A stretch of 33,112 bases of DNA, taken from positions 1 through 33,112 of the forward strand of contig JAFGXX010000124.1 in the NCBI GenBank assembly GCA_016936435.1. Direction: 5' to 3'. The notes beneath the pieces are model-generated. The model was not told the origin of the DNA and ran no database searches. It worked only from the letters and a program-made list of their open reading frames with translations. Shown here in pieces: positions 1 to 33,112 of this stretch. The DNA is from Bacteroidales bacterium. GTDB taxonomy: Bacteria; Bacteroidota; Bacteroidia; Bacteroidales; VadinHA17. Every line of letters starts with the position of its first letter. The stretch's first letter is position 1. Position numbers and translations under genes: made by a program.

Positions 1-11
1 AACCTTCATCA

Positions 12-1427
12 ATGAAAGATTATCAACTGGCATGGAAAAATTTATGGAGGAACAGGCGAAGGACCATGATCACCGCCGCCTCGGTCTTCTTTGCATTGTT
101 CTTTGCACTTCTGATGCGTTCTTTTCAGCTTGGTTCTTATGACAGGATGTTTAAAAACGTAATTGAATCATACAGCGGATACCTTCAGCTACAGCATACA
201 GACTATTTTGATGATCCGACTATTGATAACAGTTTTGAAATAGACCCTTCACTGATCGGGAAGATAAAAGACGATCCAAACGTAAATGATGTTATCCCCC
301 GGATGGAATCATTTGCCCTGGCGGCAGCCGGCAACCATACACAGGGAGTCATGGTGATGGGTATAGTCCCGGAAGGCGAAGAAAAGATTATGAAGATCAG
401 CAACAGGCTTGTTAAATACAAGCTTACTGCTGAAGCTGTTGAGAAGCTGAAGCAGGAGCCTCTTCCTGAATCTACTAAAAAACTTCTTGATCTCTTCCTT
501 TCCGAAGCCTGGTCAGCCGACAGCAGACTGATCCGGGACCTGAACATTAAAACTGAAGACTCGGCAGCCGTATTTGCTGCATTAAGGCAACATGCGTCTG
601 TAAAAAATTCCTTTCTTGACGGAAATGAAACAGCCGAAGTTGTAATCGGGAACGGGCTGTCGGATTATCTGCAGGCAGGTGTGGGCGATACCATCGTACT
701 GATAGGCCAGGGATACCACGGGACTTCTGCTGCAGGGAAATATTCGATCAAGGGCATTGTCAGACTTCCTGCTCCCGATATCGACAATGCAATTGTATAT
801 ATCCCTCTTGAGGCAGCCCGCGAACTGTATGCCGCCCCCGCCATGTCGACGTCAGCAGTCATAAGCCTGAACAGCAACGACGATGACGATATACTTGAAA
901 CCGGAAACCGCTTGAAGGATCTGGTTACAGATCCCCTCACAATAAAAACATGGGAAGAAATGAACTCCCTTCTCCTGAACCAGATGGAAGCAGACAATAA
1001 AAGCGGTATGATAATGGTCGGAATTCTTTACCTGGTAATCGCATTCGGTGTATTTGGAACTGTTTTGATGATGCTGGCAGAGAGAAGAAGGGAATTCGGG
1101 ATGCTGCTTTCAATCGGAATGCAGAAGAGAAAACTTTCCCGAATTGTTTCTATCGAGATCCTTCTGGTTGGATTTCTGGGGATGCTTGCTGCAGTCGTAG
1201 CTTCAGTCCCGATAGTTATTTTTGGGAATGTTCACCCTCTCACTTTCAGGGGGGAATTTGCCCGCATGTACGAAGAATATGGTTTTGAGCCGGTTATGCC
1301 GATGATGCTGCCCGACACATATTACCTTTGGCAGATAGTGGTAATAGTGCTGATACTCATCATAGCTATGGCATACAGCGCCCGTAAAATATTCCGGCTC
1401 GATCCTGTAAATGCATTAAGAGCTTAA
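12..1427 (+). CDS. ABC transporter permease, FtsX/MacB/LolE type (first of pair)
   Basis: This is an inner-membrane permease of the FtsX/MacB superfamily, which couples cytoplasmic ATP hydrolysis to movements of a periplasmic domain (lipoprotein release, or efflux of peptides and drugs). A first membrane helix lies near residues 20-40, a long periplasmic region follows, and three more helices lie near 332-355, 380-405 and 438-458: the usual 1+3 topology. The cytoplasmic loop after helix 2 has the charged ERRREFGMLLSIGMQ motif typical of FtsX domains. Residues about 129-200 form a helical, charged insertion in the periplasmic domain. The second permease starts 11 bp downstream and resembles this one, so the two probably form a heterodimer. 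The substrate cannot be told from sequence. The operon may begin upstream of the window, because only 11 bp precede the ATG. Confidence 0.88.
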   Translation: MKDYQLAWKNLWRNRRRTMITAASVFFALFFALLMRSFQLGSYDRMFKNVIESYSGYLQLQHTDYFDDPTIDNSFEIDPSLIGKIKDDPNVNDVIPRMESFALAAAGNHTQGVMVMGIVPEGEEKIMKISNRLVKYKLTAEAVEKLKQEPLPESTKKLLDLFLSEAWSADSRLIRDLNIKTEDSAAVFAALRQHASVKNSFLDGNETAEVVIGNGLSDYLQAGVGDTIVLIGQGYHGTSAAGKYSIKGIVRLPAPDIDNAIVYIPLEAARELYAAPAMSTSAVISLNSNDDDDILETGNRLKDLVTDPLTIKTWEEMNSLLLNQMEADNKSGMIMVGILYLVIAFGVFGTVLMMLAERRREFGMLLSIGMQKRKLSRIVSIEILLVGFLGMLAAVVASVPIVIFGNVHPLTFRGEFARMYEEYGFEPVMPMMLPDTYYLWQIVVIVLILIIAMAYSARKIFRLDPVNALRA

Positions 1428-1438
1428 ATTTTAGCACG

Positions 1439-2866
1439 ATGATCACAGCAATAGCCTGGAAAAATGTCTGGAGAAACCGGACGAGGAGTTTCACCGTAGT
1501 GGCTGCAGTGACGATAGGTATTTTTGCCGGTGTCTTCTCAATGGCAGCGATAAACAGCTCAATACTCCAACGGATCGATGCTGCCGTAAATGAGGAACTG
1601 TCACACATACAGGTAAACTCAAAGGAATTCAGAAAAAGCTCTGATATTCAGAATGTAATTTCAGATTATCCTGAAGTTGAAGCTGTTCTTAAATCTACTC
1701 CGGGCGTTACTGATGTAACTGGCCGGATCATAGTAAGAGGAATGGCCTCGACAGCCACAAAGAGCACGGGTGTAGAGATCACAGGCGTCGACCCTGAGAA
1801 GGAAAAGCAAATGTTTACACTTTCGGGCAGGCTGATCCCGGGAACAGGCAGCTATTTTGAGGAGAACACAAAATATAACACAGCTTTTATAGGTGAAAAA
1901 CTTGCAAAAGAACTTAATATAATCAGGTACATCCTTACCGATGAATCATTTGGGAAACTTGAAGAAGAAGGTGTTCCTGCCGCTGTTCTGGAAAAGCTTG
2001 GAACACTTAAGGGAGAACGGTTTACTTCGGAGAAGAAATTCAGAAAGGCATTCGGAAATCTTCTTGATGCTTCGGAAAACGAAAAATACACCTGGAAGGT
2101 AATCGAAGCTGCCTGGAACTACCGCGAAGGATCGAGGCTCATCCTGTCTTTCCTGGATGCCGGGAACAACCAGACAGGCGCTGCATTCAGGATAAGCGGC
2201 ATCTTCAGGACCAACAACGACATGTTCGAATCGACAGGTCTCTTTGTTCCCGTCAGTGAACTGCGTCAGCTTACAGGAATGGGTGAAGGTACTTTCCACA
2301 GGGTTATCGCCCGCCTTGAAAATGACGACATTACCAACGATATAACGAAGGAGATACGCCAGAAGCTGCCTGACTACGAAGTCATGAACTGGAAGGAGAT
2401 ACAGCCCGACCTGGCTATGATTGCCGATTTCATGGGTCAGATATATGCCGTTTTCATGATCATCATTCTTGCCGCCCTGGCCTTCGGTATCGTCAATACC
2501 ATGATGATGTCGGTACTGGAACGGACCAGGGAGCTGGGGATGCTCATGGCCGTGGGAATGAACCGGCGCAGGGTATTCATAATGATAATGCTTGAATCGG
2601 TATTTCTTTCGATAACCGGTGGCTTTGCCGGCATGGCCGTAAGCGAGGTCGTCATTGCCATAACCGGCAAAACGGGAATAAACCTGATGAAATACTCCGA
2701 AGGCATGGAAGCCATCGGCTATTCGGCTCATCTTTTCCCCACCATCGACCTGAAGTTCTTCATCTCAACTACCATTCTGATAGTCCTTACAGGAATTGTA
2801 TCTTCCATATATCCTGCACGCAAAGCCCTTAAACTTAATCCTATAGAAGCCATCAGAACGGAATAA
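1439..2866 (+). CDS. ABC transporter permease, FtsX/MacB/LolE type (second of pair)
   Basis: This is the second FtsX-superfamily permease of the operon, 475 residues with the same 1+3 helix layout (helices near 16-38, 333-357, 380-405 and 440-462). The loop motif ERTRELGMLMAVGMNRRRV after helix 2 is diagnostic of the family, and the C-terminus ends YPARKALKLNPIEAIR, the usual LolC/LolE/MacB ending. Like its partner it carries an extra helical, lysine/glutamate-rich segment (about 160-232) in the periplasmic part. It lies 11 bp after the first permease and 20 bp before the ATPase, so co-transcription is nearly certain. Lipoprotein sorting (LolCE) and MacB-type efflux are both possible. A partner outer-membrane protein encoded downstream leans slightly toward export, as an inference. 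Confidence 0.88.
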   Translation: MITAIAWKNVWRNRTRSFTVVAAVTIGIFAGVFSMAAINSSILQRIDAAVNEELSHIQVNSKEFRKSSDIQNVISDYPEVEAVLKSTPGVTDVTGRIIVRGMASTATKSTGVEITGVDPEKEKQMFTLSGRLIPGTGSYFEENTKYNTAFIGEKLAKELNIIRYILTDESFGKLEEEGVPAAVLEKLGTLKGERFTSEKKFRKAFGNLLDASENEKYTWKVIEAAWNYREGSRLILSFLDAGNNQTGAAFRISGIFRTNNDMFESTGLFVPVSELRQLTGMGEGTFHRVIARLENDDITNDITKEIRQKLPDYEVMNWKEIQPDLAMIADFMGQIYAVFMIIILAALAFGIVNTMMMSVLERTRELGMLMAVGMNRRRVFIMIMLESVFLSITGGFAGMAVSEVVIAITGKTGINLMKYSEGMEAIGYSAHLFPTIDLKFFISTTILIVLTGIVSSIYPARKALKLNPIEAIRTE

Positions 2867-2886
2867 CCATCAATAACAGAGAAACC

Positions 2887-3573
2887 ATGAAAGTCATTGA
2901 AATAAAAGATCTTCATAAAATATACAATTCCACGCAGATAAAAGTTCATGCGGTGAATGGTGTGACTCTCAGCTTCAACGAAGGTGAATTTGCAACTATA
3001 GTAGGTCCTTCCGGGTCGGGAAAAACCACTCTTCTGAATCTTCTGGGTGGTCTCGACAATCCCACTTCAGGACAGATCCTTGTTGACGGCACCGATCTTT
3101 CGACATTAAAGCCTTCTGCTCTTACAGATTTCAGGATGAGAAACATTGGCTTCGTTTTTCAGTCTTATAACCTTATTCCTGTACTGACGGCAAAAGAGAA
3201 TGTTGAATTCATCATGTCGCTTCAGAAAATTACTGCAAAAGACAGGGAAGAGAGGACATTTGAATTGCTTAAAGCCGTGGGACTTGCCGACAGGGCAGAT
3301 ACCCGCCCGTCGAAGCTTTCGGGAGGCCAGCAGCAAAGAATTGCCGTCGCGAGAGCCCTGGCATCAAAACCTAAATTTGTACTTGCCGACGAGCCGACAG
3401 CCAATCTCGACACCAAATCAGCCTACGTTCTTCTCGACATTATGGAACAGCTGAACAGGGAAGAAAAAATAACATTTATCTTTTCCACGCACGACCCCCG
3501 GGTTGTACAAAAAGCTCAGCGAGTGATAACCCTTGAAGATGGGAGGGTAGTGTCGGATGAGCTGAAAAAATAA
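2887..3573 (+). CDS. ABC transporter ATP-binding protein, LolD/MacB type
   Basis: This is the cytoplasmic ATPase that powers the two permeases just upstream. All nucleotide-binding motifs are intact: Walker A GPSGSGKTT (residues 40-48), Q-loop Gln92 in FVFQSYNLIP, signature LSGGQQQR (144-151), Walker B VLADEPT with Asp168/Glu169, and switch His202 in STHD. At 228 residues it is the standard single-domain size of the LolD/MacB/FtsE group, and NLIPVLTAKENVE after the Q-loop is typical of that group. It is placed third in the operon, 20 bp after permease 2 and 18 bp before an outer-membrane protein. Function as a transporter ATPase is firm; the specific substrate is unknown. Confidence 0.95.
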   Translation: MKVIEIKDLHKIYNSTQIKVHAVNGVTLSFNEGEFATIVGPSGSGKTTLLNLLGGLDNPTSGQILVDGTDLSTLKPSALTDFRMRNIGFVFQSYNLIPVLTAKENVEFIMSLQKITAKDREERTFELLKAVGLADRADTRPSKLSGGQQQRIAVARALASKPKFVLADEPTANLDTKSAYVLLDIMEQLNREEKITFIFSTHDPRVVQKAQRVITLEDGRVVSDELKK

Positions 3574-3591
3574 CCTGAAACTCACCTTACC

Positions 3592-4749
3592 ATGATCAGG
3601 GAGCTTAAACTTACACTGGCAGCGCTTCTTTTGTTTTCATTACCTGTTCTCCCGCAGGGAAAGCAGAAGCCTTTTGAGCTTAACGGCTACATCACCAGTA
3701 TGCAGAGTGCGATGTTCGACAGCCTGTCGAAAGAGGTAATCTATGAGAATCTGATCCATAACAGACTCAATTTCAAGGTTTATTTGGGTAAACACCTTAC
3801 TTTTTCGACTGAAATAAGGAACCGTCTCCTAACAGGCGACATGGTCAGATCCATGGGGCCTGCATATTCTGAAATGACTGCCACTGATGATGGCCTGATT
3901 GACATGTCATGGAACCTGGTCAGCGAAAATTCCTTCTTCCTCAATACAAGCGTTGACAGATTATGGATTGATTTCACTTATGACAAATTCCAGGCAAGGA
4001 TAGGGCGGCAGAGGATAAACTGGGGTCAGACCTTCGTATGGAATCCAAATGATATATTAAATGCATATTCCTTCTTTGACGTCGATTATGTTGAAAGGCC
4101 CGGAAGCGACGCCATCAGGCTCCAGTATTATCCTTCCTTTTCTTCTGCCCTCGAACTGGCAATAAAAGTTGACAGCGAACAGGATGTCACCGCTGCTGGC
4201 CTGGGGCGCTTTAACCTGTGGGGCTATGATTTCCAGTTCCTCGCCGGGTGGTCAAACAGTTCCGACATCGTTGCCGGTGCGGGATGGTCAGGTAACCTTG
4301 GCAGCTTTTCGTTCAGGGGTGAGGGTACATGGTTTCATCCCGCGCGCTCATTCGCCGACACTTCCGGTACTGTAATACTTACTGCAGGTCTCGACAGGGT
4401 CTTTGATGATAATTCTATGGCCCAGGTTCAGCTTATGTATTGTAACGATCCGCTCAGGATCGGTAATTTTATGGGATTGTACTCCGGTGATCTTACGGCA
4501 CGCGATCTGGCTTTTTCAGAATTTACAGCCTTCGGACAGTACACCTGGGCAGCGACGCCATTACTGAATATCGGTGCTTCGGCTATGTGGTTTCCCGATC
4601 TCAAAGGATGGTTCGCCGGACCATCAGTTGACTATTCTCTTGCCGAAAACCTCGACTTCTCATTTATCATGCAGCATTTCCGCGGGACTCTTTCTGAAGT
4701 AAAGACACGACTAAACCTTGTATATCTGAGAGTTAAGCTGAGTTTCTAG
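3592..4749 (+). CDS. Outer-membrane beta-barrel protein (porin-like, DUF1302-like motifs)
   Basis: This is a probable outer-membrane barrel of 385 residues. It starts with a signal peptide (basic MIRELK, then a hydrophobic stretch to about residue 20). The rest is rich in alternating aromatic/polar strands and ends in a typical barrel strand with terminal Phe (VYLRVKLSF). The segment RIGRQRINWGQTFVWNPND resembles the conserved core of DUF1302-type outer-membrane proteins; that assignment comes from motif recognition only. It follows the ABC genes by 18 bp and probably belongs to the same transcript, which suggests an outer-membrane component working with the transporter. It is not a TolC-like channel: no long periplasmic helices are seen. 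A weak stem (4758-4772) follows the stop codon. Confidence 0.72.
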   Translation: MIRELKLTLAALLLFSLPVLPQGKQKPFELNGYITSMQSAMFDSLSKEVIYENLIHNRLNFKVYLGKHLTFSTEIRNRLLTGDMVRSMGPAYSEMTATDDGLIDMSWNLVSENSFFLNTSVDRLWIDFTYDKFQARIGRQRINWGQTFVWNPNDILNAYSFFDVDYVERPGSDAIRLQYYPSFSSALELAIKVDSEQDVTAAGLGRFNLWGYDFQFLAGWSNSSDIVAGAGWSGNLGSFSFRGEGTWFHPARSFADTSGTVILTAGLDRVFDDNSMAQVQLMYCNDPLRIGNFMGLYSGDLTARDLAFSEFTAFGQYTWAATPLLNIGASAMWFPDLKGWFAGPSVDYSLAENLDFSFIMQHFRGTLSEVKTRLNLVYLRVKLSF

Positions 4750-4862
4750 TTGTTTCCTCAGGGGTGACCTGAACCTGACGGGCAACATATTACAGAACAG
4801 AGGCGGTATATGACCCTGTATCAATAATCCGCTTACATGATAAGGGTAATACACATTTTATT

Positions 4863-4870
4863 TACTTTTG
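4863..4870 (+). promoter_or_regulatory. Bacteroidota -7 promoter element
   Basis: TACTTTTG matches the TAnnTTTG consensus of the Bacteroidota primary sigma factor exactly. It sits 17 bp before the ATG at 4888 and downstream of an earlier in-frame ATG at 4837, so it argues for the later start. No clear -33 TTG is visible. Confidence 0.45.
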
Positions 4871-4887
4871 GAGCAGGAAAAAACACT

Positions 4888-5625
4888 ATGGCACTGGTAC
4901 ATGAATTTGAGAACAGCGGCAACTGGCTTTTCAGAAGAAGAAGCTGGCTTCCTCTTATCTTTATTGCCGGCGGACTGCTGATGATGTTTCTGGGAAACCG
5001 CCAGGCTCTTATATTCGATCTGCGCGATGAGATGATATTTCTTGGTGTAAGTATTTTCGGAGAGATGCTGAGGATCTTCACCGTGGGTTACGCTCCCAGG
5101 GGTACTTCAGGAAGGAACACTGTGGCCGGGCAGGTGGCTGAAGAAATAAACACGACAGGCATATATTCGATAGTAAGGCATCCTCTGTATGTAGGTAATT
5201 TCTTCATGTGGCTGGGCCCGGTGCTCTTTCTTAAGTCGGTATGGTTCACGGTGGTCTTCGGCCTGGTGTACTGGCTTTATTATGAAAGGATCATGTTCGC
5301 TGAAGAGCAGTTCCTCAGGCGTAAATTCGGCGAAGCTTACGACAAATGGTCTGAAAAGGTGAAAGCTTTCATTCCCTTCAGGGTTAAATTCATAAAACCC
5401 GCACTTGGCTTCTCGGTACGTAATGTTCTGAAAAGGGAATACAACAGTTTTATAAATATCTTCCTGATATTTGCAGTGCTTGACCTTTTCCGTAACTACC
5501 TGCTGTGGAAGAAATTGTATCTGACAGAGATCTGGATGTGGCTCCTTATAGGTGCAGCCGGTATATGGCTTATCGTCAGGACGATACATAAATATACCTG
5601 CTGGCTTGAAGTTGAAGGACGCTAG
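4888..5625 (+). CDS. Membrane methyltransferase, ICMT/phospholipid N-methyltransferase-like
   Basis: This is an integral membrane protein with the isoprenylcysteine carboxyl-methyltransferase / phospholipid methyltransferase signature: RHPLY at residues 97-101, followed after two hydrophobic helices by the EEQFLRRKFGEAYDKW segment, whose Glu residues and Tyr are family hallmarks (SAM binding). A longer frame begins at 4837, but the perfect -7 box at 4863-4870 and an AGGA-like sequence before 4888 favour the ATG at 4888 (245 residues). The C-terminal third adds two more hydrophobic helices not needed by the methyltransferase core. The substrate is unknown; small lipids or prenylated compounds are usual for the family. 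It is monocistronic: the next gene is convergent. Confidence 0.75.
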   Translation: MALVHEFENSGNWLFRRRSWLPLIFIAGGLLMMFLGNRQALIFDLRDEMIFLGVSIFGEMLRIFTVGYAPRGTSGRNTVAGQVAEEINTTGIYSIVRHPLYVGNFFMWLGPVLFLKSVWFTVVFGLVYWLYYERIMFAEEQFLRRKFGEAYDKWSEKVKAFIPFRVKFIKPALGFSVRNVLKREYNSFINIFLIFAVLDLFRNYLLWKKLYLTEIWMWLLIGAAGIWLIVRTIHKYTCWLEVEGR

Positions 5626-5684
5626 TCCCACCCACTCACTCACTCACTCACCTACCCACTCACCACTCACCACTCACTACTCAT
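5626..5684 (+). repeat. Low-complexity CACT/CACTCA tract
   Basis: The short gap between two convergent genes, together with the last codons of the reverse-strand protease gene, is a run of irregular CACTCA/CCACTCA units with no G from 5626 to 5684. A 4-bp (CACT) phase is followed by CCACTCA-like units. The complementary pattern GGGTGAGTGGGAG recurs at 6843-6931 on the other side of yugP-yidD. Confidence 0.8.
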
Positions 5685-6366
5685 CCCTCGCGCCTGTAAA
5701 TATCATTACATAATACAGAAGCGTTGCAAGTGAACCGACAGCTGCCACCACATAGGTTGTCGCTGCCCATTTAAGGGCATCCTGAGCTTTGTCGTGGTTC
5801 TGGTATGAGGTAATACCAGCATTTGAAAGCCATGCCAGGGCCCGCTGCGATGCGTTGAATTCAACAGGTAGGGTGATGAAACTAAAGATCGTTGTGAGGG
5901 CGAATAGAACTATTCCTGCCAGCAGCAGCGCCGGGAAGGTGTTGACAAGAAGGATCCCGGCGAGAAGCACCCACTGAACCCATTTCGATGAAAAGCTTAC
6001 CACCGGCACCATCTTTGACCTGAAACCCAGCCATGCATAGGCTGTGGCATGCTGAACGGCATGTCCGGTCTCGTGTGCTGCCACCGCAGCGGCGGAGATG
6101 CTCCTTCCGTTATATACTTCGGGGCTGAGATTTATTGTTTTCTTTTCGGGATTGTAATGATCGGTCAGAAAACCCGGAACACTTTCAACCTGAACATCAT
6201 ATATTCCGTTGTCGCGCAGCATCCGTACTGCCACATCGCGTCCCGACATTCCGTTATCGACTGGTATTTTCGAGTATTTTTTGAATTTCGATTTCAAGGT
6301 GGCGCTCACAATCCAGCTCAGGAGCATCACTGCTATAAAAATTATCCACATTCCTGCATTTGCCAT
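5677..6366 (-). CDS. Membrane zinc metallopeptidase, YugP family
   Basis: This is a predicted neutral zinc metallopeptidase of the YugP-like family (Pfam Peptidase_M membrane type, PF04298), 229 residues. An N-terminal membrane helix (about 6-22) is followed by the conserved domain with the zinc motif HETGH at 98-102 (catalytic Glu99) and, after it, paired hydrophobic helices (about 130-165 and 205-225). The flanking AAAVAAHETGHAVQHA and the downstream LPVEFNASQRAL (where a third ligand is expected) fit the family closely. The physiological substrate is not known. It is convergent with the methyltransferase gene, and its last codons run into the CACT-rich repeat tract, so the C-terminus (TGARDE) may be variable between strains. 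Confidence 0.9.
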   Translation of the reverse strand: MANAGMWIIFIAVMLLSWIVSATLKSKFKKYSKIPVDNGMSGRDVAVRMLRDNGIYDVQVESVPGFLTDHYNPEKKTINLSPEVYNGRSISAAAVAAHETGHAVQHATAYAWLGFRSKMVPVVSFSSKWVQWVLLAGILLVNTFPALLLAGIVLFALTTIFSFITLPVEFNASQRALAWLSNAGITSYQNHDKAQDALKWAATTYVVAAVGSLATLLYYVMIFTGARDE

Positions 6367-6496
6367 ATAATGATAATTTTAGTTACACATCTGGTTTAAG
6401 CACTGTCCTGCAAAAAGAATTCCATTCTGAAATATTTGTCAATTTGTCAGGCGGAAACAGGTAAAAGGTAACTGAAATCCGTCAGGTCCTTTTGGT

Positions 6497-6504
6497 TATC
6501 TTTG
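6497..6504 (+). promoter_or_regulatory. Bacteroidota -7 promoter element for yidD
   Basis: TATCTTTG matches TAnnTTTG exactly and ends only 4 bp before the yidD ATG at 6509. If used, transcription would start at or within a base or two of the start codon, giving a leaderless mRNA. No -33 TTG is seen at the usual spacing. Confidence 0.5.
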
Positions 6505-6508
6505 CAGC

Positions 6509-6802
6509 ATGCTGAAAACAATAACAAAGATAGCCGTGTTTTTGTTGTCGGTACCGGTATGGATATACCGTTATTCGATCTCTCCTTTTCTCAGGCCATC
6601 ATGCAGGCATGTCCCAACCTGCTCGCAATATATGCTTGATGCGCTGAGGATGCACGGACCTGTTACCGGCTTCATGCTCGGCACCAACAGGATACTCCGT
6701 TGCCGGCCCGGAGGTACTCACGGTTATGATCCTGTTCCTTTATTCCGCTTTAAAAAATTCAGGCCTTTTACGAGGTATAAAAGATGCAACAGACTGAAAT
6801 GA
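6509..6802 (+). CDS. yidD: Membrane protein insertion efficiency factor YidD
   Basis: YidD is a small, membrane-associated protein that assists YidC/Sec insertion of inner-membrane proteins. The 97-residue product has the family hallmarks: a hydrophobic/amphipathic N-terminus ending in YRYSISPFLRPSCRHVPTCS, the CSQYMLDALRMHG helix, and the RCRPGGTHGYDPVP C-terminal block. Conserved Cys, Pro and Arg residues are all present. There is no alternative Met before the conserved core, so the ATG at 6509 is the only credible start. It usually sits beside rnpA/yidC, but here it stands alone between the protease and a repeat region. The tail after DPVP is basic, as often seen. Confidence 0.95.
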   Translation: MLKTITKIAVFLLSVPVWIYRYSISPFLRPSCRHVPTCSQYMLDALRMHGPVTGFMLGTNRILRCRPGGTHGYDPVPLFRFKKFRPFTRYKRCNRLK

Positions 6803-6842
6803 CTGAGGGGAGAAAGGTTTCAGGGGGCAGGGGACAGTTGCA

Positions 6843-6931
6843 GGGAGTGGGTGAGTGGGAGACAAGGAGTCCCGCCTTGAGGGACGACGAAGTTCCGCGA
6901 CAGCGGAAGGGGAGAATGGGTGAGTGGGAGA
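6843..6931. repeat. Direct 15-bp repeat pair enclosing two hairpins
   Basis: The 15-mer TGGGTGAGTGGGAGA occurs exactly at 6848-6862 and 6917-6931. Between the copies lie two short palindromes: GTCCC/GGGAC (6869-6873 with 6881-6885) and TTCCGC/GCGGAA (6893-6898 with 6903-6908, loop GACA). Together they look like a non-coding intergenic element. The 15-mer is related, on the complementary strand, to the CACTCA tract at 5626-5684. Confidence 0.75.
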
Positions 6932-6955
6932 TAAAAAGCCTGACAGATTTGACAA

Positions 6956-7026
6956 GATTGCACGCTTGCCCGCCGTAACGTAGTGAAGGCGGGATTGCAA
7001 GATTGCAAGATCGCACGATTGCACGA
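6956..7026. repeat. Octamer tandem repeat interrupted by a GC-rich palindrome
   Basis: Four head-to-tail octamers GATTGCAA, GATTGCAA, GATCGCAC, GATTGCAC run from 6993 to 7024, and another copy GATTGCAC lies at 6956-6963. Between them is a palindrome CCCGCC (6969-6974) / GGCGGG (6988-6993) with a 13-nt loop. The array abuts the stop codon of the LytTR regulator. With 6803-6955 it fills the 224-bp gap between convergent genes; I see no gene in it. Confidence 0.78.
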
Positions 7027-7782
7027 TCAGAAATTCAGTCCTTCCTTAAGATGTTTGTATCCCGAGCGTGAGACAGGCAGTTTTTCGCCTGCATGAAGAA
7101 CAGCGACATGATTGTCTTTGCCGTATGGTTCAATCCGCTTTATCTCAGAAACCTTTACAATAAACGACCTGTGTATCCTGAAGAAATCAGAAGGGGGAAG
7201 GTTTTCTTCAAAATATTTCATCGGCTGTTGCTTAAGCGCTTTCCCCCCGCTGTGATGTATCATAACATAATCATCCTCAGCCTCCAGATATCTCAGCTGG
7301 TCAACGGGGATAAGGCTTATAGAGTTGCCTTTTCTGACCACAATACGGTTGATAGGTTCTTCTTTTTGCGGGAGCTTTTCGATGAGTTTAAGGGGTGAAT
7401 CCTGACCTTCAGGTAGTATTCTTCCAAGTTTGTCCTTTGCCTTCATTATTGCACTTCTGAGCCTTTGTTTCGGATAAGGCTTCAGCAGGTAGTCGATGGC
7501 ATTCATCTCGAAAGCCTTTATGGCGAACTGATCGTAGGCTGTAGTGAAAATTATTACAGGTCTTTCTGTCATCACTTCTATCATTTCAAAGCCTGTCAGC
7601 CGGGGCATCTGGATGTCGAGAAATACCAGGTCGGGTTTCATTTCGGTAATTGTCTTCAATCCCGTAAATCCGTCGGCACATTCCGCAATGACATCAATTT
7701 CAGGATAGTCCCTCAGGTAATGTTTAAGAATCTCCCGGGCCGGAGTTTCATCTTCAATTATCAGTGTCCTTATCTTGTCCAT
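7027..7782 (-). CDS. LytTR-type response regulator
   Basis: This is a two-component response regulator of 251 residues. The N-terminal receiver domain has acidic residues Glu10/Asp11, the phospho-acceptor Asp56 in DLVFLDIQMP, Thr in FTTAYD and Lys in LLKPYPK. The C-terminal LytTR DNA-binding domain spans about 145-247, with RIVVRKGNSISLI, YLEAEDDYVMIH, FFRIHRSFIVKV and the PVSRSGYKHLK end. It is the last gene of a reverse-strand operon, 88 bp after the LytS-type kinase that presumably phosphorylates it. LytTR proteins bind direct repeats in promoters, and the DUF5668/LiaF-like genes at the head of the operon are likely targets or regulators, by inference. Its 3' end touches the octamer repeat array. 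Confidence 0.95.
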   Translation of the reverse strand: MDKIRTLIIEDETPAREILKHYLRDYPEIDVIAECADGFTGLKTITEMKPDLVFLDIQMPRLTGFEMIEVMTERPVIIFTTAYDQFAIKAFEMNAIDYLLKPYPKQRLRSAIMKAKDKLGRILPEGQDSPLKLIEKLPQKEEPINRIVVRKGNSISLIPVDQLRYLEAEDDYVMIHHSGGKALKQQPMKYFEENLPPSDFFRIHRSFIVKVSEIKRIEPYGKDNHVAVLHAGEKLPVSRSGYKHLKEGLNF

Positions 7783-7870
7783 AAAGTCAGTTATTCCCCT
7801 TAAAATTGCATTTACAGGTCACTATCTATCACTGCCTGCCTGCAAAAGGAAGGATTAAGATATAAAAATA

Positions 7871-8932
7871 CTATTTTTTCTGGTTTTCAACCGGAATGTA
7901 AAGAGTAACCGTAAACAACCCGTTCTCATTGCTGGTAATCATGGAAGCGGAATTTCCATAGGTGAGTTCGAGTCTTCTTTTTACGTTTACAAGGCCCGTT
8001 CCGGTGCCGCCCTTCTGTCGGCTTTCCGTATCGAAGTCGTTGCAGATCTCTATTTTCAGGGATCCCTGTATAATGGAAGCCTTTGTACATATCCTCACCT
8101 GACCTGTGCTTTCATAAACACCGTGCTTGATCGCGTTTTCGTAAAGCGGCTGAAGAAGCAGTACCGGTACTTTTACATTCAGGCAGGCCGGATCTGTCTC
8201 TTCAATTGTTACGAGGCGGTCTCCGAATCGCACTTTTTCTATTTCGAGGTAAAGCCGGAGGTTGTCGAATTCGCTCTTCAGCGTAACAGGTTGTTCATCT
8301 TTCCGTGAAAGGGCATATCTCATAAAATCGGAAAGCTTGATGACCATATCCCTTGCTTTTTCCGGATCGGTGATGGTTAGCGAGCTTACCGAGTTGAGGC
8401 TGTTGAACAGGAAATGAGGGTTGATCTGCGACCTGAGCATTTTGAGTTCTGTCTCCCTGACTATGCTTTCCAGCCTGACCTCTCTTGATTTTTTTTCAGC
8501 CAGGTTGGTAAGGCTGGTAAAGAGGAAATACGACAGGATAGTAAGCAGGTAGATGAAGATCCCTGTTCCTGTCCGGTACGGGAAGGTGGCCTCCCAGTAT
8601 TCATTCAGGTTAGTCTGACCCTGAAGCACCTGGTGCAGTATGAGCTTTGTCAGAAGGACCCAGGCTGTCACCGTTACTCCGCCGGTTACCACCAGGTTAA
8701 TAATACGCGACCAGATCCTTGTCTCTTCCCTGTTAAAATAGCTGAATGGATACCATAGCGAAAGAGCCAGTCCCGAATATATAAGCATCGACAATAATAT
8801 ATCGGGGATACTTACATTTATGAAGCTTCCGTAGGCATAATAAAACGACAGTGCCTGGCCCAGCGCAATGAAGAGCCAGACCAGCCACCAGATCGTCAGC
8901 CGCACCCTGTTTTCAAGAAGGGGATGCTTCAT
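7871..8932 (-). CDS. Sensor histidine kinase, LytS/YehU type
   Basis: This is a membrane sensor kinase of the His_kinase family that pairs with LytTR regulators. Four hydrophobic segments (about 12-36, 43-65, 76-100 and 122-143) make up a sensor with almost no periplasmic domain. A short coiled linker leads to the phospho-acceptor region, LRSQINPHFLFNSLN with His173. The ATPase part follows: N-box LQPLYENAIKHG (Asn266) and glycine box GGTGTGLVNVKRRL (308-320). Length 353 is normal. It starts 11 bp after the LiaF-like gene and is followed by the response regulator. The lack of an extracellular domain suggests it senses events within the membrane or through the two small membrane proteins upstream, like LiaF-type systems (inference). 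Confidence 0.94.
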   Translation of the reverse strand: MKHPLLENRVRLTIWWLVWLFIALGQALSFYYAYGSFINVSIPDILLSMLIYSGLALSLWYPFSYFNREETRIWSRIINLVVTGGVTVTAWVLLTKLILHQVLQGQTNLNEYWEATFPYRTGTGIFIYLLTILSYFLFTSLTNLAEKKSREVRLESIVRETELKMLRSQINPHFLFNSLNSVSSLTITDPEKARDMVIKLSDFMRYALSRKDEQPVTLKSEFDNLRLYLEIEKVRFGDRLVTIEETDPACLNVKVPVLLLQPLYENAIKHGVYESTGQVRICTKASIIQGSLKIEICNDFDTESRQKGGTGTGLVNVKRRLELTYGNSASMITSNENGLFTVTLYIPVENQKK

Positions 8933-8943
8933 TTCAATGATAA

Positions 8944-9687
8944 TTAATAACTCTTTATTTCACCGCCTCCAAAGACTACAGCTCCTCTTATTATCAACTG
9001 GCTGGAGGAATCCACGGTTACGCCCGGGACCAGTTTTCGTGAGTCGCTGAAACCTCCCAGTACCGGAGTTACCTCTAGTGTTATGAACCAGTTATCGGGG
9101 ACTATTATCGTTGCTCCGCCGAAGACGCAGGCCATCTCCAGGACATTCTTCCCGGGGGCAAGACGTGCTTTGGTAAGGTCGAGATCGATACCTCCGAAAA
9201 CAGCTGTGACCTTCCCTCCCTGGAAATTCTGGGATACAACCTGGCGTTCATCACCGCTGAAGACATTTACATAATCAATCACATCATCCCCGTCTCTGCC
9301 GGTTCTGCTTACCGCATTCCAGCCCTTGCGTTTGGTGACGATGAAGATAATACCCACTATGATAAATATTGAAGGCCAGAACATGTTGTACATGTGGAAT
9401 GTCTCCCTGAATATCAGTGGTATCATGAAAAAGCCTCCTACCGCCATCACAATTATGCCTCCTGTTTTTTCAGTCGATCCGAGCGTCATTACAAGACCTA
9501 TTACTATGAGCAACATAGGCCAGCTGAAAACGATGTTATCAATGAAGTCGGGAAAAAGGCCTGTATTTTTTATTACCAGCGCGAGACCGGTCAGAACAAG
9601 TACAACACCGATAAGCACCCTGCTGCTGGTATTATTCATTATCCTGTGCCTGGGTTTTTCGTCTTTGTAGTCATTTAGTGTTTCCAT
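8944..9687 (-). CDS. LiaF-like membrane protein (DUF5668 + LiaF C-terminal-like domain)
   Basis: This membrane protein has four N-terminal helices (about 22-40, 50-68, 74-92 and 100-118 of the chosen start) of the DUF5668/LiaF-TM kind. A soluble C-terminal domain has repeated VFGG-like turns (AVFGGIDLDL, CVFGGATIIVP, PVLGGFS, VVFGGGE), characteristic of the LiaF/DUF2154-like right-handed beta fold. In Firmicutes LiaF inhibits the LiaRS two-component system; here it directly precedes a kinase-regulator pair, so a similar modulating role is plausible. The frame extends upstream to 9741, which would overlap the preceding gene by 35 bp, so the ATG at 9687 (METLNDYKDEK, 19 bp after that gene) was chosen. 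Confidence 0.82.
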   Translation of the reverse strand: METLNDYKDEKPRHRIMNNTSSRVLIGVVLVLTGLALVIKNTGLFPDFIDNIVFSWPMLLIVIGLVMTLGSTEKTGGIIVMAVGGFFMIPLIFRETFHMYNMFWPSIFIIVGIIFIVTKRKGWNAVSRTGRDGDDVIDYVNVFSGDERQVVSQNFQGGKVTAVFGGIDLDLTKARLAPGKNVLEMACVFGGATIIVPDNWFITLEVTPVLGGFSDSRKLVPGVTVDSSSQLIIRGAVVFGGGEIKSY

Positions 9688-9706
9688 GAGCGTAAATTTA
9701 GTTTGT

Positions 9707-10081
9707 TTATTTGTTAATCGAAGTTTTTCCTTTCTTAACAAAGGAAGAAATAATGAATATCAGTCCGGTCAGCACTATTATTGCCGGCCAGTAGACTGTC
9801 CTGAGCAGTTCCGGCATCTGACCGTAAATGTCTTCGAACCAGAACCATAGACCCCCGGCTACGAGCAGTGTACCTCCGATGAAATTAAGATTCAATAACA
9901 GGAGGAGTCCTACAAAGATCATTGCCGATTCCCAGGTGAAATAATTTCTTACTTCACCCAGACCCAGCAGATCGTTCGTAGCCACCAGAAGCGACACCCC
10001 CAGCAGGATCAGGAAGAGACCGAAGCCTACCTGGGGATGATGCTCCCTGTGCTTTTTGAAAACTTTATCAGCATGTGCCAT
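9707..10081 (-). CDS. DUF5668/LiaF-TM-like small membrane protein
   Basis: This is a 124-residue membrane protein with four hydrophobic segments (about 19-37, 49-67, 68-83 and 95-112) and a short basic tail. Its layout (FGLFLILLGVSLL, then WPAIIVLTGLIFI) matches the LiaF transmembrane repeat and the N-terminal half of the next gene, so it is probably a stand-alone paralogue of that half. It is the first gene of the four-gene envelope-signalling operon and carries a strong -7 box 25-32 bp upstream. The two membrane proteins may form a hetero-oligomer that feeds the LytS-type kinase; this is inference from gene order. Confidence 0.75.
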   Translation of the reverse strand: MAHADKVFKKHREHHPQVGFGLFLILLGVSLLVATNDLLGLGEVRNYFTWESAMIFVGLLLLLNLNFIGGTLLVAGGLWFWFEDIYGQMPELLRTVYWPAIIVLTGLIFIISSFVKKGKTSINK

Positions 10082-10105
10082 AATATGATGAGATTAAATT
10101 TGATT

Positions 10106-10113
10106 CAAAAATA
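10106..10113 (-). promoter_or_regulatory. -7 promoter element for the LiaF-like/LytS/LytTR operon
   Basis: On the reverse strand TATTTTTG matches TAnnTTTG exactly, ending 24 bp before the ATG of the first operon gene. A TTTTTG stretch lies about 24 bp further upstream, slightly beyond the usual -33 spacing. Confidence 0.55.
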
Positions 10114-10236
10114 TGGCCCGGGAGAGATAGCTGAAAACAAAAATCGGCGAATGACGTTTTTTTGCCGGTAAACACACATATTCAGGGCGAAATGTTACTT
10201 TTTTGTTGATAATTTTTTTAATTGAATAAGCTTTCA

Positions 10237-10244
10237 TATTTTTG
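10237..10244 (+). promoter_or_regulatory. -7 promoter element for yceD-rpmF-plsX-fabH
   Basis: TATTTTTG matches TAnnTTTG exactly and lies 19 bp before the yceD ATG at 10264. A TTG at 10222 that would extend the frame lies upstream of this box and so should not be transcribed from it. The box settles the start choice. Confidence 0.62.
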
Positions 10245-10263
10245 CAAACCAAATTTTGATGAT

Positions 10264-10788
10264 ATGTCGGGAGCTTATAACATACCGATAAGCGGGTTGA
10301 AGGATGGAAGGCACAGGTTTGAATTTGAGGTTGAAGATGATTTTTTCGAACAGTTTGAGGAATCGGAAATTAAAGAAGGAAACCTTGCCGTCACTGTTGA
10401 GGCTGAGAAGACATCATCCCATATCGACATGATTATCACAATTGGCGGAACGGTAAATATATCCTGCGACAGATGCCTGGGTATTTTCAGTCAGCCCCTG
10501 AACTGCGAGAACAGACTTCTTGTAAGGTCGGGTAAGGTTTATGACGACAGCGACCCTGATATCATAACGGTTCCTGACGACGACAGCACCCTTGACATGT
10601 CTCAGTATTTATATGAATATATTCTGCTTGCCCTTCCTGTTAAAAGGACACATCCCGACGACGGTGAAGGCAACAGCACCTGTGATCCGGACATGCTCAG
10701 GAAGCTTAGCGAACACAGTGTGAAGCAGGAAGAAAAACATGATCACCGCTGGGATGATCTGAAAACATTGCTTATGAACAATAATTAA
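10264..10788 (+). CDS. yceD: YceD/DUF177 family protein (23S rRNA accumulation protein)
   Basis: YceD (DUF177) is encoded next to rpmF in most bacteria, and in E. coli and plants it is required for normal 23S rRNA accumulation. The product (174 residues from the ATG at 10264) shows the core motif VNISCDRCLGIFSQPL with a CxxC pair at Cys68/Cys71. An acidic region and the DMSQYLYEYILLALPVKRTH segment follow, the latter shared by DUF177 proteins. A Cys in NSTCDPD lies near the end, where many homologues have further Cys. The gene directly precedes rpmF by 11 bp. A TTG-initiated extension to 10222 was rejected because the -7 box falls inside it. Confidence 0.9.
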   Translation: MSGAYNIPISGLKDGRHRFEFEVEDDFFEQFEESEIKEGNLAVTVEAEKTSSHIDMIITIGGTVNISCDRCLGIFSQPLNCENRLLVRSGKVYDDSDPDIITVPDDDSTLDMSQYLYEYILLALPVKRTHPDDGEGNSTCDPDMLRKLSEHSVKQEEKHDHRWDDLKTLLMNNN

Positions 10789-10799
10789 CATATTAGAAA

Positions 10800-10985
10800 A
10801 TGCCAAATCCCAAACGTAAACACTCAAAAACCAGAAGAGACAAGCGCCGGACGCATTACAAGGCTACTGCTCCTACAACGGCCGTCTGTTCCAACTGCGG
10901 TTCTTCTGTTCAGTATCACAGGGTATGTCCTGAGTGCGGTTATTACAGGGGCAAGCTTGCTGTTGAAAAGAATGCAACTGCATGA
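10800..10985 (+). CDS. rpmF: 50S ribosomal protein L32
   Basis: L32 is a small component of the large ribosomal subunit. The 61-residue product starts with the invariant MPNPKRKHSKTRRDKRRTHY block and contains a zinc-ribbon with two CxxC pairs (CSNCG and CPECG), so it is the zinc-binding form and not a Cys-free paralogue. It lies 11 bp after yceD and 25 bp before plsX, an arrangement conserved across bacteria that links ribosome production to lipid synthesis. Confidence 0.98.
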   Translation: MPNPKRKHSKTRRDKRRTHYKATAPTTAVCSNCGSSVQYHRVCPECGYYRGKLAVEKNATA

Positions 10986-11010
10986 CCCTGAGTAAATAAA
11001 GCATTAGACC

Positions 11011-11949
11011 ATGAAAGTTGGCGTTGATGTAATGGGTGGTGATTTTGCGCCTGAGTCAGTCATTGAAGGCGCAGTTGATTCCCTGCAACATTTATCTGCT
11101 GCTGATGAACTGGTTTTGATCGGCGATATTAATACTATCGAAGTGAAGCTGAAGGAACTGAACGTCGATCCTTCGCGCTTCAGGGTCACAGCTACCACAC
11201 AGGTAATCGGGATGGCCGACGTTCCGGCCAAAGCTTATGCCCAGAAGCCTGATTCAAGTATTGCCGTCGGATTCAGAATGCTGAAAGAAAAAGAAATCGA
11301 TGGCTTCTGCAGCGCAGGTAATACCGGAGCCATGCTTGTTGGCGCAAGCTATACCGTAGGTATCATTCCCGGTGTCTTCCGTCCTGCCCTTGCAACAATC
11401 CTGCCTTCGGTCGATGGCAATAATTCAGTTATCCTCGATGTGGGCCTCAACCCCGATTGCAAACCCGATGTTCTGATGCAGTACGGCCTGCTGGGTTCGG
11501 TATTTGCAAAATATGTCCTGGAGATACAGAATCCGAAAGTACGACTGCTTAATATCGGAGAGGAAGAGTCAAAAGGAACTCCGGCAATAAAAGCTGCCTA
11601 CGACCTTCTGAAGGAACACCCCGGCATTAATTTCATGGGTAACATCGAAGCAAACAGCCTGTTCAGGGAAACCGTTGCCGACGTTATTGTATGCGATGGT
11701 TTTGTCGGGAATGTGATGCTGAAACAGACCGAAGCTTTTCATCACATCTACAGGGAAAGGAATCTTAAAGATTCATTTTTCGACCGTCTCGACTTCGAAA
11801 ACATAGGAGGCACACCTGTTGTGGGTATCAACGCCAACGTCGTTATCGGCCATGGTGTATCAAAACGTAAGGCAATTATGAATATGATCCTCCAGACATA
11901 CGCTGTCGTTCACGGCAATCTTGCTGAGAAGATCAGGGAGGCAATATAA
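11011..11949 (+). CDS. plsX: Phosphate acyltransferase PlsX
   Basis: PlsX converts acyl-ACP and phosphate to acyl-phosphate, the donor used by PlsY in the first step of phospholipid synthesis. The protein (312 residues, normal length) begins KVGVDVMGGDFAP, the defining N-terminal block. It also contains FCSAGNTGAMLVGA, ILDVGLNPDCKPD, GNIEANSLF and VCDGFVGNVMLK, all core PlsX motifs. It is 25 bp after rpmF and only 3 bp before fabH, so translation of fabH is probably coupled. It is a peripheral membrane enzyme. Confidence 0.98.
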   Translation: MKVGVDVMGGDFAPESVIEGAVDSLQHLSAADELVLIGDINTIEVKLKELNVDPSRFRVTATTQVIGMADVPAKAYAQKPDSSIAVGFRMLKEKEIDGFCSAGNTGAMLVGASYTVGIIPGVFRPALATILPSVDGNNSVILDVGLNPDCKPDVLMQYGLLGSVFAKYVLEIQNPKVRLLNIGEEESKGTPAIKAAYDLLKEHPGINFMGNIEANSLFRETVADVIVCDGFVGNVMLKQTEAFHHIYRERNLKDSFFDRLDFENIGGTPVVGINANVVIGHGVSKRKAIMNMILQTYAVVHGNLAEKIREAI

Positions 11950-11952
11950 ATT

Positions 11953-12978
11953 ATGGAGAAAATAAGGGCAGCCATTACAGGGATCCATGCCTGGGTTCCG
12001 GAATACAGGCTTGACAATCACGAGCTTTCAAGGATGGTAGATACCTCCGACGAATGGATAATGCAGCGTGTAGGGATCAGGGAGAGGAGAATTCTCAAGG
12101 GCGAAGGCCTGGGTACTTCCGACATGGGAGAAATGGCAGTTCGCGGGTTGCTTGAAAAAACACATACCGATCCTCTTGAGATAGACCTCCTTATTTGTGC
12201 AACAATTACCCCCGACATGTTATTCCCGGCCACGGCAAACATAATTTCCGACAAAGCCGGTTTAAAAAATGCTTTCAGCTTTGACCTGGGAGCGGCATGT
12301 TCAGGCTTCCTCTTTGCCCTTCAGACGGCTACATCATATGTCGAAACCGGTAGGTACAGGAAGGTTATCGTTGTAGGCGCCGATAAAATGTCATCGATAA
12401 CAGATTATAGCGATCGCACAACCTGCCCTCTTTTCGGCGATGCAGCTGCGGCTGTGCTTCTTGAACCTACAACAGAAGAAGTAGGTGTGATGGATCATAT
12501 TTTACGCACCGACGGTTCAGGAAGGAAATACCTTCATATGAAAGCAGGTGGTTCTGTGAAACCCGCTTCGCATGAAACTGTTGAGGCAAAAGAACATTTC
12601 ATTTACCAGGAAGGACAGAGTGTGTTTAAATTTGCTGTCGTTAACATGGCCGACGTAGCCGTGGAGATTATGCAAAAAAACAACCTGAGATCAGAAGATA
12701 TCTCATGGCTGGTTCCCCATCAGGCAAATCTGAGGATAATTGAGGCAACAGGCAGAAGGATGGGTATCCCCAATGAAAAAATAATGATCAACATAGAGAA
12801 CTACGGCAACACCACGGCAGCTACTATCCCGCTGGTTCTCTGGGAATATGAGAACAGGCTCAGAAAAGGAGATGTAATTATCCTGGCTGCTTTCGGCGGT
12901 GGGTTTACCTGGGGATCAATATATCTGAAGTGGGCTTATGACCCCTTGTCTCCGTCTTCCGAAGAAGGAAAAAATTAA
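11953..12978 (+). CDS. fabH: 3-oxoacyl-ACP synthase III FabH
   Basis: FabH condenses acetyl-CoA (or branched acyl-CoA) with malonyl-ACP to start fatty-acid synthesis. The catalytic triad is complete: Cys116 in DLGAACSGF, His256 in VPHQANLRI and Asn286 in ENYGNTTAA, with the family's 30-residue His-Asn spacing. At 341 residues it is slightly longer than E. coli FabH, with a few extra residues at the C-terminus ([10 protein letters not shown]). It is the last gene of the yceD-rpmF-plsX-fabH unit; a 6-bp stem (12986-12999) follows the stop. Acyl primer preference cannot be read from sequence alone. Confidence 0.97.
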
Positions 12979-12985
12979 AACCTGA

Positions 12986-12999
12986 CGGGAGAACTCCCG
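12986..12999 (+). terminator. Short hairpin after fabH (weak terminator candidate)
   Basis: CGGGAG and CTCCCG face each other across two bases; a 5-bp stem with a GAAC tetraloop is the physically likely form. It follows the fabH stop by 7 bp and precedes the bactofilin promoter. There is no immediate T-run, so termination would be weak or factor-dependent. Confidence 0.35.
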
Positions 13000-13021
13000 G
13001 AGCCTGATATAAAATTGTTTC

Positions 13022-13029
13022 TATATTTG
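13022..13029 (+). promoter_or_regulatory. -7 promoter element for the bactofilin-ATP synthase operon
   Basis: TATATTTG matches TAnnTTTG exactly, 38 bp before the bactofilin ATG. It is the only strong box before the atp genes, so it probably drives bactofilin and atpZ through atpG. No TTG is found at -33 spacing. Confidence 0.58.
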
Positions 13030-13067
13030 TTCGTTTATAAGATCATAACTCAATAATTCCAACCACT

Positions 13068-13463
13068 ATGGCAAAATACAACGAGACAGAAACGCCGGCA
13101 ATAAATCTTATAAATACCGGTACTGAGATTACAGGCGATGTCAAATCAACAGGCGACATCCGCATAGATGGTACCCTTACAGGCAATCTGAATACCAAGG
13201 GCAAAATCGTTATAGGCCCCTCCGGAAGAATAAACGGGGAGGTGACGTGTAAAAATTCAGAAGTTTCCGGCACAGTGGAAGGAAAACTCATAGTAAACCA
13301 GTTACTTATTCTTAAAGCTTCTTCAAAAATATCCGGCGACATTGTTACATCAAAGTTGTCGATTGAGCCCGGGGCTGTCTTCTCGGGTAATTGCAAAATG
13401 AGCGAAAATGATACCGATGGAGGAGCAGGAAAACAAAAAGGACCCGAACAAAATTCCAGATAA
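13068..13463 (+). CDS. Bactofilin
   Basis: Bactofilins are small cytoskeletal proteins that polymerise into nucleotide-free filaments and often organise cell-wall or surface structures. The 131-residue product has a disordered N-terminus, the core beta-helix with repeated short hydrophobic/glycine turns (TEITGDVKSTGDIRIDGTLTG, then KIVIGPSGRINGEV, VSGTVEGKLIVN and SSKISGDIVTSKLSIEPGAVFSG), and a short polar tail. The FSG turn before the tail is typical. It overlaps the start of atpZ by up to 56 bp and shares its promoter, so it is the first gene of the ATP synthase transcription unit. The overlap suggests translational coupling. Confidence 0.95.
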   Translation: MAKYNETETPAINLINTGTEITGDVKSTGDIRIDGTLTGNLNTKGKIVIGPSGRINGEVTCKNSEVSGTVEGKLIVNQLLILKASSKISGDIVTSKLSIEPGAVFSGNCKMSENDTDGGAGKQKGPEQNSR

Positions 13464-13656
13464 GGGCCTCCAGTCCTTCGCAAAATATTCCGGTATCGCA
13501 TTTCAGATGGCCGGAATAATTTTTCTTGGCACCTTCGGAGGGATGAAGCTTGACAAACTTACCGGATGGAAGACTCCGGTCTTCACCATCATACTTTCAC
13601 TCCTTGGTGTCTTTGCCGCTATCTGGATCACAATTAAGGATCTCATAAAAAAATGA
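13408..13656 (+). CDS. atpZ: AtpZ/AtpI family small membrane protein
   Basis: This two-helix membrane protein of the F0F1-ATPase subunit / AtpZ family is encoded at the head of many atp operons and is thought to act with AtpI in c-ring assembly or ion homeostasis. The 82-residue product has a polar N-terminus, SFAKYSGIAFQMAGIIFLGTFGGMKLD (helix 1) and PVFTIILSLLGVFAAIWITIKDLIKK (helix 2); the GxxxG-rich first helix and the FAKYSG entry are typical. Two ATGs are possible, 13408 and 13417 (MEEQENKK); the second gives a slightly shorter overlap with bactofilin. AtpI begins 4 bp after its stop. Confidence 0.88.
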   Translation: MIPMEEQENKKDPNKIPDKGLQSFAKYSGIAFQMAGIIFLGTFGGMKLDKLTGWKTPVFTIILSLLGVFAAIWITIKDLIKK

Positions 13657-13660
13657 CCCT

Positions 13661-14047
13661 TTGAAATTCCTTAATAAAACCATACAACTTCTGCTGCTTC
13701 TGGAACTGCTGATCCTTGTTTCCGCTTTCTTCTTCTTCCCCACAACGGGGGGTGTCATTAATTTCACCGGCGTGGCACTTCTCTCAACAGGTTTTATGGT
13801 GATTACCCTGATTGCCATGGTCCTTTTCTTCAGGGGGCAGATGAAAGACCCCTCATCACAGACAATGCACAGCCTTGTGGCTGTGGTCCTTAAATTCCTA
13901 CTCGAACTGGTACTGGCTTTGCTGTGGTTTTTTGTTGCTAAAAAAACAAGCATGCCTGCAGTGATATTGTTTTTTGTCTTATATTTAGCCTTCACTCTGT
14001 TTTCTGTTTTGGTAATGGTGAAAACACTGAAAAACAACATATTATAA
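13661..14047 (+). CDS. atpI: AtpI-like membrane protein
   Basis: This is a four-helix membrane protein (128 residues; helices about 8-26, 33-59, 70-94 and 99-120) in the AtpI position of the operon; AtpI helps assemble the c-ring. Sequence similarity to AtpI is weak, so the name rests on size, topology and place. The only available start is TTG at 13661, 4 bp after the atpZ stop; the frame is closed by a stop at 13646-13648 and the next Met lies deep inside the second helix. Translation is probably coupled to atpZ. Its own stop is 12 bp before the atpB start. Confidence 0.7.
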   Translation: MKFLNKTIQLLLLLELLILVSAFFFFPTTGGVINFTGVALLSTGFMVITLIAMVLFFRGQMKDPSSQTMHSLVAVVLKFLLELVLALLWFFVAKKTSMPAVILFFVLYLAFTLFSVLVMVKTLKNNIL

Positions 14048-14059
14048 CTCGTCCGCGTT

Positions 14060-15151
14060 TTGAAAACAAAGATAGTCAGAGAGCTGGTTTTAACGTTTTT
14101 AATTTTTGCATTGTCGGTTTCCGCCTTCGGGCTGGGAACGAATCAGGAGACTCACGGGACAGAACACGGTGGCACTGAGAAAAAATTTGATGCGAGCTCC
14201 TTTATTCTTGACCATGTTGTCGATTCGCACGAATGGCATATCATCACTATTGGCGAGGGAGCCGGCGAGAAACATATTGCCCTCTATCTTCCGGTAATAC
14301 TTTACAGCAGAGAAAAAGGTCTTGATGTCTTCTCTTCGAAAAAACTTGCTCACGGTCATGTTTATAAAGGCTACAGGCTCGAGGAAGAAGGTGATTTCAA
14401 AGGGAAGATACTGAATGTGAACGCCGCAGGTGTGGCCGACACTGAAAACAGGCCGCTCGACTTCTCGGTCACGAAGACCGTGGTGGGAATGATCTTTGCA
14501 GCTATCGTCGGTCTGTGGATCTTTCTCTCCCTGGCACGGTCCTATAAAAAGAGCGGAATAAGTCACCCCAGAGGTATTCAAAGCTTTCTTGAACCTGTTG
14601 TGCTCTTTATCCGCGACGATATTGCTTTACCCAATATCGGGGAACATAAGTATGAAAAGTACATGCCCTACCTGCTTTCAGTCTTCTTTTTTATACTCCT
14701 CAACAACATCATGGGTTTGATACCCTTTCCTCCTCCTTTCGGTGCCAACGTCACCGGCAACATAGGAGTAACATTCGTTCTGGCCCTTTTTACCTTTCTG
14801 ATAACACAGTTCAGCGGTAATAAAAACCACTGGAAACATGTTTTTGCAGCCCCCGGCGTACCCACCTGGCTTCTGCCGATCATGATCCCCGTCGAGCTCA
14901 TAGGACTTATCTCCAAACCCTTTGCCCTGATGATCCGTCTCTTTGCGAACATCACAGCAGGTCATATCATTGTGTTGAGTCTTATCTGTCTGATATTCAT
15001 TTTTGATTCGGTATGGGTATCGCCTGTATCGATAATATTTGTGGTCTTCATGGATTGCATCGAGTTGTTCGTTGCATTCCTCCAGGCATATATTTTTACT
15101 CTTCTTTCAGCGCTCTTCATCGGAATGGCAACGGCAGAAGAACATCATTAA
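14060..15151 (+). CDS. atpB: F0F1 ATP synthase subunit a
   Basis: Subunit a forms the stationary proton half-channels next to the c-ring. The C-terminal half carries the family motif MIPVELIGLISKPFALMIRL followed by FANITAGH, with the essential Arg in MIRLFANITAGH. About seven hydrophobic helices are visible. The 363-residue length and the N-terminal signal-peptide-like segment (to about residue 22), with a His-rich periplasmic stretch after it, are usual for Bacteroidota AtpB. It begins at TTG 14060, 12 bp after the AtpI stop, and no ATG exists in frame before the first F0 helix. It is followed by atpE after 18 bp. Confidence 0.95.
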   Translation: MKTKIVRELVLTFLIFALSVSAFGLGTNQETHGTEHGGTEKKFDASSFILDHVVDSHEWHIITIGEGAGEKHIALYLPVILYSREKGLDVFSSKKLAHGHVYKGYRLEEEGDFKGKILNVNAAGVADTENRPLDFSVTKTVVGMIFAAIVGLWIFLSLARSYKKSGISHPRGIQSFLEPVVLFIRDDIALPNIGEHKYEKYMPYLLSVFFFILLNNIMGLIPFPPPFGANVTGNIGVTFVLALFTFLITQFSGNKNHWKHVFAAPGVPTWLLPIMIPVELIGLISKPFALMIRLFANITAGHIIVLSLICLIFIFDSVWVSPVSIIFVVFMDCIELFVAFLQAYIFTLLSALFIGMATAEEHH

Positions 15152-15154
15152 TAA

Positions 15155-15388
<234 letters not shown>

Positions 15389-15400
15389 TTGGTTAAGAAA

Positions 15401-15440
15401 AAGATGAAGCCTGCAACGGTTGGTTGCAGGTCTTCATTTT
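15401..15440 (+). terminator. Strong hairpin with T-run between atpE and atpF
   Basis: ATGAAG-CCTGCAAC (15404-15417) pairs with GTTGCAGG-t-CTTCAT (15423-15437): a 14-bp stem with one bulged T and the loop GGTTG. It is followed by TTTT (15437-15440) and preceded by AAAAAG. This has the shape of a Rho-independent terminator or transcript-stabilising hairpin, placed 13 bp after the atpE stop codon. Confidence 0.78.
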
Positions 15441-15468
15441 AAACATCTAAGTCTTTAAACGGTAAACT

Positions 15469-15984
15469 ATGATATACCTAGCAAACAGTCTTACATCTCC
15501 GGGAATAGGAATGGTTATCTGGGCTTTTCTTATTTTCGGGATCTTCTTTCTGGTCCTGGCTAAATTCGGATGGAAGCCGATCCTGTCGGCCGTAAAGGCA
15601 AGAGAGGAAATGATAAAAGGCTCTCTTGAGTCTGCAGCCCGGGCAAGGGAGGAAATGAAAAAGCTCCAGGGCGACAATGAGCTGATAATAAAGAGAGCCC
15701 GCGATGAAAGGGAAGTTCTGCTGAAGGAAGCCCGCGAAGTGCGCGAGAAACTCATTGCCGACGCCAAGGGAAAAGCTTCAGAGGAAGCCGAAAAAATAGT
15801 TGAAAAGGCAAAGACAGCAATAGAAAGGGAAAAAGCTAAGGCAATGTCGGAAATTCAACAACAGGTAACAACCCTGTCTATTGAAATAGCATCCAGGATC
15901 ATCGGTGAGAAGCTGAGCAAAACAAAGGAACAGGAAGAGCTCATCAGCCAGTACCTGAAAGAAATCAACCTTAACAAGAACTGA
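15469..15984 (+). CDS. atpF: F0F1 ATP synthase subunit b
   Basis: Subunit b is the peripheral stalk linking F0 to F1. It has one membrane helix (about 14-33, WAFLIFGIFFLVLAKFGWKPI), then an uninterrupted charged helix that continues to the C-terminus. The WKPI motif after the membrane and the RIIGEKL segment are standard. Length 171 is normal. It starts 80 bp after atpE, beyond the hairpin, without a recognisable -7 box, so it depends on read-through. The atpH gene follows after 14 bp. Confidence 0.95.
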   Translation: MIYLANSLTSPGIGMVIWAFLIFGIFFLVLAKFGWKPILSAVKAREEMIKGSLESAARAREEMKKLQGDNELIIKRARDEREVLLKEAREVREKLIADAKGKASEEAEKIVEKAKTAIEREKAKAMSEIQQQVTTLSIEIASRIIGEKLSKTKEQEELISQYLKEINLNKN

Positions 15985-15998
15985 GTCAGGACAAAGTA

Positions 15999-16547
15999 AT
16001 GAACGACAGCAAAATATCAGTCAGATATGCCAGGGCACTGTTCAGTTCAGCTGCTGATAAAGGGGAACTGGAAAAGATCTTCGATGACATGAAATATATT
16101 TCAGAACTCTGCAGGATCCCTGAGGTTAAGGAACTGATTGATAATCCGGTCATTGTACCCTCAAAAAAGAAACAGATTCTGCGCTCCCTAAGCGGTGAAA
16201 AGGTACGCGATCTGACACTTTCGCTAATCGACCTTGTTGTCACTAACGGAAGAGAGAAATTCATACCCGCAATAGCCCGCGATTTCATCAGGGAAACAAA
16301 AACATATAAGGGGATCACGGAATCGGTCCTTACCACAGCAGTAGAAATTAACGACAACATCAGGTCCCGTATTATAGATCTTATACGTGATATCTTTAAC
16401 ACAAAAGTGGAACTGAAGGAAGAAATTGACAAAGATATTATCGGAGGTTTTATCCTGAAGATTGAAGACAGTTACATTGACGCCAGTGTCAGGAAAAAAC
16501 TCAGGACAATTGAAAAGGCACTGAAGGGGAGTTCCCTGACAGCCTGA
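15999..16547 (+). CDS. atpH: F0F1 ATP synthase subunit delta
   Basis: Delta (OSCP-type) caps the F1 head and binds the b stalk. The 182-residue product has the N-terminal six-helix domain starting [17 protein letters not shown], and the C-terminal segment [23 protein letters not shown], both typical. Usual position between atpF and atpA, with 14 bp before and 34 bp after. Confidence 0.95.
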
Positions 16548-16581
16548 TTTTACAAACCAATCAAGTATTAACAAAAAGAAT

Positions 16582-18165
16582 ATGGCAAGCATCAAACCAG
16601 CAGAAGTCTCTCATATCCTCAGACAGCAACTGGAGGGAATACAAACGGGTGTCGAACTTGAGGAGGTGGGTACCGTACTATCCGTGGGAGATGGCATAGC
16701 ACGTATTTACGGCCTTTCCAATGCACAGTCGAATGAACTGATTGAATTTGAAAACGGGATCGAGGCTATTGTCCTTAACCTCGAGGAAGACAATATAGGA
16801 GCTGTGCTGCTTGGTCCTACAGAAGAGATCAATGAAGGAGATATAGTCAAGCGCACAGGTAAAATTGCTTCTATAGGTGTGGGCGAAGGCCTTCTCGGGA
16901 GAGTTATCTCACCTACCGGACAGCCTCTCGACGGAAAAGGCCCCATCGAAGGGAAAAGATATGATTTGCCTTTCGAAAGAAAAGCCCCGGGGGTGATCTT
17001 CCGTCAGCCTGTTAAGCAGCCGCTTCAGACAGGGATAAAGGCTATCGATGCGATGATCCCGATAGGAAGAGGGCAGAGAGAGCTTATCATTGGCGACAGG
17101 CAGACCGGGAAAACGGCTATTGCTATCGATACCATAATAAACCAGAGAAGCAACTTTGAAAAAGGACAACCTGTATATTGTATTTACGTGGCTGTAGGTC
17201 AGAAAGGATCGACAGTTGCAAATATAGCCCGTACTCTCGAAGAGCATGGCGCTTTCGAATATACGGTAATAGTCCTTGCCACTGCCTCTGACCCTGCTGC
17301 ATCACAGTTTTATGCACCCTTTGCGGGAGCTGCAATAGGCGAATTCTTCAGGGATACCGGCCGCGATGCCCTTATAATATATGATGACCTTTCAAAGCAG
17401 GCTGTTTCCTACCGCGAAGTCTCCCTTCTGCTTCGTCGTCCGCCAGGCCGCGAAGCCTACCCCGGCGATGTCTTTTACCTCCATTCGCGGCTTCTTGAAA
17501 GAGCTGCCAAGATAATCGAATCCGACGAAGTGGCTTCCAAAATGAACGACCTCCCCGAATCAATAAGACCAATGATTAAAGGAGGAGGGTCTCTTACCGC
17601 TCTTCCCATCATAGAAACACAGGCCGGTGACGTTTCTGCATATATTCCGACAAACGTGATCTCAATCACCGACGGCCAGATCTTCCTTGAATCGAACCTC
17701 TTCAATGCCGGCGTCAGACCCGCTATCAACGTCGGTATATCAGTGTCGAGGGTGGGAGGAAACGCTCAGATAAAATCGATGAAGAAAATCGCCGGTACGC
17801 TTAAAGTAGACCAGGCACAGTATCGTGAGCTTGAAGCTTTCTCAAAGTTCGGGTCCGATCTTGACGCCTCGACACTTGCAATCCTTAACAAAGGATCAAA
17901 GAACGTCGAGATACTAAAACAGGGACAGTATGCACCCGTCGCTGTTGAAAAACAGGTAGCTATTATCTTCTGCGGGACCATGGGACTTCTGAAGGATGTT
18001 CCTGTAAACAAAGTTAAAGAGTTCGAGAAAGAATTTATCGAATACCTCGACCTTAAGCACCGCGACATACTCGATAACCTCCGTGACGGTAATCTTAACG
18101 ACAAGATCACATCAACTCTCGAAAAAGTTGCTCTTGAGATTGCTTCAAAATTCAGGCCTCAGTAG
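16582..18165 (+). CDS. atpA: F0F1 ATP synthase subunit alpha
   Basis: Alpha is the non-catalytic nucleotide-binding F1 subunit. P-loop GDRQTGKT is at residues 171-178, and the arginine finger is Arg390 in [13 protein letters not shown]. The full-length 527-residue chain contains [20 protein letters not shown] and the C-terminal helical domain. All core motifs are intact, and the neighbours atpH and atpG lie 34-35 bp away. It is cytoplasmic and membrane-attached through the stalks. Confidence 0.98.
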
Positions 18166-18200
18166 CCTTGTGATGTTACAGCTATAAAAGGAAACGGCAG

Positions 18201-19085
18201 ATGGCAAATTTAAAGGCAATAAGGATCAGGATAAGTTCTGTAAAATCGACGAGGCAGATCACTTCAGCCATGAAAATGGTTTCAGCTGCCAAGCTTCGGA
18301 AAGCACAGGACAAGATCCTCAGGCTCAGGCCTTATGCCAGCAAACTCAGCGAAATACTTACAGGCCTTACCTCCAGTCTTGCTGAAAACGAGATCGAGAA
18401 TATCTATGCACGTTCTGATTCAAGCGAAAAGATCCTTATTGTGGTGGTAACATCCAACAGAGGACTTTGCGGGGCTTTTAACTCGAACGTGATAAAAGAA
18501 ACCAGAAGGCTTGTCTCGGAAAAATATGAAAATCAGTTCAGAAAAGGAAATCTGTACTTTCTCGCTGTCGGTAAAAAAGGTTACGATTACCTGAGAAAGC
18601 AGAAACAGAACCTGCTTCCTCCGCAGAATGAACTCTTCAATGACCTTACCTTTGATAACGCTTCATCACTCGCTGAAGATATAATGAACAGGTTTCTTTC
18701 AGGCGAATTTGACAGGGTGGAAATTATCTATAACCAGTTCAAAAATGCTGCAGTACAGAACCTTACCAGTGAATTGTTCCTTCCCTTAACTGCAGCAGCT
18801 TCAGGTAAGGCTGATTTTACTCCTGTAGACTATATTTATGAACCTTCAGGGGAAAAAATCATTAAAGAACTGATCCCCAAATCGCTTAAGATTCAATTTT
18901 ATAAAGCGATACTTAACTCATTCGTGGCTGAACACGGTGCCAGGATGACCGCTATGCACAAAGCTACCGATAATGCTACTGAAATGATCCGCGACCTGAC
19001 CCTTCAATACAACAAAGCGCGGCAGGCTGCCATTACAAACCAGATTCTGGAAGTTGTCAGCGGTGCGGAAGCTCTCAAAGGTTAA
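18201..19085 (+). CDS. atpG: F0F1 ATP synthase subunit gamma
   Basis: Gamma is the central rotor shaft. The N-terminal helix RISSVKSTRQITSAMKMVSA and the C-terminal helix HGARMTAMHKATDNATEMIR are the conserved coiled-coil strands, with the SNRGLCGAFNSN block between. Length 294. It closes the first atp cluster; atpD and atpC are not next but lie 1.8 kb further, after a prenyl synthase and a reverse gene. Confidence 0.97.
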   Translation: MANLKAIRIRISSVKSTRQITSAMKMVSAAKLRKAQDKILRLRPYASKLSEILTGLTSSLAENEIENIYARSDSSEKILIVVVTSNRGLCGAFNSNVIKETRRLVSEKYENQFRKGNLYFLAVGKKGYDYLRKQKQNLLPPQNELFNDLTFDNASSLAEDIMNRFLSGEFDRVEIIYNQFKNAAVQNLTSELFLPLTAAASGKADFTPVDYIYEPSGEKIIKELIPKSLKIQFYKAILNSFVAEHGARMTAMHKATDNATEMIRDLTLQYNKARQAAITNQILEVVSGAEALKG

Positions 19086-19120
19086 CAGGCATTTTCTGAT
19101 CACTTATCGTTCATGATACC

Positions 19121-20095
19121 ATGTACAATCAGGCACATCTGAAAGAATTAGTCGACAAGGCTCTGGCAAATTATTCATATAATAATGAAGCTGAGAAGCT
19201 TATCGACCCGATAAAATATATTCTCTCCCAGGGAGGAAAGAGACTTCGGCCGGTCCTGGCCCTGATGGCCTGTAACCTCTTCACCGACAAGATAGATACT
19301 GCGGTGATACCCGCCTCGGGACTCGAGGTCTTTCACAATTTCACCCTCGTTCATGACGATATTATGGATCAGGCCGACCTCAGAAGAGGCCTGCCCACGG
19401 TGCACCGTAAATGGAACACCAGTCAGGCTATACTGTCAGGTGATGTAATGGCATTTGTTGCTAATGAATTCCTTCTTCATACCCCTCCGCAGTATTTGCA
19501 GAAGGTTCTTAGGATATTCAACAAAACAGCCATTGAAGTGTGCGTGGGTCAGCAGCTCGACATCGATTTTGAGAAGGCAACCATTATAAGGCAGGAAGAA
19601 TATATGCGGATGATCGAACTTAAGACTGCCGTTCTGATCTCTGCTTCGCTGAAGATAGGAGCAATAATAGGTTCAGCCGAAAACAAAGACTCGGACCTGC
19701 TTTATGAATTCGGTAAAAATCTCGGACTGGCCTTTCAGATACAGGACGACATTCTCGACGTATGGGGCGATGTGAAAGTGTTCGGTAAGAAATCGGGAAC
19801 CGACATTGTCAGCAACAAGAAAACCTTTCCACTTGTCATGGCAATGGAAACGGCATCAAAGGCACAGATTAAAATACTTCAGTCCCTGCAAAATGACAAA
19901 GACATTGAAGCATCCGAAAAGATCAGTAAAACCATTGAAATATACGACCAGCTGAATATCAGGGACACCACTGAAATACTTGCCTACGACTATATAAACA
20001 AAGCTTTCGGATATCTCAACAAAGTGAATGTGGATGAGACACGAAAAAAAGAGATGACAAATCTTGCCATCTCTCTGATAGGTCGCAAACAGTAA
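19121..20095 (+). CDS. Polyprenyl diphosphate synthase, probably short-chain (GGPP/FPP type)
   Basis: This trans-isoprenyl diphosphate synthase makes C15-C20 or longer prenyl diphosphates for quinones and other lipids. Both Mg-binding aspartate motifs are present: DDIMD (79-83) with LRRG following, and DDILD (209-213). Also seen are GGKRLRPVL (38-46) and KKSGTDIVSNKKTFP. The residue five before the first motif is Phe74 (HNFTLVHDD), whereas octaprenyl (IspB-type) enzymes have small residues there. By established chain-length rules this suggests a shorter product, probably GGPP, though activity must be measured. It starts 35 bp after atpG, so it may share the atp transcript, and it is convergent with the next gene (13 bp between stops). 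Confidence 0.9.
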   Translation: MYNQAHLKELVDKALANYSYNNEAEKLIDPIKYILSQGGKRLRPVLALMACNLFTDKIDTAVIPASGLEVFHNFTLVHDDIMDQADLRRGLPTVHRKWNTSQAILSGDVMAFVANEFLLHTPPQYLQKVLRIFNKTAIEVCVGQQLDIDFEKATIIRQEEYMRMIELKTAVLISASLKIGAIIGSAENKDSDLLYEFGKNLGLAFQIQDDILDVWGDVKVFGKKSGTDIVSNKKTFPLVMAMETASKAQIKILQSLQNDKDIEASEKISKTIEIYDQLNIRDTTEILAYDYINKAFGYLNKVNVDETRKKEMTNLAISLIGRKQ

Positions 20096-20108
20096 AGATC
20101 AACTCCTG

Positions 20109-20678
20109 TTATTCATGTTTCTTCAGCCAGTCGATGTTAATGAAAACACCGGCATTGAACATGAACTGGCTATATTTGCTTAATATATATTTAGCCTCGG
20201 CAAAAACATCGAACTGATCTGATACCTTGATATAGGTGCCTGCACCAATGTTCCACCCGAAGGCATTATCGGTTTCCTTGAAAACCTCGCCGGTCTCTTC
20301 CAGGTATTTATCTTTTTTCCATGTAAGAAGGAAATCCAGTCCTGTCAGAGCGTAAACTTCAAACCGGTCGAGGGAATTGAAAACATAATGACCGTTAATG
20401 TCGAACATCACTGAGGAAACTGTTGTCTTGAACATCTCTTCTTTGGTCACATTGGGATAAAAACCGGTTATACTGGCAGCTACATGGATAGGAACGGTTA
20501 TTTCATATATACCTTCGAGAAAACCGGCAATATGACCACTCCTGTTGTAATCAAATTCCATTTCATGGAACCAGTAACCTGTTCCGTAGGCCAGGCCGCC
20601 CCCTATCTTTGTGAACTGTGCATTTACTGCTGTTAACGACAATGAAATCAGCAGCAGGCTGAGAAAAAATCTTTTCAT
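20109..20678 (-). CDS. Small outer-membrane beta-barrel protein
   Basis: The product has 189 residues with a clear signal peptide (MKRFFLSLLLISLSLTAVNAQ, cleavage likely after Ala before Gln). It is a probable eight-strand barrel: alternating aromatic/polar strands such as VFAEAKYILSKY and AGVFINIDWL. It lacks a C-terminal peptidoglycan-binding domain. The start was set at 20678 instead of 20702 because the former directly precedes a good signal sequence. A promoter with both -33 TTG and a near-consensus -7 box lies upstream. It sits convergently after the prenyl synthase and divergently from atpD. No function can be assigned. Confidence 0.72.
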   Translation of the reverse strand: MKRFFLSLLLISLSLTAVNAQFTKIGGGLAYGTGYWFHEMEFDYNRSGHIAGFLEGIYEITVPIHVAASITGFYPNVTKEEMFKTTVSSVMFDINGHYVFNSLDRFEVYALTGLDFLLTWKKDKYLEETGEVFKETDNAFGWNIGAGTYIKVSDQFDVFAEAKYILSKYSQFMFNAGVFINIDWLKKHE

Positions 20679-20716
20679 AAGGTTGAGTTTTAATTTTACC
20701 AATCCGTTTCTGAATA

Positions 20717-20746
20717 TAAAGATAAATTATTGGTTCTTTTCGGCAA
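20717..20746 (-). promoter_or_regulatory. Promoter (-33 and -7) for the outer-membrane protein gene
   Basis: On the reverse strand, TTG (complement of 20744-20746) is followed after 19 bp by TATCTTTA (20717-20724), one mismatch from TAnnTTTG. The ATG lies 38 bp further on. Both boxes at normal spacing make this one of the better promoters here. Confidence 0.45.
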
Positions 20747-20835
20747 GCAGGAAACCAACCATTTTTTTCATAGTTGATTTTTACGGAAGAAGTCAATAAT
20801 TGAATAAAGAAAAGAGCATCATCTGCAAAATTTGT

Positions 20836-20843
20836 TACATTTG
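20836..20843 (+). promoter_or_regulatory. -7 promoter element for atpD-atpC
   Basis: TACATTTG matches TAnnTTTG exactly, 26 bp before the atpD ATG. With a reverse-strand gene between atpG and atpD, it shows that the beta and epsilon subunits are transcribed on their own. No -33 TTG was found at 17-23 bp. Confidence 0.65.
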
Positions 20844-20857
20844 TAACCACTGTATAA

Positions 20858-22378
<1,521 letters not shown>

Positions 22379-22390
22379 AATCAAACAGGG

Positions 22391-22636
22391 ATGAAAATAG
22401 AGATCATCACTCCCGACAGAAAAGTCTATGAAGGCGAAATAGCATCAGTGAGAGTTCCCGGTAAAAAAGGATCTTTCCAGGTGCTCAAAGACCATGCTCC
22501 CATAATCTCAACACTCGATAACGGTATGGTGATACTGGTCGATGCCCAGGGCAGCCAGACAGAGTTTGAAATAAACGGAGGAGTGATAGAGGTGAAGTTT
22601 AACAGGATCATCCTTCTGGCCGAATCGGTTCGATAA
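22391..22636 (+). CDS. atpC: F0F1 ATP synthase subunit epsilon (N-terminal domain only)
   Basis: Epsilon links the rotor to the c-ring. The 81-residue protein is just the N-terminal beta-sandwich (EIITPDRKVYEGE, VRVPGKKGSFQVLKDHAPII, EINGGVIEV). The C-terminal helical hairpin that inhibits ATP hydrolysis in other bacteria is absent, as is usual for Bacteroidota; the stop codon is at the normal end of the domain, so this is not a truncation. It lies 12 bp after atpD and 10 bp before the decarboxylase gene, which suggests one transcript. Confidence 0.95.
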   Translation: MKIEIITPDRKVYEGEIASVRVPGKKGSFQVLKDHAPIISTLDNGMVILVDAQGSQTEFEINGGVIEVKFNRIILLAESVR

Positions 22637-22646
22637 GAAAGTTGCC

Positions 22647-24062
22647 ATGACCCCAGATGAATTCCGGAAAAATGCCCATGAGCTTGTCGAGTGGATGGCT
22701 TCTTATATGGAGAATGTAGAAAGTTATCCGGTTAAATCACAGGCGCGACCGGGAGAAATATTTGCAAAGCTTCCCGATGCCCCACCGCTGAAAAGAGAAT
22801 CTTTCAGCTCATTAATAAAAGACCTTGAAGAAATAATCATGCCCGGGATAACTCACTGGCAGAGCCCCGATTTCTATGCATACTTCCCTGCTAATACCAG
22901 TCCTCCGTCGATACTTGCCGAAATGATCATCGCCACCCTCGGTGCCCAGTGCATGAACTGGGAAACATCTCCGGCAGCTGCCGAGCTGGAAGAGAAAATG
23001 ATGAACTGGCTCAGATCAATGACGGGCCTTCCTGATACTTTCGAGGGAGTGATACAGGACAGCGCATCAACAGCCACACTGGCTGCCATTGTTACCGCAA
23101 GAGAGAAAACCACCGCATTCACTGCAAATAACGAAGGCCTTAACACAGGCCGGCCACTCCGCGTTTATTGTTCATCACAGGGCCACTCCTCAATAGAAAA
23201 AGGAGTCAGGATCAGTGGCATCGGACGGAAAAACCTTGTCAGAATACCGGTTAAGGACGATTTTTCGATGGACCCTGAAGCACTGAAGAAGGCTGTGGAA
23301 GAAGACAGGGCTAAGGGCTTTTTACCCTGTTGCGTGATTGCAACACTAGGCACAACAGGAACAACGGCTGTAGACCTTTTAAGACCGATAGGAGAGATTT
23401 GCAGCAAAAACCATATATGGCTCCATATTGATGCCGCTATGGCCGGTACAGCTCTTATTTTGCCCGAATTCAGGTGGATGCTCGATGGCAGTGAATATAT
23501 CGACAGCTTTCTGTTCAATCCCCATAAATGGATGTTCACAAATTTCGACTGCACCGCTTTCTTCACCAGGGATGCCGACAGTCTGATAAGAACATTTGAG
23601 ATACTGCCCGAATACCTCAAGACAAGGACCAGGGGACAGGTAAATGATTACCGCGACTGGGGGATTCCGCTTGGAAGAAGGTTCAGGGCACTGAAACTGT
23701 GGAGCGTGATAAGATCTTACGGTGTGGAAGGTCTTCAGGAAAAGATAAGACAGCATATTTCATTCGCAATGCGTCTTAAAGAAATGATCTCGGAAGAAGA
23801 TGATTTTGAGATCCTTGCACCGGTAGTCATTAACGTGGTATGCTTCAGGTTCATTCCTGCAGGTTACGACGGGCAACAACTTAATGAACTGAATGAAAAA
23901 CTCAACCACCGGCTTAATGACAGCGGTAAGATCTATCTTTCACATACGGTTCTTAACGGAAAATATACTTTGAGAATGGTTACGGGGCAGACCAATGTAA
24001 CTCTGTCCCATGTTGAAAAAGCCTGGGCTTTGATAAAGGAAAATGCCCGTTCGCTGTTGTGA
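22647..24062 (+). CDS. PLP-dependent aromatic-L-amino-acid decarboxylase family protein
   Basis: This group II decarboxylase resembles animal and plant aromatic amino acid decarboxylases across its full length (471 residues). Seen motifs: HWQSPDFYAYFP, QDSASTATLAA, His180 in SSQGHSS (stacks on the cofactor), Asp262 in HIDAAMAG and Lys294 in NPHKWMFTNFDC (Schiff base). Also present is DYRDWGIPLGRRFRALKLW. Tyr323 in PEYLKT lies 29 residues after the lysine, as does the catalytic Tyr332 of human DDC, so decarboxylation is favoured over aldehyde formation. The substrate (Phe, Tyr, Trp or another) is not determined. It follows atpC by 10 bp; its stop abuts the stop of the convergent gene with no gap. 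Confidence 0.88.
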   Translation: MTPDEFRKNAHELVEWMASYMENVESYPVKSQARPGEIFAKLPDAPPLKRESFSSLIKDLEEIIMPGITHWQSPDFYAYFPANTSPPSILAEMIIATLGAQCMNWETSPAAAELEEKMMNWLRSMTGLPDTFEGVIQDSASTATLAAIVTAREKTTAFTANNEGLNTGRPLRVYCSSQGHSSIEKGVRISGIGRKNLVRIPVKDDFSMDPEALKKAVEEDRAKGFLPCCVIATLGTTGTTAVDLLRPIGEICSKNHIWLHIDAAMAGTALILPEFRWMLDGSEYIDSFLFNPHKWMFTNFDCTAFFTRDADSLIRTFEILPEYLKTRTRGQVNDYRDWGIPLGRRFRALKLWSVIRSYGVEGLQEKIRQHISFAMRLKEMISEEDDFEILAPVVINVVCFRFIPAGYDGQQLNELNEKLNHRLNDSGKIYLSHTVLNGKYTLRMVTGQTNVTLSHVEKAWALIKENARSLL

Positions 24063-26960
24063 TCATAGCCGAGGCTTTCTTCCTATGCTCATCCCGTATA
24101 TATCTATGCTGATAATGGCCTCCAGAAGCGGTTTCGTTTCTCCTTTTATCCAGGCTGCCCGGGCTCCGGCCGACACCATGTAAGGAAGCCTGAGAATGTG
24201 GAAATCGGATATCAGTTCTGCACCATAGGAGCTGAAAGACTCAGAAAATTCCCTTACGGAGGTTACCTCCAGACCCTTATCCCCCATTTCGAGATAGTAG
24301 TTATTGGTTCCCTTGCCATAATCGTAAAATACACCTGCCCGGAATCTTTTTATGTAAAGAAGGCTGCCGATATTCAGGTCGGGATAAAAAAGAGGAGCTA
24401 TGTAGTCGGCTGAAAAATATGTCAGATCTTCTGAGATAATATTCCTGTAACCCCGGGGGAAGTTGATAAGGTTAAAGTTGAGAAATTTAACAATTGTCTG
24501 AAATTCATTTTCATACCTTATTTTTATAACGTTGTTCCGCATAAAACCGGGGAAATAAAACATTGTCCTGAGGGTGAATGAGGATCCGAAATTTTCCTGG
24601 TCGAAAGGGTAAGCTGAATAATACAGGTCGACAACCTGCGCCAGCCGGGGGTGAATATCACGTATGGCCATTGGGTAGGAATTGGAGAAATAGAAACGCC
24701 CTGCCATCTGTGTCTGGCCGTAATCATAGCCTGTACTCTCCGTGGAATAGATATAATCGTTTTTATATATGACGTGCATTGAAGGCCTTAGGTATAGGTT
24801 GAATTTTCCTGACCTGAATCTGAGAGGGATGGAAAGGGAACTGTTAACTGTTAAGCCGGGATTAATAACTGACGGATCACCGGTTGAGACATTGGGCTTT
24901 GAGATCATGGGATTGTCACCCCAGTCGAGTCTTGTTTCAAGGACCGGGTACCAGCCCTGCCAGGTTATCTGCGTATGTATTTTATGAAGCTTGTCGGAAT
25001 ATTCGTAACCTGCCGACGTGATAAGAGTGCTGAGCCGGTTCTGGCTGAAGAGTGTGAACCCCGGCTTAACAGCTGTCAGCGGATCAGCCTGTACCTGGTC
25101 GAGATCGGCATAGAATGGCATCCAGCTGTGAAATCCGAACAGATTCAGTCCTTTACGGTATCTCTCCGGATTATACAGGACATCAGGATCCTCCCCGCCG
25201 TTCTTTTTGGGGACCCTGACCTGATCGGACAGGTAAAACGCCGGTTCAAATTCAAGACTGGCAGGCTGGCCTTCCTTAATGCTGGTGTGGCATATATTGT
25301 TTCCCGAAGAGGAATAATCGCTGAAAATGACTTTTCTACCATCTAACAGTATATCAGTGGCCCCGAACCTGGAGTTGGTGATCTTAATATTCTTTTTTCC
25401 TGGCGTTAATACATAGAGGTTCTCCGTCCCGCAGTGGGAGCTTACGTAGAAAAGGGAATCATTCCTCTGAACTGCCGACTGGTAATCTTCAGAGCTCTCG
25501 GGTAACAATATGCTCCATGTTTGTGTGGAGCTTTTAAACGATACTATTCCTTCTCCTTTTCCGGTAAGGGAGATAAATGTTACTGTGTTGTTGTCGGCCG
25601 ACCAGTTGGGCTTCTGAAGATACCTGTTGTCGGGTACAGGAAGGCTTTTGATGATCTTCCCCGTGAGCGTATTGATAAGAACAAGATTGTTACGGTTGTC
25701 GGGCGTGTTTTCGGTGGCTGCCACAACCTTGCCGTCGGGTGAAATGCCGACGGACATATACCTGCTTTTCCAGGAGATCTGCCGGTGGGTTCCATCTCTC
25801 AGGTTCATAAGCCTGATGACCGAGTAATTCCTGTTATTCCACCGGGGATCAGTCTGAAGCTCAACCCATGCCAGCATCATGTTTCCTGCCGAGACAGAGA
25901 ATGGATAGACATAGCCCGGAACATGAAGCCTCTCCTCGCTACCGTTCTTACTGTCGATCATTACGAATTCAGGTGGGTTGTAAAGTGTGGTCTTGACCGC
26001 AGCATACCTGTTTTCGCCTGTCTTTACGGGGCTGTGGTAACTGGCATATTTTTTTCTTTTTGGGGGATTTATTTCATCGTAACCTTTAACCTCTTTTACT
26101 GCATTTTCATTCTTCCATGCCGCCCCCAGCGTATCAAATGCCTCAATGAAAAGTCTTCGCTTGTTAAGACCTGTATTATGTCGTAGACTCAATCCTACAG
26201 GGTTGATGAGGTAGGGCGCATTGGCAGTAAGTTTCAGAGCCTTGTTCCAGGTGCGGGGGTCGTATTTTGAATATATCCATGAAACGATCTGATAGCCCGA
26301 TTGATAATGATCGGGAACATAATTTTTAAATGATCCGTTTACGATCTTGTCATATTTATACATTTCACCCTTTTCAACGGAGATTGCCCTGAGCCCTTTC
26401 TGGAATGAAGCTGCCCTTCCCCTTCCCGACTCCGAGAGCACCGATTCTGCCATCACAGCCTCTCCTTCCATATACCATAGAGGCAGTAAGGCTGCCATGG
26501 CCCCGGGGAACTGCTGTCCTGCAATAAATGACATTGCTTTTGAAAAGCCGCTGTTCAGCGATTCCATCTGGTACACATGCGTCAATTCATGCAGGGCGAG
26601 CTGCCTGAAAGGATCGAGAGGTACTGAATTCTGTTCGGGGGTGGGATAGATCTCAATTCTTCGGGGAGCCCATGCCACGTAACCGTTAGATTGTGTGGTG
26701 AAATTGTGAATGACAACCGGGATCCTGTATTTCTTTTGAGGAAAGAGCAGGCTCAGGTCAGAGTACGCCCTGTCGAGTGATTTTGCAAATTCGATACCCT
26801 GATCGCCGTATTTCTCAGGGTAAATTACCCTGAACCTTTCTGTCTTTATCTGAAGCCACCTAAGACTGGCCGGATCCTGACCCGTGTCATAGTACTGCCC
26901 CCGTACCGTGATAGTGAACGGCAGCAACAATAACATTATCAGGGAAGCCTTAAAATTCAT
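24063..26960 (-). CDS. Outer-membrane protein: gluzincin peptidase domain + beta-propeller + C-terminal barrel
   Basis: This is a 965-residue exported protein. A signal peptide (to about residue 21) is followed by a peptidase MA-like gluzincin domain with HELTH at 124-128 (zinc ligands His124/His128, catalytic Glu125). Its probable third ligand is Glu165 or Glu167 in LWYMEGEAVMAES. Residues about 320-590 show WD40/TolB-like propeller repeats (SVGISPDGKVVAATEN, PNWSADNNTVTFIS, DILLDGRKVIFSDYS). From about 640 to the end the chain is rich in aromatic/polar beta-strands ending in LLEAIISIDIYGMSIGRK, like an outer-membrane barrel. The order suggests a protease anchored in the outer membrane. A strong -7 box precedes it. 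Function is unknown; domain limits are by eye. Confidence 0.75.
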   Translation of the reverse strand: MNFKASLIMLLLLPFTITVRGQYYDTGQDPASLRWLQIKTERFRVIYPEKYGDQGIEFAKSLDRAYSDLSLLFPQKKYRIPVVIHNFTTQSNGYVAWAPRRIEIYPTPEQNSVPLDPFRQLALHELTHVYQMESLNSGFSKAMSFIAGQQFPGAMAALLPLWYMEGEAVMAESVLSESGRGRAASFQKGLRAISVEKGEMYKYDKIVNGSFKNYVPDHYQSGYQIVSWIYSKYDPRTWNKALKLTANAPYLINPVGLSLRHNTGLNKRRLFIEAFDTLGAAWKNENAVKEVKGYDEINPPKRKKYASYHSPVKTGENRYAAVKTTLYNPPEFVMIDSKNGSEERLHVPGYVYPFSVSAGNMMLAWVELQTDPRWNNRNYSVIRLMNLRDGTHRQISWKSRYMSVGISPDGKVVAATENTPDNRNNLVLINTLTGKIIKSLPVPDNRYLQKPNWSADNNTVTFISLTGKGEGIVSFKSSTQTWSILLPESSEDYQSAVQRNDSLFYVSSHCGTENLYVLTPGKKNIKITNSRFGATDILLDGRKVIFSDYSSSGNNICHTSIKEGQPASLEFEPAFYLSDQVRVPKKNGGEDPDVLYNPERYRKGLNLFGFHSWMPFYADLDQVQADPLTAVKPGFTLFSQNRLSTLITSAGYEYSDKLHKIHTQITWQGWYPVLETRLDWGDNPMISKPNVSTGDPSVINPGLTVNSSLSIPLRFRSGKFNLYLRPSMHVIYKNDYIYSTESTGYDYGQTQMAGRFYFSNSYPMAIRDIHPRLAQVVDLYYSAYPFDQENFGSSFTLRTMFYFPGFMRNNVIKIRYENEFQTIVKFLNFNLINFPRGYRNIISEDLTYFSADYIAPLFYPDLNIGSLLYIKRFRAGVFYDYGKGTNNYYLEMGDKGLEVTSVREFSESFSSYGAELISDFHILRLPYMVSAGARAAWIKGETKPLLEAIISIDIYGMSIGRKPRL

Positions 26961-26976
26961 CTGATCAAATAATTTT

Positions 26977-26984
26977 CAAAGGTA
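26977..26984 (-). promoter_or_regulatory. -7 promoter element for the peptidase-barrel gene
   Basis: On the reverse strand TACCTTTG matches TAnnTTTG exactly, 16 bp before the ATG at 26960. The nearest TTG upstream is only 14 bp away, shorter than the usual -33 spacing. Confidence 0.55.
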
Positions 26985-27045
26985 GCAAATAAAGGCAGCA
27001 ACTGACCATCGGCGGCTGATTGGCAATAGTAAGAAAAAAATTCAG

Positions 27046-27053
27046 TACTTTCG
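27046..27053 (+). promoter_or_regulatory. Near-consensus promoter for the DUF2723 gene
   Basis: TACTTTCG has one mismatch to TAnnTTTG and lies 46 bp before the ATG; a TTG at 27020-27022 sits 23 bp upstream. It shares the 139-bp divergent region with the peptidase-barrel promoter. Confidence 0.35.
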
Positions 27054-27099
27054 TCACCTGGTTTCAATCCTATTAAATTCATACCAAGAGTTATCTTAA

Positions 27100-30000
27100 A
27101 TGAAACGATTCAGGCTAATAAACAACATAACGGGATGGATTGTTTTTGCCATTGCCGCTTTTACGTATCTCATGACCATCGAACCCACCACAAGTCTGTG
27201 GGATTGCGGTGAATTTATAGCTTCAGCATACAAGCTCGAGATAGGCCATCCTCCCGGAAGCCAGGTGTTTATGATCCTTGCCAGGTTCTTCACCCTTTTC
27301 GCCGGCAAAGATGTATCGCGTGTTGCTGCAATGGTAAACGCATTTTCTGCCATTGTCAGTGCCTTTACAATTTTGTTCCTTTTCTGGACTATAACGCATC
27401 TTGCCCGTAAGATTATTGCGAAAAATGAGAACGATTTAAGCATTGCAGGGATAATAACAATAATCTCGGCCGGAGTTGTTGGTGCACTGGCATTTACATT
27501 TTCCGACTCTTTCTGGTTCTCGGCTGTGGAAGGTGAAGTATATGCAACCTCCTCCCTGTTTACGGCTGTGGTTTTCTGGGCCATACTAAAGTGGGAAGAT
27601 GTTGCCGATGAAGCTCATGCCGACAAATGGCTAATCCTGATAGCCTATCTTATGGGGCTTTCGATAGGGGTTCATCTTCTGAACCTTCTGGCCCTTCCTG
27701 CTATTGTGCTCGTCTATTATTTCAGGAAATTTGAATTTACCTGGAAGGGACTTGTTTATTCGCTGGCAGGATCATTTGTAATGCTTGCCCTTCTTATGTG
27801 GGGTATCATGCCGGGAATAGTGAAAATCTCATCCGTGTTCGACCTCTTCTTTGTAAATTCCCTTAAGCTTCCGGCCAACTCCGGAATGATCTTTCACATA
27901 CTCATCCTGATAGCACTCTTTATCATCGCCATCAGGATGTCGGTGAAACAGGAAAAATCAACACAGCTTGCTGTTGTCTCGGCCGTCGTCCTTTTCTTTA
28001 CGGGCATCTGGGTGGTATCGGGTTCGGCTGTGATCAATATATTGATCCTGGCAGCCGTAGTGTCAGTGATATGGCTGATGGCATCGCGGAGCAGGGTCAT
28101 GCTCAACACCACTCTTACAGCAATAATGGTAATACTGATAGGCTATTCCTCCACAGCCATAATTGTAATACGTTCATCGGCAAATCCGCCTCTTAATGAA
28201 AACAATCCTTCCGATCCCTTCAACCTCTTGTATTATCTTAACAGGGAGCAATATGGTGAGAGGCCACTCATTCGGGGTGCCTGGTACAATGCACCGGTAA
28301 TTGATTACAAAGACGGGAAGCCCGTATACGTCCTTGAAAACGGGAAATATATCATTACACACAGGAATCTTGAACGCGAATATGATGAAAGATTCATAAC
28401 CCTTTTTCCGAGAATGTGGAGTGAGCAGCAGGATCATGCTGCAGTGTACAGGCAATGGGGTGGCTCGGAAGGGATTCCGGTTACCGTCACAGGGCAGTCG
28501 GGTAAGAAAACAATAATAAAGAAACCCACTTTCGGCGAGAACCTGAAGTTCATGTTCAGCTATCAGTACGGTTATATGTATTTCAGATATTTCATGTGGA
28601 ATTTTGCAGGTAAGCAGAATGACACCCAGGGAACAGGAGGTGCCGTCAACGGGAACTGGATAACAGGGATTAAGTTCCTCGACGAGCCAAGAGTGGGTAC
28701 TCCCGATATACCTGATGACCAGAGGAATGACACTTCAAGGAACCGTTATTTTCTGCTCCCCTTCCTGCTGGGAATGGCAGGGCTGTTTTTTCATCTCTTC
28801 AGGGATAACAAGAACTGGTGGATAATAATGCTGCTGTTTGTTATGACGGGGGTAGCCATTGTATTCTATCTTAACCAGTACCCGAATCAGCCCAGAGAAC
28901 GTGATTATGCCTATGTGGGATCATTTTACTTTTTCTCCGTATGGATAGGCCTCGGAGTACTTTTTATTTATGAGCTGCTATCCAGAGTTACAGGCGGAAA
29001 TATTGCTTCACCGCTTGCCGGTCTTGTGTGTATGGCAGTGCCTGTTCTGATGGGTTCTGAAAACTGGGATGATCACGACAGGTCGGGCCGCTATCTTGCC
29101 CGCGACATTGCCTTTAACTACCTTGAATCTTGTACTCCCGGTTCCATACTTTTCACAAACGGAGATAATGATACCTTTCCACTGTGGTATGCCCAGGAAG
29201 TTGAAGGTAAAAGGACCGACGTCAGAGTCTGCAATCTCATGCTGTTGAATACCGACTGGTATATAGACCAAATGAAAAGAAAAGTCTATGAATCTGAAGC
29301 CCTTCCCATTTCTTTACCGGTACAGAAATACTACGATGGTATCAACAACCAGGTATTCATTGTGGAAAAGACAAAAGACATCGTAGATATCAACACCGTT
29401 ATAGATTGGGTGAAAAGCGATAACAAAGCAACGAAAGTGCAGGTCTCCCCGAATGAACTGCTCGACATAATACCGGCAAGGAACATACGCATCCCGGTCG
29501 ATGCAGCGAAGGTATTGGCATCGGGTACAGTTAAACCCGAAGATTCAGCCAGAATAGTACCATATATCGACATAACTCTCAAAGGGAATTCGATACTTAA
29601 AAGCCAGCTGCTGGTTCTCGACATCCTTGCCCACAACGAATGGGAGAGGCCTCTTTATTTTGTCACCGGTTATCATGATGACGCCCTTGGCCTGGAAGAA
29701 TACCTCCAGCTTGAAGGACTTGCATACAGGCTGGTGCCTATTAAATCGGAAAATAAAAGCTGGCTCGAATATGGCCGGATTGACACTGATATTCTGTATG
29801 ACAACCTGATGAATAAATTTGTATGGGGAGGCGCCAATGATGAAAAAGTCAACATAGATCATCATCACAAGCGGACCCTGATGGTTGTACGGGCAAGGCT
29901 GAACTATGCGAAACTTGCTAAAGCTATGGCTGCAGAAGGCAAGAATGAAAAGGCTCTTGAAGTCCTCGATCGTTGCATGGAACTTCTACCCCTTCCCCGG

Positions 30001-30321
30001 GTTCCCTATGATCCTTATATGAACAACGTGATCGATGCCTATTTTGCTGCAGGCAACAAAGAAAAAGCAGTTCAGATGACTCGCGACATGTGTGACTTTT
30101 ATTATTCCCAGCTCGATTATTATCTGAAGCAGAAACTTCATATAGTGAACTCGGCAGAGTATTCTATAGGCTCAGCTTTTGAATATACCCGACAGGCCGG
30201 GGAAACATGTATCGGCAACGGAGAAACAGAACTTGGACTTGAGATAAGCAACAAATTGCAGGATTACTATACGAGGTATGTAGATTTTGTTAATCCGACA
30301 GCACGGCAGAGCCTCAACTGA
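27100..30321 (+). CDS. DUF2723 family GT-C-like membrane protein (putative protein glycosyltransferase)
   Basis: This is a large polytopic protein typical of Bacteroidota. The N-terminal DUF2723 domain starts with FTYLMTIEPTTSLWDCGEFI, where Asp35 and Glu38 in the first loop look like the acidic catalytic residues of GT-C lipid-sugar-dependent glycosyltransferases. HPPGSQVFMILARFF follows. About a dozen hydrophobic helices extend to about residue 650, and after that comes a soluble domain. The end (about 935-1010) has two TPR-like helical pairs (AMAAEGKNEKALEVLDRCMELL and AYFAAGNKEKAVQMTRDM). By relation to GT-C enzymes it probably transfers a sugar to exported proteins, an inference. Its stop overlaps the convergent receiver gene by 8 bp. 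Confidence 0.85.
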   Translation: MKRFRLINNITGWIVFAIAAFTYLMTIEPTTSLWDCGEFIASAYKLEIGHPPGSQVFMILARFFTLFAGKDVSRVAAMVNAFSAIVSAFTILFLFWTITHLARKIIAKNENDLSIAGIITIISAGVVGALAFTFSDSFWFSAVEGEVYATSSLFTAVVFWAILKWEDVADEAHADKWLILIAYLMGLSIGVHLLNLLALPAIVLVYYFRKFEFTWKGLVYSLAGSFVMLALLMWGIMPGIVKISSVFDLFFVNSLKLPANSGMIFHILILIALFIIAIRMSVKQEKSTQLAVVSAVVLFFTGIWVVSGSAVINILILAAVVSVIWLMASRSRVMLNTTLTAIMVILIGYSSTAIIVIRSSANPPLNENNPSDPFNLLYYLNREQYGERPLIRGAWYNAPVIDYKDGKPVYVLENGKYIITHRNLEREYDERFITLFPRMWSEQQDHAAVYRQWGGSEGIPVTVTGQSGKKTIIKKPTFGENLKFMFSYQYGYMYFRYFMWNFAGKQNDTQGTGGAVNGNWITGIKFLDEPRVGTPDIPDDQRNDTSRNRYFLLPFLLGMAGLFFHLFRDNKNWWIIMLLFVMTGVAIVFYLNQYPNQPRERDYAYVGSFYFFSVWIGLGVLFIYELLSRVTGGNIASPLAGLVCMAVPVLMGSENWDDHDRSGRYLARDIAFNYLESCTPGSILFTNGDNDTFPLWYAQEVEGKRTDVRVCNLMLLNTDWYIDQMKRKVYESEALPISLPVQKYYDGINNQVFIVEKTKDIVDINTVIDWVKSDNKATKVQVSPNELLDIIPARNIRIPVDAAKVLASGTVKPEDSARIVPYIDITLKGNSILKSQLLVLDILAHNEWERPLYFVTGYHDDALGLEEYLQLEGLAYRLVPIKSENKSWLEYGRIDTDILYDNLMNKFVWGGANDEKVNIDHHHKRTLMVVRARLNYAKLAKAMAAEGKNEKALEVLDRCMELLPLPRVPYDPYMNNVIDAYFAAGNKEKAVQMTRDMCDFYYSQLDYYLKQKLHIVNSAEYSIGSAFEYTRQAGETCIGNGETELGLEISNKLQDYYTRYVDFVNPTARQSLN

Positions 30322-30736
30322 TAAAAGATCTGCTTGTTTCGTGCATGAGATATTTCTCCAGAAGGAGATATATTTTCTCAGGATATACGGGTTTAAGAAT
30401 GTATTCGTTGGCGCCGGCGAGGTATGCTTCCGTTTTACTCTGTTCCGATGAATATGCCGTAAGCATGATAAGTGGAACATTTTTGCGTGTCCTTCGCATT
30501 ATCCTGAGGCATTCGATCCCGTTCACGAGGGGTATGAGGAAGTCCATGAAGACAAGATCTATTTTTTCGTTTTCCCTGCTGAGGTAATCAACAAAATCCT
30601 TACCGGTTCTGAAAATTTTTACATCGGCACCCGAATTATTGAGCAGGGTTTCATAGTACCTGATCGACGGAACATCATCCTCAACAATGATTATTCTCTT
30701 GCCTTCCAAATGTAAGTCGTTGATATTTAATGACAT
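30314..30736 (-). CDS. Stand-alone response-regulator receiver domain protein
   Basis: This is a 140-residue protein consisting of one receiver domain. The acidic pair Glu19/Asp20, phospho-acceptor Asp65 in DLVFMDFLIP, Thr93 in MLTAYSS and Lys115 in ILKPVYP are all present, so it should be phosphorylatable. There is no output domain. The frame extends to 30814, but the ATG at 30736 (MSLNINDLHLEGKRI) gives a normal receiver and was chosen; the upstream extension is hydrophobic and looks non-coding. It is divergent from the YfiR-SpoIIE gene and convergent (8-bp overlap) with the DUF2723 gene. A role as a phospho-relay or partner of the phosphatase is possible. Confidence 0.88.
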   Translation of the reverse strand: MSLNINDLHLEGKRIIIVEDDVPSIRYYETLLNNSGADVKIFRTGKDFVDYLSRENEKIDLVFMDFLIPLVNGIECLRIMRRTRKNVPLIMLTAYSSEQSKTEAYLAGANEYILKPVYPEKIYLLLEKYLMHETSRSFIS

Positions 30737-30758
30737 GATCAGGATGCTGTCTGTATCA

Positions 30759-30766
30759 TAAAAATA
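30759..30766 (-). promoter_or_regulatory. Weak -7-like element for the receiver gene
   Basis: Reverse-strand TATTTTTA has one mismatch to TAnnTTTG, 22 bp before the ATG at 30736. The only nearby TTG is 15 bp upstream, shorter than normal. Confidence 0.28.
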
Positions 30767-30849
30767 CAATAAGTAAACGAGCAATGGTCCGGTCAGGGCT
30801 GCAGTTGTTAACATTTTATCAACATCACCCGCTGAAGGGTAAAGATACT

Positions 30850-30857
30850 AATATTTG
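30850..30857 (+). promoter_or_regulatory. Weak -7-like element for the YfiR-SpoIIE gene
   Basis: AATATTTG has one mismatch to TAnnTTTG and lies 53 bp before the ATG at 30911. It is the best candidate in this gap. Confidence 0.28.
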
Positions 30858-30910
30858 CATTGTAAAATAAAAAACTGCAATTTCGTACAGAGAAAATTCT
30901 TCTGAACGCA

Positions 30911-32800
30911 ATGGGCTTTACCTTTCTTCGTAGGACAATCGTCACATTAAGCCTGATAATGGTGTTGTCCTGTACATTCGGGCAGGGAGGTTTCAACAAT
31001 TCATCGAGAGCCCTGTACATCTTTGACCTGGTATCAAAATATGTTGATTTCGGTGAAGACTTTGCCGACTCATCACAGTTTAAGATCGGAATGATGCTTG
31101 GAGATTATGAATTACTCTATGAACTTGGGAACCTGGCCAAAACAAGAACAATAATTCAGGGAAAACCTGTTCAGGTAAGTGGTTATAAACGGATTGAAAG
31201 CCTCACACACACACAGGTATTGTATGTAAACAAGTCGGCAGGCTTTGATCTGAAGGATATAATGAAGGCTATTTCAGGGAGGAAAACTCTCCTCGTAACA
31301 GAAGGCTATGAGTTCCGTGAATCTATGATAAATTTTATTGTGATAAATGGGATTCCTCGCTATGAAATCAATGAAGAATACATCAGGAAAGAAGGGATGT
31401 CAGTTCCTCAGACTTTCCTGTTCAGCGCGGTAAAGACCAGGGAAGACTGGCAGGAGCTTTTTAATGAAGCTGACGCCGACCTGAAGATCCAGAAAGAAAC
31501 GGTGAGAAGGCAACAGGAAGAAATTGAGCTGCAAAAAGCTGAAATTCTCAGGCAGCGTTTACTTCTCGACAGCCTCGACAGGGAAATTGCACTGAAGGAA
31601 GAGGTACTCAGGGAAGGCCAGGAGATCCTCAACACCCAGATGGAGTGGATAAGCAGGCAGCAGGATGAAATTGCCGGTCACAGGCAGACAATAAACCAGC
31701 AGCAACAGGAGGTTCAGGGACAGAGAGATACTCTCCTGAAACAGAAGGAAGACATCAGATCACAGATCGCACTTATCGAAGGACAGCTTCAACAGATAAA
31801 CATCCAGGAAGAAAAGATAAGGATACAGCTCGCGACTCTCGAAAAACAGAAACTGGTACTCTGGTTCGTGATTCTTGCGCTTGTGCTGGTAAGCATACTG
31901 GGATATTATATCTACCGTGGATATATTATCAAAAAGGAGGCAAATATCAGGCTTGAGGATAAGAACCGGACGATTTCAATTCAAAAAGACGAGATCGAAA
32001 GGCAGAGGGACCTTGCAGCGGCACAGCGCGACCAGATAGCTTATCAGAAAAAACATATCACCGACAGCATTATGTATGCCAGGCGGATACAGACTGCACT
32101 CATACCGTCGCTTGAACTTTTCAGCGACAGGCTTGAACACTTCGTTCTTTATAAGCCACTGGCAATTGTCAGCGGTGACTTCTACTGGGTAAGCCGGCTG
32201 CAGAACAAACAGATAATTATTGTCGCCGACTGTACCGGCCATGGTGTTCCTGGTGCATTTATGAGTATGCTCGGGGTTACACTTCTGAATGAGATCGTCA
32301 ATACCAGGAATATTATTATGCCGGATCAGATTATAGAAAACCTGAGGCAGGGCGTCATTAAATCACTACGGCAGGCTGAAGAACAGGATTCAGTAAAGGA
32401 TGGAATGGATATTTCGGTGTGCGTGGTCGACTTTGATGAAGGTATGCTTCTGTGGTCGGGAGCAAACAGTCCTCTTTACCTTGTAAGAGGCAATGAACTT
32501 ATTCATTACAGGGCCGACAAAATGCCTGCTTCAATACACTACAGGATGCTTCCTTTCACCCTTCACCGGATAAATCTGATGAAAAATGATACTTTCTATA
32601 TCTTTTCTGATGGTTTTGCAGATCAGTTTGGTGGTCCGGCACAAAAAAAGTTTCTGTCACATCAGCTAAAGGAGAAACTAGTTGAAATGTCGGGTATGAC
32701 GATGATAGAACAGGCTAAAAGACTGGATGGCATCTTTGAATCCTGGCGTGGCGACTCGCCGCAGGTCGATGATGTTACACTGATAGGTGTCAGATTTTAG
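30911..32800 (+). CDS. YfiR-like sensor / coiled-coil / SpoIIE-type phosphatase
   Basis: This 629-residue membrane signalling protein is built in this order: signal peptide (1-25); periplasmic YfiR/HmsC-like (DUF4154) domain about 33-172, with ALYIFDLVSKYVDF, FKIGMMLGDYELLYEL and PRYEINEEYIRKEG typical of that family; a Gln/Glu-rich coiled coil (185-313); one transmembrane helix (315-335); a second short coiled coil to about 385; and a cytoplasmic SpoIIE/PP2C phosphatase. The metal-binding acids are present: Asp423 (SGDFYW), Asp440 (VADCTGHG), Asp567 (FSDG) and Asp620/621. YfiR domains elsewhere sense envelope redox or stress. It probably transmits a periplasmic signal to dephosphorylate an anti-anti-sigma-like protein; no such partner is visible here. 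Confidence 0.88.
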   Translation: MGFTFLRRTIVTLSLIMVLSCTFGQGGFNNSSRALYIFDLVSKYVDFGEDFADSSQFKIGMMLGDYELLYELGNLAKTRTIIQGKPVQVSGYKRIESLTHTQVLYVNKSAGFDLKDIMKAISGRKTLLVTEGYEFRESMINFIVINGIPRYEINEEYIRKEGMSVPQTFLFSAVKTREDWQELFNEADADLKIQKETVRRQQEEIELQKAEILRQRLLLDSLDREIALKEEVLREGQEILNTQMEWISRQQDEIAGHRQTINQQQQEVQGQRDTLLKQKEDIRSQIALIEGQLQQINIQEEKIRIQLATLEKQKLVLWFVILALVLVSILGYYIYRGYIIKKEANIRLEDKNRTISIQKDEIERQRDLAAAQRDQIAYQKKHITDSIMYARRIQTALIPSLELFSDRLEHFVLYKPLAIVSGDFYWVSRLQNKQIIIVADCTGHGVPGAFMSMLGVTLLNEIVNTRNIIMPDQIIENLRQGVIKSLRQAEEQDSVKDGMDISVCVVDFDEGMLLWSGANSPLYLVRGNELIHYRADKMPASIHYRMLPFTLHRINLMKNDTFYIFSDGFADQFGGPAQKKFLSHQLKEKLVEMSGMTMIEQAKRLDGIFESWRGDSPQVDDVTLIGVRF

Positions 32801-33036
32801 TTACACTCCAGGGAAGTCACGTTACCGGTTACAGGATCAGTTATAGTGGGGTTTGAAGCTTTGTATGCTACAAGGGCAGCGCCGCAATATTCTGCTTCCA
32901 GCCCCGATTCCACAATATTTCCGGAGGAATTACGGACCACAATACGGCAAATCTCACAATCGTTGAGAACTTCACAGGCTGAGAAACCCGCTGTTATCAA
33001 CAGAAACAAAACTCCGGCAGCAATCTTTCTTTTCAT
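32797..33036 (-). CDS. Small putative lipoprotein, cysteine-rich
   Basis: This 79-residue protein has an N-terminal basic-hydrophobic signal (MKRKIAAGVLFLLITAG) and a lipobox-like FSAC, Cys21 being the expected lipidation site; the Phe at -3 is unusual. The mature part has four more cysteines (27, 30, 51 and 78), which could form two disulfides. No family was recognised. It is convergent with the phosphatase gene, their stop codons overlapping by 4 bp. No exact -7 box was seen; TAATTTTA (reverse strand, 33066-33073) is one mismatch away. Confidence 0.68.
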   Translation of the reverse strand: MKRKIAAGVLFLLITAGFSACEVLNDCEICRIVVRNSSGNIVESGLEAEYCGAALVAYKASNPTITDPVTGNVTSLECN

Positions 33037-33112
33037 GATATATTATTATCGTCAGTACCTGGATATAAAATTAAATGACTATCGGGAATCAATAATAAAA
33101 AGTTAATATTAA

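Follow-up and report, generated by a model that had tools for sequence, protein, structure and literature searches.

An open reading frame on the minus strand of the window (the whole stretch of Bacteroidales DNA analysed, 33,112 nucleotides) encodes a 965-residue protein that is probably a periplasmic, outer-membrane-anchored gluzincin, carried on its own Omp85 barrel and hydrolysing envelope proteins, with a propeller that binds or gates its clients. Omp85 proteins build the outer membrane and serve as its gates. Following export of the chain by Sec, the C-terminal 16-stranded barrel would insert into the outer membrane and, by analogy with known Omp85 proteins, keep the TolB-like propeller and the N-terminal gluzincin (HExxH...E) facing the periplasm. 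The gluzincin would cut peptide bonds of outer-membrane proteins, lipoproteins or secreted proteins that pass or stall at the membrane, and the propeller would bind or gate the client beside the active site. The features of the protein and its flanking genes are listed in Table 1.

Table 1 Features of the 965-residue protein and its flanking genes in window coordinates
Feature	Residues	Position	Strand	Remarks
Whole ORF	965 aa	24063..26960	minus	ATG start; single copy in genome
Putative signal peptide	1-21	26898..26960	minus	by eye; probable cleavage before Gln22; no lipobox Cys
Predicted gluzincin-type peptidase domain	24-290	26091..26891	minus	mixed alpha/beta in model
HELTH zinc motif	124-128	26577..26591	minus	within helix 117-135
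WYMEGEAVMAE	162-172	26445..26477	minus	within helix 161-174; holds Glu165
Predicted TolB-like beta-propeller	291-565	25266..26090	minus	
Linker	566-600	25161..25265	minus	poorly conserved; too short for a POTRA domain
Predicted 16-stranded Omp85-type barrel	about 601-960	24081..25160	minus	model
PRGY	835-838	24447..24458	minus	loop between barrel strands 11 and 12
TMEM260-like protein O-mannosyltransferase, PF11028		27100..30321	plus	divergent neighbour; context only
Pyridoxal-dependent decarboxylase, PF00282		22647..24062	plus	convergent neighbour; context only

The first-pass annotation, made by eye, had placed a signal peptide, the HELTH motif, a region of TolB/WD40-like repeats and a C-terminal barrel in one 965-residue chain without naming the strand. 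The ORF, its coordinates and the position of HELTH are exactly as proposed, and the plus-strand frame of the same interval is full of stops. AlphaFold2 predicts for the full chain (pLDDT 87.7, pTM 0.86) a mixed alpha/beta domain with HELTH, a propeller and a barrel, so that the proposed architecture holds as far as the full-chain model, the fold matches and the invariant zinc motif indicate. The signal peptide, again read by eye, would end in ..VRG-QYY with the cut after Gly; Gln22 is present in 76 of 78 sequences over 850 aa, and a low-confidence N-terminal helix in the model fits it. An HMM search had been suggested as a check, and it bore out the propeller through a TolB profile match below cut-off, but the 965-aa ORF passes no Pfam or NCBIfam cut-off of any kind. 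A phmmer search of the ORF against the PDB gave no match up to E 1. The best 50 rows from Foldseek and VIA-align for the full chain are propeller proteins, judging by titles and aligned ranges; these matches cover the propeller and therefore say nothing about the other two domains.

A zincin fold of the N-terminal domain, on which the earlier reading depended, was not contradicted: motif, secondary structure and profile links lead us to predict a zinc peptidase of the gluzincin type. HExxH and a downstream Glu lie on two helices, as in gluzincins, and Glu165 is by its sequence context the presumed third zinc ligand. His124, Glu125, His128, Gln131, Trp162, Glu165, Gly166, Ala168 and Glu172 are invariant in 71/71 rows of the alignment of the protein's own group (A1) and in 78/78 sequences of a second set, that of the sequences over 850 aa, the query being included in both. 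The A1 alignment consists of the query and 70 of 79 loci; the remaining nine failed the entry rule of a plus-strand ORF of more than 880 aa without ambiguous residues. When the protein was shuffled 5000 times, HExxH appeared in 55 shuffles, and HExxH with an aromatic residue plus ..EG.A 15-70 residues further on appeared in 0. Conservation in A1 is highest in the peptidase domain (mean identity 54.7%), whose similarity to the query exceeds that of the barrel in 67 of 70 homologues and that of the propeller in all 70. The full motif is present in 27 of 28 same-class ORFs, the exception being L135; these were the countable ORFs from 29 loci (L111-L139). A tandem paralogue (L231:2410-5373) has no HExxH and another paralogue, L234, departs from the full motif; with L135, they indicate that conservation of the site does not extend to all copies. 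At a threshold as loose as E 0.1, the N-domain of the 965-aa ORF still matched nothing in Pfam, and its profile found no solved zincin in the PDB, where the one match was an internal virion protein at E 1.6. Among 23 members compared with Pfam at E 0.1, DUF2268 was matched in 7, M9 in 5, eCIS_core in 3, PF13485 in 1 and each of three further families in 1.

The fold predicted for the central region aligns with E. coli TolB (1crz) in VIA-align with a Z of 21.2 and an rmsd of 2.9 over 234 residues, and a profile search of the PDB matches TolB 7mx5 at E 7.3e-9. The TolB model TIGR02800 is matched at E 6.5e-5. The propeller fold is common to both proteins, but orthology with TolB was rejected, as the score of 22 bits falls far under the equivalog cut-off of 343.

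About 50 residues separate the last propeller strand, which runs to residue 560, from the first barrel strand, which starts at 610, and the secondary structure of the model contains no POTRA-like unit between propeller and barrel. The linker has a mean identity of 15.1%, no invariant column and low pLDDT at 564-566. POTRA-bearing Omp85 proteins (BamA, TamA, FhaC, PlpD) were rejected as the identity of the protein because a POTRA domain would not fit in this space. Folded alone (residues 596-965), the barrel is predicted to have 16 strands, as barrels of the Omp85 superfamily do. The 50 best matches listed in a fold search with it are all Omp85 complexes or proteins (Z 17.7 to 14.7), including BamA, SAM, TOC, TamA, FhaC and CdiB; the best is D. 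radiodurans BamA, with an rmsd of 4.5 over 283 residues, and Foldseek returns BamA 7tt7 at E 2.1e-5. The closed barrel that the first-pass annotation had set as a test also stands in the model, closure being read from the strand count and the Omp85 barrel matches. The Omp85 type of the barrel had not been recognised at that stage. The PRGY loop, between strands 216-226 and 246-263 in the numbering of the barrel model, occupies the position of the Omp85 L6 motif, which is of the (V/I)RG(F/Y) type and lies in the strand 11-12 loop; in A1, Arg836 is conserved in 69/71, Gly837 in 62/71 and Tyr838 in 68/71. The direct comparison of the A1 barrel profile (A1C) with BamA gives E 0.088 and that with lipoprotein-type Omp85 gives 0.17, and the profile has no match among PDB sequences up to E 10. 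The barrel profiles are connected in a chain from A1C to A4C (2.9e-11), from A4C to A3C (1.1e-5) and from A3C to BamA (1.3e-7), A3 and A4 being the two sister groups discussed below.

A TolB/WD40-type propeller ahead of an Omp85 barrel marks the protein as a relative, albeit a divergent one, of the WD40-Omp85 subfamily, to which Heinz and Lithgow in 2014 assigned a propeller and a barrel (PMC4104836). The two share the order of TolB-like propeller and then Omp85 barrel, with no POTRA, and the barrel of sister group A3 is linked to BamA by sequence. Unlike in that account, a gluzincin precedes the propeller, and the word 'peptidase' is absent from the main text of PMC4104836. Profile comparison does not detect the highly diverged A1 barrel directly, so that A1 may lie outside the 2014 set. 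PF00149 is the calcineurin-like metallophosphoesterase family and not a peptidase family. It defines the 'Metallo' subfamily, called Omp85-metalloprotease (PMC4104836); the term HExxH is absent from the main text of the same paper. In the patatin-Omp85 PlpD, the enzymatic domain resides in the periplasm on an Omp85 barrel (PMC11116518), and the 965-aa protein likewise has an enzymatic N-domain on such a barrel; unlike PlpD, with its lipase-type enzyme and one POTRA, it combines a zinc peptidase with a propeller. By such precedent, an Omp85-type barrel would place the peptidase and propeller in the periplasm. BepA, an M48 protease, is described as clearing stalled clients at BAM (PMC13067283). 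Both would be metalloproteases that work in the periplasm, at the outer membrane and in association with Omp85 proteins, these being features of BepA and predictions here; unlike BepA, which is separate and docks to BAM, the 965-aa protein carries its own Omp85 barrel. Among the papers listed in searches of open-licence PMC full texts, none was recognised as describing a single chain with peptidase, propeller and Omp85 barrel. Within this propeller-Omp85 group the enzymatic domain has apparently gone unnoticed.

A3 and A4 share the peptidase, propeller and barrel with A1 and keep HExxH and EGxA in 7/7 and 9/9 sequences, respectively. The A1 N-domain profile matches that of A3 at E 3.4e-16 and that of A4 at 4.6e-37. 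One A3 protein, L140, passes the cut-off of PF13485 (Peptidase_MA_2) with 35.2 against 32.4 bits, and the other four of the five A3 members scanned score 25.9-30.6 bits, under that cut-off. The A3 proteins (L140, L141, L208) have the same domain order as the 965-aa protein and their N-domains align with its own; unlike in A3, the distance from HExxH to Glu is 41, compared with 60 in L140, and the barrels of A3 and A1 match profile to profile at E 0.012 only. Listed matches were sorted by eye into A3-type (68) and A1/A4-type (81) by the matched profile part and ORF length. A3-type genes adjoin NF052323, the family of a T9SS-dependent M6-like protein, in 65/68 among the matches listed; porV neighbours the A3 locus in 8/8 examined and porU in 5, and models of PorU, PorV and M6i were all identified at one A3 locus. 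The genome of the window itself has PorV and PorU, and the kinship with A3 would make the 965-aa protein a type IX secretion component too, a reading that we consider improbable. Among the matches listed, with the window's own left out, 0/81 A1/A4-type genes lie beside NF052323, although 39 are in genomes having NF052323; in genomes G329 and G305 it is on other contigs, and the genome G226 has it, but none of the genes at its A4 locus L220 belongs to that cluster. Across 60 genomes, counting that of the window, PorV and PorU matches are absent from two that carry the A1 type (G043, 100% complete, and G050, 98% complete); seven others match PorV and lack an A1-type gene, two of these seven being just 70% and 88% complete. 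On the 0/81 linkage and the presence without PorV or PorU, a T9SS component was rejected for the lineage of the window.

The Omp85 fold of the barrel would also suit a factor for outer-membrane assembly or translocation. The role of the zinc domain would then be limited to client binding, with insertion or translocation left to the barrel, in a BamA-BamB-like fusion of the kind already proposed as a platform for WD40-Omp85 in the main text of PMC4104836. This is unlikely given that there is no POTRA, that Glu125 is invariant in 71/71 and that no domain is better conserved than the peptidase, a pattern that would be unexpected if catalysis were unused. Other PF01103 proteins are encoded above cut-off in the same genome (ORFs of 840, 789 and 461 aa), and such a role would therefore be an extra one; the 965-aa ORF is absent from the PF01103 matches of that genome up to E 10. 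Export of the N-terminal domains through the barrel to give a surface or released protease follows an old model of patatin-Omp85 export, once proposed for PlpD as recounted in the main text of PMC4104836. However, the PlpD domain was found to be periplasmic (PMC11116518), and a folded two-domain unit of roughly 540 residues would have to traverse one 16-stranded barrel, which makes such export very improbable. The tandem paralogue without HExxH could be taken to favour a metal-binding pseudo-enzyme for signalling or adhesion, but invariance of the zinc-type residues across A1 and the retention of HExxH and EGxA in 16/16 sister sequences leave this idea scarcely credible.

If the preferred reading as a membrane-anchored zinc peptidase is extended to the relatives, the Bacteroidota propeller-Omp85 class may, tentatively, consist of outer-membrane-anchored zinc peptidases and not of BamA-BamB-like platforms; of its three old lineages, A3 would have stood unrecognised in a porU-porV-M6i T9SS neighbourhood and A1 would be its T9SS-independent counterpart. 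Omp85 subfamilies with odd N-termini, WD40-like included, are not well characterised (PMC11116518). Retention of the zinc peptidase site by three Bacteroidota lineages makes Glu125 a direct handle on the protease question. Should the proteins be proteases, Bacteroidota would possess proteolysis tethered to the membrane by fusion with an Omp85 barrel, and one of the lineages would direct attention to a so far unstudied peptidase next to porV and porU of the T9SS.

The gene neighbours of the ORF indicate no substrate or partner, and an operon partner among them was rejected because the flanking genes are divergent and convergent. The same TMEM260-like neighbour is present at 58/67 loci and the same decarboxylase at 55/68; this conserved gene order comes from close-kin genomes and may therefore be mere synteny. 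No neighbour is common to more than 3 of 10 A4 loci or to more than 5 of 18 more distant A1 loci, the commonest in the latter (5) being a valyl-tRNA-synthetase-like ORF, named by eye. A protein search of the 257 contigs of the genome found no second copy, and a profile search added a single weak match, confined to the propeller, in an ORF of 691 aa.

The full chain of P0001, the window's 965-residue peptidase-propeller-barrel protein, was folded by AlphaFold2 with a mean pLDDT of 87.7 and a pTM of 0.86. In the model, HExxH lies in helix 117–135 and Glu165 in helix 161–174, downstream of mixed strands and helices. Such a placing of HExxH and Glu on two helices after mixed strands and helices is the gluzincin arrangement. 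The TolB/WD40-like repeats noticed in the first-pass annotation are modelled as a propeller that matches the TolB fold (1crz; Z 21.2, rmsd 2.9, 234 aligned, 15% identity), and the C-terminal barrel that it proposed is predicted as well. Folded alone (residues 596–965; pLDDT 88.1, pTM 0.82), the barrel has 16 main strands, and all 50 VIA-align matches listed (Z 17.7 to 14.7) belong to Omp85 proteins or their complexes (BamA, SAM, TOC, TamA, FhaC and CdiB); for SAM and TOC, which chain is matched is inferred. Foldseek ranks 1–46 are all Omp85, with CirA and BtuB only at ranks 47 and 49. A conserved PRGY (R836 in 69, G837 in 62 and Y838 in 68 of 71 sequences) lies between barrel strands 11 and 12, which we take to be the position of the Omp85 L6 motif. 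A POTRA domain before the barrel was considered and rejected because the spacing of about 50 residues between propeller and barrel is too short for it.

The putative zinc-site region is highly conserved. H124, E125, H128, Q131, W162, E165, G166, A168 and E172 are invariant in all 78 long sequences, query included, and in 71/71 rows of A1, the alignment of P0001's own group (27–64% identity to P0001). The predicted three-part architecture and this invariance are computational observations. Mean identity to P0001 over 70 homologues is 54.7% in the peptidase, 45.7% in the barrel, 41.3% in the propeller and 15.1% in the linker; the peptidase domain is more identical than the barrel in 67 homologues and than the propeller in all 70. 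Among 5000 shuffles of P0001, HExxH followed by aromatic-x-x-EGxA never arose, and HExxH alone arose in 55. The full motif is absent from one of 28 same-class ORFs (L135). Of five paralogues aligned, one copy of the L231 tandem pair has NMSRR where HExxH is expected and, judged by its sequence, is a natural pseudo-peptidase. The other tandem copy has HESRH, and the genome gives no PorV or PorU match. Another of the five, L234, is a divergent second copy from a genome of the same genus; it has HEFRH, EGDP in place of EGxA, and no conserved Gln after HExxH.

The 79 loci from a scan of named genomes carry titles of Bacteroidota/Bacteroidetes or their subgroups. By protein search, 51 of 60 genomes, own included, hold a family match, and in the own genome P0001 is the sole one. 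Profile search gave 52; in one of these, G036, the match is weak, limited to the propeller and located in a different protein, and the own genome gains one further weak match, again to the propeller alone, in a second ORF. When genomes were drawn from across the phylum, 304 of 392 had a profile match, many of the matches listed being short propeller matches.

Direct sequence evidence for the P0001 domains is weak, and the links run via two sister groups with the same three parts, A3 (7 sequences, 1023–1126 aa) and A4 (9 sequences, 939–1020 aa), both from the phylum search. P0001 passes no Pfam or NCBIfam cut-off, and profiles of its N-domain and barrel found no relevant match in the PDB. HExxH and EGxA are present in A3 (7/7) and A4 (9/9). 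Peptidase-domain profile comparisons gave 4.6e-37 for A1–A4, 6.5e-19 for A3–A4 and 3.4e-16 for A1–A3. For the barrel, the values were 2.9e-11 (A1–A4), 1.3e-7 (A3–BamA), 3e-6 (A3–lipoprotein-type Omp85) and 1.1e-5 (A3–A4); direct A1–A3 gave only 0.012, A1–BamA 0.088, A1–lipoprotein-type Omp85 0.17 and A4–BamA 0.22. When 23 N-domains were scanned at E 0.1, metallopeptidase families were the commonest: 7 domains matched DUF2268, 5 matched M9 collagenase, and PF13485 and DUF2201_N had a single match each. Three domains matched eCIS_core, and two unrelated families were each matched once; the P0001 N-domain matched none of these. PF13485 is passed by one A3 member (L140; 35.2 bits, cut-off 32.4), stays below cut-off in four others scanned (25.9–30.6 bits) and has no match in four A4 members scanned. 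Another A3 member (L141) matches flagellinolysin below the cut-off (E 1.6e-9, 37.8 bits, cut-off 205). In a quick tree built from the peptidase domain and rooted at its midpoint, A3 (support 1.0), A4 (0.96) and A1 with the five paralogues (0.8) each form one clade.

P0001 is placed in the Omp85 superfamily as a divergent member that combines the WD40-Omp85 architecture with an N-domain of gluzincin type, and no named peptidase family is assigned. Section 10 of a 2014 Omp85 survey named the WD40-Omp85 subfamily, comparing it with a fusion of BamA and BamB, and used PF00149 to define another subfamily, called 'metalloprotease'; the main text holds neither 'peptidase' nor 'HExxH' (PMC4104836). 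Propeller and barrel, the two parts described there for WD40-Omp85, are also those of P0001, in which a gluzincin-type N-domain precedes them. Among the matches listed in the open-licence literature, none describes a three-part peptidase-propeller-Omp85 protein. PF00149 is a calcineurin-like phosphoesterase family, and later authors may have been misled by the 'metalloprotease' name.

The barrel would anchor the chain in the outer membrane, and the N-terminal domains would remain periplasmic, by Omp85 precedent and by the finding that this is so for PlpD (PMC11116518). By analogy with BepA, a separate M48 protease that clears stalled clients at BAM (PMC13067283), the gluzincin domain would most likely cut envelope proteins that the propeller presents or holds. 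However, BepA is separate from BAM, whereas the P0001 peptidase is fused to its own Omp85-type barrel. Zinc, catalysis, membrane side, clients and the propeller's role are what we infer here.

A link to type IX secretion (T9SS) was tested for the window's lineage and rejected. Eight A3 loci (L207–L214) were read with 17-kb surroundings, and neighbours were clustered by blastp: three clusters occur at 8/8 loci and a fourth at 5/8 (L207–L210, L212). At L208, the only locus where the models were run, identity elsewhere resting on blastp, these are PorV (NF033710, 292 bits vs 250), a T9SS-dependent M6-like inactivated metalloprotease (NF052323, 1173 vs 600), a DUF5683 protein and, as the fourth, PorU (NF033707, 816 vs 420). 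Among the matches listed in two phylum-wide searches, 65/68 A3-type genes have NF052323 within 6 kb and on their own strand, the other three having it on a different contig of draft genomes, whereas 0/81 A1/A4-type genes listed lie near it, 39 of them in NF052323-bearing genomes. PorV and PorU are both present in the window's genome, but NF052323 has no match there at E 1e-50. Within the order, A1-type genes are kept in G043 (100% complete) and G050 (98%), where neither PorV nor PorU is matched. Conversely, a PorV match occurs in the absence of an A1-type gene in seven genomes (G037, G038, G044, G052, G054, G056 and G058; G044 is 88% and G052 70% complete). Because of these adjacency counts and this co-occurrence pattern, the T9SS link belongs to A3 and not to the window's lineage.

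The coordinates and residue numbers of the first-pass annotation agree with the ORF reading, which adds the strand. A pyridoxal decarboxylase gene converges on the P0001 gene, the stop codons abutting at 24062/24063. This neighbour recurs at 55/68 loci of close relatives and the divergent TMEM260-like one at 58/67, so the P0001 gene is probably transcribed on its own.

Coordinates of P0001, other window genes and loci in relatives
Feature	Position	Strand	Remarks
P0001 ORF, 965 aa	24063-26960	minus	ORF reading of window
TMEM260-like protein O-mannosyltransferase gene	27100-30321	+	PF11028; divergent from P0001 gene, 139 bp between
Small multi-span membrane protein	5677-6366	-	HETGH; presumably resembles YugP-type zinc peptidase
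ATP synthase genes	14060-22378		named by eye
Polyprenyl-synthetase-like gene	19121-20095	+	within ATP synthase gene region
OMP-like ORF	20109-20702	minus	precedes beta-subunit-like gene at 20870
A3 gene together with its porV, M6-like, DUF5683 and porU neighbours	L208:195-11293		
Tandem copy with NMSRR (L231a)	L231:2410-5373	-	
Tandem copy with HESRH	L231:5399-8458	-	
Divergent second member	L234:1951-4806	-
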